A stretch of DNA of 64,000 bases from assembly GCF_030811115.1 (NCBI RefSeq), contig NZ_JAUSQK010000001.1, positions 2,108,001 through 2,172,000 of the forward strand, read 5' to 3'. This document shows, piece by piece, positions 1 to 64,000 of this stretch. The notes beneath the pieces were generated by a model that saw nothing but the letters and a program-made list of their open reading frames with translations, did no database searches and had not been told where the DNA came from. The first letter of the stretch is position 1. The number at the start of each line of letters is the position of its first letter. The stretch is from Olsenella profusa DSM 13989. GTDB taxonomy: Bacteria; Actinomycetota; Coriobacteriia; Coriobacteriales; Atopobiaceae. A program made the translations under genes and the position numbers.

Positions 1-141
1 AGCCTCGTCTCGTCCGGCCGCCTCGACCTGCACCCCGAGGTCACGCATGCGTTCCACGGCTGGGACCACCTTGAGGAGGCGCTCTTCCTCATGAGGGACA
101 AGCCCGCCGATCTCATCAAGCCGGTCGTCGTGATCGACTAG
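1..141 (+). CDS. Zinc-type alcohol dehydrogenase-like protein, C-terminal fragment
   Basis: The window opens inside a gene; only the last 46 codons and a TAG stop are visible. The peptide has the usual tail of medium-chain dehydrogenases and crotonyl-CoA reductase-like proteins: a stretch around HAFHGWDHLEEALFLM, where substrate-bound helices of this family say that an enzyme unit is being counted as a HLEEA helix, followed by KPADLIKPVVVID. The family uses NAD(P)H to oxidise or reduce alcohols or enoyl thioesters, but the catalytic part lies outside the window, so the substrate cannot be guessed. A hairpin terminator follows 16 bases after the stop, so this is the end of its transcript. Confidence 0.5.
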   Translation, partial: SLVSSGRLDLHPEVTHAFHGWDHLEEALFLMRDKPADLIKPVVVID

Positions 142-157
142 CTCGTCTCGCCTGTCG

Positions 158-190
158 GGGGCCATCGCCTCGTGCGGTGGCCCCTTCTTC
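158..190 (+). terminator. Rho-independent terminator after the dehydrogenase fragment
   Basis: A perfect 7-bp inverted repeat, GGGGCCA at 158-164 and TGGCCCC at 178-184, is followed by a short pyrimidine tail (TTCTTC). It separates the fragment at the window start from the CobW-type gene. Confidence 0.6.
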
Positions 191-222
191 ATGCCGCTCG
201 CGTCCCCAGGGGGTATCGCATA

Positions 223-1218
223 GTGAGGGTCCTTGTCGTCTCGGGATTTTTGGGCGCGGGCAAGACGACGTTCATCCAGGAGCTCGTGCACCGCACGGGC
301 AAGGACGTCGTTATCTACGAGAACGAGTACGGTGAGGCCGATGTCGACGCCAGGCGCCTGAGGGCCGACTCGGACATCAAGGTGTGGGAGTCGGCCGAGA
401 ACTGCATCTGCTGCTCGGGTAGGCAGGACTTCGCCACCTCTGTGCTCACGATCTCCAACACGCTCGACCCCGAGTACCTCATCGTGGAGCCTACGGGCGT
501 GGCGCGGCTCGGTCGCGTGATGAAAAACCTCGTGCAGGTGGTCTGGGAGCGCATCGAGCTTCTGGCGCCCGTCACCATCGTGGATGCCGGTGCCTGGGAA
601 GCGCAGCGCAGAAACGCTCCCGAGGTTTTTGACGACCAAGTGGGGAGCGCCGCGACCATCGTCGTTTCGAAGCTTGGCGTCATCGGTGCCGAGCGAGCCG
701 CCATGGGGCTGGCGGCAGAGCTCAACCCAAGTGCGGAGCTTGTGGCCAGCGCCTGGTCCGAGCTGCCGGACGAGTGGTGGGCATCCCTCCTGACGCGAGG
801 CTTAGGCTGTAGCTCCAACGTGGACGCGGGTGCCGGCGGCAAGGAGGACCCCGAGGCCGACGAGCTGGAGACCATGGCGCTCGAACATGCGAGTCTCCCC
901 ACGTTGGGTCACCTCGCATGGGTTCTGGACGCCTTGTCAGCCGGCGTCTTCGGACGGCTCGACCGTGCCAAGGGTGCCCTGCCCTGCGGCAATCAGTGGC
1001 TGCGCTTCGATTTGGTGGAGCGCGCCTGGGCAATCACGGGGGCGGACGAGGCCGAGGAGGCCCGCTGCGTCTTCATCGGGCGTGACCTCTACCGCAGCGG
1101 TCTGCGCGAGGTGTTCGTCCCGGCGCTCTGGCGCGACGATGCCGAGATCCACCACGAGCATCACCATGAGCACGAACAGGGGCATGACCATCGTGGACAC
1201 CACGAGAAGGAGCGTTGA
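223..1218 (+). CDS. CobW/COG0523 family GTPase, putative metallochaperone
   Basis: This is a G3E-family P-loop GTPase of about 331 residues. The N-terminus reads VVSGFLGAGKTTF, which is the family Walker A motif. The metal-binding signature CICC follows near residue 80, and EPTGVA lies downstream. The C-terminus is strongly His-rich (HHEHHHEHEQGHDHRGHHE), as in members that handle zinc, nickel or cobalt. The GTG at 223 is chosen because an AGGGGG ribosome site precedes it and the domain begins immediately; an upstream in-frame start at 172 lies in the terminator. COG0523 proteins insert metals into client enzymes or act under metal starvation. Which metal is used here is not shown by the sequence, and no client gene is adjacent. 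Confidence 0.85.
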   Translation: MRVLVVSGFLGAGKTTFIQELVHRTGKDVVIYENEYGEADVDARRLRADSDIKVWESAENCICCSGRQDFATSVLTISNTLDPEYLIVEPTGVARLGRVMKNLVQVVWERIELLAPVTIVDAGAWEAQRRNAPEVFDDQVGSAATIVVSKLGVIGAERAAMGLAAELNPSAELVASAWSELPDEWWASLLTRGLGCSSNVDAGAGGKEDPEADELETMALEHASLPTLGHLAWVLDALSAGVFGRLDRAKGALPCGNQWLRFDLVERAWAITGADEAEEARCVFIGRDLYRSGLREVFVPALWRDDAEIHHEHHHEHEQGHDHRGHHEKER

Positions 1219-1375
1219 GCGTCGCTCATTGCCCCTGATGTGCCCGTACGGGTGGGCAGCCGGCTCGGTGCCCTGGCGCCCGTTGCGCAACCTCAACGCA
1301 AGCTCCTCCGAATAAATGGTACTGTTTTAATAGGAATTTATCCGCGGCATGCGTAGGCGCTTCATCCTCTGGGTA

Positions 1376-1385
1376 GAGTAAGTTA
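1376..1385 (+). promoter_or_regulatory. GAGTAAGTTA motif upstream of the DUF438 gene
   Basis: The 10-mer GAGTAAGTTA lies 47 bases before the start codon. The identical 10-mer occurs at 18633-18642 before the methyltransferase gene, and a version with one extra base (GAGTTAAGTTA) lies at 4507-4517 before the ABC transporter. It may be a shared operator or promoter element. No function is known. Confidence 0.3.
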
Positions 1386-1431
1386 AGACAAACAAAACTC
1401 GTCCGAGAACGCCCCACGGAAGGAGCCACGG

Positions 1432-3003
1432 ATGAAGCAGCGCACAGAGAGCATGGCCAGCCACGTGCCCACCGCCGACATGGACAAGCTCAGGTTTGTC
1501 CTCGAGGTCAAGCGGGCATACAACGAGGGATCCATAACGCTCGAGGAGGGGCGCCGTCGTCTGCGCGAGAGGGTCGACTCCATCAAGCCCTACGAGGTTG
1601 CCCTCGCCGAGCAGGAGCTCGAGGAGTTCGAGGAGGGGCAGTGCCAGAAGGAGGACATCCAGGGCATGCTCGACCTCTTCGAGGGGCTCATCGACCGCTC
1701 CCGTCCAGATCTGCCGGCAGGCCACCCCATCGCCCGCTACTACGCCGAGAACGACGAGCTCGAGAAGATCTGCCTCTCCATAGAGGACCTCGTCCAGTAC
1801 CCCGTCATCAAGAACCAGTGGCTCGAGATCTATGACCGCCTGCGCGCGTACAAGCGCCACCTCTCACGCAAGCAGAACCAGCTCTACTCCGTGCTCGAGC
1901 GCAAGGGCTTCGACCGCCCCACGACCACAATGTGGACGCTCGACGACTTTGTCTGGGACGAGATCGGCCAAGCACGCGAGCTCCTAGACGACGGCGACGA
2001 GGACGCGTTTGTGGCGATGCAGCCGACGCTCGTGGCCGACCTCCGTGACCTCATCTCCAAGGAGGAGAACGTCCTATACCCCACCTCGCTCATCATGCTC
2101 AGCGAGGATGAGCTCGCCCAGATGGACTCCGGTGACCGTGAGATCGGCTTTGCGTGGATCGATGCAGGCGAGAAGAGCCCGGAGCCGGCACGTCCTGCTC
2201 AGGCTGTCGACACGCCCACCGGCGGCGACCTCTCGCAGGACCTGCTGGCGCTCCTTGGCAGGCATGGCCTGGGCGGTGTGACACCCACGTCCAAGCTCCA
2301 TGTGGCCGAGGGCTCGCTCACGCTCGAGCAGATCAACCTCATCTACCGGCACATGCCGGTCGACCTGTCCTATGTGGACGAGGACGAGCTCGTGTGTTTC
2401 TACACCGACACCAAGCACCGCGTCTTCCCACGCAGCAAGAACGTGATCGGCCGTGAGGTCATGAACTGCCACCCGCGCAAGTCTGCGCAGGTCGTCCGCG
2501 AGATCATCGACAAGTTCCGCGCTGGCGAGCAGGACAGGGCCGAGTTCTGGATCAACAAGCCCGACCTGTTCATCTACATCACCTACCTCGCGGTGAGGGA
2601 CGAGCAGGGAAACTTCCGCGGCATCCTCGAGATGATGCAGGACGGCACGCACATCCGCAGCCTCGAGGGCTCGCGGACGCTGCTCACCTGGAGCGAGGAG
2701 GAGCATGGCAAGACGGGGGAGGAGGCACCCGCGCCCGAACCCGAGCCGTCGCCCTCGTCACCCTCCGCGTCCGTCGCCGCCATCAACGGAGACACGAGGC
2801 TCCAGGACCTCCTCACAAGTCATCCCTGGCTCAAGCAGGAGCTCCCGAAGGTGAACGGCAAGTTTGCTATGCTCAACTCGCCGCTGGCTCGCGTGGTGAT
2901 TCCCAAGGCGACGGTAGGGATGATGTCAGAGCGCTCGGGCATGGGCATGGACGAGCTCATCAGTGCCATCGAGACCCTTATCCGGAAGCACGAGGGCAGC
3001 TAG
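1432..3003 (+). CDS. DUF438 / hemerythrin-like / PAS domain protein
   Basis: A soluble protein of 523 residues with the COG2461 architecture. A DUF438 helical region spans roughly residues 20-90. A hemerythrin-like HHE region follows to about 240, with conserved GHP and KRHLSRKQ segments. A PAS domain of the PAS_10 type covers about 300-425 (NCHPRKSAQVV, AEFWIN, YLAVRDEQGNFRGILEMMQD). A DUF1858 segment closes the protein (about 455-523). An acidic, Pro-rich linker lies between PAS and DUF1858. Members are thought to be sensors of redox state, oxygen or metal in anaerobes; this is inferred from the domains. The ATG has a GGAAGGAG ribosome site. There is no obvious output domain, so it may act through a partner. 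Confidence 0.85.
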   Translation: MKQRTESMASHVPTADMDKLRFVLEVKRAYNEGSITLEEGRRRLRERVDSIKPYEVALAEQELEEFEEGQCQKEDIQGMLDLFEGLIDRSRPDLPAGHPIARYYAENDELEKICLSIEDLVQYPVIKNQWLEIYDRLRAYKRHLSRKQNQLYSVLERKGFDRPTTTMWTLDDFVWDEIGQARELLDDGDEDAFVAMQPTLVADLRDLISKEENVLYPTSLIMLSEDELAQMDSGDREIGFAWIDAGEKSPEPARPAQAVDTPTGGDLSQDLLALLGRHGLGGVTPTSKLHVAEGSLTLEQINLIYRHMPVDLSYVDEDELVCFYTDTKHRVFPRSKNVIGREVMNCHPRKSAQVVREIIDKFRAGEQDRAEFWINKPDLFIYITYLAVRDEQGNFRGILEMMQDGTHIRSLEGSRTLLTWSEEEHGKTGEEAPAPEPEPSPSSPSASVAAINGDTRLQDLLTSHPWLKQELPKVNGKFAMLNSPLARVVIPKATVGMMSERSGMGMDELISAIETLIRKHEGS

Positions 3004-3074
3004 GTAGGTGTGCGAGTAGCACGACGACCTTCTGCTCAATGCGACGAGATCCATAGTACAGACACTTTTCCAAA

Positions 3075-3102
3075 GTAGCTACACTTGATACTACATAGCT
3101 AC
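3075..3102 (+). promoter_or_regulatory. Inverted repeat, probable antitoxin operator
   Basis: A perfect 7-bp inverted repeat, GTAGCTA at 3075-3081 and TAGCTAC at 3096-3102, sits 26 bases before the Phd-type antitoxin start. Phd/YefM antitoxins normally repress their own operon through such palindromes, so this is a likely operator. An AT-rich TTATAGAT follows directly and could be the -10 region. Confidence 0.5.
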
Positions 3103-3127
3103 TTATAGATAGAGGAAAGGTGCTGTC

Positions 3128-3418
3128 ATGGGGGACACGCCGAAGCCCGTGGGAGTGCGGGAGGCAAAGAATCGCTTCAGCGAGCTGGCATCTCAGGTGA
3201 ACGCGTCGGGTCATGCGCTCGTCGTGCTCAGGAACAACCGACCATGGGTGACCATACAGCCCGCAGATGCCGTATGCGCCGAGAGACGCGCACGCTTGGC
3301 GCGACTGCGTGCGCTCACTGATGCGATTGACCAGGGTATCGCGACAGAGCCAGAGTGGAATCCCCCACTCTCGGATCGCGACCTTCTGGGTGAGGAGAGG
3401 ATGAGTCGTCTTGGATAG
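3128..3418 (+). CDS. Type II antitoxin, Phd/YefM family
   Basis: A 96-residue protein starting with GVREAKNRFSELASQV, the DNA-binding and dimerisation signature of Phd/YefM antitoxins, followed by VVLRNNRPWVTIQP. The C-terminal half, rich in charged residues, is the region that normally folds onto the toxin. The ribosome site AGAGGAAAGG precedes the ATG. The last codons overlap the start of a truncated PIN-domain toxin, so the pair was once a normal antitoxin-toxin operon. With the toxin broken, this antitoxin is now an orphan that may still bind its operator. Confidence 0.8.
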   Translation: MGDTPKPVGVREAKNRFSELASQVNASGHALVVLRNNRPWVTIQPADAVCAERRARLARLRALTDAIDQGIATEPEWNPPLSDRDLLGEERMSRLG

Positions 3419-3518
3419 GGTGCTTCTGAACACCAATATCGTTCTTGACTATCTGAGCGCCCGACGGTGGAATCTCACCTGCAGCTTACCCTGGGAAGAG
3501 CCTCTCGAGCACCTGTAG
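3411..3518 (+). pseudogene. PIN-domain toxin remnant, truncated
   Basis: A TTG at 3411, overlapping the antitoxin stop, opens a 35-codon frame that begins LDRVLLNTNIVLDYLSARR. This is the first strand and helix of a PIN-domain ribonuclease of the VapC type. The usual DTN at the start of the active site is NTN here, so the first catalytic aspartate is missing. Homology stops after about 19 residues; the rest runs into the 3' end of the HAD gene on the other strand. The remaining three-quarters of the toxin, with its other acidic residues, is absent. The deletion appears to have joined this remnant to the HAD gene. Confidence 0.65.
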
Positions 3519-4290
3519 CACGCCATCCTCGTCATTGGAGGGACAGGTTCTGTTCGCGACGGCCTTCACGTCGTCCGTGGCATTGTCCACGGCATAGCCA
3601 ACGCCGGCATACCTAAGCATCTCGATATCATTGCCGCCGTCCCCAAAGGCGACAACCTGGCTGGCATCGATGCCCCAACGCGTTGCAAGGCGTTCCACCC
3701 CCGAGGCCTTGTGGCATCCAGGGATGATGATGTCGATGGAGCCATGTCCGGACGTGGTGGGAACCATAAGGCCGCCAAGCTCCCTGCTGAGCAGGTCGTG
3801 ATAGGCCATGGTCTTCTCGTTGGGCACCTCGACGAAGAACTTGATGATGGCGTCGTCCACCGCGCGGAAGTCATCGACCCACTCAAGGTGGTGGTACCAC
3901 GTCCACATGTAGTCGCGCCACGCCTGCGTCACGGCCCCGCGCTCCACGTAGGCGCTCCTCACTCCGCACATGACGCCGCGCGTCTCGTCATGGTGGTGAA
4001 TCCAATCGATGACCGTCTTGGTGGCCTTGGGATCGACCTCTCCTATGAAGACCACCTCGGGACCATCTTTGACGAAGGAGCCGTTCTCAGCCACAAAGGC
4101 CAGCTCCTCGTCATAGCCAGGAAAGAAGTCCCTCAGCAGCCGATATTGGTTTGCCGCTCGCCACCACGAAGTGGCAGCCCACCTCCTGCATGCGGGCAAG
4201 GACGGGCCCGAAGCGATGCTCGTCGATCGTGGTGTCGCTTCTACAGAACGTGCCGTCCATGTCGACGGCCACCATCTTGACATTCGGCAT
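3486..4290 (-). pseudogene. Cof-type HAD hydrolase, frameshifted
   Basis: The two halves of a Cof/YbiV-type sugar-phosphate or nucleotide phosphatase lie in different frames. The N-terminal half from the ATG at 4290 has the HAD motif I VAVDMDGTF and ends in VVASG. The C-terminal half begins NQYRLLRDFFPGYDEELAFVAENG and carries motif IV as VAFGDGGNDIEMLRYAG. Removing one A from the AAA run (plus-strand T at 4150-4152) restores VVASGNQYRLL, the expected family sequence. The gene is therefore either recently inactivated or affected by a one-base sequencing error. The ATG at 4290 has an AGGGGAG ribosome site five bases upstream. Apart from this shift, the gene is complete at about 267 codons. Confidence 0.8.
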
Positions 4291-4506
4291 GTGCACTCCC
4301 CTGCATGAGCCCTTTTTGTCTAGGTTAGCGTATCTGGCACGGTGGGACTTTGATGCAACGCCCTTTGACCTTGAGGAGGGCCATGCTGTGGGCGGGTGTG
4401 CGACCCAGCGCGCATGGCTCGCCCGACATGCGTTGGCGGAGGATCGGATGCGAGGCGATGCATCCGGATGATGACAAGAATGTGGGGTTGCCTACCAGAG
4501 TAGAAA

Positions 4507-4530
4507 GAGTTAAGTTACTAAAGGTTAACT
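4507..4530 (+). promoter_or_regulatory. AT-rich promoter/operator region of the ABC transporter operon
   Basis: The interval contains GAGTTAAGTTA and a GTTAA...TTAAC inverted repeat (4510-4530). A TTGCCT 16 bases before TTAAGT could be the -35 element. The 288-base stretch from 4291 to 4578 holds no other feature I can support. Confidence 0.35.
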
Positions 4531-4578
4531 ATTGTGCCGGAAAGGAGCCGTGGCGCCATCGTCTGCAGGGGAGTGAAC

Positions 4579-6384
4579 ATGTCGGGAGCCAAGGGGAACA
4601 AGGACGGAACCATAGGACGTATCCTGGTGTTTGCGGGAACAAGGAGGCCACTGGTCATCATCGGATGCATGCTCGTTGCCGTGTCGATGGTGTTCACCAT
4701 GATGCCCTACGTCTACATCTGGCTGGTGGTGCGCGACCTCGTCTCGGTGGCCCCCGACTGGGGGCGTGCCACCAGCATCGCTGGCTACGGCTGGTCGGCG
4801 TTCTGGTTCTCGGTCGTGGGCATCATGGTGTACTTCGCGGGCCTCATGTGCACGCACCTGGCAGCGTTTCGCATGCAGTCCAACGTGCGAAAGATGTGCA
4901 CTGATCGGCTCATGCACGCCCCTCTCGGCTACTTTGACATGCATGCCTCGGGCCTGCTGCGCCGTCGCATCGACAAGATGAGCGCCAACATCGAGCAGCT
5001 CTGCGCACACAACCTCGCCGACATCTCGGGCACCGTGGTGATGTTCGTCGCCACCGTGGTGCTCCTCTTTGCCTATGACTGGCGCATGGGCCTTGCCTGC
5101 CTGCTGGCCGTGATCATATCGTTCGCGTGCATCTTCTCCATGATGGGGCCGGACAAGATGCAGTTCATGAGCGTGTACCAGGACGCCCTTGATGACATGA
5201 GCCACGCGACCACCGAGTACGTGCGTGGCATCCCCGTGGTGAAGGTATTCCAGCAGACGGCCCACTCCTTCAAGGCGCTCAAGGTCTCCATCGAGAGGTA
5301 CGGCGATCTTGCCGACAAGTACCAGCGTACGGTCTGCGAGGTTCCCCAGAGCATCAACCTCACCTTCATCGAGGGGGCCTTCGTGTTCTTGCTCCCCGTC
5401 GTGATCCTGCTTGCACCCGGCGCGCTTGCTGCGGGCGACCTCGCCGGCCTTGTGACGGACTTCGCGTTCTACGCGATCTTCTCGGCCATCATATCGACGG
5501 CGCTCTCCAAGATCATGTTCGCCGGCGGCGGCATGATGCAGGCCAATGACGCCCTCAGGCGCATCGAGGAGGTCTTGGACGCGCCTCAGATGACGGTCGC
5601 CGACAACCCCCAGGCGCCCCAAGGCAATGACGTCGAGTTTCGTGACGTGCGCTTCACCTACGAGGGTGCGGGGCACCCCGCCCTCGATGGCGTCTCGTTC
5701 AGGGCCCCCGCCGGCTCCACGGTCGCGCTCGTTGGGCCGTCCGGTGGCGGCAAGACCACGGCCGCCAGCCTCGTCCCCCGCTTCTGGGATACCGACTCCG
5801 GGTCGGTGCTCGTTGGTGGCGTCGACGTGCGTGAGATGGACCCGCATGTGCTGATGGACAACGTGGCCTTCGTCTTCCAGAACAACCGGCTCTTCAAGTC
5901 CTCGATCCTTGATAACGTACGTGCCGCGCGCCCCGACGCGACGCGCGAGGAGATCGGCAAGGCGCTCTCGGCGGCCCAGTGCGACGACATCATCGCCAAG
6001 CTCCCCGACGGCGTCGACACGATCATCGGCACGAGGGGAACCTACCTCTCGGGTGGTGAGCAGCAGCGCATCATCCTTGCCCGAGCGATCCTCAAGGACG
6101 CCCCCATCGTCGTGCTCGACGAGGCCACGGCCTTTGCCGACCCGGAGAACGAGCGGCTCATCCAGAGGGCCTTCAAGCGCCTGGCACAGGGCCGCACGGT
6201 GATCATGGTCGCCCACCGGCTCACGACCGTCGTGGGTGCTGACAAGATCGTGGTCCTCGACCACGGGCATGTGGTCGAACAGGGATCGCATGAGGGGCTC
6301 GTCGCCTCAGGCGGTCTCTATGCGCGCATGTGGGCTGACTACCAGACGGCCGTCTCGTGGAAGATCTCGAAGGGGGTGGCCTAG
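4579..6384 (+). CDS. ABC transporter, fused permease and ATPase, first subunit
   Basis: A 601-residue half-transporter with a six-helix type IV (exporter-fold) membrane domain in residues 1-320 and a C-terminal ATPase. Walker A reads GPSGGGKTT near residue 386, the signature is LSGGEQQR near 490, and Walker B is IVVLDEATAFADPENE. The ATAFADPENE D-loop region differs from the usual ATSALD and recalls the Irt/Ybt group of exporter-fold siderophore importers; that link is from memory and tentative. The ATG at 4579 is preferred because AGGGGAG precedes it. The second half-transporter starts at the next base after the stop, so the two are co-translated and likely form a heterodimer in the membrane. 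Confidence 0.85.
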   Translation: MSGAKGNKDGTIGRILVFAGTRRPLVIIGCMLVAVSMVFTMMPYVYIWLVVRDLVSVAPDWGRATSIAGYGWSAFWFSVVGIMVYFAGLMCTHLAAFRMQSNVRKMCTDRLMHAPLGYFDMHASGLLRRRIDKMSANIEQLCAHNLADISGTVVMFVATVVLLFAYDWRMGLACLLAVIISFACIFSMMGPDKMQFMSVYQDALDDMSHATTEYVRGIPVVKVFQQTAHSFKALKVSIERYGDLADKYQRTVCEVPQSINLTFIEGAFVFLLPVVILLAPGALAAGDLAGLVTDFAFYAIFSAIISTALSKIMFAGGGMMQANDALRRIEEVLDAPQMTVADNPQAPQGNDVEFRDVRFTYEGAGHPALDGVSFRAPAGSTVALVGPSGGGKTTAASLVPRFWDTDSGSVLVGGVDVREMDPHVLMDNVAFVFQNNRLFKSSILDNVRAARPDATREEIGKALSAAQCDDIIAKLPDGVDTIIGTRGTYLSGGEQQRIILARAILKDAPIVVLDEATAFADPENERLIQRAFKRLAQGRTVIMVAHRLTTVVGADKIVVLDHGHVVEQGSHEGLVASGGLYARMWADYQTAVSWKISKGVA

Positions 6385-8127
6385 ATGTTTGGCGAGAGGT
6401 TCAAGAGGCGCTTCGCGCTTACCGACCAGGGCGTGACCAACGTGAAGAAGGGCGCGCTGTGGACCATCGCGGTCAACCTCATAGACTTCGCGGGCATCGT
6501 GTTCCTCTACCAGCTCATGGCGCAGCTCGTGATGGCGCTCACCGAGGGCGGGGAGCTACCGTCCATCCTGCCCTACGCAGCCCTGCTGGTCGCGTTCGTG
6601 GTGGTGTCGTTCCTCGCCCACAAGCAGCAGTACTTCAACACCTACGGCACGGTCTACCACGAAGTGGGAATGCTGCGCATCAGCCTTGCCGAGCGCCTGC
6701 GCAGGTTGCCGCTGTCCTTCTTCATGGGCCGCGACCTTGCCGACCTCTCCGAGACCATCATGGGCGACGTGGACGCCCTCGAACATGTGTGGTCGCATGT
6801 CCTGGGCTACCTCTACGGGGCCTACGTGTCGACGGCCATCGTGGCCGTGGGGCTGTTCGCGTTCGAGTGGCGCCTCGCCCTTGCGGTGCTCTGGAGCGTG
6901 CCCTTGGCATTTGGACTGCTCTTTGGCCTGCGTAGGGTGACGCTCGAGAGCCAGAGGGCGGCGCGTGCCGATTCCCTCGGGGTCTCCGACGCGATCCAGG
7001 AGACGCTCGAGAACGTCCGTGAGATCCGTGCCACCAATCAGGAGGAGCGCCATCTCGACGGGCTGCGTAAGAAGATCGATCATGCGGAGGCCAGCCAGAC
7101 CGCAAGCGAGCTCAAGACGGGGCTCTCGGTCAACGCCGCGTCGGTGATCATGCGCATGGGCGTTGCCACCACCGTCGTCGCGGGGGCCGCCCTCATGCTC
7201 TCCGGTCAGATCGGCTTCATGGTCTACTTTGCCTTCCTGCTCACGGTCACGCGCATCTACGCACCCTTCGACCAGGCGCTCGCCCTCATCGCCGAGATGC
7301 TTGCGTCCGAGGTCGCGGCCTCGCGGCTCCAGTCCATCTACGACGAGCCCGTGGCGCGGGGGCAGGAGGCGTTCGCGCCCGCCGGTCACGACATCGTCTT
7401 CGATGACGTGGGCTTTGCCTACCAGGGCGAGCGCGTCCTCGACGGCGTGAGCTTCACGGCGAGGGAAGGTGAGGTGACGGCCCTCGTAGGTCCGTCGGGA
7501 TCGGGCAAGTCGACCTGCGCATGCCTTGCGGCGCGCCTCTGGGATGCGAGCTCGGGCACGGTGCGCGTGGGCGGCGTCGACGTCTCGACAGTGGATCCCG
7601 AGGTCCTTCTCGCAGACTATGCCGTGGTCTTCCAGGACGTGACGCTCTTCGACGATACGGTCATGGCCAACATCCGTCTGGGTCGCAAGGATGCCACCGA
7701 CGAGGAGGTCCTCGCTGCGGCACGCGCGGCCAACTGCGACGGCTTCGTCGGGCAGCTGCCCCAGGGCTACGACACCGTGATTGGCGAGAACGGCAGCCGT
7801 CTCTCTGGCGGAGAGCGCCAGCGCATCTCCATCGCGCGCGCTCTGCTGAAGGATGCGCCCATCGTCCTGATGGACGAGGCCACGGCCTCGCTTGACGTCG
7901 AGAACGAGACCCAGGTCCAGGAGGCTCTCACGAGGTTGCTCGTGGGCAAGACGGTCCTCGTGATCGCGCATCGCATGCGCACCGTGGAGAACGCCGACAA
8001 GGTCGTCGTGCTGGGCAAGGGCAGGGTCGTCGAGGAGGGCTCCCCCGCCGAGCTCAGGGCACGGGAGGACGGAATGTTTCGTCGCATGTCAGAGCTGCAG
8101 CAGCAGTCTGCGGGCTGGAGCATCTGA
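6385..8127 (+). CDS. ABC transporter, fused permease and ATPase, second subunit
   Basis: A 580-residue half-transporter of the same fold as its upstream neighbour. The membrane domain covers about residues 1-310. The ATPase has Walker A GPSGSGKST near residue 370, signature LSGGERQR near 473, and Walker B IVLMDEATASLDVENE. Its ATG directly abuts the upstream TAG with no spacer, a sign of translational coupling and equal dosage. The substrate is unknown: peptide, drug and siderophore transport are all compatible. The CPBP-type membrane protein downstream might point to peptide handling or immunity, but a 330-base gap separates it. Confidence 0.85.
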   Translation: MFGERFKRRFALTDQGVTNVKKGALWTIAVNLIDFAGIVFLYQLMAQLVMALTEGGELPSILPYAALLVAFVVVSFLAHKQQYFNTYGTVYHEVGMLRISLAERLRRLPLSFFMGRDLADLSETIMGDVDALEHVWSHVLGYLYGAYVSTAIVAVGLFAFEWRLALAVLWSVPLAFGLLFGLRRVTLESQRAARADSLGVSDAIQETLENVREIRATNQEERHLDGLRKKIDHAEASQTASELKTGLSVNAASVIMRMGVATTVVAGAALMLSGQIGFMVYFAFLLTVTRIYAPFDQALALIAEMLASEVAASRLQSIYDEPVARGQEAFAPAGHDIVFDDVGFAYQGERVLDGVSFTAREGEVTALVGPSGSGKSTCACLAARLWDASSGTVRVGGVDVSTVDPEVLLADYAVVFQDVTLFDDTVMANIRLGRKDATDEEVLAAARAANCDGFVGQLPQGYDTVIGENGSRLSGGERQRISIARALLKDAPIVLMDEATASLDVENETQVQEALTRLLVGKTVLVIAHRMRTVENADKVVVLGKGRVVEEGSPAELRAREDGMFRRMSELQQQSAGWSI

Positions 8128-8457
8128 CCGTCACGCCGTGGGTCGGCCGTTCGTCCCGTTCGTGGTCTGCCTCCCACTCGCCGACGCACCGGAAGGTGCA
8201 GGGGTAGATGGGGGAGAGCCATCAGGGGATATCGCAGCGAGGCTTCCATGGCGGATGCGACCAGCCCCTCCAGAACCTCATGACGATTCCAGTCACGGTC
8301 TCGAAATCGTCATCCTCTGCGGAGGGTCAGGGAACAACGGTGGCATAATGAGGTCGCATGCGGGCAGCGCCATGGCCCCACGGCGCCCCGTCGCCCTCCT
8401 CTGCCGGGCGATGCGGCGTCTCCATGCCAGCGAGGGCCTGAGGAGAGGAGGCCGGCG
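8128..8457. other. Intergenic stretch of 330 bases without a supported gene
   Basis: No reading frame here has coding character in either strand. A CATAAT at 8344-8349 could be a -10 element for the CPBP gene, but I see no good -35 partner 16-18 bases upstream. No terminator-like hairpin with a T tail was found. Confidence 0.5.
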
Positions 8458-9366
8458 ATGAGAAGACGTCTCGTCATCTACCTGGTGGTGACCTTCGGCC
8501 TCACCTGGGGGCTGTGGATTCCGGCGGGCATCGCCACCGGATCCTTTGCCCAGGGGCTGGGCTCGTCGGTCCTCATGGTGGCGCTCACGACTCTGGGGAT
8601 GTTCTGTCCCCTGGTGGGCGCGCTCGCCGCCAACGCGGCGTGCGGGAGGGCCGAGCGCCTGGACTTGGGCCTGCGCCCCCAGATAGAGGGCCATGTGCGC
8701 CCCTATCTTGCGGCATGGTTCCTGCCGACGGTGGTCACCCTGGCGGGCTGCGTCGTGTTCTTTGCGGTCTACCCCCAGCTTTTCGACCCATCCGCCTCAT
8801 ACTTCGCCGAGGCCGCGCGGGCATCGGGCTACGCCGACGGCAGCCAGGTTCCGCTGCTGCTGGCCACGCAGCTGGCGACCACCATCCTCATCGCCCCCTT
8901 CATCAACATGATTCCCGCCCTTGGCGAGGAGGCAGGGTGGCGGGGCATGCTGTTCCCCACGCTGTGCGAGCGCCTGTCGTCACGTGCGGCCGCCCTGGTG
9001 GTGGGGGCCATCTGGGGGCTGTGGCATGCGCCCATCACCATGATGGGGCACAACTTTGGCATGGGCTATCCGGGCTTCCCCGTGCTGGGGATCCTCTCGA
9101 TGGTCGTGTTCTGCACGAGCCTGTCGCTGTGCCTCTCGTACCTGCGCATGCGCACGGGAAGCGTGTGGTCGTGCGCCCTCGCCCACGGTGCGCTCAACGG
9201 GATCGCGGGCGTGGGGGTCTACTTCTGCCTGGACGGCGTCATCCTCACGGGACCATCGCCTGCCGGCATCGTCGCGGGCATCCCGCTCATGGCGTTGGCC
9301 GTCCTGTGCTGGACGAGGCTTGCCACCATCCACAATGAGGGCGGCTCCTCCCGTTCACATGCATGA
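8458..9366 (+). CDS. CPBP-family intramembrane metalloprotease
   Basis: A 302-residue polytopic membrane protein of the CPBP (Abi, Rce1-like) family. The signature glutamate motif appears as GEEAGWRGMLFP near residue 158. The downstream histidine motifs are GLWHAPI near residue 183 and ALAHGALNG near residue 240. In the family these residues coordinate a catalytic metal in the membrane; roles include CAAX-like processing and bacteriocin immunity. At least seven hydrophobic segments are visible. The ATG has GGAGAGGAGG upstream. It follows the ABC transporter pair on the same strand, and an IS element is inserted about 120 bases after its stop, leaving the gene intact. Confidence 0.85.
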   Translation: MRRRLVIYLVVTFGLTWGLWIPAGIATGSFAQGLGSSVLMVALTTLGMFCPLVGALAANAACGRAERLDLGLRPQIEGHVRPYLAAWFLPTVVTLAGCVVFFAVYPQLFDPSASYFAEAARASGYADGSQVPLLLATQLATTILIAPFINMIPALGEEAGWRGMLFPTLCERLSSRAAALVVGAIWGLWHAPITMMGHNFGMGYPGFPVLGILSMVVFCTSLSLCLSYLRMRTGSVWSCALAHGALNGIAGVGVYFCLDGVILTGPSPAGIVAGIPLMALAVLCWTRLATIHNEGGSSRSHA

Positions 9367-9479
9367 GGGTGGGCCCCCTGTCCGCAGGTCCCTCCGCAGG
9401 GCCCATGGCATGCCGCATGCGTCCCCTCTCCTCGAAGGGTTGCGCACGCTCGGCGACTCCCTTCGCCCGCCCACCGGAA

Positions 9480-9487
9480 TCTGGGAA
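9480..9487 (+). repeat. Target-site duplication, left copy
   Basis: The octamer TCTGGGAA abuts the left inverted repeat of the IS element and recurs exactly at 10704-10711. Eight bases is the duplication size known for the IS1595 family. Confidence 0.85.
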
Positions 9488-9511
9488 CATGGCCCCCAAG
9501 CTCGCGCATAA
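9488..9511 (+). repeat. Left terminal inverted repeat of the IS element
   Basis: A 24-base terminal repeat beginning CATGGCCCCCAAGCTCGC and ending CATAA. It matches the reverse complement of 10680-10703 at 23 of 24 positions; the mismatch is at position 7 (C versus T). Confidence 0.85.
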
Positions 9512-9516
9512 CCCCC

Positions 9517-10603
9517 TCACTCCCTCCGCTCCCGGAAGCCGTCGTCGAGCAGCCCCAGCAGGCCGTCGCCCGGCCCGGCCTCGCGCAGCAGCTCCTCGAC
9601 GCGCTCGCGCTGCCTGACCCTCGCCCCCGTGCGCGCCCTCGGGCTCGCGACGCGGGGCTGCGGGCCGAACGAGGCCTCGAGCTCGGCGCGGGGGACGTGC
9701 GGGGCGGCCGCGACGTCGGCGGCGAGCGCGGACGCCGGCGCGGGGCCCCTGTGGCAGTACCTCCAGCTGAACTCGTCGCACACGCCCTGCAGCCTCGCCC
9801 GCGACAGCCCGTGGAAGGTGCCGAGGGCGTACGCCTTGAAGTCCGATATCACGTGGTGCACGAGCGCGAGCGAGGAGGCCGGGTCCGACGCGTCGAACGG
9901 GCGCTGGTCGAGCCCCGGCCAGCCGCGCAGGCCGGCGGTGACGCCCTGCCACATGTCGGCGCGGACGTGCGAGAGCACCCCCACGTGCTCCTCGGCGAAG
10001 CGCGAGTACGCCCCGCCCGCCGCGTCGGGGACGACCCTGAGGGCGCACGTCCCGGGGCCGCCCCGGCCGCCGCGCGACACCGCGCAGATCATCGGCTGCC
10101 TGGTGGTCCCCCTGCCCACGGTCCCTGCGGCCGCGGCCCCCACGAAGAAGTCGTCCACCTCGGCCTCACCCGAGACCCGGCCGAAGGCGCCCCAATCCGG
10201 CGGACATCGCGCCGCGCAGCCTCAGGACCACGTATCGCGCGGTGGTCTCGCTCGTGCCCAGGGCGCGGGCCAGCTCGGCGGCCGAGACGCCCCTCTTCGA
10301 GCCGGCGACGAGCCGGAACGCCAGGAACCACTTCGGCAGCGGCAGCCTCGAGCCCTGCATCGGGGTCCCGGAGGTCACCGAGAACTGGAGCCTGCAGCGG
10401 GTGCACTGCCGCTTCCTCGGCCTGCCCGCTACGGGGCTGCACCTGCGGTTGCCGCACCTCGGGCAGACCCAGCCGCCCGGGAAGCGCAGCCGCATCAGCC
10501 CCTCCTCGCACGACGCCTCGTCCCCGTGCCTCGCGACCCAGGACAGGAGGTCCCCGCCGCCGCCGTCCGCCGCCGCCACCATCCGCGCGCTCATGCTCGT
10601 CAT
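9517..10603 (-). pseudogene. IS1595-family transposase, frameshifted
   Basis: The N-terminal frame has a zinc ribbon (WVCPRCGNRRC, then RQCTRCRLQFSV) and TSGTPMQGSRLPLPKWF, followed by a helix-turn-helix (LARALGTSETTARYVVLRL). That frame stops near 10166. The C-terminal frame resumes with GEAEVDDFFVG, the first catalytic aspartate of the ISXO2-like DDE domain, and ends with FHGLSRARLQGVCDEFSWRY. A one-base change near 10195-10208 would join them. IS1595 transposases are normally one uninterrupted frame, so this is read as inactivation or a sequence error, not programmed frameshifting. The ATG at 10603 is a tentative start. Confidence 0.8.
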
Positions 10604-10679
10604 GCCGCCCAGCCCCTCTCGACGCCCTCGCCCTGCGGCACCGATTGTGCGACGGGGGCGCGACACAAATTAGCTGCCC

Positions 10680-10703
10680 TTATGCGCGAGCTTGGGAGCC
10701 ATG
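10680..10703 (-). repeat. Right terminal inverted repeat of the IS element
   Basis: The inverted partner of 9488-9511, starting TTATGCGCGAGC and ending GGGAGCCATG. The transposase start lies about 80 bases inside it. Confidence 0.85.
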
Positions 10704-10711
10704 TCTGGGAA
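10704..10711 (+). repeat. Target-site duplication, right copy
   Basis: An exact copy of TCTGGGAA from 9480-9487, directly outside the right terminal repeat. Confidence 0.85.
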
Positions 10712-10769
10712 TACCTGGCGATGGGGGCAGTGCCGCCCTTTGTTCAGGCATGCGACGGAAGGGGTCGGT

Positions 10770-11811
10770 ATGGGACGCAGGCCAATCAGGGTCGTCCAGT
10801 ACGGTTGCGGGAAGATGGCGAGGCACACCCTTCGCTACCTCCACGAGCATGGGGCGCAGGTCGTCGGGGCCATCGACATCAACCCCACGGTCGTCGGCAT
10901 GGATGCTGGCGACGTCGCGGGGCTTCCCATCAGGTTCGGTGTCAAGGTCAGCGATGATGCCGATCGCGTCCTGGACGAGAGCGCCCCCCACATCCGCGGT
11001 CATCGAGCTCTTCAGCCTCCTCACGGACATCGAGCCGATGGTCGAGAAGTGCGTGAGCCGCGGCATCAACGTCATCACCACCTGTGAGGAGTGCACCTTC
11101 CCCTGGACCACCTCCTCGGCCGCCACCAATCGCATCGATGCCATGGCCCGCCAGGCGGGCTGCACCGTGGTGGGAGCCGGCATGGAGGACGTCTTCTGGG
11201 TGCACATCGTGGGCCTCCTCGCCGGCGCCGTGAACCGCATGGAGCGCATCGAGGGTGCCGTGAGCTACAACGTGGAGGACTACGGCCTAGCGCTGGCGAA
11301 GGTGCACGGCGTGGGCCTCACCCCCGAGGAGTTCGAGCGGACGCTCGCCCATCCCGACGAGATCGTGCCCTCCTATGTGTGGAACTCCAACGAGGCGCTC
11401 GCACAGCACCTGGGACTCACCGTATCCCAGGTCGTACAGGAGAACGTTCCCTTTGTGGCCGAGGAGGACACCTACTCGGCCACCATGGGCGCCACCGTGC
11501 CCGCTGGCAAGGTCATCGGCATGAACACGCGCGTCACCACCAAGACCTACCAGGGCATAGACATCGTCACCTCGCAGATTGGCAAGGTGTATGGGCCCGA
11601 TGACGGCGACCTCTGCGACTGGAAGATAACGGGCGAGCCCGACACCGTCTTCCATGTGGAGAAGCCTGCGACGGTCGAGCACACGTGCGCCACCATCGTC
11701 AATCGCATCCCCACGGTGCTCGATGCGCCCGCCGGGTACCACACCTTCGACGAGCTCGAGCCGCTTCGCTACCTCACGCAGCCGATGATGGTCGACGAGG
11801 TCAAGGGGTAG
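10770..11811 (+). pseudogene. DapB-like NAD(P)H amine dehydrogenase, frameshifted
   Basis: The N-terminal frame reads [19 protein letters not shown], a Rossmann fold as in dihydrodipicolinate reductase-like and 2,4-diaminopentanoate dehydrogenase-like enzymes. It continues to about codon 74 (RVLDESAP). The rest of the enzyme lies in another frame, from [20 protein letters not shown] through [10 protein letters not shown] to the end at 11811. Removing one C from the six-C run at 10984-10989 joins the halves as [12 protein letters not shown]. The full product would be about 346 residues. The start at 10770 has GGAAGGGG upstream. The family deaminates diamino acids or related amines; the substrate here is unknown. 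It is either decaying or hit by a homopolymer error. Its promoter region may have been changed by the IS 66 bases upstream. Confidence 0.75.
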
Positions 11812-11944
11812 GTCCTCGAATCTCACGCGGGTCACTGCCCCGGTGCCAGCCAGTGCCGAGGCAGGTCGCATGCCCGATCCCCGGCAAGGCGCGGGTTGGA
11901 GCGCTGGATGCTCGCCGCCCCTGCATCGTGTGCCGTGCCTGACC

Positions 11945-12709
11945 CTACAGGCTGTCTCCCCAGCCAAGGGTGGGAGGGTTGGACGTTGGGCCCTCGGATG
12001 GTGGGGTGGGGCTCGAGGAGTCGTCAGATGGCAGGGCAGTGGAAGGCGTGACCGCCGCCTCCGACGGGATGGGCGATGCGGGGTTCGTGGTGCTCGTCGT
12101 TGTCACCTCGCGACGGACCTCTCGTCCGTCGCTCGTGTGCGTTGTCGTCGTGGTGGTCGTCGTGATGACCTGCCCACCACTGAGAGGCTGGCTGCCCATC
12201 TGCGCACATCCCTGGTGAAGCATCTGGTCGACCGACTGGTTGAGCTCCTTTTCGGAGCGCTCCCAGGATGCTCCCCTTCGGAAGACGATAACGAGGAGCA
12301 CGACGCCAACGGCGAGGAAGACACCGCCGATGGCTCCGGGCATCACCAGGGGGAACATGAGTCCCCACGTTGGTATGACCTCCCCTGGGTTGTCTGGATT
12401 GATCAGAAGCTCGACCTGTTGTCCCTCATACATGTCTAACGAGGTGTAAGGCAGCATGATGTGATCATATTCCTGGCCCTTGTACTCATAGCTCACGTAT
12501 ACGTTGGAGCGGGTTTCGCGTGTCGTGCGTGATCCGCTATGGTTATAGGAGTCATAGGTGTATACGCTGTCTATCGTTGCCATGACCTTCTCGCCTGCGG
12601 CAAAGTCCCTCTGGGATCGAACATAGAGGAAGATTCCCGCTGCGAGGACGATTGCCCCGATGACGGAGAAGATGACTCCAAGTAGCCTGCATACCTTCTT
12701 TGCGAACAT
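11945..12709 (-). CDS. DUF3592-type membrane protein
   Basis: A 254-residue protein with a first membrane helix at residues 5-28 (LLGVIFSVIGAIVLAAGIFL). An extracytoplasmic beta-rich DUF3592-like domain follows (VYVSYEYKGQEYD, QQVELLINPDNPGEV). A second helix spans about residues 122-150. The cytoplasmic tail has a run of eight threonines and a Ser/Thr/Pro-rich end. The ATG at 12709 is chosen because GGAGG precedes it by six bases. The function of DUF3592 is unknown. The gene converges on the dehydrogenase gene and lies downstream of mgtA on the same strand; the gap of 141 bases gives no clear operon link. Confidence 0.75.
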   Translation of the reverse strand: MFAKKVCRLLGVIFSVIGAIVLAAGIFLYVRSQRDFAAGEKVMATIDSVYTYDSYNHSGSRTTRETRSNVYVSYEYKGQEYDHIMLPYTSLDMYEGQQVELLINPDNPGEVIPTWGLMFPLVMPGAIGGVFLAVGVVLLVIVFRRGASWERSEKELNQSVDQMLHQGCAQMGSQPLSGGQVITTTTTTTTHTSDGREVRREVTTTSTTNPASPIPSEAAVTPSTALPSDDSSSPTPPSEGPTSNPPTLGWGDSL

Positions 12710-12850
12710 CGTGCACCTCCATGAACCGTCCCCCACACGGTGCGGTCCGCGTGGGGGAGCAATGTTTTCCAGTCCAGTACGTAGGGTAGTCCCCTCATGC
12801 CAAAAAGGCAAAGGGTTCCGACCATGGCACACCGATGCCCGTGGTGGTGG

Positions 12851-15529
12851 TCACGGGCGATGGGGGCGGTGGGCCAGGCGCCGCACGCACATGACCGAGC
12901 ACGCATAGCCTGCGATGACGGCGGCAAGCAGCCCGACGTAGAGGGCCGGCGGCGGGGAGAAGCCCAGGACACCAGCCAGTGGCGTGAACGGGATGACGGT
13001 CGCCAAGGCGACCGCCGCGGCACTGAGGGCGATGACGGGCGCGGCGGCGCGGCTCTGGACGAAGGGCATCCTCCTCGTGCGGATAAGGTGCACGAAGAGC
13101 ACCTGCGACCACATGCTCTGGACGAACCACCCGGTCTGGAAGGTGGCCACGAAGAGCACCTGGCCATCGGGGCCGAGCGTCCCCCAGGCACCGCCGCAGA
13201 CGGCCGGGCACACCACAAAGAAGAGCAGCGCATAGGTGAGCAGGTCGAACAGCGAGCTGATCGGTCCCAGCTGCAGCATGGTGCGCCGGATGGCCCGTGT
13301 GCTCCAGCTGCAGGGTGCCCGCACGAGCTCGTCATCCACGCCGTCCCAGGGAATCGCCGTGCACGAGATGTCGTAGATGAGGTTGAGCAGCAGCAGCTGG
13401 ACGGCCGTCATGGGCAGGAAGGGCAGGAAGGCGGCGGCCACCAGCACCGAGAAGATGTTGCCAAAGTTGGAGCTCACGGTCATCTCGACGTACTTGAGCA
13501 TGTTCTGGAAGGAGCGCCGCCCGCACTCGATGCCATGCTCCAACACCATGAGGTCCTTCTCGAGCAGGATGATGTCGGCTGACTCGCGCGCGACGTCGAC
13601 GGCGGTGTCGACGGAGACGCCGCAATCGCTCTCCCGCATGGCCGCGGCATCGTTGACGCCGTCGCCCATGAACCCCACCGTATGGCCACGGCTGCGCAGG
13701 GCATGCACGACGCGTGCCTTCTGCGCGGGGGAGAGCTTGGCAAAGACCGTGGCACCCTGGGCCGTCTGCGCCAGGGCGTCGTCATCCAGGCCCTCCACAT
13801 CCGCGCCCGTGAGGGTTCCCTTGAGGGGGATGTCGAGCTCCTGGCACACGTGGACGGCCACGCGTGCGGAATCCCCCGTGAGGACCTTGGTCTCCACGCC
13901 ATGGGCGGCAAGCGCGGCGATGGCGTCGGCGGCGGAGAGCTTGGGCGGATCCATGAAGGCCAGGGAGCCCACGAAGGTCATGTCGTGCTCGTCCTCCGCC
14001 GTCAGCGCTCCCACGTCGGCCGGGTCATCCAGCAGCGCCACGCCGAGGACGCGCATGCCCTGGTCGGCCAGCTGCTGCGCCTTCGTCGTGAGGTCGTCGC
14101 GCAGCTGGGGCGTGAGCGGGCGAGGCGCATCGCCCACCTCCACCATGCTGCAGATGCCGAGGACCTCTGCCAGGGCCCCCTTGGTGACCATGTGCGTCCC
14201 TCCTGCGCCGTCCTCCAGGACCACGCTCACCCGGCGGCGCTCGAAGTCGAAGGGGAGCTCGTCGACGCGCTTCCATCCATCAGCCAGGCCATCCATCCAG
14301 CCCTCCGCGCGCCTGATGATGGCCCCGTCGATGAGGTTGCGCAGCCCCGTCTCGAAGTGGCTGTTGAGGAAAGCGTAGCGTAGGACCCGCGGGCTCTCGG
14401 TTCCCTGTGGGTCGAGATGGTGTACCAGTTCGGCACGGTTCTCGGTGAGGGTGCCCGTCTTGTCGGTGCAGAGGATGTCGATGGCACCCAGGTCACAGAT
14501 GGAGTCCAGCCGCTTGGTGATCACGCGCTCGTGGCTCATGTCCACGGCGCCCTTGCCCAGGCAGGTCGTCACGAGCATGGGAAGCATCTCGGGCGTGAGG
14601 CCCACGGCGACCGAGAGCGAGAACAGCAGGGCATCGAACCAGCTGCCCTTGGTGAGGCAGTTGAGGGCAAAGACGATGGGGACCATCGTGAGCATGATGC
14701 GCACGAGGAGCCGAGACGTCTCGCTCACGCCCTCGTCAAAGGCCGTGACCTTCTCTGTTCCCCCCGTGAGGGCGGCGCTCACCTCCCCCATGAGCGTGCG
14801 CGAGCCCGTCGCCACGACGATGCCCTCGCCCGCGCCTGAGACGACGGTGGTTCCCATGAAGGCGAGGTCGGCCAGGTCGGTGACGGCATCATCGGCGGTG
14901 GGGGCCCTGTCCGCGGACATCGAGAACTTCTCCACGGGCTGGGATTCGCCCGTGAGCGCCGCCTGGTTCACGAAGAGGTCGCGTGCCGCAACGATGCGGA
15001 GCTCGGCGGGAACGAGGTCCCCGGGGCCAAGCTGTACGACATCACCCACCACCACCTCGCCGAGCGGGACCTCCGTGCGCCCGCCGCCCCCACGCCGCAC
15101 GGTGCAGGTGGTCGTGATCATGTTGGCGAGGGCATCGGAGGCATGGGCGCTGCGCTCATCCTGGATGAAGCGCAGCGTTCCCGAGATGAGCACGATGCCG
15201 CAGATGATGAGGGGCATGGAGGCGTCGCGCCCCTCCGGCGCCGGGAGGATGCAGCCCGTGAGGGCCGATACGATGGCGATGCCAACGAGGATGTAGGTGA
15301 AGGGGTCCGCAAAGGACGAGAGGAGGCGCCTGATGGGGGAGGGCCGCCTGATGCGCCTCGGGGCATTGGCGCCGTGCCGTGCGCGCGAAGCCTCGACCTC
15401 CGCGCCCGTGAGCCCATCGGGCCTGGTGCCGAGTTCGCGATAGGCCTCGTCACGTGACAGCGCCGCCATGTGACGCAGCCACGCCCCACGGTGCGCGTCA
15501 CACCCTTGCGAGGGGATGTCCCTCTCCAT
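12851..15529 (-). CDS. mgtA: Magnesium-transporting P-type ATPase
   Basis: A P3B-type ATPase of about 892 residues that moves Mg2+ into the cell at the expense of ATP. The actuator motif TGES is in ALTGESQPVEKFS. The phosphorylation site is CTDKTGTLTENRAEL. The hinge motif is GFMGDGVNDAAAM. The C-terminal membrane region includes QVLFVHLIRTRRMPFVQSRAA, which closely fits the MgtA/MgtB family. About ten membrane segments are expected. The ATG at 15529 has GGAGGTGGGAGG upstream; a longer N-terminus from 15649 would lack this. No Mg2+-sensing leader is evident in the 122-base gap upstream. The membrane protein at 15652-16215 may be co-transcribed. Confidence 0.92.
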   Translation of the reverse strand: MERDIPSQGCDAHRGAWLRHMAALSRDEAYRELGTRPDGLTGAEVEASRARHGANAPRRIRRPSPIRRLLSSFADPFTYILVGIAIVSALTGCILPAPEGRDASMPLIICGIVLISGTLRFIQDERSAHASDALANMITTTCTVRRGGGGRTEVPLGEVVVGDVVQLGPGDLVPAELRIVAARDLFVNQAALTGESQPVEKFSMSADRAPTADDAVTDLADLAFMGTTVVSGAGEGIVVATGSRTLMGEVSAALTGGTEKVTAFDEGVSETSRLLVRIMLTMVPIVFALNCLTKGSWFDALLFSLSVAVGLTPEMLPMLVTTCLGKGAVDMSHERVITKRLDSICDLGAIDILCTDKTGTLTENRAELVHHLDPQGTESPRVLRYAFLNSHFETGLRNLIDGAIIRRAEGWMDGLADGWKRVDELPFDFERRRVSVVLEDGAGGTHMVTKGALAEVLGICSMVEVGDAPRPLTPQLRDDLTTKAQQLADQGMRVLGVALLDDPADVGALTAEDEHDMTFVGSLAFMDPPKLSAADAIAALAAHGVETKVLTGDSARVAVHVCQELDIPLKGTLTGADVEGLDDDALAQTAQGATVFAKLSPAQKARVVHALRSRGHTVGFMGDGVNDAAAMRESDCGVSVDTAVDVARESADIILLEKDLMVLEHGIECGRRSFQNMLKYVEMTVSSNFGNIFSVLVAAAFLPFLPMTAVQLLLLNLIYDISCTAIPWDGVDDELVRAPCSWSTRAIRRTMLQLGPISSLFDLLTYALLFFVVCPAVCGGAWGTLGPDGQVLFVATFQTGWFVQSMWSQVLFVHLIRTRRMPFVQSRAAAPVIALSAAAVALATVIPFTPLAGVLGFSPPPALYVGLLAAVIAGYACSVMCVRRLAHRPHRP

Positions 15530-15651
15530 GGCATGGCCTCCCACCTCCGATGCGGAGCGCCTCACTGCCGTCCGCATGGTACCCATCCCCCTGTGCCAAC
15601 CGTAGCGAAGCCATCCCCTCCCTGCACGCGGCGGACGGTATGCGGACATGG

Positions 15652-16215
15652 CTAGAGAAGGGCCGCTGCGATGCTGATGGCGCCGACAAGGGCGAGCGGA
15701 ATGCAGCCATCAATGAAGGACGGCAGGGGCTTGAGCTGGTAGTAGAGCATGTAGCAGACGAGGCTGCCTATGAAGCCCGCCATCGCGCCCACTGCGATGA
15801 CGACCGGGAGGCCTGGCATGCCTGCCTGCGAGAGGGCAACGGCGACGAACAGCTCCATGGCGAGCCAGGCAACGAAGAGGAGCAGCTCGGTCGTAGGCTG
15901 ACGCTCGAACATCTTCCAGGTGATGACGAGGAGGACGATGTAGAGCAGGGCTGCCGACGCAACGGTCACGACGGTCGCGGGCGTCGCATCCCTGAAGAGG
16001 CTGACGGCCCCACCGCATATGCGCGTGGTCCCAAACGCGGCAGCGATGACGGCTCCGATGATGGCGGCGATGCCCAGCGTGTGCAGCGGCCCCTCAGCAC
16101 TGCCGCCCGAGACCTTGGGCCAGAAGAAGATGACCCACCACACGAGGTAGAGAAAACAGCACACGGCCATCAGGAGATGCCCAGAACGTATGTGCTCCAA
16201 CGCGGTCGTCTCCAT
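15652..16215 (-). CDS. Polytopic membrane protein of unknown function
   Basis: A 187-residue hydrophobic protein with six likely membrane helices (for example LLMAVCCFLYLVWWVIFFW near residues 14-32 and ELFVAVALSQAGMPGLPVVI). I do not recognise a family. The first helix with its FWPKVSG ending resembles small integral membrane proteins sometimes found beside transporters. The ATG at 16215 has a canonical AGGAGG six bases upstream. It lies 122 bases before mgtA on the same strand and could be transcribed with it, so a link to ion transport is possible but unproven. Confidence 0.6.
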   Translation of the reverse strand: METTALEHIRSGHLLMAVCCFLYLVWWVIFFWPKVSGGSAEGPLHTLGIAAIIGAVIAAAFGTTRICGGAVSLFRDATPATVVTVASAALLYIVLLVITWKMFERQPTTELLLFVAWLAMELFVAVALSQAGMPGLPVVIAVGAMAGFIGSLVCYMLYYQLKPLPSFIDGCIPLALVGAISIAAALL

Positions 16216-16346
16216 CGCACGCCTCCTGAGGCCAGTATAGGGGCTGGGGCGCAGGATATCCCGTCGGACGCCATGGCCGGTGGACGTTCGGACTATTCAT
16301 TGGGCCACCGGTATCGCGGATGCTGATCAGTAGTATGAAGATTATT

Positions 16347-16371
16347 TTGATTAATCAGAATAATCAATCAA
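16347..16371 (+). promoter_or_regulatory. AT-rich palindrome upstream of the AbrB-type gene
   Basis: TTGATTA at 16347-16353 and TAATCAA at 16361-16367 form a perfect 7-bp inverted repeat with a 7-base loop. The inner TGATTAATCA (16348-16357) is also a perfect palindrome. The block stands out in GC-rich DNA and lies 51 bases before the regulator start, so it is a plausible operator for that regulator. Confidence 0.5.
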
Positions 16372-16382
16372 ATATGGGTACT

Positions 16383-16398
16383 ATGACAGTATGACAGT
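16383..16398 (+). repeat. Tandem octamer ATGACAGT x2
   Basis: Two adjacent copies of ATGACAGT, directly before the ribosome site of the AbrB-type gene. They may belong to the transcription start region or to a regulator site. Confidence 0.45.
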
Positions 16399-16421
16399 AG
16401 GCAACGACAGAGGAGGCAGTC

Positions 16422-16883
16422 ATGACGTACGCAACTCACCATCATCGCCATGGGACGGGGCCGAGGGAAGGCAGGGGCCAGCACGGCCATGGGTGCTTTG
16501 GGCCACATGGGCCCCATGGGAGCCACATCATGGGTACCGTCACGGTCGATGGGCGCGGACAGCTCGTCATCCCGCGCGAGGCACGTGATGCGCTCGACAT
16601 CCAGGCTGGGGATCGCTTCGTCGTCTTTGGCAATACGCACCGCAGGTCGTTGAGCCTTGTGAGCGCCGACTACTTCGACGGCTTTGCCGACATGCTCATG
16701 TCCCGCTCGAGCCAGCTGGAGAAGCTCGCCCGTGATCTCCGCGGCATGTCCGACGAGGCGGATGCCTGGGATGACGAGCAGCCAGAGGAGGGCGAGGAGC
16801 CACACGGCGGGGCAGTGGCCAAGGCGCCCGGCGCCGATGAGGCCTCGAAGCGCGCGTCAGATGCGGACAAGCCGGGGGAGTAG
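16422..16883 (+). CDS. AbrB/MazE-type DNA-binding regulator with His-rich N-terminus
   Basis: A 153-residue protein. Residues 5-36 are rich in His and Gly (HHHRHGTG, then CFGPHGPHGSHIMG), with one cysteine. A swapped-hairpin AbrB/SpoVT domain follows: TVTVDGRGQLVIPREARDAL, then IQAGDRFVVFG. The C-terminal third is acidic and probably disordered. AbrB-fold proteins bind DNA as dimers and repress their own promoters or nearby genes. The His-rich tail suggests metal sensing or binding, which is inference. The ATG follows AGAGGAGG. The ABC1 kinase gene starts two bases after its stop, so the two form an operon controlled by the AT-rich palindrome upstream. Confidence 0.8.
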   Translation: MTYATHHHRHGTGPREGRGQHGHGCFGPHGPHGSHIMGTVTVDGRGQLVIPREARDALDIQAGDRFVVFGNTHRRSLSLVSADYFDGFADMLMSRSSQLEKLARDLRGMSDEADAWDDEQPEEGEEPHGGAVAKAPGADEASKRASDADKPGE

Positions 16884-16885
16884 CC

Positions 16886-18541
16886 ATGGACAGAGGCCGC
16901 TATGGACGCGTCGTGCGTCTCTTCACGCGCTTTGGCCTGGAGCTCTGGTGGCTCGATACGGGCAAGCGCCTTCGCTCGGCAGACAGGCAGAGGAGGCTCG
17001 AGCACAGGGTCTACGTGCGCCAGGCACGGCAGTTCAGGGAGACTGCCGAGCGGCTCGGTGGGCTCATCATCAAGCTCGGCCAATACCTGAGCGTTCGCGT
17101 CGACATGCTGCCGCGCGAGTACACCGATGAGCTGAGCACGCTTCAGGACAGCGTTCCACCGGTGCCCTATGGGGACATCGCTGGCGTATTCGAGGAGAGC
17201 TCCGGGACGACGGTCGACGAGGCCTTCGCGACGTTCGAGCGTGAGCCCCTAGCCGCCGCCTCGCTCGGGCAGGTGCATGGGGCAACGCTCGCCTCCGGCC
17301 GGCGCGTGGCCGTCAAGATACTGCGACCGCACATCGCGGAGACGATCGAGACGGATCTCGCCGCCCTCAAGACGATCTTTGGGATGGCACAGCGCCACAC
17401 GAAGCTGGGCGCCACCATCGACTTCGATCAGCTCTATGCCGAGTTCGAGCGCACGGTCTCGGCAGAGCTCGACCTCATGCGCGAGGGCAAAAGCGCCGAG
17501 GCCGTGAGGGACAACCTGCGCGACTTCCCCAACGTCGCCATACCAGACATCCAGTGGGAGCAGTCGTCCTCCAAGGTCCTGACCATGGAGTACATGGAGG
17601 GCGTCAGCATCTCCGACATCACCGCCCTGGACGCCCTGGGCGTCGACCGTGCACAGCTTGCGACGGACCTCATTGACGTCTTCGCCGAGATGATCCTCTA
17701 CAACGGCCTCTTTCACGCGGACCCTCACCCCGGCAACGTCCACGTGCGTAGCGACGGCACGATCGTGCTGCTCGACTTTGGGATGATGGGCTCGATTACC
17801 GACGACATGCGCGATGGCTTCATGGGGGTGGTCACGGCCCTCTTCTCGCGTGACGCATCATCGCTGGTCGAGCGGCTGGGCGCGCTTGGCTTCATCCGTT
17901 CCGGCACCGACACCGAGGGCTTCGTCAAGGCCGTCTCGGTGCTGCTCGGCCGCCTTGACATGGATGACCCCGCCAAGGCTCTCTCTGCCCTCGAGAACTA
18001 TACCGACGAACTGCGCGACTTCATGTACGAGCAACCGTTCCAGCTGCCCGCCAACGTGGCGTTTCTGGGCAAGGCGGTGGCAACCGTCGCGGGCATCTGC
18101 CAGGGACTCAATCCCGACATCGACTTCGTTGCCGAGCTCACGCCCTTGGCTGAGGACCTGCTGGGTGGAGGGGAGAGGGGAGGTCCTTCCGATCTATCTT
18201 CCCGACTCAAGGATATGGGCAAGGATGCCATACCAGCCCTAGGGCAGCTTCCCGGCCTCATCGAGCGGGCATCCTCGGGCAAGCTGGCCGTTCGGCTCTC
18301 GAGGTCCCAAGAGGCCCGTCTCGTGGAGGCCCAGCACCGCAGCTCCGACCGCATGGTACGGGGTCTGCTGGGGATGGCGCTCTTCGTACCTGGCACACTC
18401 GGCGGGATGACCGCGGGCTGGTCACTTCCTGCCATCGTGCTGTCCGCATCAGGCCTTCTGCTCATGCTCCGTCAGGCGTACTTCGTCGGACGCGGGGAGA
18501 TGCGGGGGCATCCTCCGATGCTGAGGCATGGCGGCCCATAG
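16886..18541 (+). CDS. ABC1/UbiB-family atypical kinase
   Basis: A 551-residue UbiB/AarF-type protein. The family KxGQ motif is IKLGQYLSVRVDMLP near residue 60. The Ala-rich loop AAASLGQVHGATL replaces a normal kinase P-loop, and VAVKILRPHI supplies the lysine. MEYMEGVSISDI and FHADPHPGNVHV carry the catalytic region, and IVLLDFGMMG is the metal-binding DFG equivalent. Two membrane helices close the protein. In other bacteria these ATPases support isoprenoid quinone synthesis or lipid homeostasis. No quinone gene lies nearby, so the target in this species is open. It follows the His-rich AbrB-type gene by two bases and shares its promoter. Confidence 0.88.
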   Translation: MDRGRYGRVVRLFTRFGLELWWLDTGKRLRSADRQRRLEHRVYVRQARQFRETAERLGGLIIKLGQYLSVRVDMLPREYTDELSTLQDSVPPVPYGDIAGVFEESSGTTVDEAFATFEREPLAAASLGQVHGATLASGRRVAVKILRPHIAETIETDLAALKTIFGMAQRHTKLGATIDFDQLYAEFERTVSAELDLMREGKSAEAVRDNLRDFPNVAIPDIQWEQSSSKVLTMEYMEGVSISDITALDALGVDRAQLATDLIDVFAEMILYNGLFHADPHPGNVHVRSDGTIVLLDFGMMGSITDDMRDGFMGVVTALFSRDASSLVERLGALGFIRSGTDTEGFVKAVSVLLGRLDMDDPAKALSALENYTDELRDFMYEQPFQLPANVAFLGKAVATVAGICQGLNPDIDFVAELTPLAEDLLGGGERGGPSDLSSRLKDMGKDAIPALGQLPGLIERASSGKLAVRLSRSQEARLVEAQHRSSDRMVRGLLGMALFVPGTLGGMTAGWSLPAIVLSASGLLLMLRQAYFVGRGEMRGHPPMLRHGGP

Positions 18542-18632
18542 GCTGCCCGTATGGGCACAGGTGGCAAGGCCTGGACATATCCTTTGGAGGAATCGGTGTC
18601 CCGTGCTTGTCCCGCAGGGCGCTGCTATCATG

Positions 18633-18653
18633 GAGTAAGTTAGCTATAGTTAA
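18633..18653 (+). promoter_or_regulatory. Near-palindrome upstream of the methyltransferase gene
   Basis: GAGTAAGTTA (18633-18642) is identical to the motif before the DUF438 gene. It overlaps TTAGCTATAGTTAA (18640-18653), which is a 14-base palindrome with one mismatched pair. It ends 23 bases before the start codon and may be an operator. Confidence 0.35.
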
Positions 18654-18676
18654 TTAATTTCATGATGGAGGGTAAC

Positions 18677-19483
18677 ATGACAGGACCTCTGCGACCGGAC
18701 TACAGGAACTGGGTGCCCAAGGGCATGCTCTGGGGCATCGGGATGACGGCGTTGGTTAGCCTTGTCCTGCTCATCGTTGTTGAGATCACTGGTCTGGGAC
18801 CCTCTGGGGTCATGCACATGGCACTTGCAGTGGCCTTGGCCCTTGCCGCCCTTATCTGCCTCTACGGGTTCATCGTTCTCAGCAGGATGTACCGCGCCTT
18901 CGATTACAGCGGCACACGCCAGATGGCGCGGCAGATCATAGAGGGTACGGCCGGACAGCTGCGCATCGTGGACGGTGGCGTGGGGCTCGACGTGGGATGC
19001 GGCTCAGGAGCCCTCACCATAGCCGTGGCGAAGCGCAACCCTCGGGCGCGAATGGTGGGGCTGGACCGCTGGGGAAGGGACTATGCCTCGTTCAGCAGGC
19101 GGCTCTGCGAGGACAACGCACGGGCGGAGGGCGTTGAAGACAACACGGAGTTCGTGGAGGGCGACGCCATACACCTCGACTTCCCCGATGGGAGCTTCGA
19201 TGCCGTGACCAGCAATTACTGCTACCACAACATAACGGGCGCGGATAAGCAGGCGCTCCTGCGCGAGACCTTGCGCGTGCTCAAGAAGGGTGGTACCTTC
19301 GCCATCCACGACATCATGTCCCCGCGCCGCTATGGAGACATGCATGCCTTCGTGCACAGTCTGCGCGCGGCAGGCTACGAGGAGATCCATCTCGTGGACA
19401 CCACCCGAGGCATGTTCATGACGCCCAGGGAGGCAAGGTCCCTCTCCCTCGTGGGGTCGTCCCTGCTGGTAGGCAGGAAATAG
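18677..19483 (+). CDS. Membrane-anchored class I SAM-dependent methyltransferase
   Basis: A protein of 268 residues. Two hydrophobic helices come first (MLWGIGMTALVSLVLLIVV and AVALALAALICLYGFIVL). A Rossmann-fold methyltransferase follows, with SAM motif I GLDVGCGSGALTIAV, motif II LDRWG, and NYCYHNITG at the motif IV position. The ATG at 18677 is preferred over the one at 18662 because GGAGGG precedes it. Similar two-helix methyltransferases occur in anaerobic Gram-positives, but the acceptor is unknown; a lipid or quinone is possible because of the membrane anchor, and an ABC1-family kinase lies just upstream. That link is only an inference. Confidence 0.78.
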   Translation: MTGPLRPDYRNWVPKGMLWGIGMTALVSLVLLIVVEITGLGPSGVMHMALAVALALAALICLYGFIVLSRMYRAFDYSGTRQMARQIIEGTAGQLRIVDGGVGLDVGCGSGALTIAVAKRNPRARMVGLDRWGRDYASFSRRLCEDNARAEGVEDNTEFVEGDAIHLDFPDGSFDAVTSNYCYHNITGADKQALLRETLRVLKKGGTFAIHDIMSPRRYGDMHAFVHSLRAAGYEEIHLVDTTRGMFMTPREARSLSLVGSSLLVGRK

Positions 19484-19617
19484 GGGGGCGCGGCACTGCA
19501 GCGCGACCTCGTGCTCGTCGCTTTCCTTCTGTTTGCTTTGCGCCATGTGAATCAACCTCCCGTGATGGGGGATAATCAAGAGGTTGTCCAGCCTTTACAG
19601 CTTTGGGAGACCCCTCT

Positions 19618-20721
19618 ATGGCGTCCATGAACGAGAAGGACTACTACGCGATCCTTGGCGTTGACAAGAGTGCATCCAAGGATGACATCCGCCGCGCCTT
19701 CCAGCAGAAGGCACGCAAGCTCCATCCGGACGTCAACAAGGCACCGGATGCCGAGGAGCGCTTCAAGGAGGTCTCCGAAGCCTACGCCGTCCTGTCCGAT
19801 GACGACAAGCGCCGCCGCTATGATGCCATGCGTTCCGGTGCTTCCTTTGGCTATGGGGCCGGTGCGCCACCTCAGGACCCACGAACCTATGGGGGCGATG
19901 TGTGGGGATCGCCCTTTGGCTGGGGCTTCCCCTTCGATGGCTTTGGAGGCCGGGCAGGTCGGACGGTCCGCTCACGCTCCTACAACCCCAAGGCCGGTGC
20001 CGATGTCATCTACGAGGTGGAGCTCGACCAGGAGGCGGCACGGGAGGGCTGTACGCGTGGCGTCACCTACCAGCGCTATGTGAGCTGCGATGCCTGTGCG
20101 GGTCAGGGCTCCGTGCACCGCGAGCATGCCGAGACCTGCCCCACCTGCGGAGGCACGGGCCACATGTCCGTGGACCTCACGGGACTCTTCGGCATCGGCA
20201 TGTTCGAGATGGAATGCCCCGAGTGCGAGGGCACGGGCAAGGTGGTCATCGATCCCTGCCCGACCTGCGGGGGCAGCGGTCGCGTGCTCTCTGCGAGCGA
20301 GGTGGTGGTCACGATTCCCGCCCACGCGCACGATGGCGACGAGGTGCGCGTGTCAGGCATGGGCAATGCGGGCACCAACGGCAGCGAGGCGGGCGACTTC
20401 GTGTGCCGCGTGAGCGTGGCGGGGGAGCGCGTGACACCCCGACAGCAGTTTGGCTTCTCCACGCTGGGGTTCGCACTGCCCTTCATCCTACTGGGCCTCA
20501 TCTTCAATGACCTTGCGTCCATGGCTGGCATCATCGTGGTGCTGCTGCTCTTGGGAAGCTGGTTTGCCTTCCGCGAGGGGGTCAGGCACCCTAAGAGATG
20601 GTGGCAGCAGGGCTCGCGTGCCATGGCCGGAGGTGCAACCAACGCGATCTTCTTTGCGCTGCTGTTCGAGTGGATGCAGGGGTGCGTCTCCATGGGCTAT
20701 TCCGGTTACACCGGCAGATAG
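19618..20721 (+). CDS. DnaJ-like J-domain protein with C-terminal membrane segments
   Basis: A 367-residue protein. The J domain is at residues 5-70 ([12 protein letters not shown], with the HPD motif in KLHPDVNK). A Gly/Phe-rich linker follows ([23 protein letters not shown]). Four zinc-finger repeats are intact: [32 protein letters not shown]. The client-binding domain is cut short after about 40 residues ([21 protein letters not shown]). Instead of the second beta domain there are two or three hydrophobic helices ([45 protein letters not shown]). This suggests a DnaK co-chaperone held at the membrane. A normal DnaJ follows 57 bases later. The ATG at 19618 has GGGAG upstream. Confidence 0.85.
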
Positions 20722-20778
20722 GGTGAGCCATGGTGGCGCGTGGCAGTGGATGTACGTTGACGTTTGCTTGGGAGATTG

Positions 20779-21960
20779 GTGAGATTGGCAGCATCTGAGA
20801 CTGACTACTACGACATCTTGGGCGTCGACCGTTCGGCTGACGCCAAGACGATAAAGCGCGCCTTCTTGAGAAAGGCGCGCCAGCTGCATCCTGACGTGAG
20901 TGACGACCCTCATGCCGAGGAGAAGTTCAAGCAGGTCAACGAGGCATATGCCGTCCTGTCCGACGAGCGCAAGCGTGCCAACTACGATCGATATGGCACC
21001 GCCGAGGGCCCCGGCGGCTTTGGGGCCGACTATGTGGACATGTCAGACATCTTTGGTGGCGGCTTTGGCATCAACGACATCTTTGACTCATTCTTTGGGG
21101 GCCGGGGTGGCTCCTCGGGGCAGCGCAACGGGCGCACGCAGGGCCGCAACATGGGCATCACGCTGCACATCACCCTCGAGGAGGCGGCGGCGGGCTGCAC
21201 CAAGACCATCTCCTACGAGCGCCTTGCCCCCTGTGACGACTGCGGTGGTACGGGCGCTGCCGAGGGCGGCCACCAGGCCACCTGCAAGCGCTGCGGCGGC
21301 ACCGGTCGCGTGGTCGAGGTCCAACGCACCATCTTTGGGCAGATGCAGTCACAGAGCGTGTGTCCCGACTGCGGTGGCACCGGCCAGGTGATCGACAAGC
21401 CCTGCGAGACCTGCGACGGCCAAGGTCGCACGCCCTCGCGCGAGACCGTGGAGGTCAAGGTGCCCGCAGGCGTGCATGCGGGACAATCGCTCTCGCTTAC
21501 GGGCAGGGGCGAGGCAGGCGTACGGGGTGCCACGTCCGGTGACCTCGTGGTCTCCATTGACGTCGAGCAGCATGCCACGTTCGAGCGTCAGGGCGATGAC
21601 CTCTTCTGCAGGGTGACGGTCGATTCCCTCGAAGCCGTCGTGGGAACCACCGTGAGCGTTCGCGGCATTCTGGCGGACGAGGTCGTGGAGGTCGCCATTC
21701 CGGGAGGCACGCAGTACGGGGAACAGATTCGCGTGGAGGGGCGCGGGATGCCCCGTCTGGGTTCCAATGCCCGTGGCAACCTGTTCTGCATCGTGCAGGT
21801 GAGCACGCCCCAGGACCTTACGCGCGAGGAGCGCGACGCCATCGCGCGGATGGTGGACGTCCGCAGGGGCAGGAGTGCGGGTGGGGCGTCGGGTCCTGAC
21901 GCCCGGGCGGGCGAGCGGCGTGGCAACCGGGCGTGGCGCCGCGGGAGGAAGTGTTCGTGA
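20779..21960 (+). CDS. dnaJ: Chaperone DnaJ
   Basis: A canonical DnaJ of about 393 residues that delivers clients to DnaK and stimulates its ATPase. The J domain has [13 protein letters not shown] and HPD in QLHPDVSDD. The Gly/Phe region is [16 protein letters not shown]. The four zinc motifs are [24 protein letters not shown] and CETCDGQG, and both C-terminal beta domains are present. The start is uncertain: GTG at 20779 and TTG at 20785 both follow GGGAG. The stop overlaps the mtaB start as GTGA. No dnaK or grpE lies in the window, so this copy belongs to the hrcA-dnaJ-mtaB type of locus but without hrcA beside it. Confidence 0.9.
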
Positions 21961-23198
21961 GCGGTGGTTCCGTCGCCTTCGTCAACCTAGGCTGTCGCGT
22001 CAACCGCGTGGAGCTCGACGACATCGCGGCGCGGCTCGAGGCCGCTGGGCTTGTCCCCACCGCACCCGCGGCCGCGGACGCCATCGTGGTCAACAGCTGT
22101 GCCGTGACGGGCGAGGCCGAAGCAAAGACGCGCAAGACGGTGCGTCGCATGGCGACGCTCGCACAGGCGCCCGAGGTCATCGTCACAGGCTGCGTTGCCA
22201 GCCTCTTTGCGTCGGAGCTCTCGGACCTCGCCACCAACGTGACCGTCGAGGCGGACAAGTCGTTGGTGGCAGGGCGCGTCATCTCGCTGGTGGGCCAAGG
22301 GGGTGGCGTACCGTCTGCCTGCGAGGGCGTGACGCCCACGGGGCGCACGAGGTCCGCGATCAAGATCCAGGACGGTTGTGACAACCGCTGTAGCTACTGC
22401 ATCGTATGGAAGGCACGGGGCAGAGGCCGTTCGCTCCCGGCGGTCGAGGTGCTGAGCCGTCTGGACGAGACCTGCGGGCGAGGGGCGCGGGAGGTCGTGC
22501 TCACGGGCATCAACATCGGCCGCTATCGGGACGGTGGGCTCGACCTTGCGGGGCTTCTCGACCTCGTCATGGCGCGTTCGGACGTGGGGCGCGTGCGCAT
22601 CGGCTCCATCGAGCCGCCCGACGTGACGGAGCGGCTGGTGGACGCCATGGCACGCCACGGCGGGCGCGTGGCCCCCTTCCTGCACGTGTGCCTGCAGTCG
22701 GGATCGGATGCCACGCTCAGGCGCATGTGCCGGGCCTACGATACGGCGGCGTATCGCCAGGTCGTGGCATACGCACGCGATCGACTGCCCAAGCTCTCGC
22801 TGGGGACGGACCTCATCGTGGGCTTTCCTGGCGAGACCGAGGGCGAGTTCGAGGAGAGCCTGGCCTTCTGCGAGGAGATGGCCTTCTCGCACATGCACGT
22901 GTTCCGCTACTCCAGGCGTCCCGGCACACCCGCCGCCACGGCGCCCGGACAGGTCGACCCCCGGGAGATGGCACGACGGAGCCGTCGCATGCGGGAGCTG
23001 GCCCGTCGCATGCGCCAGTCGGAGGCCGAGCGCATGGTGGGATCCGAGCAGCTGGTCCTTGTGGAGCGCGCGGGCCGCGGTGTGACGGACGGCCTCTTTG
23101 ACCTGCACCTTGATCCCTCGATACCCGTGGGATCCCTCGTGCGGGCGTGCGTCCGCTCCGTCTTGGATGACGCGAGCCTGCTCGGCAGGCTATCATGA
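21957..23198 (+). CDS. mtaB: tRNA threonylcarbamoyladenosine methylthiotransferase MtaB
   Basis: A radical SAM methylthiotransferase of 413 residues that adds a methylthio group to t6A at tRNA position 37. The N-terminal domain binds one iron-sulfur cluster through [20 protein letters not shown] and VTGCVAS. The radical SAM cluster motif is CDNRCSYC. The C-terminus ends in a short TRAM-like region. GCRVN in place of GCKVN marks MtaB rather than MiaB or RimO, both of which are encoded downstream in this window. The GTG start has GGGAGGAA upstream and overlaps the dnaJ stop, so the two are coupled. Confidence 0.85.
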
Positions 23199-23239
23199 GG
23201 GGCACAGACGCTCGTGCGAGAAGGGACCACACGGAATCT

Positions 23240-24220
23240 ATGCAGCCTACCCATGTGAGACTCACCATACCGGATTCCGTTGACCCCCTGATGCTCATGG
23301 GGCCGAGTGACGCGCTGCTCAGGCGCATCGAGGGCGCCTTCGATGCCATCATCACCGTACGAGGGGACCAGATTCTCGTGATGGGCGCCTCCGCCGAAGT
23401 CGAGCAGGTCACGAGCGTGTTCTCGCGTCTCATCCATCTCGTCGAGCGGGGAGACGTGCCCACGGCCGAGGACGTTGACCTCATCATCGGTCAGGTGGGG
23501 TGTGGTGCCCAGGAGGCGAGCGAGAGCGCCTCGAGCATTCTGCTCACATATCGCGGCCGTGCGGTGCGCCCCAAGACGGCAGGGCAACAGCGCTACGTGG
23601 ACTCCATCGCCGCCAACACCATCACGTTCGGCATGGGGCCCGCAGGCACCGGCAAGACCTACCTCGCCATGGCCATGGCGGTGGCGGCGCTCAAGCGCCA
23701 CGAAGTGAGCCGCATCGTGCTCACGCGCCCCGTCGTGGAGGCGGGGGAGTCGCTTGGATACCTGCCGGGCACGCTGCAGGAGAAGCTCGACCCGTACGTG
23801 CGTCCCCTCTACGACGCCCTCTTCGACCTCACCGACGTCGAGCGCGGCAATGCCCTCATCGAGCAGGGGACCATCGAGATCGCGCCTCTCGCCTTCATGC
23901 GCGGACGCACGCTGAACGACGCCTTCGTGATCCTGGACGAGGCGCAGAACACCACGCCCGAGCAGATGAAGATGTTCCTCACGCGCCTGGGGTTCTCGTC
24001 CACGTTCGTGGTGACGGGTGACCGATCCCAGCGCGACCTCCTGGGCAGGGGTGGCCTCGAGAGCGCCCGGAGCGTGCTGAACGGTCTGGAGGGCATCGAG
24101 TTCGTAGACCTCGATGTGGGTGACATCGTGCGTCACAGCCTGGTGGCGCGCATCGTGGATGCCTATGACCAGGCGGGGATCGCATCACAGGGGACGGGAG
24201 GTGCCTTCCATGACGAGTGA
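23240..24220 (+). CDS. phoH: PhoH-family ATPase
   Basis: A 326-residue PhoH-like P-loop protein. A KH-like N-terminal region precedes FGMGPAGTGKTYLAMAMA (Walker A) near residue 130. Walker B is FVILDEAQNTTPEQMKMFL, and VTGDRSQRDL follows. PhoH proteins are thought to be ATP-dependent RNA enzymes; the family is commonly next to ybeY, as here, which supports a role in RNA metabolism. The ATG at 23240 starts the conserved region; an ATG at 23195 overlapping the mtaB stop is an alternative that would allow coupling. Its 3' end overlaps ybeY by 11 bases. Confidence 0.85.
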   Translation: MQPTHVRLTIPDSVDPLMLMGPSDALLRRIEGAFDAIITVRGDQILVMGASAEVEQVTSVFSRLIHLVERGDVPTAEDVDLIIGQVGCGAQEASESASSILLTYRGRAVRPKTAGQQRYVDSIAANTITFGMGPAGTGKTYLAMAMAVAALKRHEVSRIVLTRPVVEAGESLGYLPGTLQEKLDPYVRPLYDALFDLTDVERGNALIEQGTIEIAPLAFMRGRTLNDAFVILDEAQNTTPEQMKMFLTRLGFSSTFVVTGDRSQRDLLGRGGLESARSVLNGLEGIEFVDLDVGDIVRHSLVARIVDAYDQAGIASQGTGGAFHDE

Positions 24221-24719
24221 GGTCGACGTCTCGTGTGACGAGGGGGTGTCGGCCCCCATCGACCTTCGCGAGCTGGAGGCGGATGTCGCCCTCGTGTTCG
24301 CCGAGGAGGAGGTCACTCGGCCCTGTTCCGTCTCGGTGAGCGTGGTCACGGACGGGCGCATGCGCGCCCTCAACCGCGCGTGGCGCGGCCAGGACAGGCC
24401 GACCGACGTGCTCTCGCTCGGGTGCGAGCGACCCGATGATCCCGACCTCGCCCCCGGTGAGCCCTGCGAACTGGGAGACGTCGTGTTGGCACCCGCCTAC
24501 ATCGAGCGTCAGGCGCGGGAGTTCGGCACCACGTATGCGGATGAGTTCCGCCTGCTGCTCGTACATGGCCTGCTGCATCTTCTGGGGTATGACCATCTCG
24601 ACGATGCGGAGGCCGCGATCATGGAGGCTCGCGAGGATGCGCTAGTGGTCAGGATCGCCACGGACGCGCCCATCGACCCCGTGACGCTCACGCGGCATCG
24701 GGAGGGTGAGGATCGATGA
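24210..24719 (+). CDS. ybeY: Endoribonuclease YbeY, rRNA maturation factor
   Basis: A 169-residue zinc endoribonuclease that helps mature the 3' end of 16S rRNA and supports ribosome quality control. The family metal site is VHGLLHLLGYDHLDD. The substrate-facing segment LNRAWRGQDRPTDVLS is also typical. The ATG at 24210 follows GGGAGGTG and lies inside the end of phoH. The protein is a usual length for the family. The stop overlaps the dgkA start as ATGA. Confidence 0.93.
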   Translation: MTSEVDVSCDEGVSAPIDLRELEADVALVFAEEEVTRPCSVSVSVVTDGRMRALNRAWRGQDRPTDVLSLGCERPDDPDLAPGEPCELGDVVLAPAYIERQAREFGTTYADEFRLLLVHGLLHLLGYDHLDDAEAAIMEAREDALVVRIATDAPIDPVTLTRHREGEDR

Positions 24720-25093
24720 TCCCCGGCAAGAACCCGCACCACCCCTCGTTCCGCAGGAGCTTCCTCTTCGCCTTTCAGGGCTTCAGGAGCGCAGCGCTAC
24801 AGGAGCGCAACTTCAAGGTGATGCTGGCCGGTGAGGCGCTTGCCATCGTGATGGGCTTCGTGTGCCAGCTCGACCTCGTGAGCTGGGCCATCATCCTCAT
24901 CTGCATAGCCGTCGTGCTGGCCAGCGAGCTTCTGAACACCGCCATCGAGACCGTGGTGGACCTCGTGAGCCCCGAGTTCCATCCGCTCGCGGGCCGCGCA
25001 AAGGACGTCGCGGCGGCAGCGACCTGGGTGACCACACTGCTCGTGGCCCTTGCGGGCATCTGCGTGTACGTGAACGCGCTGTTCTTCCGCTGA
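24716..25093 (+). CDS. dgkA: Diacylglycerol or undecaprenol kinase
   Basis: A 125-residue integral membrane kinase with three helices. Family motifs are RNFKVMLAGE near residue 37 and ASELLNTAIETVVDLVSP near residue 68, which carries the catalytic glutamate and asparagine. Gram-positive members phosphorylate undecaprenol to recycle the cell-wall carrier lipid; the choice between lipid substrates cannot be made from sequence alone. It overlaps ybeY by four bases and precedes era, a conserved neighbourhood. Confidence 0.9.
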   Translation: MIPGKNPHHPSFRRSFLFAFQGFRSAALQERNFKVMLAGEALAIVMGFVCQLDLVSWAIILICIAVVLASELLNTAIETVVDLVSPEFHPLAGRAKDVAAAATWVTTLLVALAGICVYVNALFFR

Positions 25094-25119
25094 CCCCTCC
25101 CCAGTTTCCCAAGGTAAGG

Positions 25120-26052
25120 ATGCCCATGGACACGGACACAAGCGCCCCCAAGACCCAAGAGTTCCACAGCGGTTTCGTCGCATTGGTAGGGCGGTCCAAC
25201 GTGGGCAAGTCCACGCTGCTCAATGCCTGCTACGGCGGCAAGATCGCCATCACGGGCCCCGTGGCTCAGACCACGCGCCGCCGCATGAGGGCCGTCGTGA
25301 ACACACCGGACTCCCAGCTCGTGATCGTGGACACGCCGGGGCTGCACAAGCCCAAGGACGCCCTGGGCAAGGAGCTCAACAGGGCATCGCTCGCCGAGCT
25401 CGCGGAGGTGGACATAGCGAGCCTCCTGATCGATGCCACCAAACCGGTGGGCAGGGGAGACGAGTGGGTGGCCCGCCACGTGCAGGAGTCCAAGGCTCCC
25501 TACAAACTGCTCGTCATCACCAAGGCTGACCTGGTCGAACCCGAAAAGGCTCAGGCTCAGCTCGAGGCAGGTCGAGGGTTGACCCCCTTCGATGACGCGC
25601 TCGTGCTCTCGGCCAAGGAGGGCTTCAACGTCCGCTCGTTCGTGAGCCTCGTGTCAGCGCATCTGCCCGTGGGACCGCGATGGTTCCCCGAGGACATGGA
25701 CGTGGACATGACCGACGAGGAGCTCGTGGCCGAGTTCGTGCGCGAGAAGGTCCTTCTCAACATGAGACAGGAGGTGCCCCACTCCGTGGGCGTGCTCTGC
25801 GATGACATCGCGTGGGCCCACGACGGGCACGCCTCTGTCACCTGCACCATCGTGGTTGAGCGCGAGGGGCAGAAGGCCATGGTCATCGGCAGGAAGGGCA
25901 CCATGATCAAGCGCATCGGCAGTGCGGCGCGCGCAGATGTCGAGCGACTGCTGGGAGCCAGGGTCTTCCTTGACCTGACGGTGCACGTGCGTCCGCAGTG
26001 GCGACGCGACCAGAACGAGATCCGTCACATGGGCCTCACGGTGGAGGAGTAG
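25120..26052 (+). CDS. era: GTPase Era
   Basis: A 310-residue GTPase that binds the 3' end of 16S rRNA during small-subunit assembly. G1 is GRSNVGKST, G3 is DTPGLHKP, and G4 is TKAD. A KH domain near the C-terminus has GRKGTMIKRIG. Two ATG codons, at 25120 and 25126, follow AAGGTAAGG; either could be used, giving a two-residue difference. It stands 26 bases after dgkA and eight bases before recO, so it is part of the same operon. Confidence 0.94.
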   Translation: MPMDTDTSAPKTQEFHSGFVALVGRSNVGKSTLLNACYGGKIAITGPVAQTTRRRMRAVVNTPDSQLVIVDTPGLHKPKDALGKELNRASLAELAEVDIASLLIDATKPVGRGDEWVARHVQESKAPYKLLVITKADLVEPEKAQAQLEAGRGLTPFDDALVLSAKEGFNVRSFVSLVSAHLPVGPRWFPEDMDVDMTDEELVAEFVREKVLLNMRQEVPHSVGVLCDDIAWAHDGHASVTCTIVVEREGQKAMVIGRKGTMIKRIGSAARADVERLLGARVFLDLTVHVRPQWRRDQNEIRHMGLTVEE

Positions 26053-26060
26053 GCCAAGCT

Positions 26061-26813
26061 ATGGCGGGTCGGCGCACATACCGTACGAGCGCCATCGTAC
26101 TCGACCGCACGAAGCTCGCGGAGCAGGACCTCATCCTCACGCTGCTCGCGGCGTCGGGAGCCGAGGTGCGCGCCGTTGCCAAGGGTGCCCGCAAGCCGGG
26201 CGGACGCCTCGCCTCGCGTGTGGAGCTCTTCTCGGAGACGGACTTCCTGCTGGCCAAGGGCAGGGGGGCGCTGGACATCGTCTCCGAGGCGTCGCTCGTC
26301 GATGCACACCAGCGTATACGCGGAGACTTCGCGCGCTTGAGCGCCGCAAGCGCCATCGCCGAGGTCGCCCGCCTCACGTGCTTTCAGGACAGCAAGGACG
26401 GCTTTTTGTATCCCATCTGCTCACGCGCACTGGCGGCCGTCGAGCAGGCCGCGGACCAGGAGCATCTCGACCTGGTCGTCGCGACCTACGCCTTCAAGGT
26501 GCTGGCCCATGCAGGGTGGCGCCCCGCGCTCGACTCGTGCGTGGCCTGTGGGGATGCGGATGTCTCGTACTTCTCCGTGCGCGCAGGCGGCGTGCTGTGC
26601 GCGAGCTGCGCCAAGGACGTGCCGGGTGCCGAGGAGATGGGCCCGGCGCGACGCGACTGGCTCTGCTCCCTCATCGGGCTCACGTTCGATGCGCTCCTGG
26701 CATCGGGGATCGACCTCGAGACCTCAACGGAGCTGGTCTCGCTCGCGCACCGGTGGGCCGCCACGCATCTCGACGCGCGCCTGCGCGCCTTCGAGTTCCT
26801 GCTCAGCGTCTAG
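26061..26813 (+). CDS. recO: DNA repair protein RecO
   Basis: A 250-residue recombination mediator that helps load RecA on gaps covered by SSB. The N-terminal OB fold starts TYRTSAIVLDRTKLAEQDL, and GARKPGGRL is typical. A zinc site is formed by two CxxC pairs, CVACGD and CASC, near residues 175 and 195. The ATG at 26061 lies eight bases after the era stop. It ends the forward block that began with the DnaJ genes and faces a reverse HAD gene across a repeat array. Confidence 0.92.
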   Translation: MAGRRTYRTSAIVLDRTKLAEQDLILTLLAASGAEVRAVAKGARKPGGRLASRVELFSETDFLLAKGRGALDIVSEASLVDAHQRIRGDFARLSAASAIAEVARLTCFQDSKDGFLYPICSRALAAVEQAADQEHLDLVVATYAFKVLAHAGWRPALDSCVACGDADVSYFSVRAGGVLCASCAKDVPGAEEMGPARRDWLCSLIGLTFDALLASGIDLETSTELVSLAHRWAATHLDARLRAFEFLLSV

Positions 26814-26826
26814 GCTGCCCCTTCCT

Positions 26827-27006
26827 GAGTCGTATGCAATCTCTCCTCCCGGCTGATGGAGTCGTATGCACTGTTGGGCCGCCATCCGCGATAAACTGTA
26901 GAGTCAATAACACAGCTACCTGCGGTTATGTTGAGAGGAGTGCGCAGGCCCCTCCCAAAGAATGCGAACGACTCGGACGGACGGCCCACGAGATTGCGAA
27001 CGACTC
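26827..27006. repeat. Inverted pair of 12-bp direct repeats with 32-bp period
   Basis: GAGTCGTATGCA occurs at 26827-26838 and 26859-26870. The related TGCGAACGACTC (reverse complement GAGTCGTTCGCA, 10 of 12 identical) occurs at 26963-26974 and 26995-27006. In both pairs the repeat start is shifted by exactly 32 bases, and the outer member of each pair extends to GCAATCTC when read in the same direction. The whole block is therefore an imperfect inverted repeat of about 180 bases between convergent recO and HAD genes. It resembles a REP/BIME-type element. It could act as a bidirectional terminator or be a decayed mobile sequence. Confidence 0.65.
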
Positions 27007-27017
27007 GGACGGATGGC

Positions 27018-27839
27018 CTAGAAGAGCCGCTCGATGGCCTCGACGATGCCGTTGTGGTCGTTGTCCGCAACGACCAGGTCACAGACGGCCTGCACGCGCT
27101 CGTTCGCGTTGCCCATGGCAACGGCCGTCCCCGCCACCTCGAGTGCGTCGAGGTCGTTGTCATCATCGCCGATGGCCACCACGTCGGCACGGTCGATGCC
27201 CAACAGCCCGCACAGACGCATGAGGCCGAGGGCCTTGTCGACGCCGCGGGCGGTGCACTCCACCGAGGTGGTCTCCGCACGCTTGAGCGCAAGGGACGTG
27301 TCCGCCGAGAGCTGGGCGAGCGTTCTCTCGCGGGCCGCGGGGCTGGGGTGGTAGATGTCTATCTTGATGACGGCGTTGGGATGGTCGGCGACGTAGGCCG
27401 TAAGGTCGTCCGAGCAATCCCACTGCCGGCGGAACATGGGCTTGTAGACGCCCACGGCATAGTCCTCGCAGTGCTCGATGAAGCCCGTCTGCGTGACGGA
27501 GCGGGTGGTGGTGCTCAGGTGCACCATGGCACCCTCGCGCCCGCCGGCCCCGATGCAGGCCAAGGCCTCTGCATCGGGGATGGGCGTGCTCGCGAGGGGC
27601 CTGCCGGCGCGCAGGTCATATACGAGACCGCCACTACAGAGCGAGCCAAGCGAAGCCCAGGGGAGCCGCCCCGCGAAGTCGTTGAGCTCCGCCGGCCCGC
27701 GACCGGTGGAGAGCGCGATGGTGACGCCCGTGGCACAGAGGGCCGCCAGGGCCTCGGACGTCTGGGCCGCTATCTGCTTCGTGCTCGTGAGCAGCGTTCC
27801 ATCCATGTCGAGCGCGAGGAGCTTGGGCCTGTGTGGCAT
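27018..27839 (-). CDS. Cof-type HAD-superfamily phosphatase
   Basis: A 273-residue Cof/type IIB HAD hydrolase. Motif I is LLALDMDGTLLTSTKQI, motif II is LSTGRGP, and motif IV is VVAIGDDDNDLDALEVAG. The cap segment between is usual for the type. These enzymes dephosphorylate sugar phosphates, flavin precursors or similar metabolites; the substrate is unknown. The ATG at 27839 has AGGAAGGA upstream. It is intact, unlike the related gene at 3486-4290. Its 3' end lies 12 bases from the repeat array. Confidence 0.88.
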   Translation of the reverse strand: MPHRPKLLALDMDGTLLTSTKQIAAQTSEALAALCATGVTIALSTGRGPAELNDFAGRLPWASLGSLCSGGLVYDLRAGRPLASTPIPDAEALACIGAGGREGAMVHLSTTTRSVTQTGFIEHCEDYAVGVYKPMFRRQWDCSDDLTAYVADHPNAVIKIDIYHPSPAARERTLAQLSADTSLALKRAETTSVECTARGVDKALGLMRLCGLLGIDRADVVAIGDDDNDLDALEVAGTAVAMGNANERVQAVCDLVVADNDHNGIVEAIERLF

Positions 27840-27950
27840 CGGGGAGTCCTTCCTGTCGGCAGCGGACGGGGCGTCGGGTCCCCTGATTATCCACCTTTCT
27901 ACCCATGCCAAGACATTTTCAAAGAGGGGAAACAGCGAGAAGAGCTGGGC

Positions 27951-29072
27951 CTACGACACGAGGGTACCGATGTGGACGTCTGCAGCTCCAAACACGCTGT
28001 TCACATAGTCCGTCCAAGTCTTGCTCGCCGCTTGTGTTGCCTGCTGATACTTCTGGACGGCGACCGCGTACGCAGCCTGTGCCGCGGCGTAGGACGCCGA
28101 GTCGTTGGTCACCTCATAACCGGCCAGTGCCAGTGCGTAGGGACTGTCGGGATCCCTCCACGTGCCTGCCTCGGCATCCCATTCGTCCCCGGCAAGGTCG
28201 ATGATGTAGCGGGCATAGTCTACCGACGTCATATCCGGGTTGCCATCACTCGGCTGGTCGGGCGCTGTCGGCACATCACCTATCGGACCGTTGGTCACCT
28301 TGTCCTTGAGCTTTAATAGCGTCGCAGCATGAGTGACCTGCTCCTTGGCTTCATCGACCTCTATGCCATAGCGCTGGGCGATGTCATCAAAGTCATCAGT
28401 GCCGCTATACTGACGCGCGTAGGCACTCACCTCCTCATCGGAAACCGTGATGCCTTGGTTTTTGGCCTCCTCCAGGAGAGCGTTGGTGCGCACTATGCTG
28501 AGCACCGTGTCGGCTGTGGGCATGGTGTAGGTGCCGTCATCGTTCTTTGCCGCCTCAAGGGAGGAGCCATACATGATGACCTCTCGGGCACTGATCACGT
28601 GCACCACGCCATTATATGTGTAGCTTGCCACGGGGTAGTCGAGCTGGTCTTCCATGAGCGTGGTTCCCGTGAGGAGCGTGGGTTGCTGCGAGGCGATCAC
28701 GGCATCCTCATCGGCGCGGATCTCCTGCTCGGGCCTGAGCGTGATGGCGCCGCTGAGCGAGAGGGCGACCACGATGGCGGCGCAGGCGGCTGCCACGACG
28801 ACGCCTGTCACGACGGCAGAAAACATGTGACCATGAGGCGTCTGCTGCGGGGGGAGCGGCTCTGCAGGCGTCGTATACGTCGGCGGCACAGGCACACCGG
28901 GCATCTGTGGCATGGCAGGCGGCCGGACCGAGGGCTGCCCGGCTGGAGGTGCGACAGGCGACGACGAGGTTCCCGACGCATCCTGGGACACTTGCTGGCC
29001 CAGCCGTGTCCCACACGTCGTGCACACGGCCGATTCGTCGGGTTGTTCGGTTCCGCAGGTAGGACAGCGCAT
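27951..29072 (-). CDS. Zinc-ribbon membrane protein with SurA-like domain
   Basis: A 373-residue protein. It begins with a zinc ribbon (MRCPTCGTEQ, then CTTCGTRLG). A Pro-rich linker follows, then one membrane helix (VVTGVVVAAACAAIVVALSL) near residue 90. The outside portion contains a helical region similar to the N-terminal domain of SurA/PrsA foldases (NALLEEAKNQGITVSDEEVSA, then YGIEVDEAKEQV), without a visible parvulin domain. The topology suggests a cytoplasmic ribbon and an extracellular chaperone-like part. The ATG at 29072 is nine bases after AAGGG; an ATG at 29081 lies against the ribosome site. The function is not known. Confidence 0.75.
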   Translation of the reverse strand: MRCPTCGTEQPDESAVCTTCGTRLGQQVSQDASGTSSSPVAPPAGQPSVRPPAMPQMPGVPVPPTYTTPAEPLPPQQTPHGHMFSAVVTGVVVAAACAAIVVALSLSGAITLRPEQEIRADEDAVIASQQPTLLTGTTLMEDQLDYPVASYTYNGVVHVISAREVIMYGSSLEAAKNDDGTYTMPTADTVLSIVRTNALLEEAKNQGITVSDEEVSAYARQYSGTDDFDDIAQRYGIEVDEAKEQVTHAATLLKLKDKVTNGPIGDVPTAPDQPSDGNPDMTSVDYARYIIDLAGDEWDAEAGTWRDPDSPYALALAGYEVTNDSASYAAAQAAYAVAVQKYQQATQAASKTWTDYVNSVFGAADVHIGTLVS

Positions 29073-29338
29073 GGATATCATCCCTTCAGATGGACGTCTT
29101 TGGGGTACTCCATGCCTACGATACCGCCTCATGGGGCGCCGTGCGCAGCTCGTAACACGGACGTCGCCTGGCACGCAATGTGTGCAAGCTGCGGGTTTGC
29201 ATGCATGCCGCCCATCCCGTGTGACTTCGCATGACAGGCATGGTACTCTATCCAAGTCTGTACCTCCCACTTGGTGGCCCGCCCATGCCAGGCGGCCGTC
29301 CCAGTCCGAGGCGAATCATACGAAAGAGAGGATCCACC

Positions 29339-29617
29339 ATGGCAGTCACCAAGGAGCGCAAGGCCGAGCTCATCAAGCAGTACGGCAAGGACGAGAGGGA
29401 CTCCGGTTCCGCCGCCGTCCAGGTCGCCCTGCTTTCCGAGCGCATCAAGGGCCTCACCGAGCACATGAAGTCCCACAAGAAGGACTACCACACCCGCCGC
29501 GGCCTGCTCATGCTCGTCGGCCAGCGCCGTCGCCTGCTCTCCTACATCAAGAGGCAGGACGTCGAGGCCTATCGTTCGCTCATCAAGAGCCTGGGCATCC
29601 GCGACAACATCCAGTAG
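29339..29617 (+). CDS. rpsO: 30S ribosomal protein S15
   Basis: A 92-residue S15 protein that binds the central domain of 16S rRNA early in assembly. Conserved segments include [32 protein letters not shown] and [18 protein letters not shown] precedes the ATG. It is followed by pnp, the common arrangement, in which S15 and PNPase are expressed from linked transcripts. Two hairpins lie between them. Confidence 0.96.
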
Positions 29618-29635
29618 CATCACATATGGCTATGT

Positions 29636-29662
29636 GAGGGGCGCCTGCGGGCGCTCCTCTTT
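29636..29662 (+). terminator. Hairpin after rpsO, terminator or attenuator
   Basis: GAGGGGCGC (29636-29644) pairs with GCGCTCCTC (29651-29659) with one mismatch, followed by TTT. It probably limits read-through from rpsO into pnp. Confidence 0.6.
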
Positions 29663-29671
29663 CATGACGGC

Positions 29672-29693
29672 CCGCCTGCAATGGGGCAGGCGG
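29672..29693 (+). other. Hairpin in the pnp leader
   Basis: CCGCCTGC (29672-29679) and GCAGGCGG (29686-29693) form a perfect 8-bp stem with a 6-base loop, 19 bases before the pnp start. In other bacteria a leader stem is cut by RNase III and PNPase to control pnp, so this is a candidate autoregulatory site. Confidence 0.5.
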
Positions 29694-29712
29694 AGATAGC
29701 AGAGGAAAAGAA

Positions 29713-31932
29713 ATGGCAAAGGTTACGCACGAGTTCGACCTCTATGGCAAGCACTATGCCCTCACCACAGGCGAGCTCGCAAAGCAGGCTACCGGAGAGT
29801 GCCTGGTGTCCTGCGGCGACTCTACGGTCAACGTGACCGTGGTGGTCTCCAAGGAGCGCAAGAACTACGACTTCTTCCCGCTCACCGTTGACTTCATCGA
29901 GAAGATGTACGCCGTGGGCCGCATCCCCGGCGGCTACCTCAAGCGCGAGGCCCGTCCCTCCGAGAAGGCCACCCTCACGGCCCGCATGATCGATCGCCCC
30001 ATCCGCCCGTCCTTCCCGGACGGCTTTCGCAACGAGGTCCAGATCGTGGCCATGCCACTCGTGGCCGATCAGGTGAACTCCGTCGACACCATCTCCATCA
30101 TGGGCGCCTCCGCGGCGCTCACGGTGGGTGGCGTGCCCTTCGAGGGTCCGCTGGCCGGCGTGCGCATCGGTCGCAACGTCGAGACCGGCGAGTTCGTCGT
30201 GAACCCCACCTATGAGGAGCGCGATGCGTCCGACCTCGACCTCGAGCTCGCGGGCTCAGCCACCTTCATCTCCATGCTCGAGGCGGGCGCCCAGGAGATC
30301 TCCGAGGAGGACATGCTGGCCGCCATGGCCTTTGGCCAGGAGGCCATCGCGGCCTTCTGCAAGGAGGAGAAGAGGTTCTTTGCCAAGGTAGAGGAGGTGG
30401 GCGGCCCCATCGTCCAGCGGCACTACGAGCTTGACCAGCCCGTGCCCGAGGTGCATGAGCGCGTATGGGCGCACTTCGAGGAGATGAGCGCCGCCCTCAA
30501 GGACGCAGACAAGCTCTCCCGCATGGGCAGGGTCGAGGACCTGAAGGAGGCCATCCGGGCCGAGTTCTCCGAGGAGGAGCAGGTCGAGTGGGGCCGCGCC
30601 ATCCCCGTGGAGCTCAAGAGCCTCGAGAAGCACGCCATGCGCACGATGGTCGTGGAGACCGGCGAGCGCGTGGACGGACGCTCCGCCACCGAGGTGCGCC
30701 CGCTCATGGTGAAGCCCAACTACCTGCCGCTCGTGCATGGCTCCGGCCTCTTCCAGCGTGGTCAGACCCAGGTGCTCTCCGTGGCCACCCTCGGCATGCT
30801 CAACGAGTGGCAGCGTCTTGACACCATCGAGCCGGTCGACGGCAAGCGCTACATCCACCACTACAACTTCCCGCCGTTCTGCACCGGCGAGACGGGTCGC
30901 ATGGGCAGCCCCAAGCGCCGCGAGATCGGTCACGGCAACCTGGCCGAACGGGCACTGCTGCCCGTGATCCCCTCCGAGGACGAGTTTCCCTACACCATCC
31001 GCGTGGTCTCCGAGGTCATGGAGTCCAACGGCTCCTCCTCGATGGCATCCACCTGCGGCTCGACGCTCGCCCTCATGGACGCGGGCGTGCCGCTCAGGCG
31101 CCCCGTCTCCGGTGTGGCCATGGGCCTCATCCAAGAGGAGGGCAAGACGGTGGTCCTCACCGACATCCAGGGCCTCGAGGACTTCCTGGGTGACATGGAC
31201 TTCAAGGTGTGTGGCACCACCAAGGGCATCACGGCCATGCAGATGGACAACAAGGCCACCGGCCTCACGCCCGAGATCCTGAGGCAGGCACTCCAACAGG
31301 CGCACGAGGGCCGCATGCTCATCCTCGACGCCATGCTCGACGAGATTCCCGCGCCGCGCACGTCCACCAAGGAGACGGCGCCCTCCATCATCAGCCTCTC
31401 CATCCCCACGGACAAGATCCGCGACGTCATCGGCTCCGGCGGCAAGGTCATCCGTGGCATCCAGGACGACACGGGCGCCACGATCGACATCCAGGAGGAC
31501 GGCACCGTCTTCATCGCCGGCACCGGTGGCGCGGGTACGGAGGCCGCCGAGCGCATCAAGGCCATCGTCAAGGTGCCCGAGATGGGCGAGGAGTACACTG
31601 GTCGCGTGGTCAACATCCAGCCCTTCGGTGCCTTCGTCGAGCTACTGCCGGGCAAGGACGGCCTGCTGCACATCTCCCGCGTCGCCAAGGGTCGCGTGGA
31701 GAAGGTCGAGAACGTCCTCAACATCGGTGACGAGGTCAAGGTCAAGGTCATCGAGGTGGACGAGAAGGGCAAGGTGAGCCTGGATCGTCTCGACAAGCCC
31801 GAGGCTCCCGCCGGTCCCGGCGCGTCCCACGAGCACAACGGTACGCGCCACGCGCGTGGGCATCGTCATCCGGGCGACAGGGGCACGGGCAACGGCTCCG
31901 GCCGCCAGCCCCGTCGTCACCACGAGGGATAG
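29713..31932 (+). CDS. pnp: Polyribonucleotide nucleotidyltransferase (PNPase)
   Basis: A 739-residue phosphorolytic 3'-5' exoribonuclease. It has two RNase PH domains (first about residues 1-225, second about 320-545), separated by a helical linker. The KH domain has IGSGGKVIRGI near residue 575. The S1 domain begins YTGRVVNIQPFGAFVELLPG near 635. The last 40 residues form a His/Arg/Gly-rich tail (RHARGHRHPGDRG) that is probably disordered and may bind RNA. The ATG follows AGAGGAAAAG. PNPase works with RNase Y and RNase J, both encoded downstream. Confidence 0.96.
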   Translation: MAKVTHEFDLYGKHYALTTGELAKQATGECLVSCGDSTVNVTVVVSKERKNYDFFPLTVDFIEKMYAVGRIPGGYLKREARPSEKATLTARMIDRPIRPSFPDGFRNEVQIVAMPLVADQVNSVDTISIMGASAALTVGGVPFEGPLAGVRIGRNVETGEFVVNPTYEERDASDLDLELAGSATFISMLEAGAQEISEEDMLAAMAFGQEAIAAFCKEEKRFFAKVEEVGGPIVQRHYELDQPVPEVHERVWAHFEEMSAALKDADKLSRMGRVEDLKEAIRAEFSEEEQVEWGRAIPVELKSLEKHAMRTMVVETGERVDGRSATEVRPLMVKPNYLPLVHGSGLFQRGQTQVLSVATLGMLNEWQRLDTIEPVDGKRYIHHYNFPPFCTGETGRMGSPKRREIGHGNLAERALLPVIPSEDEFPYTIRVVSEVMESNGSSSMASTCGSTLALMDAGVPLRRPVSGVAMGLIQEEGKTVVLTDIQGLEDFLGDMDFKVCGTTKGITAMQMDNKATGLTPEILRQALQQAHEGRMLILDAMLDEIPAPRTSTKETAPSIISLSIPTDKIRDVIGSGGKVIRGIQDDTGATIDIQEDGTVFIAGTGGAGTEAAERIKAIVKVPEMGEEYTGRVVNIQPFGAFVELLPGKDGLLHISRVAKGRVEKVENVLNIGDEVKVKVIEVDEKGKVSLDRLDKPEAPAGPGASHEHNGTRHARGHRHPGDRGTGNGSGRQPRRHHEG

Positions 31933-32052
31933 GCCTCGGTGTCGCAGCCAGTTCTGCCTCAGTGCAAATACCAGAGGTGAAAAGCAGGGCCGCCCGCCAT
32001 GTTGGTGGTCCTGTGTGTGCACCACATACCGTATGTTGCCGCAGAAGATCTC

Positions 32053-32178
32053 TTACGTATGAGGCGTGCGTAGGTACTTCACCAGCGCGATGCACCCCAG
32101 CATCATCAGTGCCAGCCCCAAAAGCTCCTTCACATAGGCCATTGCTTGGATGAACACCACATAGGGATCAAAGGCCAT
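32053..32178 (-). CDS. Small membrane protein, 41 residues
   Basis: A short frame reads MAFDPYVVFIQAMAYVKELL, then GLALMMLGCIALVKYL and RTPHT before TAA. It has a strong GAGGAG ribosome site seven bases before the ATG and a single helix of about 22 residues. No match comes to mind. Coding is supported by the ribosome site, the hydrophobic pattern and the gap it fills between pnp and the cysteine hydrolase gene. It may act as an accessory subunit of a membrane complex, but nothing nearby shows which. Confidence 0.5.
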   Translation of the reverse strand: MAFDPYVVFIQAMAYVKELLGLALMMLGCIALVKYLRTPHT

Positions 32179-32228
32179 GATTGCTCCTCGTCTAGTGGAC
32201 GCCATACATCCGGGACATTACCGTCCGC

Positions 32229-32798
32229 TCACGCCTGTGCGAGCGCTGTCACCAGCTCCTCGGTCGTCGTGATGGTGGACCCAAAGCACCGCCGGCAGTG
32301 CTCGATGCCCGCCTCCTGCGTGCCGCACAGGAAGGTGCGCGTGGCATCCTCCACCACGATGGTCCCATAGCCCAGGAAGTAGGCATCCGCCAGGGTGTGC
32401 AGCACACAGATGTTGGTGTCCTCGCCAACGGCTATGAGCGTGTCCACGCCCAGCTCGCGCAGGGTGAGGTCGAGGTCCGTCTGGAAGAACCCCGAGTAGC
32501 GGCGCTTGGGGATGATGAAGTCCCTCTCGCCCGACCCCGCCCGCAGTGCCGGGTTGGGGATGGCCAGGCCCTTGATGCCATGGTCTCCCCACAGGTCAAG
32601 CTCACGGTCGAGTCCGGGGATGTGCTGGTCGCAGCAGAAGATGACGGGCAACCCCACCGCGCGCGCGGCGTCCACGACCCTCACGGATGCCCCCACGAGC
32701 CCCTGCTCGGCGGGGTCTTGGGTATAGAGCGTGTCCTCGCCCTTGGTGACCAGGACGTCTATGACGAGGAGAGCGGTCCGTGCCTTGTCCAGCCTCAT
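32229..32798 (-). CDS. Isochorismatase-family cysteine hydrolase
   Basis: A 189-residue hydrolase of the isochorismatase/nicotinamidase fold. The catalytic aspartate is in TALLVIDVL near residue 14. The lysine is probably in IIPKRRYSGFF near residue 98. The nucleophile is in TNICVLHTLADAYFLGY near residue 130. Members hydrolyse nicotinamide, carbamates, ureidoacrylate or isochorismate. The residues that decide the substrate cannot be read reliably. The ATG at 32798 has AAGGAGG six bases upstream. It diverges from the flavin reductase gene. Confidence 0.85.
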   Translation of the reverse strand: MRLDKARTALLVIDVLVTKGEDTLYTQDPAEQGLVGASVRVVDAARAVGLPVIFCCDQHIPGLDRELDLWGDHGIKGLAIPNPALRAGSGERDFIIPKRRYSGFFQTDLDLTLRELGVDTLIAVGEDTNICVLHTLADAYFLGYGTIVVEDATRTFLCGTQEAGIEHCRRCFGSTITTTEELVTALAQA

Positions 32799-33008
32799 GG
32801 GTGGCCTCCTTGCGCAGGGCATCGGGGTTCGGATGAGACCATCCTACCGCTCGCCGCCTCTGCTGTCACAAGCCGAAAGCAGCTGCTCACAAACGGCGTG
32901 TCCGCCGCCCGGGACGTACGTCCATCCGCCGCTTTCCCGTTGTCCCCCTACCCCTCGAGAGCCTATCTTGGGCGCAGGGGAAAATAGAGTGCATGGAGAG
33001 GGGATGGC

Positions 33009-34973
33009 ATGTTCGATAGGCTGTTCGAGCCGGTGACCATCAACGGGATGGTGGTGCCCAACCGCGTGGTCTTCGAGCCCATGGGCAACTACTATGCGGA
33101 GCTGGACGGCAACGCCAGCGCGCGCGACGCGGCCTTCTATGCCCGCCGTGGCCAAGGTGGCTGCGGCCTCGTGCTCACGGAGATCTGCTCCGTGATGGAT
33201 GGGGCGGGGCGTGGTGACGCCCGCAACCTCCTTTTGGACGCGGATGACAAGATCCCCAGCTTCAAGGCCATGGTGGATGTGGTTCACGGAACGGGCGCCA
33301 AGTTTGGCCTGGAGATCTACCATCCCGGCTGCCAGGGCACGCCTGCCCTCGCTCCCGACGGTATCCTGGCGAGCCCCTCGGGCCAGGAGTCGAAGCTCAC
33401 GCATGCGCTCACACGCGCCCTCACGCACGACGAGGTGCTCGAGGTCATCGATGCCTTCATCGCCGCAGGCGTCCGCGCCCAGAAGGCCGGCTTCGATGCC
33501 GTGGAGCTGCACTGCGCCCATGGCTACCTGCTCTGCCAGTTCCTCTCGCCCTACACGAACCACCGCGATGACGAGTTCGGGGGCTCTCCCGAAGGCCGTG
33601 CGGAGATCGTGCGGCGCATCATCCGGGGCATCCGCGAGCGGACGAGTCCCGACTTCCCCATACTGGTACGCCTCACGGCTGACGAGTACCTGCGCATGGT
33701 GGGCATCGACGACGGCATCACCCTGCCACTCGCCGTGGAGTACTGCAGGCTGTTCGAGGTCTGGGGTGCCGATGCCCTCGACATCTCCGCGGGCAACTAC
33801 GAGACCATGAATTGGGCGTGGGAGCCCGTCGGCTTTGACGAGGGCTGGAAGTCCGTCAACGGCAGGACCATCGCGGCCGCGGTCGGCATCCCCGTCATCG
33901 CCTGTTCGGTGGTGCGCCATCCCGAGACGGCCATGGACCTCATCGAGGGGGGCGTGGCCCTGGTGGGATCCGCCCGCCAGTTCTTTGCGGACCCCGACTG
34001 GTCGAACAAGGTGCGCGCTGGCAGGGCGGACGAGATCCGCCCCTGCATCAGCTGCATGCGCTGCATCGAGAGCCTCATGGCCGCGCACGAGGACCCCTAC
34101 ACGCCCATGGTCTGCTCCGTGAACCCCGAGGCCGGGCGCGAATGCGACCTTGCCCCCATCGAGCGGGATGGGGACGGCAGTCCCGTGGCGGTGGTGGGCT
34201 CCGGCCCCGCAGGGCTCGTCGCGGCGATCGTGCTGGCGCAACGGGGCTACAGGCCGGTCGTCTTCGAGAGGGACTCCCAGGTCGGGGGCCAGCTCGTGCT
34301 GGCCGAGCGCCCGCCCAAGAAGTGGCGCCTCGGCTGGCTCGTCCGGTACTACCAGTCCCAGCTTGCCAGGTGGGACGTGGAGGTTCGCACCAGCACGGCG
34401 TTCGACGAGACCGCACTCGCAGAGCTGGCGCCCCGGGCCGTCGTGTGGGCGGCAGGCTCCGAGCCCATCAGGCCCGCGTCCATCGAGGGGCTCGATGACC
34501 CCCGCGTCCTCACGCCACCGGAGGCCATCATGGCTGACCCCGCCATCTCGGGCGAGCGCGTCTGCGTGGTGGGGTCCGGCATGACGGGCATCGAATGCGC
34601 CGAGATGCTCGCTGCCCAGGGCAATCACGTGGAGCTCTACGAGATGCTCGACGAGATCGGCCCGGACCTCTTCTTCCAGAACAGGATCGACATCATGGGG
34701 CGGCTGGGCCAGACGGACGCCAGGATGTTCACGGACACCCGGCTGACGTCCGTCTCGGACGGGTCCGCGGCGTTCGAGAGGGCGGACGGGACGACCCTGA
34801 CGGCCACCTTCGACCACCTGGTGCTCTCGCTGGGCACGGAGCCGATGCCCGTCCCGTCATGGTTGCGCGAGAGCGGCATCGCCATCGCCGAGGCGGGGGA
34901 TGCCACGGGTGTGGGGAGGATTCAGGAGGCGACGCGCACGGGCTACGATGTGGCGCGGGCGCTCCTGGGGTAG
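33009..34973 (+). CDS. Old-yellow-enzyme-type NAD(P)H:flavin oxidoreductase (FMN, 4Fe-4S, FAD)
   Basis: A 654-residue, three-part enoate/dienoyl-CoA reductase-like enzyme. A TIM barrel binding FMN covers residues 1-340 (HCAHGYLLCQFLSPYTNHRDD). The cluster site follows as CISCMRC with a further cysteine in MVCSVNP. The C-terminal half binds FAD and NAD(P)H (VAVVGSGPAGLVAAIVLAQR; VCVVGSGMTGIECAEML). The layout matches 2,4-dienoyl-CoA reductase, BaiCD/BaiH-type steroid reductases and enoate reductases. These allow anaerobes to reduce activated double bonds. The substrate here is unknown. A strong terminator follows, so it is a single-gene transcript. Confidence 0.88.
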   Translation: MFDRLFEPVTINGMVVPNRVVFEPMGNYYAELDGNASARDAAFYARRGQGGCGLVLTEICSVMDGAGRGDARNLLLDADDKIPSFKAMVDVVHGTGAKFGLEIYHPGCQGTPALAPDGILASPSGQESKLTHALTRALTHDEVLEVIDAFIAAGVRAQKAGFDAVELHCAHGYLLCQFLSPYTNHRDDEFGGSPEGRAEIVRRIIRGIRERTSPDFPILVRLTADEYLRMVGIDDGITLPLAVEYCRLFEVWGADALDISAGNYETMNWAWEPVGFDEGWKSVNGRTIAAAVGIPVIACSVVRHPETAMDLIEGGVALVGSARQFFADPDWSNKVRAGRADEIRPCISCMRCIESLMAAHEDPYTPMVCSVNPEAGRECDLAPIERDGDGSPVAVVGSGPAGLVAAIVLAQRGYRPVVFERDSQVGGQLVLAERPPKKWRLGWLVRYYQSQLARWDVEVRTSTAFDETALAELAPRAVVWAAGSEPIRPASIEGLDDPRVLTPPEAIMADPAISGERVCVVGSGMTGIECAEMLAAQGNHVELYEMLDEIGPDLFFQNRIDIMGRLGQTDARMFTDTRLTSVSDGSAAFERADGTTLTATFDHLVLSLGTEPMPVPSWLRESGIAIAEAGDATGVGRIQEATRTGYDVARALLG

Positions 34974-34998
34974 CCTCTCACGCTGGCATGAGACGGGC

Positions 34999-35029
34999 GA
35001 GGGGCCTCGCCGTGTGCGAGGCCCCTCTT
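34999..35029 (+). terminator. Strong hairpin terminator after the flavin reductase gene
   Basis: GAGGGGCCTCG (34999-35009) and CGAGGCCCCTC (35017-35027) make a perfect 11-bp stem with a 7-base loop, followed by TT. Confidence 0.75.
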
Positions 35030-35059
35030 GGAGACATTGCATAAGACCATGGCAGAGCT

Positions 35060-35087
35060 TTGTGACCAGCGGCACCAAGGCTACAAT
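35060..35087 (+). promoter_or_regulatory. Probable promoter of rnj
   Basis: TTGTGA at 35060-35065 and TACAAT at 35082-35087 are separated by 16 bases, close to a housekeeping sigma promoter. It lies about 100 bases before rnj and after a strong terminator. Confidence 0.55.
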
Positions 35088-35189
35088 GGACTGGATTAAG
35101 GGAACCAGAAACGGCATCGGCACCCTTGAGGGCCGAACAAGTGGATAGCATGGCGGCTTTATCGCACTCAGAAAGGAACCACGGCTCAC

Positions 35190-36851
35190 ATGGCAAAAGG
35201 CAACACTCCCCTGAGGATCATTCCTCTGGGCGGACTCGACGGCATTGGCAAGAACATGACGGCCTTCGAGTACGGGAACGACATGATCCTCATCGACGCG
35301 GGACTCATGTTCCCCGATGACGACCAACCGGGCATCGACCTCGTCCTGCCCGACTACACCTACGTCCTCGAGAACGAGCAGAAGCTGAGGGGCATCCTCA
35401 TCACCCACGGTCACGAGGACCACATCGGCGCCCTTCCGTACCTGCTCGCGGACCTCACGCGCAAGGTGCCCGTCTACTCCAGCAAGCTCACGCTGGGCTT
35501 CATCGAGAACAAGCTCTCCGAGTTCAGGATCAATGCGCCCAGGTTCCGTGAGGTGCAGAACGGCACCCATCTCAACCTGGGCTCCTTCAGCATCGACTTC
35601 TTCTCGATGACGCACTCCATCCCGGCGGCGCTTGGCATCTACATGCGCACGCCCGCAGGGTCCGTCATGCATACGGGCGACTTCAAGCTCGACCAGACGC
35701 CCATCGATGGCGTGACGCCCAACTATCAGGCCATCTCGCGCTTCTCCACCATGGGCATCGACCTTCTGCTCTCTGACTCCACCAACGCCACGCGTCCGGG
35801 CTTCACGCCCTCCGAGGCCGCCGTGGGCCCATCGCTCAGGCACATCATCAAGAACGCCACGGGGCGCGTGTTCGTGGCCTCGTTCTCGAGTCACATCCAC
35901 CGACTCCAGCAGGTGTGCGATGCCGCCTGCGCGGTGGGTCGCAAGGTGGTCGTCACGGGCCGCTCCATGGTCAACAACACCAAGGTCGCACGCGACCTGG
36001 GCTATCTCAAGATCTCCCAGGATGACATCATCGACGCCTTCGACGTGCAGGACATTCCCGACAACAAGATCGTGGTGCTCTGCACGGGCAGCCAGGGTGA
36101 GCCCATGAGCGCCCTTGCGCGCATGGCCACCGGCGACCATCGCTCGCTCACCATCACGTCCTCTGACACGGTCATCATCTCCGCCACGCCCGTTCCCGGC
36201 AATGAGAAGAGCGTCCAGAACATCATCAACGCCCTTTCCAAGATTGGCTGCACGGTGTTCGACAAGTCGAGCACGCTGGTGCATGTCTCAGGTCATGGCA
36301 GCCAGGAGGAGCTCAAGCTCATGCTGGCTATGACGCGCCCACACTACTTCATGCCGGTGCACGGCGAGGCCGTGCACCTGCGTGCCCACGCCACGCTGGG
36401 CGAGCAGATGGGCATCCCGCGCGGCCGCATCTTCATCGCGGACAATGGCGATGCGCTCGAGATGCGTGGCGGCACGGTCAAGTGGGGCGATCCGGTGGAG
36501 TCCGGCGTCGTGTACGTGGACGGCCTCTCCGTCACCGACGGCGACCCCGTGGTCTTCCGCGACCGTCAGAAGCTAGCGAGCGACGGCATCGTCACCTGCG
36601 TTGCCACGGTCTCCAGTCGCGGTGGCAAGGTCGTCGATGTGGAGCTTTCCATGAGGGGCGTCTCGTTTTCCTCGGACGGGCTTGTCGAGGATGCCCAGGA
36701 TCTCGTGAGGCGCACCGTCTCCCAGAGCTCCCAGAAGGGCGGCGCAAACACAGACACCCTGCGCAAGAACGTGCGCAATTCCCTCACCAACTTCCTGTGG
36801 AGCAAGACCCACACCCGTCCCATGGTCATACCGGTCGTCATGGAGGTCTAG
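35190..36851 (+). CDS. rnj: Ribonuclease J
   Basis: A 553-residue metallo-beta-lactamase RNase with endo- and 5'-3' exonuclease activity. The metal site is LITHGHEDHIGALPYLL near residue 75. MHTGDFKLDQ and LLLSDSTNAT belong to the beta-CASP core. FMPVHGEAVHLRAHA near residue 390 provides a conserved histidine region. The ATG has AAAGGA upstream. The enzyme carries out mRNA decay and rRNA 5' maturation with RNase Y and PNPase. ftsK starts six bases after its stop. Confidence 0.95.
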   Translation: MAKGNTPLRIIPLGGLDGIGKNMTAFEYGNDMILIDAGLMFPDDDQPGIDLVLPDYTYVLENEQKLRGILITHGHEDHIGALPYLLADLTRKVPVYSSKLTLGFIENKLSEFRINAPRFREVQNGTHLNLGSFSIDFFSMTHSIPAALGIYMRTPAGSVMHTGDFKLDQTPIDGVTPNYQAISRFSTMGIDLLLSDSTNATRPGFTPSEAAVGPSLRHIIKNATGRVFVASFSSHIHRLQQVCDAACAVGRKVVVTGRSMVNNTKVARDLGYLKISQDDIIDAFDVQDIPDNKIVVLCTGSQGEPMSALARMATGDHRSLTITSSDTVIISATPVPGNEKSVQNIINALSKIGCTVFDKSSTLVHVSGHGSQEELKLMLAMTRPHYFMPVHGEAVHLRAHATLGEQMGIPRGRIFIADNGDALEMRGGTVKWGDPVESGVVYVDGLSVTDGDPVVFRDRQKLASDGIVTCVATVSSRGGKVVDVELSMRGVSFSSDGLVEDAQDLVRRTVSQSSQKGGANTDTLRKNVRNSLTNFLWSKTHTRPMVIPVVMEV

Positions 36852-36857
36852 CGACGC

Positions 36858-39386
36858 ATGGCCGCACAACGCAGAACAAACGCAGCACAACAGGGAAAGC
36901 CAAGGAGGCAGGCTTCGCCGGAGCCCACTCCCATCAGGGGGACGGTGGTGGGCGACCTCGTTGGCGTGGGGCTCATAGTCGCCTCCATAGCCATGATCGT
37001 GTCCGTCGTCGCCCCCTCGAGCGCGGTGGTCACACGGGCCATGGGTCAGTTCCTCGAACTCTGCTTTGGCGTGGGGGCCATCCTCTGTCCCATCGCCCTC
37101 ATCGTCGTTGCGGCGACGTTCTTCGTGGATGATGACGGCCCCATCTCGGGCAGGATCGCCCTTGGGCTCGTGCTTATAGTCCTTGCCATCCTGGGCATCC
37201 TTTCCATCAACATGTCCCTTGCCGATGCCCATCCGGATGCGGTGCTGGTGCCGGAGACCGTCGTCGCGCGCGGCGGGTATGTGGGCGGTGCCATCGCATG
37301 GGGCCTGCTGGTCTCCGTCGGCCGCATCGTGGGCAACGTCATCCTGGTGGGCGTGGTCGTCGCCGGCATCGTGGTATGTGGCTTCTCCGTCTCCGATATG
37401 GTCACGCACCTGCGTGATGCCCTGCGCACCGTGCGCGACGCCCACGAGGACGCCCGGGCGCGACGGGAGGGGTTACGCTCGATGACGGCATCCGAGCCCG
37501 CTGGTGCCGATGCCGCTGAGGTACCCTTTGAGGGGGATGGGGCCACGGCTCAGAAGATGTCCTTCCTAGGCAACCGCACGACGACCGTGCTGAGGCGCAA
37601 TCGCGACGCGGCTGCCACGGCGGATGGTATGGACGAGCAGGCCGCGCCCACGCACCTGCTGAAGCGCAGGCGTCATCCCGACCTTGACGTGGACGTCGCG
37701 GAGCCGGCAGCATCCGAGACGGCCCAGGCCCCTGCGGCCGAGGCGGAGCCCCATGCCAACGTGCCCGACTTCCTGCAGGACGCAGTGGTCGGCAAGACGA
37801 GGCGCCGTCGTGGCACCAAGCGCACGACAGGCCCCAGCACAGGCATGTCCGCAGCCTGCGAGACGAAGGTCGCGCGGGCGCAGACCGTGCCCCGCCCCGG
37901 CGACGAGACGGACGGCTATGGGCTCCCGTCCTTCTCCATGCTCTCGTCCAACCCCAACAGCGCGGCAAGTGCCAGCTCACGCGAGGAGCTTGACACCACC
38001 AGGATGCGCCTGCAGGGCACGCTCGAGGAGTTTGGCCTCAGGAGCCGTGTGGTGGACTACGTCTCGGGGCCGCTCGTGACCACCTTCCGCATCGAGATGG
38101 GGGAGGGGGAGCGGGTCAACAAGATCCGCAACCTCGAGGATGACATCGCGCTCACCCTGGCCGCCGAGAAGGTGCGCATCTTCGCACCCATCCCCGGAAC
38201 CTCCTACGTGGGCATCGAGATCCCCAACAGGACGCGCCAGAACGTGCACCTAGGCGACGTTCTGCCCTATGCCAAGGGAGGTCCCCTTGAGGTGGCCATC
38301 GGCCGTGACTCTGCGGGCAAGCCCGTCATCGCGGACATCTCCAAGATGCCGCACATGCTCGTGGCCGGTACGACCGGATCGGGCAAGTCGGTCATGATCA
38401 ACTCCATGATCATGTCTCTGCTCATGCGCACCACGCCCAAGCAGGTGCGCCTCATCATGATAGACCCCAAGCGCGTGGAGTTCTCGGCCTATAACGGCCT
38501 GCCCCACCTGTATGTGCCTGTGGTCACCGAGCCACGCCAGGCGGCGAGCGCCCTAGCGTGGGCGGTCTCAGAGATGGAACGCCGGCTCAAGGTGTTCGCC
38601 AAGGTGGGCGCACGCGAGATCAAGAGCTACAACAGGATGTGCGTCTCGGGCAAGCTCGCCGAGATGGACAACCCACCCGAGCCCATGCCCTTCCTCGTGG
38701 TCATCATCGACGAGCTCTCCGACCTCATGATGGTTGCGGGCAAGGACGTGGAGGCCTCCATCGTGCGCATCGCGCAGCTGGCACGCGCCGCCGGCATCCA
38801 TCTGGTCATCGCCACGCAACGCCCCTCGGCCAACGTGGTCACGGGCCTCATCAAGTCCAACATCGACAGCAGGGTGGCCCTCAAGGTGTCCTCGGGCATC
38901 GACTCGCGCGTCATCCTGGACGAGACCGGAGCCGAGCGCCTCCTGGGCAACGGTGACATGCTCTTCAAGGACCGCGGACTCTCGCCCAAGCGCGTGCTGG
39001 GTTGCTACACCTCCGACAGTGAGATCAACAGCGTGGTGGACTTCATCCGCGGTCAGGCGGAGCCGGACTACCATGAGGAGATCCTCACCCAGGTGGTCCC
39101 TGGTCAGCCGGGCGCAGGCGACGCCCCTGGCGGCGACTTCGAGGAGACGGACGACCCTCTCGTGTGGGAGGCCGCGCAGATCGTAGTGGAGTCTCAGTTG
39201 GGGTCGACTTCGGGACTTCAGCGCAGGCTCAAGGTGGGTTATGCTCGCGCGGGTCGTATCATGGACATGCTCGAGAGCAAGGGCGTCGTCGGGCCACCCG
39301 ATGGCTCCAAGCCACGTGAGGTGCTCCTCGACAAGGAGGGGCTTGAGGACCTGAGGGCACAAGAGGCAACGTATCAGGAGGTGTAG
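36858..39386 (+). CDS. ftsK: DNA translocase FtsK/SpoIIIE
   Basis: An 842-residue DNA pump at the division septum that clears chromosomes. Four N-terminal membrane helices lie in residues 30-180 (VGVGLIVASIAMIVSVV is the first). A charged linker follows to about 360. The motor has Walker A VAGTTGSGKSVMINSM near 505 and Walker B FLVVIIDELSDLMMVAG near 615. The C-terminal gamma winged helix, which reads polar chromosome signals, spans about 770-842 (LQRRLKVGYARAGRIMDMLE). It follows rnj by six bases and precedes the RodZ-like gene, so division and cell-shape genes are joined with RNA decay. Confidence 0.94.
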   Translation: MAAQRRTNAAQQGKPRRQASPEPTPIRGTVVGDLVGVGLIVASIAMIVSVVAPSSAVVTRAMGQFLELCFGVGAILCPIALIVVAATFFVDDDGPISGRIALGLVLIVLAILGILSINMSLADAHPDAVLVPETVVARGGYVGGAIAWGLLVSVGRIVGNVILVGVVVAGIVVCGFSVSDMVTHLRDALRTVRDAHEDARARREGLRSMTASEPAGADAAEVPFEGDGATAQKMSFLGNRTTTVLRRNRDAAATADGMDEQAAPTHLLKRRRHPDLDVDVAEPAASETAQAPAAEAEPHANVPDFLQDAVVGKTRRRRGTKRTTGPSTGMSAACETKVARAQTVPRPGDETDGYGLPSFSMLSSNPNSAASASSREELDTTRMRLQGTLEEFGLRSRVVDYVSGPLVTTFRIEMGEGERVNKIRNLEDDIALTLAAEKVRIFAPIPGTSYVGIEIPNRTRQNVHLGDVLPYAKGGPLEVAIGRDSAGKPVIADISKMPHMLVAGTTGSGKSVMINSMIMSLLMRTTPKQVRLIMIDPKRVEFSAYNGLPHLYVPVVTEPRQAASALAWAVSEMERRLKVFAKVGAREIKSYNRMCVSGKLAEMDNPPEPMPFLVVIIDELSDLMMVAGKDVEASIVRIAQLARAAGIHLVIATQRPSANVVTGLIKSNIDSRVALKVSSGIDSRVILDETGAERLLGNGDMLFKDRGLSPKRVLGCYTSDSEINSVVDFIRGQAEPDYHEEILTQVVPGQPGAGDAPGGDFEETDDPLVWEAAQIVVESQLGSTSGLQRRLKVGYARAGRIMDMLESKGVVGPPDGSKPREVLLDKEGLEDLRAQEATYQEV

Positions 39387-39390
39387 TCCT

Positions 39391-40899
39391 GTGGCTCGTC
39401 CACGCTTTAGCGAGATGCTCGTCGACCGCCGCCGCAGGCTGGGCCTATCCGTCGTGCAGGCGGCCGAGCAGCTGAAGCTCAAGGAGCAGGTGCTCATCGC
39501 CTTTGAGGATGGCGACTTTGGCAACATGCCCAAGAGCGGGTATGCCCAGGGCATGCTTTCCTCGTATGCGCGCTACCTGGGACTCAACCCCCGCGTGATC
39601 ACCCAGCAGTTCTCGTCCGACCTGCATGCATGGGAACGGGAGGTTGGCCGCAGCAATCGCAGGGACCGTGGCGCTGCCGCAAGTCCCACGGGTTACCAGG
39701 GCAGCCGAGGCCTGCTCCCCACGTCGGGCGGCTATGCTGGTGACCTCGATGACTACGCGACCACCTCGCCCGCACGTGTGAAGGGCGAGGAGGGGGGCGT
39801 CTACGAGGCGGCGCGCCGCCGCTCCCGCACAGGCGAGCGGCGCTACACGGGACGCGACGTCACGCGCGAGCAAGAGCAGCGCAGGGCCTCCCAGTATGGC
39901 CGCACGCGCACGCGCCAGACGCGATCCGAGCGTGCGCGCCGCAACGACGTGCCACTTGCGCCCAGCGCGGGCGGGCGCATCACACGCCGTGAGGTCACCC
40001 CAAGCGACTTCGAGGATGACCTGCGCTACGGCACCGCCAGCCCCTACGAGGCGGCATCCACTGCCACGGGCCGGCGTTCCTCGCGCAACATCGTGCGTGT
40101 CGATAGGCCCAGGGTGCGACGGCGTGCGGGGGCAAACCGCGGTCGTGCAGGCCAGTCTGACCCGCGCAATCGTAGGGTCCCCTCAGGCATCCTGGGTGGG
40201 GAGACCCGCCGTCTCGTGATCCTCACCTTCGTCATCGTGGCCATACTCACGGCCATCATCATATTCTCGGTGAGCTCCTGCGCGAGTGGTGCGCAACGTG
40301 ACGCGCGCGGAAGCTCGGTCGTAAGCACCACGCAGACAACGGCACAGACGTCATCCAGCCAGAGCACGCAGAGCACCTCGAACCCCTCCGACTCCACGGG
40401 CGATGCCACGGACCCAACCGACCAGACCTCCACGGAACCCACGGAGGTCGAGGTCTCCGTTGCCAGCGGCGGCGTCTCGTGGGTGGAGATCAAGTGTGAT
40501 GGCAAGAGCGTCATGGCACAGCAGGTGACGGGTCCGTGGGATCAGAGCTATACCGTCACGCAGTCCATCACCATCCATGTGAGCAACGTCTCCGTGGTCA
40601 CGGTCTCCAAGAACGGAGAGACGCAGAGCTTCGAGACAAAGGCCTCCGGGCTGGGCACCATCACCATCCAGGGCACCCCTGCCAGCACAGACGGCTCGGG
40701 AAGCGGCACGGGATCCTCCTCGGACTCATCGAAGGGCACCTCGGGAGGCTCTGGTGGCTCCGGCGGATCGAACGGCAGCTCGTCCTCGGGCACAAGCGGC
40801 AAGGGGAGCTCCTCGTCCTCATCAACGGGTGGCTCGACCAATGGCAAGGGCACGACCTCCAACTCCGGTTCGCCGGGTGCCACGGGCAAGAAGAGCTAG
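39391..40899 (+). CDS. RodZ-like helix-turn-helix membrane protein
   Basis: A 502-residue protein. The N-terminal HTH_25 domain (RRRRLGLSVVQAAEQLKLKE, then GYAQGMLSSYARYLGL) is the cytoskeleton-binding domain of RodZ. A long Arg/Ser-rich cytoplasmic linker follows. One helix near residue 270-292 crosses the membrane (LVILTFVIVAILTAIIIFSV). A DUF4115-like beta domain is outside (SWVEIKCDGKSV, then TITIHVSNVSVVTV). The last 75 residues are almost only Ser, Gly, Thr and Asn. The GTG start has AGGAGGT upstream. RodZ links MreB or the division machinery to wall synthesis. Position after ftsK agrees with a role at the envelope. Confidence 0.85.
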   Translation: MARPRFSEMLVDRRRRLGLSVVQAAEQLKLKEQVLIAFEDGDFGNMPKSGYAQGMLSSYARYLGLNPRVITQQFSSDLHAWEREVGRSNRRDRGAAASPTGYQGSRGLLPTSGGYAGDLDDYATTSPARVKGEEGGVYEAARRRSRTGERRYTGRDVTREQEQRRASQYGRTRTRQTRSERARRNDVPLAPSAGGRITRREVTPSDFEDDLRYGTASPYEAASTATGRRSSRNIVRVDRPRVRRRAGANRGRAGQSDPRNRRVPSGILGGETRRLVILTFVIVAILTAIIIFSVSSCASGAQRDARGSSVVSTTQTTAQTSSSQSTQSTSNPSDSTGDATDPTDQTSTEPTEVEVSVASGGVSWVEIKCDGKSVMAQQVTGPWDQSYTVTQSITIHVSNVSVVTVSKNGETQSFETKASGLGTITIQGTPASTDGSGSGTGSSSDSSKGTSGGSGGSGGSNGSSSSGTSGKGSSSSSSTGGSTNGKGTTSNSGSPGATGKKS

Positions 40900-40935
40900 C
40901 CACATCGCACGACCACCTACCAGGAAGGGCGCATC

Positions 40936-41433
40936 ATGGCCAAAGAGTCCAGCTTCGACATCGTCTCCGTCGTGGACCTGCAGGAGGCTGACAATGCCTA
41001 TCAGCAGGCCGCACGCGAGCTTTCGCAGCGCTACGACCTCAAGCAGACCGGTGCCACCATCAGCTTCTCCAAGCGGGACGCCACCTTCACGATAGGCGCG
41101 CCGTCGGAGTTCGTCTGTGGCCAGGTGCGCGACATGCTTGGCTCAAAGCTCGCCAGACGCCAGATAGATCTCTCGGCACTCGACTGGGGCGGGGTCGAGG
41201 CTGCGACCGGCGCCTCGGTACGGCAGTCGGGCACCTTCGTCCAAGGCATCGACAAGGAGACGGCAGGGCGCCTCTCCAAGGATGTGCGCGCCCTCAAGCT
41301 CAAGTGCAAGGTAACCATCGAGGGAGACAAGCTCCGGGTGAGCTCCCCCTCGCGCGACATGCTCCAGCAGGTCATCTCCATGCTAAGGAACGCTGACTAT
41401 GGCCAGCCCCTCCAGTTTGCCAACTACCGATAG
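40936..41433 (+). CDS. yajQ: YajQ-family nucleotide-binding protein
   Basis: A 165-residue YajQ/DUF520 protein. Typical segments are SFDIVSVVDLQEADNAYQQA at the N-terminus, RYDLKQTGATISF, and IKxx-like KLKCKVTIEGDKLRVS near the C-terminus. In other species members bind cyclic di-GMP or tRNA and act in regulation; the ligand is unknown here. The start of rimO lies 35 bases inside its 3' end. Confidence 0.9.
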   Translation: MAKESSFDIVSVVDLQEADNAYQQAARELSQRYDLKQTGATISFSKRDATFTIGAPSEFVCGQVRDMLGSKLARRQIDLSALDWGGVEAATGASVRQSGTFVQGIDKETAGRLSKDVRALKLKCKVTIEGDKLRVSSPSRDMLQQVISMLRNADYGQPLQFANYR

Positions 41434-42787
41434 CACGTTGGGCACCTGCCTGTTCGTGACGCTTGGCTGTGCCAAGAACGAGGTGGACACCGACCGCATG
41501 CGCGCCCTGCTGTTGCAAGGTGGCTTTGGCGAGGTCACAGAGGTCGAGGATGCGGACGTCGTGCTCATCAACACCTGCTCCTTCCTTGCCGCCGCCACCT
41601 CGGAGTCCATCGAGGCGACACTCGAGCTCGCGGACGACGTGAAGGACGGCGTGCGCTCGCGGCCCATCATCATGTGTGGCTGCGTGCCCTCGCGCTACGG
41701 TGCCGAGCTGCCCGATCAGCTTCCCGAGGTCGCCGCCTTCGTGCGCGCCGACGAGGAGGACGGCATCGTGGGAGTCGTCGATGACGTGCTCGGGATTGAC
41801 CGCGTCCGCCGGGAGGTGGCGGGAACCAGCATCGGAAGCAGTACGAGCCTGCGCACCGTGGAGGGCACGAGTGCCTACGTCAAGATCTCCGATGGCTGCG
41901 ACCGCTACTGCACGTTCTGTGCCATTCCCTACATCCGCGGGCACTACCTCTCCCGCCCCGCGCCGGAGATCCTCGCCGAGGTCGCCTCCCTCATGGAGGG
42001 TGGCGTGCGCGAGGTGGTCCTCATCGGGCAGGACACGGGCATCTGGGGCAGCGACCTTGACGACGGGACGAACCTTGCGTGGCTGCTGCGCCAGGTGGCC
42101 GGGATCGTGCGCCCCCACCAGGGGTGGGTGCGTGTGCTCTACCTCCAGCCCGATGGCATGACAGACGACCTCATCAGTGTCATTCGGGACACGCCCGAGG
42201 TACTCGACTACATCGACATCCCCATTCAGCACTGCTCCGGGCGCATGCTCGCACGCATGGGACGGTCTGGCTCCGAGGACGAGCTGCGTGCGCTCTTTGC
42301 CCGCTTGCGCCGCGAGATCGATGGCATGGTGCTGAGGACCACGGGACTCGTGGGCTTTCCCGGCGAGACGGAGGAGGAGTTCGAGGGACTACTCGACTTC
42401 GTACGGGAGGAGGAGTTCGACTACACCTCCGTCTTCCCGTACTCCCGCGAGGAAGGCACGCGTGCCGCCCACCTTGACGGCCAGGTGGGCGAGGGGGACA
42501 AGCTCGATCGCGCACAGCGTCTCCTGGACGTCGCGGAGCAGTTGGGCTTCGCCGCCACCGCCAAGCACGTGGGCGAGGTCACCGATGTCATCATCGATGG
42601 CGTCGAGGAGGGCGAGGAGGGGACCGAGCTGATTGGACACGCCTGGTTCCAGGCACCCGACTGCGACGGCGCCGTACACATCGAGGAGGGCACTGCTACG
42701 GTGGGTGACGTGCTCAAGGTGCGGCTGGTCGATTCGTTCTGCTATGAGCTCGTTGGCGAGGTCGTCAAGGGTGGAGGAGGCAGCTGA
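41399..42787 (+). CDS. rimO: Ribosomal protein S12 methylthiotransferase RimO
   Basis: A 462-residue radical SAM enzyme that methylthiolates an aspartate in ribosomal protein S12. The N-terminal iron-sulfur cysteines are in VTLGCAKNEVDTDRM, INTCSF and MCGCVPS. The radical SAM motif is CDRYCTFC. A TRAM domain with SFCYELVGEV closes the protein. GCAKNEVD separates RimO from MiaB and MtaB. AAGGA lies nine bases before the ATG, which is inside yajQ, so translation is coupled. Confidence 0.92.
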   Translation: MASPSSLPTTDSTLGTCLFVTLGCAKNEVDTDRMRALLLQGGFGEVTEVEDADVVLINTCSFLAAATSESIEATLELADDVKDGVRSRPIIMCGCVPSRYGAELPDQLPEVAAFVRADEEDGIVGVVDDVLGIDRVRREVAGTSIGSSTSLRTVEGTSAYVKISDGCDRYCTFCAIPYIRGHYLSRPAPEILAEVASLMEGGVREVVLIGQDTGIWGSDLDDGTNLAWLLRQVAGIVRPHQGWVRVLYLQPDGMTDDLISVIRDTPEVLDYIDIPIQHCSGRMLARMGRSGSEDELRALFARLRREIDGMVLRTTGLVGFPGETEEEFEGLLDFVREEEFDYTSVFPYSREEGTRAAHLDGQVGEGDKLDRAQRLLDVAEQLGFAATAKHVGEVTDVIIDGVEEGEEGTELIGHAWFQAPDCDGAVHIEEGTATVGDVLKVRLVDSFCYELVGEVVKGGGGS

Positions 42788-43440
42788 TGGCTCACAGGGG
42801 CATATGGACGCTGGCCAATGTCGTGACCTGCGCCCGCGTGGCGCTCGTTCCCGCATGGCTCCTCGTCGCCGAGCTTGCCGTGACGCCGGGGTCGTGCCAG
42901 GGCGCCCTCTGGATCGTGACGGCAATCCTCTTCATCCTGCTGTCCCTCACGGACAAGCTCGATGGCTATCTCGCAAGAAGTCGCAACGAGATCACCGTGT
43001 TCGGCAAGTTCCTTGACCCCATCGCGGACAAGCTCGTCGTGGTGGTGGCGCTCGTCTTTCTCCTGCAGGTTGGCTCGGTGCGTGCCGTGGTCATCCTCGT
43101 CGTCGTGGCACGCGAGTTCCTGGTGTCGGGGCTGCGTATGGTGGCGGCATCTGCGGGCGAGGTCATCGCCGCCAGCAACCTTGGAAAGTGGAAGACGGCA
43201 ACCACGATGGCATCCATCGCGGGCCTGCTGCTGGGCAATGCGCTCCGGGCATTCCCCTTCCCACCCGGCCTCCTCTACACGGAGGCATACGGCCGCATCC
43301 TGGCGGCCACATGGGCATTGATGGGCGTATCGCAGGTGCTGCTGTGGATTGCCGTCGCCCTCACTGCCTGGTCGGGCGTCGACTACTTCATGAAGGCCTG
43401 GCCCTACCTGTCTGCCTCCGAGGAGGACACCGATGGATAG
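42787..43440 (+). CDS. pgsA: CDP-diacylglycerol--glycerol-3-phosphate phosphatidyltransferase
   Basis: A 217-residue membrane enzyme that makes phosphatidylglycerol phosphate. The CDP-alcohol transferase motif is DKLDGYLARSRNEITVFG followed by KFLDPIADK, with all expected Asp, Gly and Arg residues. Six helices are likely. Its first base overlaps the rimO stop, and it overlaps pncC by eight bases. Confidence 0.9.
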   Translation: MAHRGIWTLANVVTCARVALVPAWLLVAELAVTPGSCQGALWIVTAILFILLSLTDKLDGYLARSRNEITVFGKFLDPIADKLVVVVALVFLLQVGSVRAVVILVVVAREFLVSGLRMVAASAGEVIAASNLGKWKTATTMASIAGLLLGNALRAFPFPPGLLYTEAYGRILAATWALMGVSQVLLWIAVALTAWSGVDYFMKAWPYLSASEEDTDG

Positions 43441-43951
43441 GGGTGATGTCTCATGCAACAACGAGGACGTCCTTGCGCGGGCGCAACGGGTCGTGAGCGC
43501 TGCGACACGCGACGGTCGCACGGTGGGTACCGCCGAATCATGTACGGGCGGTCTCGTGTCCGGTGCGCTCACGGCCATTCCGGGCAGCTCGCTCGCCGTA
43601 CGCGGTGGCATCGTCTCGTATGCCATCTCCGTCAAGCACGAGGTGCTGGGGGTCGAAGGCGCCATCCTCGACGAGCCCTCCATCGGTGCCGTCTCGCGCG
43701 AATGCGCCGAGCAGATGGCGGCCGGCGCCCGCAGGGTGCTGAGGGCCGATGTGGCCATCGCGACCACGGGCATTGCCGGACCGGGGGGTGCCGAGCCGGG
43801 CAAGCCCGTTGGCACGGTCTGGTTTGGCGTGGCGTCCTCCCGGGGCGAGCGGAGCGAACGCCATGTGTTCTCGGGGGACAGGGGCACGGTGAGGCGCAAG
43901 GCCGTGTACGTTGCGCTCGGCCTGCTTTGTGACGAGTTGTTGAAGTCCTAG
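43433..43951 (+). CDS. pncC: Nicotinamide-nucleotide amidase (CinA C-terminal domain)
   Basis: A 172-residue stand-alone CinA C-terminal domain. TVGTAESCTGGLVSGALT carries the active serine, and ATTGIAGPGG is the second signature. The enzyme converts NMN to nicotinate mononucleotide and ammonia, recycling a by-product of DNA ligase and ADP-ribosyl reactions. The larger CinA N-terminal domain is absent. Gene order pgsA-cinA-recA is widespread in Gram-positives and is kept here. Confidence 0.9.
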   Translation: MDRGDVSCNNEDVLARAQRVVSAATRDGRTVGTAESCTGGLVSGALTAIPGSSLAVRGGIVSYAISVKHEVLGVEGAILDEPSIGAVSRECAEQMAAGARRVLRADVAIATTGIAGPGGAEPGKPVGTVWFGVASSRGERSERHVFSGDRGTVRRKAVYVALGLLCDELLKS

Positions 43952-44111
43952 GCCTGCCGCTTGGCCGCCCCCTCCGTGCGCAGCCGCCGCGCCCCGTCGC
44001 TGTGCGCAGGTGCCTGCCGACGCCATTGTCAGGCGCGACGTTGTCATGCAGGCTTCAGCATTTCTTGGCAAGCATGCCGCCAGTGACGGCTGCTACCATT
44101 GTGCCGTTCGA

Positions 44112-44140
44112 TTGACACCGAACGACTGTTCGCATATGAT
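44112..44140 (+). promoter_or_regulatory. recA promoter with SOS (LexA) box in the spacer
   Basis: TTGACA (44112-44117) and TATGAT (44135-44140) are separated by 17 bases. The spacer contains CGAACGACTGTTCG at 44119-44132, which fits the Gram-positive and actinobacterial LexA box (GAAC, four bases, GTTC). Repressor binding here would block the polymerase, so recA is expected to be SOS-induced. Confidence 0.9.
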
Positions 44141-44169
44141 GTCTGTGCATCCCAGGACAAGGAGACGGC

Positions 44170-45276
44170 ATGGCACGTAGCAAGGGCACCCCACGTGAGG
44201 TTCACGAGAAGACCTATGGCGAAGAGCGCGACAAGATGGTCTCCGCCACCACATCAGAGATTGAGAAGAAGTTCGGCAAGGGGTCCATCATGCGCTTTGG
44301 TGACGGTGGTCCGACGATGGAGATAGAGGCCATCCCCACAGGTTCGTTGGCGCTCGACGCCGCACTGGGCATCGGTGGCGTCCCGCGTGGCCGCATCGTC
44401 GAGATCTACGGCCCCGAGTCATCGGGCAAGACGACACTTTCCCTGGAGATCCTTGCCGAGGCGCAGGCCATGGGTGGCGTCGTCGCCTTCATCGACGCAG
44501 AGCACGCACTCGACCCAGGCTATGCGGCACGCATCGGTGTGGACATCGACGAGGTGCTCATCTCTCAGCCCGATACAGGTGAGCAGGCACTTGAGATTTG
44601 CGACATGCTCGTGCGCTCCGGTGCCATAGACGTCGTGGTCATCGACTCCGTGGCCGCCCTCGTTCCCCGTGCGGAGATCGAGGGGGAGATTGGAGACACG
44701 ACCGTTGGTCTCCAGGCGCGCCTCATGAGTCAGGCCCTCCGCAAGCTGGCGGGGTCACTCTCCAGGTCAAACACCACGTGCATCTTCATCAACCAGCTGC
44801 GCGAGAAGATTGGCGTCATGTTCGGCAACCCCGAGACCACGCCCGGTGGGCGCGCGCTCAAGTTCTTCTCATCGGTGCGCATGGACATCCGCCGCACAGA
44901 CTCCATCAAGAGGAACGGCGAGAACGTCGGCAACCGCGTGAAGGTCAAGGTCGTCAAGAACAAGGTCGCCCCTCCCTTCAAGCAGGCCGAGTTCGACATC
45001 ATGTATGGCACGGGGATCTCCAAGGAGGGTTCCATCCTCGACATGGCAGTGGACTACGACATCGTCACCAAGTCAGGCTCCTGGTTCACCTATGGAGAGG
45101 AACGCCTGGGTCAGGGGCGCGAGGCCGTCAAGGAGTTTTTGGCGACCAACCCCGACCTTCGCGATGAGATCGACCACAAGGTACGCGTCGCCTGCGGTCT
45201 CGAATTGGGTGACGAGCGTGTGGGCGAGCCTGTCGCCGATGGCGATGCCACCCCAGAACCCGAGCGCACGGAGTAG
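44170..45276 (+). CDS. recA: Recombinase RecA
   Basis: A 368-residue recombinase that forms filaments on single-stranded DNA, exchanges strands and promotes LexA self-cleavage. The Walker A motif is GPESSGKTT near residue 80. [19 protein letters not shown] covers DNA loop 2 with the neighbouring strand. The C-terminus is acidic. AAGGAGA precedes the ATG. The promoter upstream carries an SOS box, and recX follows by nine bases. Confidence 0.97.
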
Positions 45277-45285
45277 GCGCGCGGC

Positions 45286-45978
45286 ATGGCGCCGTCCGCC
45301 CATCAGTCGGGGCTCGCATGGAGCGTCTCGCTCCCCGAACGAGGGGCGGGCACCCCTTCCCTCGGAGGGCAAAAGCCTCGTGCGACCATCGCCGTGACGG
45401 CAGCCGACGGCTCCATCGAGGAGCTTGCCGTTCCGTTGTCCGTTGGCAAGGCGGCCAGAGGTCGTCGGCGTTCGGGGGAGTTCGCCCCCACATCGCGCAC
45501 CGAGCTGGTCTCCATGCTCAGACGGCTCCAGGAGGCCAAGGCACGCGATCGTATCGCGGGCCTCGTAAACAGGCGCGACTACTCAAGCCATGAGCTGAGG
45601 GAGAAGCTCTTGGCTGACGGCTATTGGAAGGGCGCCGTCGAGGCGTGCATCGCCCGCGCGATCGAGGCGGGCATCGTCAATGACGCCCGCTACGCCGACG
45701 TCTTCATCCGCTCTAAGGCATATGCCGGATGGGGGCGCTCCCGCATCGAGCGCGCCTTGGCACAGAAGGGCATCGAGCCTGCCGATGTTCCCGGCTGGCC
45801 CGATGCCTACCTTCCCGATGAGGGGGAGGCCGAGCGCGCCTATGAGGTGGCGGCGCACCGCCGCTTTACGGGCGGGGATCCCTATGCCAAGGTCGTGCGC
45901 TTCCTGGGCGCACGCGGCTTCTCGCTCGACGTCGCCCATGCCGTTGCCTCCCGGCTCAGAGACGAAGGTGCCCTCTGA
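45286..45978 (+). CDS. recX: Regulatory protein RecX
   Basis: A 230-residue RecX that limits RecA filament growth. The helical repeats are visible in RIAGLVNRRDYSSHELREKL and in NDARYADVFIRSKAYAGWGR. An N-terminal extension of about 65 residues precedes the conserved part and looks disordered in its first third; the annotated ATG may be too far upstream. It lies nine bases after recA and probably shares its SOS promoter. Confidence 0.88.
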   Translation: MAPSAHQSGLAWSVSLPERGAGTPSLGGQKPRATIAVTAADGSIEELAVPLSVGKAARGRRRSGEFAPTSRTELVSMLRRLQEAKARDRIAGLVNRRDYSSHELREKLLADGYWKGAVEACIARAIEAGIVNDARYADVFIRSKAYAGWGRSRIERALAQKGIEPADVPGWPDAYLPDEGEAERAYEVAAHRRFTGGDPYAKVVRFLGARGFSLDVAHAVASRLRDEGAL

Positions 45979-46019
45979 CCCATTGCCGGCCCCTGCGGCG
46001 CACCGTCTGCCGCAGCGAT

Positions 46020-46048
46020 TTGACAGCAGTCCAGCCAGCACATACGAT
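46020..46048 (+). promoter_or_regulatory. Probable promoter of the rny operon
   Basis: TTGACA (46020-46025) and TACGAT (46043-46048) have a 17-base spacer. They lie in the 245-base gap between recX and rny, where I found no gene. Confidence 0.6.
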
Positions 46049-46223
46049 GGCTATGTTCTCCGAGTCGTCTCACGCATGCGCGCCATGCGTTTGTCTATTC
46101 TGTCAGCATTGCGTCCAGCTCTTCATACGCAGGTACTTGCAGCAGGCTGCGTCTCGGATGACGGGTTCCGCCTCTCATGGGACGGTCTCCTGAACACATG
46201 GACAAAGCATCTGAGGAGTAAGC

Positions 46224-47780
46224 ATGCCAATCTACATCATCATCGGGGTCGTGGGACTCCTGGTAGGCGCGCTCATCGCCTACCTCGTTGTCTCCAACGG
46301 CAACAACTCAAAGGTTCAGCAGGCAAACCGGGCATTGGACGATGCGCAGGGCGAGGCGAAGCGCATTGCGGCGGACGCCGCGCGCGATGCGGAGAACGCC
46401 AAGAAGACCGCCCTCGTGGAGGCCCGCGAGGAGATCCTTCAGCTCAAGCAGCGCTCCGAAGCGGACGAGAAGCGTCGCAAGCAGGAGCTTCAGGATCTCG
46501 AGAGGCGCGTCATGCAGCGCGAGGAGTCACTCGACCGTCGCAATGACGCGCTGGATCGCAAGGAGCACCAGCTTTCCAGCATGCAGGGCCAGATAGACAG
46601 GCGCAAGGGCGAGATCGATGGCCTCTATGCCAGGCAGACCTCCGAGCTCGAGCGCATTGCAGCGCTCACCAAGGAGGAGGCACACCGGGAGTTCATCGAG
46701 CGTGTGCGCGCCGACTCCGTGCGCGAGGAGGCACAGATCCTGCGAGAGAGCGAGCAGCGCATGCGTGCCCAGGCTGATAAGACGGCGCGTGAGATCGTGT
46801 CCACGGCCATCCAGCGCTGTGCCTCCGACCAGGCGGGCGAGATCACGGTGACCTCCGTGCACATCCCATCCGATGACCTCAAGGGTCGCATCATCGGTCG
46901 CGAGGGCCGCAACATCCGCACGTTCGAGCAGGTGTCCGGTGTCTCGCTCGTCATCGACGACACGCCCGAGACCGTCGTGCTCTCCAGCTTCGACCCCGTT
47001 CGCCGCGAGACCGCACGCGTGGCCCTCGAGAACCTCATCGCAGACGGACGCATCCATCCCGCGCGCATCGAGGAGCTGTACAAGAAGGCGGAGACCCTCG
47101 TGGGCGAGCGCATCCAGGAGGCTGGCGAGCAGGCCACCTATGAATGCGGCATTCACGACCTGCACCCCGAGGTCGTCAAGACCTTGGGTCGCCTTCGCTA
47201 CCGCACGTCCTTCGGCCAGAACGTGCTCAATCACTCCATCCAGGTGGCACAGCTCTGCGCCATGATGGCCGCCGAGCTCGGGCTTCCCGAGGCGCCTGCC
47301 AAGCGTGCCGGCCTCCTGCATGACATCGGCAAGGCCATCGACAGTGACGTGGAGGGACCACATGCCGTCATCGGCGCCGACCTCTGTCGTCGGTATGGCG
47401 AGAAGTCCGAGATCGTCCATGCCATCGAGGCGCACCATGCGGACGTCGAGCCCAACACGGTGCTCGACGTCCTCGTGCAGGCCGCCGACGCCATCTCTGC
47501 CGCACGTCCCGGTGCGCGCCGTGAGAGCGCCGAGACCTACATCAAGCGCCTCGAGAAGCTCGAGGAGATCTCGAACGCCCATGAGGGCGTCGAGCGCACC
47601 TATGCCATGCAGGCCGGTCGCGAGCTGCATGTGATGGTTCAGCCCGAGAGGATCTCCGATGCCCAGGCAACCGTGCTCGCGCACGACATCGCCAGGCAGA
47701 TCGAGGACGAGATGCAGTATCCCGGCCAGGTGCGCGTCGTGGTCATCCGCGAGTCCCGCGCCGTCGACATCGCCAAGTAG
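46224..47780 (+). CDS. rny: Ribonuclease Y
   Basis: A 518-residue membrane-bound endoribonuclease that starts mRNA decay. One N-terminal helix (IYIIIGVVGLLVGALIAYLV) is followed by a long coiled coil to about residue 200. The KH domain has GRIIGREGRNIRTFE near 220. The HD domain has LLHDIGKAID near 368 and EAHHADVEPN. The enzyme acts together with RNase J and PNPase. AGGAG precedes the ATG. The GHKL ATPase gene starts six bases after the stop, so the two are in one operon. Confidence 0.95.
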   Translation: MPIYIIIGVVGLLVGALIAYLVVSNGNNSKVQQANRALDDAQGEAKRIAADAARDAENAKKTALVEAREEILQLKQRSEADEKRRKQELQDLERRVMQREESLDRRNDALDRKEHQLSSMQGQIDRRKGEIDGLYARQTSELERIAALTKEEAHREFIERVRADSVREEAQILRESEQRMRAQADKTAREIVSTAIQRCASDQAGEITVTSVHIPSDDLKGRIIGREGRNIRTFEQVSGVSLVIDDTPETVVLSSFDPVRRETARVALENLIADGRIHPARIEELYKKAETLVGERIQEAGEQATYECGIHDLHPEVVKTLGRLRYRTSFGQNVLNHSIQVAQLCAMMAAELGLPEAPAKRAGLLHDIGKAIDSDVEGPHAVIGADLCRRYGEKSEIVHAIEAHHADVEPNTVLDVLVQAADAISAARPGARRESAETYIKRLEKLEEISNAHEGVERTYAMQAGRELHVMVQPERISDAQATVLAHDIARQIEDEMQYPGQVRVVVIRESRAVDIAK

Positions 47781-47786
47781 CCTCCG

Positions 47787-48872
47787 ATGTCTGGGGCGGG
47801 CTCACTCGAGGGGTTCATCTCCGCCATGGGCGGGGAACGTGCGCTCAGGGTGGACGAGAACCTGGGGGATGGCTACGTGCGCCTGAAGGTCTCCGAGGCC
47901 GAGCGACGCCAGGCCCAGCAGGACATCCGCCACCTGGAGGACATCGTCATCGAGATGCTGCGAAACTCCCGTGACGCGGGGGCTCGCAGCATCTTCGTGT
48001 CTTCCTCGCGTGAGGGGGGCATCCGCACCCTCACGGTGATCGATGATGGCGCTGGCATCCCGTCGGCCCTCCAGGACCGCATCTTCGATGCGCGTGTGAC
48101 CTCCAAGCTCGACGCCCTGCGCACGGACCGGTGGGGCGTCCATGGGCGCGGCATGGCCCTCTACTCCGTTCGCGAGAACGTGCTCTCGGCACGCGTGGTG
48201 TGCTCGGCCCCTGGCCAGGGATCCTCCATCCAGGTGCTCAGCGACACGAGCGCCCTTTCCGAGCGTGCCGACCAGTCCAGCTGGCCCATCATCGAACGTG
48301 ATGACGAGGGCGTCCCACATGTCGTGAACGGCCCCCATAACGTCATCCGGACCTGCGTGGAGTTTGCCCTCGAGGAGCGGGGGGAGTGCCGTGTGTACCT
48401 GGGCTCCCCGGCAGAGATCGTGGCGACCCTGGTCAAGGTGTCCCAGGGACGCATCGATCCCACGAGCCTGCTCTTCGTGGATGACTTCGGCACCCTGGGC
48501 TGCGTGGAGCGCTTCGCCCTCGCCTCGGACGCGTACGACCTGCTATCCATTGCCGCGTCCATCGGCCTGGAGGTAAGCGAGCGCACGGCCCATCGCATAC
48601 TCTCGGGCCAGATACGGCCCCTGCGCGACGTCCTTGCCTGCCGCACGCACGAACCCTCTGGCCGAGGACACGCACGCTCGTCGGTCAACCTCGCGCGTGA
48701 CCAGCGCCACCTGCATGTCTCCAAGGATGACCTGGGCGAGTTCTCCCGCGCGATGGAGCGGGACTTTGCAAGGCTGGCGGAGCGCTACTATCTCAGCTTG
48801 GAACGTGAGCCACAGGTGAGTGTGCGTTCGGGCAAGATTACGGTCACGTTCTCCGTCATTCAAGATGATTGA
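47787..48872 (+). CDS. Uncharacterised GHKL-type ATPase
   Basis: A 361-residue soluble protein with a GHKL (histidine kinase/MutL/Hsp90/topoisomerase) ATP-binding fold. The N box is EMLRNSRDAGA near residue 56. The G1 box is DDGAGIP near 87, and the G2 box is GVHGRGMALYSVREN near 117. There is no HisKA dimerisation domain and no phospho-acceptor histidine in the usual place, so it is not a sensor kinase. The C-terminal part (about 200-361) has no family I know; it contains a helical stretch with TAHRILSGQI. It lies six bases after rny and is followed by spoVS. It could be a conformational ATPase or adaptor tied to RNase Y or SpoVS; that is inference. Confidence 0.75.
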   Translation: MSGAGSLEGFISAMGGERALRVDENLGDGYVRLKVSEAERRQAQQDIRHLEDIVIEMLRNSRDAGARSIFVSSSREGGIRTLTVIDDGAGIPSALQDRIFDARVTSKLDALRTDRWGVHGRGMALYSVRENVLSARVVCSAPGQGSSIQVLSDTSALSERADQSSWPIIERDDEGVPHVVNGPHNVIRTCVEFALEERGECRVYLGSPAEIVATLVKVSQGRIDPTSLLFVDDFGTLGCVERFALASDAYDLLSIAASIGLEVSERTAHRILSGQIRPLRDVLACRTHEPSGRGHARSSVNLARDQRHLHVSKDDLGEFSRAMERDFARLAERYYLSLEREPQVSVRSGKITVTFSVIQDD

Positions 48873-48897
48873 CTTTCCCATATGCTGTACCATACAG
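48869..48897 (+). promoter_or_regulatory. Possible separate promoter of spoVS
   Basis: TTGACT (48869-48874) overlaps the end of the GHKL gene. CATACA or ATACAG follows after 16-17 bases. A perfect 6-bp hairpin (CGCATG, CAGA, CATGCG) lies downstream in the spoVS leader, near 48937-48952. Confidence 0.4.
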
Positions 48898-48970
48898 AAA
48901 ATGCTCGTCATGGGCCACAAACGAAGTACCGCGCATGCAGACATGCGTATGCGGCAAATGGGAGTCACAC

Positions 48971-49287
48971 ATGGATTTTCTCAAGGTGTCGAGCAAGTCA
49001 TCGCCTGCGTCGGTCGCAGGTGCCATTGCCGGCATGGTCAAGGACGGCGTGCCCGTCAATATCCAATCCGTCGGAGCGGGTGCCGTCAACCAGGCAGTCA
49101 AGGCGATTGCCATCGCGCGCGGCTTTCTCATCCCGACGGGGGTGGACATCTCCTGCGCACCCACCTTCTCTGACATCGAGATCAATGGCCAGACGCGGAC
49201 GGCCATACGCATCGCCATCTACGTGCATCGCATTACGCCTCAGGCCGCCATGGTCGAGCCGACGGATCCCACGAGTGTGGTCGCCTA

Positions 49288-49288
<1 letters not shown>
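48971..49288 (+). CDS. spoVS: SpoVS-family nucleic-acid-binding protein
   Basis: A 105-residue SpoVS/Alba-like protein. The family sequence is VSSKSSPASVAGAIAGMVKD, followed by VNIQSVGAGAVNQAVKAIAI. In Bacillus it affects sporulation stages and septation, but Coriobacteriia do not form spores, so the role here must be different. The C-terminal tail after RITPQAAMVEP is a short extension. GGGAG precedes the ATG at 48971. The miaB start overlaps the stop by one base. Confidence 0.92.
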
Positions 49289-50651
<1,363 letters not shown>

Positions 50652-50655
<4 letters not shown>

Positions 50656-51602
50656 CATCCCCCGGCCCCATCGTGGCCATCGTTGGCCCGACCGCGTCAG
50701 GCAAGAGCTCGCTCGCCGATGCGCTTGCCATGAGGTTGGGGGGCGCCGTCATCTCCGTGGATGCCATGCAGGTGTATCGCGGCATGGACATCGGCACGGC
50801 CAAGACGCCTCCTGCCGGGCGCGAGGCTCCGCTCCTCATGGTGGACGTGGCGGACGTGCGCGAGGACTACTCCGTCCAACGCTTCCAGTCCGAGGCGCGC
50901 GCATGCGTCGACGTGCTGCTGTCCCAAGGGCAGGTTCCCATCCTCTGCGGCGGTACGGGCCTCTACCTCGACGCCGTGATAGACGAGGTGTCGTTTCCCC
51001 AGGGCAGGCGTGGCAGTGAGACGCGCTTGAGGTGGGAGCGGATGGCCGAGGCGGAGGGTGCCGAGGCACTCCATCGGGAGCTTGCCATGCGCGACCCCAA
51101 GAGCGCCGAGCTCGTTCACCCCCATAACATGCGGCGCGTGGTGCGTGCCCTCGAGATGCTCGACGAGGGTGTGAGCTATGCGCGCCAGCACGAGGGTCTC
51201 AGGCAGCGCACCCCCCATTACCTGACGCAGCTGTATGCCATGATGCTGCCACGTGCCGTGCTGTACGAGCGCATCGATGCGCGAGTCGATCGGATGTTCT
51301 CCCAGGGACTCGTCCAGGAGGTCGAGAGCCTCAGGGCGCAGGGGCTCACCGAGGGCATGACGGCTGGGCAGGCCATTGGATACAAGGAGGTGCTCGCCGC
51401 CCTGAGGGGCGATTGCTCCCTGGATGAGGCTCGCGAGCTCATCAAGCGAAGGACGCGCCACTACGCCAAGCGTCAGCTCTCTTGGCTCAGGCGCGACGGG
51501 AGGGCGCGTCCCCTCGATGCGACGTTGCCCCCTGACGAGCTGGTGGGACAGGTACTGTCTGGGATCCAGACATCCCGGGACGCCTGCCGCAGGAGGAGCT
51601 GA
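50652..51602 (+). CDS. miaA: tRNA dimethylallyltransferase MiaA
   Basis: A 316-residue enzyme that adds a dimethylallyl group to A37 of tRNAs reading UNN codons. The P-loop is AIVGPTASGKSSLADALA. SVDAMQVYRGMDIGTAK and PILCGGTGLYLDAVID are family signatures. RRTRHYAKRQLSWLRRD is close to the C-terminus. The GTG start overlaps the miaB stop. MiaA makes the substrate of MiaB. Confidence 0.94.
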
Positions 51603-51624
51603 CCAAACTGTGGAAGGGTGACGC

Positions 51625-52947
51625 ATGGCTCGATTCAAACCTCGGTCCACGGCACCGGTACCGGAGCGCGCACTCCTGGTGGGCGTCGACCTTGGCACCG
51701 CAGCGTGGCCCCTCAGGGACTCGATGGCGGAACTCGGCCGCCTGGCGGTAACGGACGGGGCCGTCGTGGTGGGACAACTCACACAAAGGCTTCGGAAGCC
51801 CGTGTCGCGCACCTTCATCGGCAGCGGCAAGACCGAGGAGCTCGTGCGCATGGTACGAGCCCTTGACGTTGACGTAGTGATATTCGACGATGAGCTGACT
51901 CCCTCCCAGCAGACGAGCCTCGAGCGAATCGTGGGAGACTCCGTCAAGGTCATCGATCGCACGGCGCTCATCCTGGACATCTTTGGCAAGCACGCCACCA
52001 CGCATGAGGGGCGCCTGCAGGTGCAGCTGGCACAGCTGCAGTATGTGCTCCCGCGTCTGAGGGGCATGTGGAGTCACCTGGTGGGAGAGCAGGCACGCGG
52101 CGGCATCGGCAGCCGTTTCGGCCAGGGCGAAAGCCAGCTGGAGATCGATCGTCGTCTGGTACGCGACCGCATCTCGCACCTTCGCCGCGAGCTCAAGGAG
52201 CTGGACAAGCGACGACGCATGCAGAGCAGGGCGCGCTGGGACTCGGGAATCTACCGGGTGGCCCTGGTCGGCTACACCAATGCCGGGAAGTCCACGTTGC
52301 TCAACCGTCTGACAGGTGCGGACGTCTATGCCAGAGACGAGCTCTTCGCCACCCTCGACCCCACCACACGCTCGCTCGACCTAAAGGCCGGTCGACGCAT
52401 CACCCTGACGGACACGGTGGGGTTCATCCAAAAGCTCCCGACGAACCTCGTGGAGTCGTTCAAGTCCACGCTGGCAGAGGCTCGGGCCGCCGAACTCGTG
52501 CTGAAGGTTGCCGACGCGAGTGATCCCAACTGCGAGCGACAGATCGATGCCGTCGACGCCATTCTCGCTGACATAGGTGCGGCGGACATCGCCTCGGTGG
52601 TCGTGTACAACAAGTGCGACCAGCTCGACCGCGAGGTGGTACATGGCATGGAGGCACTGCACCCAGATGCGGAGTTCGTCTCGGCGCTTACGGGGACGGG
52701 GACGGATGGCCTGCTGTATCGCATCGCACGCGAGGCCGCGCGCGGCGACGTTACCATCACAAGCCTCATCCCCCACGACAAGGGGCTGCTCGTGAAGCTG
52801 GTTCATGAGCGCGGCCAGATCGTGCGCGAGCGTTACGAGCAGGGCGGCCTGCTTGTGACGGCCCGTGTCCCTAGGCGTATGGCGGACACGCTCGAACCCT
52901 ATGGCGTGAGTGACGCAGGGGAGGCGCAAGGGCGAGTGGGGGCCTAG
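51625..52947 (+). CDS. hflX: Ribosome-associated GTPase HflX
   Basis: A 440-residue GTPase that can split stalled ribosomes. The N-terminal domain has FIGSGKTEEL and VIFDDELTPSQQTSLE, with GRLQVQLAQLQYVLPRLRG. The linker has ELDKRRRMQSRAR. The GTPase domain has GYTNAGKSTLLN (G1), LTDTVGFIQKLP (G3), and NKCD (G4). The last codons share the CTAG sequence with the stop of the DUF1624 gene on the opposite strand, so the genes converge with a four-base overlap. Confidence 0.93.
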   Translation: MARFKPRSTAPVPERALLVGVDLGTAAWPLRDSMAELGRLAVTDGAVVVGQLTQRLRKPVSRTFIGSGKTEELVRMVRALDVDVVIFDDELTPSQQTSLERIVGDSVKVIDRTALILDIFGKHATTHEGRLQVQLAQLQYVLPRLRGMWSHLVGEQARGGIGSRFGQGESQLEIDRRLVRDRISHLRRELKELDKRRRMQSRARWDSGIYRVALVGYTNAGKSTLLNRLTGADVYARDELFATLDPTTRSLDLKAGRRITLTDTVGFIQKLPTNLVESFKSTLAEARAAELVLKVADASDPNCERQIDAVDAILADIGAADIASVVVYNKCDQLDREVVHGMEALHPDAEFVSALTGTGTDGLLYRIAREAARGDVTITSLIPHDKGLLVKLVHERGQIVRERYEQGGLLVTARVPRRMADTLEPYGVSDAGEAQGRVGA

Positions 52948-53693
52948 AGGAACAGGCTCAGCAGGAGCAGCATGGGTTGGTGCAGCACATAGATGGGCAG
53001 GGCATGCCTACCTACGAACTCAAGCGGCCTCAGGCCCACCGAGTGCAGGAACGCTGGGAAGCCATGGGCGCCGAGCGAGGCCCCGATGCCTGCGCCAGCG
53101 AGAAAGAGCAGCGAGTAGGGGAGTAGGGGGTAATAGTCCCCCGAGGCGAAGTGCGGCCCCGGAAAGCCCAGGGGAGCGAGGTAGGGTGTGGCATAGAGCT
53201 GCCGGGGCAGCTGCAGAACGAATTGTCCCACACCCACCAGCCCCTGGGGAACGCGCAGACAGGCGAGGAAGAGTGCCATGAGAGGGATCGAGCACAGCCA
53301 GGAACGGCGGCCCCTGAGGAGCCCTGCCGACCTGAGCAGTGCCGCAACGAGCGTGGACGCGCCCATGCAGAAGATGATGCCAAAGCTGATGGGCGTGTCC
53401 ACGGCAGCGATGGTGGTGACCCCATAGATGAGCGCGGCAACCACCAGATATTTGCCGGCACGCCTGTAGTTGTCCCGCGAGAGGGCGCACATCATGCCGG
53501 CAATGAAGAGAAACGTCCAGCCGATTGACGCACGCCACACGTCCTCGAAGGGCGAATGGAACAGGGGGAGCGTGCGCCCCCTCAGCGTCACGAGATCGTA
53601 CGAGAGGTGAAAGAGCACCATCGACACGACGGAGCACCCCCTCACGGTGTCGATGAGGCGCAGCCGCGACGAGCGCCTCGGCTGCGGGGCCAT
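52944..53693 (-). CDS. DUF1624/HGSNAT-like membrane acetyltransferase
   Basis: A polytopic membrane protein of about 249 residues. LRLIDTVRGCSVVSMVLFHL near the N-terminus is the DUF1624 signature, and FVGRHALPIYVLHQPML at the end recalls acyltransferases that modify sugars from the cytoplasmic side. About seven helices are visible. The substrate is unknown; cell-wall or polysaccharide acetylation is a guess. The ATG at 53693 and a TTG at 53708 are both possible starts, the latter overlapping the lexA stop. It follows lexA on the same strand and may be SOS-linked only through read-through. Confidence 0.75.
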   Translation of the reverse strand: MAPQPRRSSRLRLIDTVRGCSVVSMVLFHLSYDLVTLRGRTLPLFHSPFEDVWRASIGWTFLFIAGMMCALSRDNYRRAGKYLVVAALIYGVTTIAAVDTPISFGIIFCMGASTLVAALLRSAGLLRGRRSWLCSIPLMALFLACLRVPQGLVGVGQFVLQLPRQLYATPYLAPLGFPGPHFASGDYYPLLPYSLLFLAGAGIGASLGAHGFPAFLHSVGLRPLEFVGRHALPIYVLHQPMLLLLSLFL

Positions 53694-53700
53694 CCGCAGC

Positions 53701-54348
53701 CTAGGCAATGGTCCTCATGAGTGCGACGACCTTACCCAGGATGATGGGATTCCGTACGTAGATGGGATCCATCGTGTCATTCTCCGGCTGGAGGCGGATG
53801 CGACCCTCCTCCCGGTAGAAGGTCTTGACCGTGGCGGAATCGTCTATGAGAGCCACGACGATCTCGCCATCCTGGGCATCATGCTGCTCGCGTACGGCAA
53901 TGATGTCACCGTCGAGAATCCCCTTGTTGACCATCGATGTGCCATGGACCTTCAGCAGGAAGGAGCTGCCGCTGCCGACGACACTGGCGGGGAGCGTGAG
54001 CTGATCCTCCACATTCTGCTCGGCAAGAATGGGGGTGCCTGCGGCGACGCGGCCGATAAGGGGAAGGGAGATGGTTCCCTCGCTCACATGCTCCTCCACC
54101 GACGCAAGCGCTTGTCCGCCGGGCAGGTCGTCCTCAACCACCTCAATGGTGCGCGGCTTCTTGGAGTCGCGCTTGATGAGGCCACGCTCCTGAAGGACCT
54201 TCAGGTGCATATGAACCGTCGAGGGCGAGGCCAGCCCCACGGCCGTGCCAATCTCCCTCACCGAGGGCGGATAGCCATGTTCGGTGGTGTAGGAGCAGAT
54301 GAAGTCGTAGATGGACTGCTGTCTCTTGCTGAGCCTGTCCTTGGCCAT
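53701..54348 (-). CDS. lexA: SOS repressor LexA
   Basis: A 215-residue repressor. The winged-helix DNA-binding domain has PPSVREIGTAVGLASPSTVH. The self-cleavage site is the Ala-Gly bond in GRVAAGTP near residue 100. The catalytic serine is in VHGTSMVNKG, and the lysine is in SATVKTFYRE. RecA filaments stimulate cleavage. Three SOS-like boxes lie in the divergent upstream region, so it represses itself and the LysM gene. Confidence 0.95.
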   Translation of the reverse strand: MAKDRLSKRQQSIYDFICSYTTEHGYPPSVREIGTAVGLASPSTVHMHLKVLQERGLIKRDSKKPRTIEVVEDDLPGGQALASVEEHVSEGTISLPLIGRVAAGTPILAEQNVEDQLTLPASVVGSGSSFLLKVHGTSMVNKGILDGDIIAVREQHDAQDGEIVVALIDDSATVKTFYREEGRIRLQPENDTMDPIYVRNPIILGKVVALMRTIA

Positions 54349-54390
54349 TGGTCCCCCTCGTCCCCGTGACTAGGTAGCGTAGCAAAAATA

Positions 54391-54470
54391 CAAACACATG
54401 TTCTCTCTTTGCTTGACAGTGAGTGTCGTTGTCCCTATAGTAGCACATATGTTCGCAGTACACGTGTTCT
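54391..54470. promoter_or_regulatory. Divergent lexA/LysM-gene control region with three SOS-like boxes
   Basis: Three sites follow the GAAC-N4-GTTC pattern with a degenerate left half: CAAACACATGTTCT (54391-54404), AGCACATATGTTCG (54442-54455) and AGTACACGTGTTCT (54457-54470). A near-consensus forward promoter lies between the first and second: TTGACA at 54413-54418, 17 bases, TATAGT at 54436-54441. Boxes 2 and 3 overlap the expected transcription start of the LysM gene. Box 1 lies on the lexA side. Confidence 0.75.
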
Positions 54471-54537
54471 TTTGGCAATTGCTGTCGCGTGGTCTTGGTA
54501 TACCAGTCTCGTACACACGCCGGGAGGGGAGTAAGCC

Positions 54538-54990
54538 ATGCAGTCCTACAGACGCATCCAGAACGGTGTCGCAGCATTTCCCATCGCTGGCACGGCAGCG
54601 CTCAGACCTCGGCAGCACCGTGGTCTCGTGATGCTCGAGGGCGGTGCCACGGCACAGCGCCACCTCGCCGATGTGCGTGTCAGGCGCGAGGGGCGCCTTC
54701 GGCCGCACACGCTTGTCCTTGGGGCCCTTCTCGTCTGCGTCCTTTCCGTAGGCGCACTGATCCTTTCGGGCATCACATCTGCAGCCGCCGCACAACAGGC
54801 GCTGGATCGGGCAGACACCGTAACGATAGCGGTGCGGCAGGGAGACTCCCTGTGGAGCATCGCTCATGAGCATGGCATTGCCGGAGTCGATGACGGACGT
54901 ATCGTCTCTTGGATCGAACAGCACAATGGGGTCTCTGCTGACGGGCTTGTGCCCGGCCAGAAGCTCGTCATCCCCACCTCCACAGCATGA
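54538..54990 (+). CDS. LysM-domain membrane protein, candidate SOS cell-division inhibitor
   Basis: A 150-residue protein with an N-terminal cytoplasmic stretch of about 55 residues, one helix (LVLGALLVCVLSVGALILSG) and a C-terminal LysM domain (VRQGDSLWSIAHEHG, then VPGQKLVIP). GGGAGGGGAG precedes the ATG. The position next to divergent lexA and before nrdR matches mycobacterial chiZ, corynebacterial divS and Bacillus yneA, small envelope proteins that delay division during DNA damage. The promoter carries SOS-like boxes. The role as a division inhibitor is inferred from locus and topology; sequence similarity to those proteins outside LysM is low. Confidence 0.75.
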   Translation: MQSYRRIQNGVAAFPIAGTAALRPRQHRGLVMLEGGATAQRHLADVRVRREGRLRPHTLVLGALLVCVLSVGALILSGITSAAAAQQALDRADTVTIAVRQGDSLWSIAHEHGIAGVDDGRIVSWIEQHNGVSADGLVPGQKLVIPTSTA

Positions 54991-55095
54991 TCACAGTCAC
55001 GGCCCTATCGCATAGAGGATTGCGGTTTGGTCACGTAGAAGGCTGAGCCGCGTGATCCTGTGGTATCCTCCATTTGTACATATATGAGGAGGAGT

Positions 55096-55548
55096 ATGCG
55101 CTGTCCCAAGTGTGGTTGCGAGGAGTCGAAGGTCGTCGACTCTCGCCCGTCCGAGAACAATGACGCCATTCGCCGCCGCCGAGAGTGCATCAGGTGTGGT
55201 ACGCGCTTTACCACCTACGAGCGTCGCGAAGAGATGCCCATCATGGTCGTCAAGAAGGATGGCCACAAGGAGGCCTTCGATCGCACAAAGATCATGCGGG
55301 GGCTCATGGTGGCCACCATCAAGCGCAACGTTCCGCTGGAGCGGCTCGATGGTCTCATTGACAGCATCCTCAGTGAGCTCAGGGACTCCGGCACGGTCGA
55401 GGTGAACTCCCAGGAGCTGGGCAAGATGGTCCTCCAGCGCCTCGTTGATATAGACAAAGTTGCCTATGTGCGCTTTGCCTCGGTTTATCGCGACTTCAAG
55501 GACATTGACGAGTTCGAAGAAGAGCTACGGAGCCTCATCAATGGGTAA
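55096..55548 (+). CDS. nrdR: Transcriptional repressor NrdR
   Basis: A 150-residue repressor of ribonucleotide reductase genes. The zinc ribbon is CPKCGCEESKVVDSR followed by CIRCGTRFTTYER. The ATP-cone covers the rest (VVKKDGHKEAFDRTKIMRGL). It senses dATP/ATP balance. The ATG at 55096 is chosen for the strong GAGGAGGAG before it. The dut gene starts eight bases before its end, so two dNTP-pool genes are coupled. Confidence 0.95.
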   Translation: MRCPKCGCEESKVVDSRPSENNDAIRRRRECIRCGTRFTTYERREEMPIMVVKKDGHKEAFDRTKIMRGLMVATIKRNVPLERLDGLIDSILSELRDSGTVEVNSQELGKMVLQRLVDIDKVAYVRFASVYRDFKDIDEFEEELRSLING

Positions 55549-55987
55549 TGACAGGATCTCTCTACCTATCAAGCGCCTCGACCCGTCGATCGAGCTGCCC
55601 TCCTATGCCCATGCGGGCGATGCCGGCCTCGACCTGAGGGCAAACGAGGACGTTGTCCTCAGGCCCCTCGAGCGGCGCCTCGTCCCCACGGGGCTTGCCA
55701 TAGCCGTCCCCGAGGGATATGCCGGCTTTGTGCAGCCGAGAAGTGGCCTCGCCTTCAAGGAGGGCCTTTCTATGGCCAACACCCCCGGCCTCATCGACGC
55801 GCACTACCGCGGGGAGCTCAAGGTGTGCGTCGTCAATCTCGACGCCACGCACGACATCACTATCACCAGGGGCGAGCGCATCGCCCAGCTGGTCATCCAG
55901 AAGGTGCCCGAGGTGTGTCTCAGGGAGGTCGGCGAGTTGGATGAGACGGACAGGGGCACGGGCGGCTTTGGTTCCAGTGGCGTCTAG
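55541..55987 (+). CDS. dut: dUTP diphosphatase
   Basis: A 148-residue trimeric dUTPase that prevents uracil incorporation and supplies dUMP. Motifs in order: AGDAGLDLRA (I), QPRSGLAFKEG (II), NTPGLIDAHYRGEL (III), RGERIAQLVI (IV), and GTGGFGSSG (V). The start overlaps nrdR. A strong terminator follows. Confidence 0.95.
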   Translation: MGNDRISLPIKRLDPSIELPSYAHAGDAGLDLRANEDVVLRPLERRLVPTGLAIAVPEGYAGFVQPRSGLAFKEGLSMANTPGLIDAHYRGELKVCVVNLDATHDITITRGERIAQLVIQKVPEVCLREVGELDETDRGTGGFGSSGV

Positions 55988-56007
55988 CTTCAAGACGCCA
56001 GGTGCTT

Positions 56008-56034
56008 GAGGCATCGGGGATGCCTCCTTTTTTT
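56008..56034 (+). terminator. Rho-independent terminator after dut
   Basis: GAGGCATC (56008-56015) and GATGCCTC (56019-56026) form a perfect stem, followed by a T7 run. It ends the LysM-nrdR-dut transcript. Confidence 0.9.
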
Positions 56035-56075
56035 CGTTCGCGTGCCCATGACGGCAGGTACAGAAGGGGAGTTTC

Positions 56076-57389
56076 ATGGATTCGTTCTTTAAGGTCAGCC
56101 AACGGGGGTCTTCTACCGGCCAAGAGGTACGGGCCGGCCTCACGACCTTCCTGGCAATGTCGTACATCATCGCGCTGAACCCCCTCATTCTCTCGAATGC
56201 GGGCGTTCCCATCTCCGCAACCATCACCAGCACCTGCTTTGGCGCCGGCATCATGACCATCCTCATGGGCATCTTTGCCAACCGCCCGCTCGCGCTTGCC
56301 TCTGGCCTGGGCATCAACTCCATGATCGCCGTTGCCACGACGACGCTCTGCAACGGTGACTGGCATGCCGCCATGGGCGTCATCTTCGTCGAGGGCGTCG
56401 TCATCCTGGTCCTGGTGCTCTGTGGTCTCAGGCAAGCCATCATGGATGCCATTCCCATCTCGCTGCGCCATGGCATCTCGGTGGGCCTCGGCCTCTTCAT
56501 AGCCATGATCGGCCTGGCCAATGCCGGCATCATCACGGGGGACGGCAGCACCATCCTCGCCCTGGGCAAGGTCACGAGCCCCGCCTTCATCCTAGGTGTC
56601 ATCTCCATCGTCGCCACCATCGTCTTCGTGGCGCTCAGGTTGCGTGGCGCGCTGCTGCTGGGCATCATCGTCGCCGTCATCTGCGGCATCCCCCTGGGGC
56701 TCATCCAGGCTCCCCAGGGCATGCTCTCGTTGCCGGACTTCTCGAGCTTTGGGGCCCCGTTTCAGGCGGATGCGAACGGCACCATCGGCCTCCTCAAGGT
56801 CATGACCACCCCTACGCTGCTCGTGCTCGCATTCTCACTCATGATGTCCGACTTCTTTGACACCATGGGCACGGCGATGGCCGTGGCCAAGCAGGGCGAC
56901 TTCCTCGAGGAGGATGGCAGCGTCAAGGACATGTGCACGATCCTGATCGTTGACTCCTGCGCCGCATGGGTCGGTGGCCTGCTCGGCGCCTCCTCCGTCA
57001 CGACGTTCGTGGAGTCCGCGTCCGGCGCGGCCGACGGCGGCCGCACGGGCCTCTCGTCCGTGTTCGCAGGTGTCCTGTTCCTCATCGCCGCGTTCTTCGC
57101 ACCTGTCATTGCCGTCATCCCCGGCGCAGCCACCTGTGGGGCCCTTGTCTACGTTGGCTACCTCATGCTCTCCGAAGCCCTGGAGATCCAGTGGAACGAT
57201 CTGCTCGAGGGCCTGCCATCCTTCCTGATCATCGCGGGCATTCCGATGACGTACTCCATCTCCTCGGGCATTGGCCTGGGCTTCATCGCCTACGTGGTCG
57301 TCGCCGTGGCGACGGGCCAGGTGCGCAAGGTCAAGCCGCTCATGTGGGTCGCCGCGCTCGCGTTCCTCATCTACTTCCTCGTGTCGTAG
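56076..57389 (+). CDS. NCS2-family purine permease
   Basis: A 437-residue transporter of the AzgA/PbuG branch of NCS2, with 12-14 membrane helices. The N-terminus has EVRAGLTTFLAMSYIIALNP. FSLMMSDFFDTMGTAMAVAK near residue 255 and GASSVTTFVESASGAADGGR near 310 are family signatures. Substrates are guanine, hypoxanthine or adenine with protons. No purine riboswitch is visible in the short leader, and apt (adenine salvage) is encoded downstream on the other strand. Confidence 0.88.
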   Translation: MDSFFKVSQRGSSTGQEVRAGLTTFLAMSYIIALNPLILSNAGVPISATITSTCFGAGIMTILMGIFANRPLALASGLGINSMIAVATTTLCNGDWHAAMGVIFVEGVVILVLVLCGLRQAIMDAIPISLRHGISVGLGLFIAMIGLANAGIITGDGSTILALGKVTSPAFILGVISIVATIVFVALRLRGALLLGIIVAVICGIPLGLIQAPQGMLSLPDFSSFGAPFQADANGTIGLLKVMTTPTLLVLAFSLMMSDFFDTMGTAMAVAKQGDFLEEDGSVKDMCTILIVDSCAAWVGGLLGASSVTTFVESASGAADGGRTGLSSVFAGVLFLIAAFFAPVIAVIPGAATCGALVYVGYLMLSEALEIQWNDLLEGLPSFLIIAGIPMTYSISSGIGLGFIAYVVVAVATGQVRKVKPLMWVAALAFLIYFLVS

Positions 57390-57420
57390 CGGGACGTAGC
57401 CAGGAGCCATACAAGAGGGG

Positions 57421-57444
57421 AGGGGGCAGACGCCCCCTCTTCGT
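57421..57444 (+). terminator. Hairpin terminator after the purine permease gene
   Basis: AGGGGGC (57421-57427) and GCCCCCT (57432-57438) form a perfect 7-bp stem with a 4-base loop, followed by CTTCGTC. Confidence 0.7.
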
Positions 57445-57546
57445 CTGCACACAGGTCCGGGGCGACTGAAAGGCACATACCCTAATGGGTAGCATTCCAG
57501 TGACAATTCATGCCATGAACGCTCTCTCTAGAAAGGTCGTTGTGAG

Positions 57547-58494
57547 ATGTCCGAACAGCAGAAGGATCTGGTCATCATCGGTGGTGGCCCCGCGGGGCTG
57601 TCCGCCGCCATCTATGGGGCCCGTGCGCTTCTCGATGCCGTCACGCTCGAACAGGAGGCGGTCGGCGGCCAGATCATCCTTACGAGCGAGGTGGATAACT
57701 ATCCCGGCGTGCCGCACACGGATGGCTTCTCGCTGACGGATGCCATGCAGAAGCAGGCCATCGACCTGGGCGCCTCCATCAAGATGGGACAGGTGGCCTC
57801 CCTTGCGCGCAAGGAGGATGGTTCGGGGTTCGTCGTGGAGACACCGGAGGGCACCTATGACACCAAGACGGTCATCATCTCCGGTGGCGCCACGCCACGC
57901 CATGTTGGCTTCGAGGGCGAGGAAGCCTTCGGGGGCCACGGCGTCTCATACTGTGCCACCTGTGACGGCATGTTCTATAGGGGCAAACAGGTGTTCGTCA
58001 TCGGTGGTGGCAACTCTGCCGCCGAGGAGGCGCTGTTCCTCACGAAGTTTGCCGACAAGGTGACCATGGTCGTCCGCAAGGACCATCTGCGAGCCCAGGC
58101 CTCCGTGGGCAGACAGATCGAGGAGAACCCCAAGGCCAGCATCCGCTACAACACAAGCGTCACGAAGGTCGCTGGCGATGTCCTGCCGAGGGACATCACG
58201 TTCCGCGACACCGTGACCGGCGAGGAGTCCACGGAGACCTATGACGAGGGCTCGTTTGGCGTGTTCGTGTTCGTGGGCAGGGTTCCCGCAACGGGGCTTG
58301 TGAGGGGCCTCGTGAAGCTGGATGACCACGGCTATGTCATCACCAACGACCGCATGGAGACCTCCGTGCCGGGACTCTTTGCGGCAGGCGACATTCGGCA
58401 GAAGTCACTGCGCCAGATCGTAACCGCAACGGCTGACGGCGCCGTCGCGGCCACGAGCGTCGCCTCGTACCTTGGGCAGCCCATCGAGGGATAG
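57547..58494 (+). CDS. trxB: Thioredoxin reductase
   Basis: A 315-residue low-molecular-weight flavoprotein that reduces thioredoxin with NADPH. FAD binding is in VIIGGGPAGLSAAIYGARA. The active-site disulfide is in SYCATCDGMFYRG. The NADPH site is FVIGGGNSAAEEALFL. AGAAAGG precedes the ATG. A palindromic TACCC-TAAT-GGGTA lies about 57478-57491 in the leader. A strong terminator follows. Confidence 0.92.
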   Translation: MSEQQKDLVIIGGGPAGLSAAIYGARALLDAVTLEQEAVGGQIILTSEVDNYPGVPHTDGFSLTDAMQKQAIDLGASIKMGQVASLARKEDGSGFVVETPEGTYDTKTVIISGGATPRHVGFEGEEAFGGHGVSYCATCDGMFYRGKQVFVIGGGNSAAEEALFLTKFADKVTMVVRKDHLRAQASVGRQIEENPKASIRYNTSVTKVAGDVLPRDITFRDTVTGEESTETYDEGSFGVFVFVGRVPATGLVRGLVKLDDHGYVITNDRMETSVPGLFAAGDIRQKSLRQIVTATADGAVAATSVASYLGQPIEG

Positions 58495-58539
58495 ATCCGA
58501 AGGGTGGAGATGAATCGTGCGAGGTCTCTCGGTCGATCT

Positions 58540-58578
58540 GTCCCGCGTGCTGGCTCATGTCCGCACGCGGGACCTTTT
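58540..58578 (+). terminator. Strong terminator after trxB
   Basis: GTCCCGCGTGC (58540-58550) and GCACGCGGGAC (58563-58573) give a perfect 11-bp stem with a 12-base loop, followed by CTTTTC. Confidence 0.85.
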
Positions 58579-58648
58579 CAGTGGCAGAGGCAGGCACGAC
58601 CAGCGCCGTGTCTGGGACGCTCCAAGGCACACCAATGACCCCATATCG

Positions 58649-58698
58649 GTCTCATATAAACCATGATAATATATCTTATGTAAAGTAATAAATGAGAC
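58649..58698. repeat. AT-rich island bounded by an inverted repeat
   Basis: GTCTCAT (58649-58655) and ATGAGAC (58692-58698) flank about 36 bases that are almost only A and T. The island lies between the convergent ends of trxB and the ClC gene. It could be a second bidirectional transcription stop or the scar of a small mobile element. Confidence 0.45.
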
Positions 58699-58715
58699 GC
58701 CCCATCTGCCGTACC

Positions 58716-60338
58716 CTACCGTCTCGGTGTGTGCTCGGTCGCCAACGAGCTTCGGCAGAGGCGCCAGACATGGTCCTGTATGCTGTCCTCGGCGCGCATG
58801 TCCATGATGACGAGCAGGTCATCCAGCGCCTGCAGGCGCGTGTCGCCATTGGGTACGATCTCCGTCCCGGCACGGTACACCGTCACGATCATCGAGCCCC
58901 TCGGCCAGTCGATGTCCCTGAGGCACCGGCCCTCGAGCAGGCTGCCGGCACCCACGGTGTAGTCGTGCAGCACCTTCTCCTTCTTATGGCGCACGCGTGG
59001 GGTCTTCGCGGTGACGTCCAACAGATTGCCCAGGAGCCTCTCGTAGAACGGATCCGTCCTGGTGATGTTGGCGACGACATACGCCACGATCGATACGATG
59101 GAAGCTGCGAGCAGCGAGTCCATGCTACCCGTGAGCTCGAACGCTAGGACGACGCCCGTGACCGGGGCGCGCACCACCGACGAGAACAGTCCTGCTATGC
59201 CCAACACCATGAAGTTGACGATGTACATCGCATTCATGGAACATGTGTTCGTAAGAACGTTACCATAGACCGCTCCCGCGAGCATGCCCATGACGCATAG
59301 GGGGAAGAGCGTGCCGCCCGGGGCGCCTGACGCAAAGCACATTGAGGTGAGGGCGTACTTCCCCACCAAGAGGAGCACGAGCGTCAGGAAGGGCACCATG
59401 GTGGGGTATTTGAGCAGTTCGACAATGGCATCCCCGCCGTCAAGGAGCAGGGGCGCCGCGAACGCGGCGACGAGCGTGAGCGCGAAGGGCAAGGCGAGCC
59501 TTCCCCCATAGGGAGCCCTGGCAAGCACCGTGCCATAGAGGCCCTCGTTGAGCAGGAACATCCCCCTGTTGTGAAGGGCGCCCAGAAGCCCCATGACCAG
59601 GCCCATGAGCAGGACGAGCACATAGTAGACGTGCGGGAGGTCCTGGACGAACGCGAGCCGGAGCACGGGCCGCACCCCCAGCACCTGGGACACCAGGAAG
59701 TCGGCGGACACGGCCGATGCCATGGCGGAGATGATGAGCGAGGGCGTGAACTCCTTGTGTATCTCCTCGATGGCGAAGAGCGTGCCGGTGAGCGGCGCAT
59801 TGAAGGCGGCACTCATGCCTGCGGCAGCCCCACAGGTCACGAGCAGGCGCTCCTCCCCCCTTCCGCGGCGCAGCAGCCTTGAGATGGCCTTGCCACCCAT
59901 GCCGCCCAGCTGAATGGAGGGACCCTCGCGTCCCAGGGAGAGTCCGGAGAGCGCCAGGAGCGTCCCCTCCGTGAACTTTGCCGCCAGCACACGATGCCAG
60001 GGCATGTCAAGCTTGCCCATGACCTCGGCATCCACCTGGGGGATGCCGGATCCCTGCGTATAGGGCTCCCAGCTGACAAGCTTGGCCACAACCAGACAGC
60101 ACGCGGCCATGAGGGCGATGAGCCCTGCGAGGGCCATGGGGTGTGCCTGTGCGAACGGGATGATGAACCTGAGCGTGCGCTCGGCCAGCGTCAGGCACAG
60201 ACGGTAGAGCGTGACGATGCCGCCGGCGGCAAGCCCCACGAGGACGCCCTCCCATACCATGTCGAGCTGGAAGCGACGCGAATTCCGCCTGCTTACCTGG
60301 GCGCGAGCGTCCGTCTTTATCGCCTGCGTGGTGCCCAT
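58716..60338 (-). CDS. ClC-type chloride channel/antiporter
   Basis: A 540-residue ClC protein. The selectivity residues are in GSGIPQVDAE near residue 95 and GREGPSIQLGG near residue 135, which includes the gating glutamate. GSASGAP-like ASGAPGGTLFPLCV lies near 335. About residues 1-440 are membrane, and a TrkA_C-type cytoplasmic domain follows (LEGRCLRDIDWPRGSMIVTV). It carries chloride, possibly against protons, and may help in acid tolerance. GGGGGAT precedes the ATG. Confidence 0.88.
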   Translation of the reverse strand: MGTTQAIKTDARAQVSRRNSRRFQLDMVWEGVLVGLAAGGIVTLYRLCLTLAERTLRFIIPFAQAHPMALAGLIALMAACCLVVAKLVSWEPYTQGSGIPQVDAEVMGKLDMPWHRVLAAKFTEGTLLALSGLSLGREGPSIQLGGMGGKAISRLLRRGRGEERLLVTCGAAAGMSAAFNAPLTGTLFAIEEIHKEFTPSLIISAMASAVSADFLVSQVLGVRPVLRLAFVQDLPHVYYVLVLLMGLVMGLLGALHNRGMFLLNEGLYGTVLARAPYGGRLALPFALTLVAAFAAPLLLDGGDAIVELLKYPTMVPFLTLVLLLVGKYALTSMCFASGAPGGTLFPLCVMGMLAGAVYGNVLTNTCSMNAMYIVNFMVLGIAGLFSSVVRAPVTGVVLAFELTGSMDSLLAASIVSIVAYVVANITRTDPFYERLLGNLLDVTAKTPRVRHKKEKVLHDYTVGAGSLLEGRCLRDIDWPRGSMIVTVYRAGTEIVPNGDTRLQALDDLLVIMDMRAEDSIQDHVWRLCRSSLATEHTPRR

Positions 60339-60378
60339 CCCCCATCGCGCTTGCCCCTGCCTACCCCACCTGCCACAA

Positions 60379-60407
60379 GAGGGGGACGAACCCCGTTCGT
60401 CCCCCTC
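60379..60407 (-). terminator. Long hairpin between the NlpC/P60 and ClC genes
   Basis: A perfect 13-bp inverted repeat: GAGGGGGACGAAC (60379-60391) and GTTCGTCCCCCTC (60395-60407), with a 3-base loop. The reverse strand has CTTG after it, so the U tail is weak. It probably stops or attenuates transcription from the NlpC gene. Confidence 0.65.
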
Positions 60408-60444
60408 GTATCATAGCGATTCATGCCGCGCGGCCAAAGCCCGC

Positions 60445-61755
60445 TTAATACGTGCCGCCTCCGATGAAGGCGTACACCGTGGTGATGCAGACGGCACGAC
60501 CGGGGCTGGGAGCATGGATCATCTTGTTGTTACCAATGTAGATGCCCACGTGTCCCGTGCTCGGGAAGACGAGGTCGCCCACCTGGAGCTGGCTCTTGTC
60601 CGTCTTCCAGTCACCCGAGGCCTTGAGGCTGGCAATCATCTGATAGGTGGTGCGCCCACGCTTGCCGCCATAGCACACGTTGACGAGACCGGAACAGTCC
60701 ACGCCACTCGCGCTCGTTCCACCCCACACATAGGGGACGCCAATCATGGCATAGGCGGTGGAGACGCCACCGCCGGCGCTTGCGCTGCTGGATGTGCCCT
60801 TGCTGCCACCACCACTGGATGATGGTGCGGACTGTGGCTTCGAGGTCGTGGGCTTCGAGGTGGTCGTGGGCTTCGAGGTCGTGGTAGCCGTGCCGTTCGA
60901 TCCGCCATTGCTGGGATTGCTGCCATTGCCGCCCTTGGACCCATTGTCAGAGCCATTGGAGCCGTTCGAGGTGGGGGCGGCATTCGAATTGTCGCTGGAA
61001 TCGCTGGAGTCGCTTGTGGGCTGCGCGGCATTCTGCGCCTCGGGCGCCGTGGCGGTACCACTGGCAAGCTGGGTGACGGTGGCCGCGGCCGTGGACGGCT
61101 CGGTGCCGTTCTCGTTGGCCCCGGCGACCTCGCTCGCGGCCTCTTGGGCCAGCTGCTGCTGGACCTCCGCGCTCAGGCTGTTGTAGTAGTCCTGCGCCTT
61201 GGCAACCTTCTGGTTGTACTCGTCGATCTGGGAGTTGATGCTGTCGATGGTCTGCTGCTGACGTGCCTGCCTGGCCTCGAGGTCGCTCCGCTCGCTCTTG
61301 AGCTGGGATTGCAGGGTGGTGACCGCGGAGATCTTCTCCGACTGGGCATCGCTCATGCGTGTGGCGTAATACACGTTGGTGACGAAGTCCGAGAAGCTGT
61401 CTGACCCCGCCACGATGTCCATCAGAGAGATGCCACCGCTGGTGTAGGAATCGTGCACGTTCTGGCTCAGGTCATCCTTGGCGACGTCCAGCTGCTGCTG
61501 CGTGTCGTCGATCTTGGACTGGTTCTCGTCGATGTCATACTGCGTGTTCTCAAGGTCAGAGGAGGCGGTTGCCAGCTTGTCCTGGAGATCGCTCAGGGAG
61601 CTGGTGAGGGACTCGATCTGCTGTCGTGCTGCATCGAGGTCGGACTGGGGGTCGGCATAGGCGACAGGGGCGGCACTTGCGAACATGAGTGCGGCGGTGA
61701 GACCACATGCGACGGCACGACGTGCGACGGACTGAAGATGATGGTTGGTTATCAA
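60445..61755 (-). CDS. Secreted coiled-coil NlpC/P60 peptidoglycan hydrolase
   Basis: A 436-residue protein with a signal peptide (ACGLTAALMFASAAPVAYA). A long PcsB/RipA-like coiled coil spans about residues 36-200. A Ser/Asn/Gly-rich linker with TTTSKPTTTSKPTTSKP repeats follows. The NlpC/P60 endopeptidase is at about 325-436, with Cys in SGVDCSGLV, His in GHVGIYIG and a third residue in IHAPSPG. It cleaves stem peptides of peptidoglycan, likely during division. The start is TTG at 61755, six bases after AAAGGAGG. The linker is prone to length variation. Confidence 0.9.
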   Translation of the reverse strand: MITNHHLQSVARRAVACGLTAALMFASAAPVAYADPQSDLDAARQQIESLTSSLSDLQDKLATASSDLENTQYDIDENQSKIDDTQQQLDVAKDDLSQNVHDSYTSGGISLMDIVAGSDSFSDFVTNVYYATRMSDAQSEKISAVTTLQSQLKSERSDLEARQARQQQTIDSINSQIDEYNQKVAKAQDYYNSLSAEVQQQLAQEAASEVAGANENGTEPSTAAATVTQLASGTATAPEAQNAAQPTSDSSDSSDNSNAAPTSNGSNGSDNGSKGGNGSNPSNGGSNGTATTTSKPTTTSKPTTSKPQSAPSSSGGGSKGTSSSASAGGGVSTAYAMIGVPYVWGGTSASGVDCSGLVNVCYGGKRGRTTYQMIASLKASGDWKTDKSQLQVGDLVFPSTGHVGIYIGNNKMIHAPSPGRAVCITTVYAFIGGGTY

Positions 61756-61883
61756 GAACGTCCTCCTTTCGCATAACGCTAAGAATTTTAGCTGTTACTG
61801 TCCCCTTCTTCACGCGCCTTCATAGAATGGACAATGGCATGTGAAGGGGTTGTGGTGAACGCCATGAGGTGCACCCGTGCCCC

Positions 61884-62420
61884 CTACCCCACCTGAATGA
61901 GGGTGAAGACCTCCTGGTCGAACTCCTTGGAGATGACGTCACGCGGGTTGAGGTAGGCAAGCTCCAGGATGAAGGAGAAGCCCATGACCTCCGCGTTGGC
62001 CTGTTCGATGAGCTTGGCGGTGGCGACGCAGGTGCCGCCCGTGGCCACGAGGTCGTCCACGATGAGCACCCTGTCGTCAGCATCGAGGGCATCTTGGTGA
62101 ATCTGCAGTTCGTCGGTACCGTATTCGAGCTCGTAGCTCTGGGAGTACACGGCACGGGGGAGCTTGCCGGGCTTGCGTGCGGGCACGAAGCCGGCACCCA
62201 GCCGGTAGGCGACGGGGGCACCGATGAGGAAGCCACGTGCCTCGGCCCCAACGACCTTGGTGATGCCGATATCTCCGAAGTGGCTGACAATCTTATCGAC
62301 GGAGGCATGCAGACCCTCCGGCGAAGCCATGAGCGGCGTGATGTCCTTGAAGATCACGCCCGGCTCGGGATAGTCGGGGACGTCGACGATATACCTCTCA
62401 AGATCTGTAGTAATGGCCAC
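61884..62420 (-). CDS. apt: Adenine phosphoribosyltransferase
   Basis: A 178-residue enzyme that makes AMP from adenine and PRPP. The PRPP-binding motif is RVLIVDDLVATGGT near residue 120. FKDITPLMASPEGL at the N-terminus and GAEARGFLIG near 58 are typical. The GTG start at 62420 has GAGAGGA upstream and lies inside the end of the MerR gene, so translation is coupled. The pairing with a MerR regulator is unusual for apt. Confidence 0.94.
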   Translation of the reverse strand: MAITTDLERYIVDVPDYPEPGVIFKDITPLMASPEGLHASVDKIVSHFGDIGITKVVGAEARGFLIGAPVAYRLGAGFVPARKPGKLPRAVYSQSYELEYGTDELQIHQDALDADDRVLIVDDLVATGGTCVATAKLIEQANAEVMGFSFILELAYLNPRDVISKEFDQEVFTLIQVG

Positions 62421-63180
62421 GTTCGTTCCTCTCGCGCTCTCTGGTCCTCTTGCCGCCCTCCCCCTCGCTCATCTGCGAAAAGGCGGTGGATATCTGACGA
62501 CGCAGCAGAATGTCGCGCACCTGGGCAGTGAGCGAGAGCATCTGCTGCATGGCATCGGCAAACTGTTGGCGGTTCTCCGGGGTGTCCTCCATCTGCACAC
62601 CGCCACCCTTTCGGGCAAACACCACAAGCGCCTGCTCGAACATGGCGCTCTCGCGGTTGGCGGCCGTCACATACTGACGCAGGTTCTTGGGGCCAATCCC
62701 AAAGTGGCGCAGCCGGTCACATGTGCGGATGAGGGCGAAGTCGCGTCCATCCACCAGATCGCGCCCATGAGGCGAGCGCTTGAGGCCGATGAGCCCCGCC
62801 TCGGCAAGCTCGCGCACAAAGCTCACGGGCGTGCCAAGCAGCTCGGGCATGCGGTCTATGGGATGCAGCCTCGAGGTGGTCTGGGTGTCCTCCTGCGGTT
62901 CGACATCACTCAAAACGGCCCCAAAGACGCCGTTCTTCTCGTTATCGAGCTGTTCCTTGATGACCTGCAGGGGCAGGAAGCGGTTCTTCTGCAGGTACAG
63001 GATGGTCTCCAGCCGGCGAACGTCAGACGGGGAGTACAGACGGTACCCCGAGGGCGTGCGAGAGGGCTCGAGCAGCCCCTCGTCCTCGAGATAGCGCACC
63101 TTTGAGATGGAGAGGTCAGGATACTGCCCCTGCAGGCGCTTCACGACCTTTCCTATGGTGAGGTACCTGGCATCCGCCAT
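62398..63180 (-). CDS. MerR-family regulator, Rv1828-like
   Basis: A 260-residue regulator. The N-terminal winged helix has LTIGKVVKRLQ, KVRYLEDEGLLEPSRTPSGY and RLYSPSDVRRL. The C-terminal part, about 150 residues, is longer than in metal-type MerR and has no clear cysteine pair. A MerR gene directly after a GarA-type FHA gene is a known actinobacterial arrangement (garA and Rv1828 of mycobacteria). It starts five bases after the FHA gene stop, and its last 23 bases overlap apt. Confidence 0.85.
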   Translation of the reverse strand: MADARYLTIGKVVKRLQGQYPDLSISKVRYLEDEGLLEPSRTPSGYRLYSPSDVRRLETILYLQKNRFLPLQVIKEQLDNEKNGVFGAVLSDVEPQEDTQTTSRLHPIDRMPELLGTPVSFVRELAEAGLIGLKRSPHGRDLVDGRDFALIRTCDRLRHFGIGPKNLRQYVTAANRESAMFEQALVVFARKGGGVQMEDTPENRQQFADAMQQMLSLTAQVRDILLRRQISTAFSQMSEGEGGKRTRERERNERGHYYRS

Positions 63181-63185
63181 GAAGG

Positions 63186-63617
63186 CTAGTCCTCGGTTTT
63201 GATGCGTGCGGCCTTCCTGTTGGCATGGAACACCATGCGGAAGGTGCCAATCTGGACGGTGGAGCCATCACGAAGCACGGCCTTGCTGACGATTGCGCCG
63301 TCCACCCACGTGCCGTTGAGCGAACCGAGGTCCTCGATAGTGGCATAGCCCGACCCCATGCCCGAGAGGTCGATGCGGGCATGGTGGCGTGAGACCGTCA
63401 TGTCATTGAGGAAGACCGCATTGGCAGGGTCGCGCCCCACCGTGATGAGGTCGCCATCGAGCTCGAGCACGGAGCCCGTCTGGGGACCCTTCACGATGGC
63501 GAGCGTCGGATACGCTGGTGGGACGGAAGTCATGAGATCGGGCGTCGTGGCATCGGTGGCAGGAACCCTGAAGATCTCCGTGGCATCCATGTCTGCCTTG
63601 TTGCCATTGGACTGCAT
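63186..63617 (-). CDS. GarA-like FHA-domain protein
   Basis: A 143-residue protein. The FHA domain covers about residues 38-130, with VGRDPANAVFLNDMTVSRHH and EDLGSLNGTWVDG, the phosphothreonine-binding loops. The N-terminus has a threonine in DATEIFRVP, at the place where GarA and OdhI are phosphorylated. In mycobacteria and corynebacteria this switch controls 2-oxoglutarate metabolism through PknB-type kinases. No such kinase lies in the window. AAGGGGAG precedes the ATG. Confidence 0.85.
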   Translation of the reverse strand: MQSNGNKADMDATEIFRVPATDATTPDLMTSVPPAYPTLAIVKGPQTGSVLELDGDLITVGRDPANAVFLNDMTVSRHHARIDLSGMGSGYATIEDLGSLNGTWVDGAIVSKAVLRDGSTVQIGTFRMVFHANRKAARIKTED

Positions 63618-63665
63618 GGGACGTCTCCCCTTTCGACTATGTCAACAAAACCTATGATAGCGTTC

Positions 63666-64000
63666 CTATCTGCATGCCACACAGCTCAACTCCACATGTG
63701 CGCCCTTGGGCAGACGTGAGACCTCCGCGACGCTACGTGCGGGCGCCGGCATGGCAAAGTGACGCGAGAAGCACTCATCCACCACCGGAAGGTCATCAAG
63801 ACTCGTGAGGAGCACCGTTACCGTGGCAATGTCATTCAACGTGCAGTCGCACTCCTCAAGCAGCAGTGACGTGAGCTGCAGGGCACGCTCGAGCTCGGCC
63901 CGCGTGCCACCCTCCACGAGCGTGCCGGGATCGTGGACATCGAGACCCAGCTGACCTGCGGTAAAGATGAGGCGGCCGGCCGTGGTGCCAGCGGAGTAGC
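63666..64000 (-). CDS. RidA-family deaminase, 5' end cut by the window
   Basis: The frame is open to the window edge. The visible part reads YSAGTTAGRLIFTAGQLGLD, then DPGTLVEGGT, with NDIATVTVLLTSLDDLPVVD and ARSVAEVSRLPKGAHVELSC at the end. This is the RidA/YjgF/UK114 family, which hydrolyses reactive enamine and imine intermediates. The conserved arginine is in ARSVAEV. The first 20 or so residues are outside the window. It lies upstream of the FHA gene on the same strand. Confidence 0.85.
   Translation of the reverse strand, partial: YSAGTTAGRLIFTAGQLGLDVHDPGTLVEGGTRAELERALQLTSLLLEECDCTLNDIATVTVLLTSLDDLPVVDECFSRHFAMPAPARSVAEVSRLPKGAHVELSCVACR

Follow-up and report, generated by a model that had tools for sequence, protein, structure and literature searches.

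A putative ChiZ-type division inhibitor divergent from lexA in Olsenella profusa, with predicted LexA control and a candidate PafBC-type second promoter

Introduction

ChiZ (Rv2719c) of Mycobacterium tuberculosis has a disordered cytoplasmic tail of 64 residues that, together with its transmembrane (TM) helix, suffices for filamentation; a linker and the LysM domain follow, and the protein binds FtsQ and FtsI (PMC7355643). According to a review, the LysM domain seems dispensable (PMC3989709). PafBC control of the rv2719c operon in M. tuberculosis is assigned in a supplementary legend (PMC8151990), and on the strength of that legend dual control of chiZ is already known in this organism. The published mycobacterial PafBC motif is TGTC(GG/AG/AC)-N10-TANNNT (PMC8151990), and PafBC is activated in mycobacteria by single-stranded DNA (PMC11804915). 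YneA of Bacillus subtilis binds TM7 of FtsW through its own TM helix and needs LysM (PMC13396833). DivS of Corynebacterium glutamicum and SosA of Staphylococcus aureus are SOS-controlled division inhibitors, single-pass proteins encoded beside lexA; both lack LysM (PMC6851548).

We analysed 64,000 nucleotides of Olsenella profusa DSM 13989 (hereafter the window), in which a LysM membrane protein is encoded divergently from lexA. Like ChiZ, this protein has lexA divergent and nrdR downstream, a tail, a TM helix and a LysM domain, and a predicted LexA box together with a PafBC-type motif; unlike ChiZ, it belongs to a class without Pup ligase, and the Coriobacteriales tail carries GxxAL...VIEGG, which is unseen in mycobacterial-type tails. 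With YneA it shares the position divergent from lexA, one TM helix, an external LysM and the best NCBIfam model, but it differs in its long cytoplasmic tail, its second promoter and a score below the equivalog cut-off. It resembles DivS and SosA in being single-pass, in lying beside lexA and in its predicted SOS control, but Pfam finds in it the LysM domain that those two lack. A preliminary description had assigned it the topology and position of ChiZ, DivS and YneA; synteny and the TM-LysM arrangement bear this out for the ChiZ type; DivS has no LysM (PMC6851548). What is new here is a ChiZ-type member with what appears, from sequence, to be well-conserved double damage control.

Results

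The genome is a single 2.6-Mb contig, and comparisons were made with a class sample of 99 Coriobacteriia genomes. Among named LexA proteins, that of Olsenella porci (Atopobiaceae, Coriobacteriia) is closest to the one in the window, at 76%. The LysM protein was matched by tblastn in 63 of the 99 genomes. Of 77 loci, 71 had such a match divergent from lexA and 75 had nrdR; wherever a locus had the protein and enough flank, lexA was divergent, and nearly all had nrdR downstream. At four further loci without a tblastn match a TM-LysM protein was present when the locus was read by frame, and essentially all of the examined Coriobacteriia loci that have the protein show the lexA/LysM/nrdR layout. 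Mycobacterium-like genomes (f38, assigned by gene content) show the same box, PafBC motif, chiZ-type gene and nrdR order. Among 63 loci of Lachnospiraceae type, at least 32 likewise have a TM-LysM-like ORF divergent from lexA. In distant actinobacteria a LysM regular expression missed ChiZ-type proteins and was excluded from the counts.

Table 1. Features of the lexA-LysM locus, the recA promoter and the PafB-PafC pair. Positions are those of the window unless another contig is named.
Feature	Position	Strand	Remarks
recA promoter TTGACA-17-TATGAT	44112..44140	+	predicted LexA box GAACGACTGTTC at 44120-44131, inside spacer
lexA, SOS repressor	53701..54348	-	215 aa; TIGR00498 229.7 bits, cut-off 110.95
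LexA box A (predicted), AAACACATGTTC	54392..54403	.	upstream of -35, 44 bp from lexA start
Sigma-A type promoter TTGACA-17-TATAGT	54413..54441	+	11/12 match
LexA box (predicted), GCACATATGTTC	54443..54454	.	immediately 3' of -10
LexA box (predicted), GTACACGTGTTC	54458..54469	.	
Putative PafBC-type second promoter CTGTC-N12-TATACC	54482..54504	+	-26 element TGTC 54483-54486; -10 TATACC 54499-54504
Shine-Dalgarno GGGAGGGGAG of LysM protein gene	54522..54531	+	called strong; start codon ATG
Putative ChiZ-type single-pass LysM membrane protein gene	54538..54990	+	150 aa; Pfam LysM, NCBIfam, AF2 model
N-tail motif 1, GTAALRP (aa 18-24)	54589..54609	+	G18, A21 invariant in 23 Coriobacteriales proteins
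N-tail motif 2, GLVMLEGG (aa 29-36)	54622..54645	+	G35 invariant in 23 Coriobacteriales proteins
Transmembrane helix (about aa 58-80)	54709..54777	+	hydropathy 2.72; AF2 helix 56-91
LysM domain (aa 99-146)	54832..54975	+	Pfam; Foldseek top matches are LysM structures
nrdR, next downstream of LysM gene	55096..55548	+	TIGR00244 185 bits
dut, after nrdR	55541..55987		
PafB gene (WYL)	L154 2909-3877 = G000:C1 725408-726376		top PDB match PafB, E 4e-10
PafC gene (WYL)	L154 3906-4802 = G000:C1 726405-727301		top PDB match PafBC/PafC, E 2e-12

The three LexA-like boxes and the near-consensus promoter of the preliminary description are present in the region shared by lexA and the LysM gene (Table 1); the predicted boxes, each of 12 bp, flank the promoter. 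The pattern RNACAYRTGTTC, written from these boxes, has only 10 matches across the 2.6 Mb of the genome, and 3 fall within these 78 bp. The 7 other places found by this narrow whole-genome scan are mostly intragenic, and the scan therefore did not map the SOS regulon. The equivalent of box A in relatives is CAAACANNTGTTC; between -35 and -10 relatives have an additional box, of which the window shows a degenerate version. Among 74 distinct Coriobacteriia lexA-upstream regions, 73 contained LexA-type sites, 196 in all versus 2.3 expected. An independent check comes from the matching box in the genome's own recA promoter; the recA box lies at a near-constant distance in 30/30 Coriobacteriia loci. 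Boxes, synteny, the topology of the protein and the recA box make SOS control, as first proposed, and ChiZ-type identity well-supported predictions.

Two other palindromes came to light. GAACATGTGTTC, near-perfect and LexA-like, lies at 59239-59250 inside a chloride-channel-like ORF and is probably due to chance, and the perfect palindrome GAACATATGTTC (L002 1501-1512; G000:C1:735905) falls among the first codons of an ORF that lies downstream from a YidC-like gene, where it could be a coding coincidence.

The LysM membrane protein itself is as had been described, a product of 150 residues with a Pfam LysM domain (33.7 bits, cut-off 20.9) and one TM helix, except that the start first given for it, 54391, falls within the control region. 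Pfam found nothing in it besides LysM, and a wall hydrolase was rejected as its identity because there is no catalytic domain; an NCBIfam search gave weak similarity to several wall enzymes. The top NCBIfam model is YneA (NF010723, 56.5 bits, E 2e-15), which all 23 aligned relatives (23/23) also match; the score is just short of the curated equivalog cut-off of 60 bits, and the protein is therefore not filed as YneA. The AF2 model (mean pLDDT 83) places a LysM fold at residues 93-147 after a long helix, which contains the only hydrophobic helix of the protein, starting at residue 58. The architecture is thus a cytoplasmic Arg-rich tail of 57 residues, one TM helix and an external C-terminal LysM, the N-in orientation being suggested by the composition of the tail (11 Arg, net +8). 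The earlier claim that the protein is unlike the known ones, with a longer N-terminus, is therefore wrong: the tail of ChiZ has 64 residues (PMC7355643).

In Coriobacteriales the tail has a conserved GxxAL followed about 10 residues later by VIEGG, and 3 of the 6 residues invariant across 23 Coriobacteriales proteins are in it. AF2 gives pLDDT values mostly of 55-78 in the tail of the window protein and a weak hairpin, with a strand pair (20-24/30-34) in the motifs at modest confidence. The hairpin is not claimed: the AF2 model of one protein of the family designated f2 has none (pLDDT 43-50 over the N-terminal 60 residues). This family, by elimination probably Eggerthellaceae, has lexA-divergent proteins that keep the tail motif and the TM helix but lack LysM, their C-terminus being the TM helix. 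They resemble DivS and SosA in having no LysM, but differ in ending at the helix. With a tail profile trained on families f1 and f3, 10/10 f2 tails outscored at least 999 of 1000 of their own shuffles; the profile found nothing significant in the PDB, and in its own genome only the window protein itself.

These data bear on which part of the protein would stop division. We favour a ChiZ-like reading, in which tail and TM helix dock and LysM assists. Alternatively, LysM could be the working part, as in YneA, and block the glycan made by FtsW, the tail only aiding membrane insertion. This is a serious possibility, though not one we hold probable. YneA of B. subtilis needs peptidoglycan binding by LysM, its TM helix alone being non-inhibitory (PMC13396833), and most Coriobacteriia loci examined keep LysM; against this, the ChiZ tail and TM helix are enough for filamentation (PMC7355643), half of the invariant residues are in the cytoplasmic tail, and the f2 relatives retain tail motif and TM helix without LysM. 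Those relatives amount to natural deletion mutants, which makes the division-stopping part of ChiZ-type inhibitors directly testable.

The earlier account of the control region, right as to LexA boxes and promoter, missed a PafBC-type second promoter conserved across the class. TGTC-N12-TA was present in 70/74 distinct Coriobacteriia loci (shuffles, 3.5 +/- 1.9), in most of them 48-64 nt before the start codon and downstream of the LexA promoter. Among the same 74 loci, other TGTC-to-TA spacings were found 0-6 times, except N14 (33, because TA repeats within TATA) and N18 (13), and the opposite strand gave 1-7. As the motif was noticed in the same data before it was counted, its apparent significance is somewhat inflated; the spacing control, the strand control and the separate recA motif are free of this weakness. 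The strict mycobacterial form occurs in 32/74 loci. Families outside Coriobacteriales have ATGTCAGACC...TANNNT, that is TGTCAG-N10-TANNNT, which is the mycobacterial PafBC consensus, and their recA has TGTCAGTG-N8-TANNNT. The Coriobacteriales form, TTGTCCGG-N9-TATAAC, departs from that consensus, and the window element (TGTCGC-N10-TATACC) fits the relaxed but not the strict pattern. A genome-wide search for YTGTC-N12-TATAMC returned one other place only, inside a gene.

The genome contains adjacent WYL genes that match the solved PafB and PafC (Table 1), and at least two WYL matches are present in most Coriobacteriia genomes. Descriptions of PafBC link it to the Pup-proteasome locus. None of the 99 Coriobacteriia genomes gave a Pup ligase match (C. 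glutamicum, the control, was positive); the tandem pair (G000:C1:725408-727301) sits in a genome and a class without that enzyme. Among the papers available for search, none named PafBC together with Coriobacteria. Tandem pair and motif are both absent in 13/13 f2 genomes and in G002, G060 and G098. As exceptions, G097 has the motif and no WYL match, G069 the motif and one WYL match, and G092 the pair without the motif, while f6 genomes have pairs without an exact-spacing copy; this co-occurrence reflects few lineages, not independent counts.

It is unlikely, in our judgement, that LexA alone controls the gene, with TGTC-N12-TATAMC serving as an ordinary promoter or as the site of another regulator. 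Such a view could draw on the non-consensus Coriobacteriales and window elements (TGTCCG or TGTCGC, with -10 TATAAC or TATACC), on the genome's own recA, where no good copy of the PafBC motif was found, and on the f6 genomes with their tandem WYL genes. The spacing and strand, however, match the PafBC motif, the consensus form stands at the same place outside Coriobacteriales and in recA there, and pair and motif are missing together from the genomes named above. An ordinary promoter fits poorly as well: the gap from TTGTCC to TATAAC is 11 bp, too short for a -35/-10 pair, and these hexamers were therefore rejected as a sigma-A pair. It is more improbable still that this is a cell-wall maintenance protein, LexA-responsive only through the intergenic region shared with lexA: LysM is widespread in wall enzymes, several of them weakly similar, but the protein has no catalytic domain, its gene has a near-consensus promoter of its own that bears LexA boxes, as well as a second damage-type promoter, and the nearest characterised genes in position (chiZ, yneA, divS and sosA) are all division inhibitors (PMC6851548).

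Upstream of recA, at 44078-44099, CGCCAGTG...TACCAT aligns by eye with the G088 recA motif (TGTCAGTG...TAAGCT) and looks like a decayed copy.

Discussion

We consider it likely that the LysM gene encodes a ChiZ-type damage-inducible division inhibitor that docks on the divisome, expressed from a sigma-A promoter shut by LexA and from a second promoter switched by PafBC. LysM is a common domain, and descent from ChiZ therefore rests on gene order and architecture, not on sequence outside LysM. Like mycobacterial PafBC-dependent (RecA-NDp) promoters, the second promoter has TGTC, 12 nt and TA, and the genome has a PafB-PafC pair; it differs in its Coriobacteriales variant and in the lack of Pup ligase in the class sample. 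The gene appears to be fitted with two distinct damage switches, an arrangement shared with M. tuberculosis.

We infer the following course of events. LexA on the boxes would keep the sigma-A promoter of the LysM gene shut, and likewise lexA. After DNA damage, single-stranded DNA would give rise to RecA filaments, LexA would cleave itself and the main promoter would open; in parallel, PafBC would activate the second promoter, which lies about 55 nt upstream of the start codon. The protein would insert so that the Arg-rich tail faces the cytoplasm and LysM the exterior, and tail and helix would dock on the late divisome, at FtsQ/FtsI as for ChiZ or at TM7 of FtsW as for YneA. LysM would hold septal peptidoglycan, and septal wall synthesis would stop. 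The LysM protein would in this way probably halt cell division after DNA damage.

On this reading, Coriobacteriia, a major class of actinobacteria in the gut, would share a checkpoint already described in Mycobacterium and Firmicutes, and the LexA/PafBC double wiring of a lexA-adjacent inhibitor is, by comparison, common to Mycobacterium and Coriobacteriia; in the latter PafBC occurs without any Pup ligase. A broader scheme is offered only tentatively, and we think it rather doubtful as a whole: Coriobacteriia would use a Pup-free LexA and PafBC switch, the working part in Coriobacteriales would be GxxAL...VIEGG with the TM helix, and an accessory LysM would have disappeared from f2 along with PafBC and the PafBC promoter, so that a tail-anchored inhibitor remained.

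Several features of individual relatives may be recorded here. In f2, the proteins of L222, L224, L226, L228, L229, L232, L234, L235 and L236 combine the tail motif GTSAL with a TM helix at the C-terminus and lack LysM. The lexA-divergent ORFs of L231, of L243, L244 and L246, and of L245 are very short (23-37 aa), scarcely more than one hydrophobic helix, and are possibly bare-TM microproteins or decayed genes. Proteins from outside Coriobacteriales (L102-L187) often end in a short -AxR type C-terminus, also seen in the LysM-less L241, which may be a protease tag of the CtpA type. In distant actinobacterial lexA-divergent proteins (L255, L275, L280, L304 and L306), tail stretches of the LRVIPGG/LRLVPTG kind resemble motif 2 by eye.
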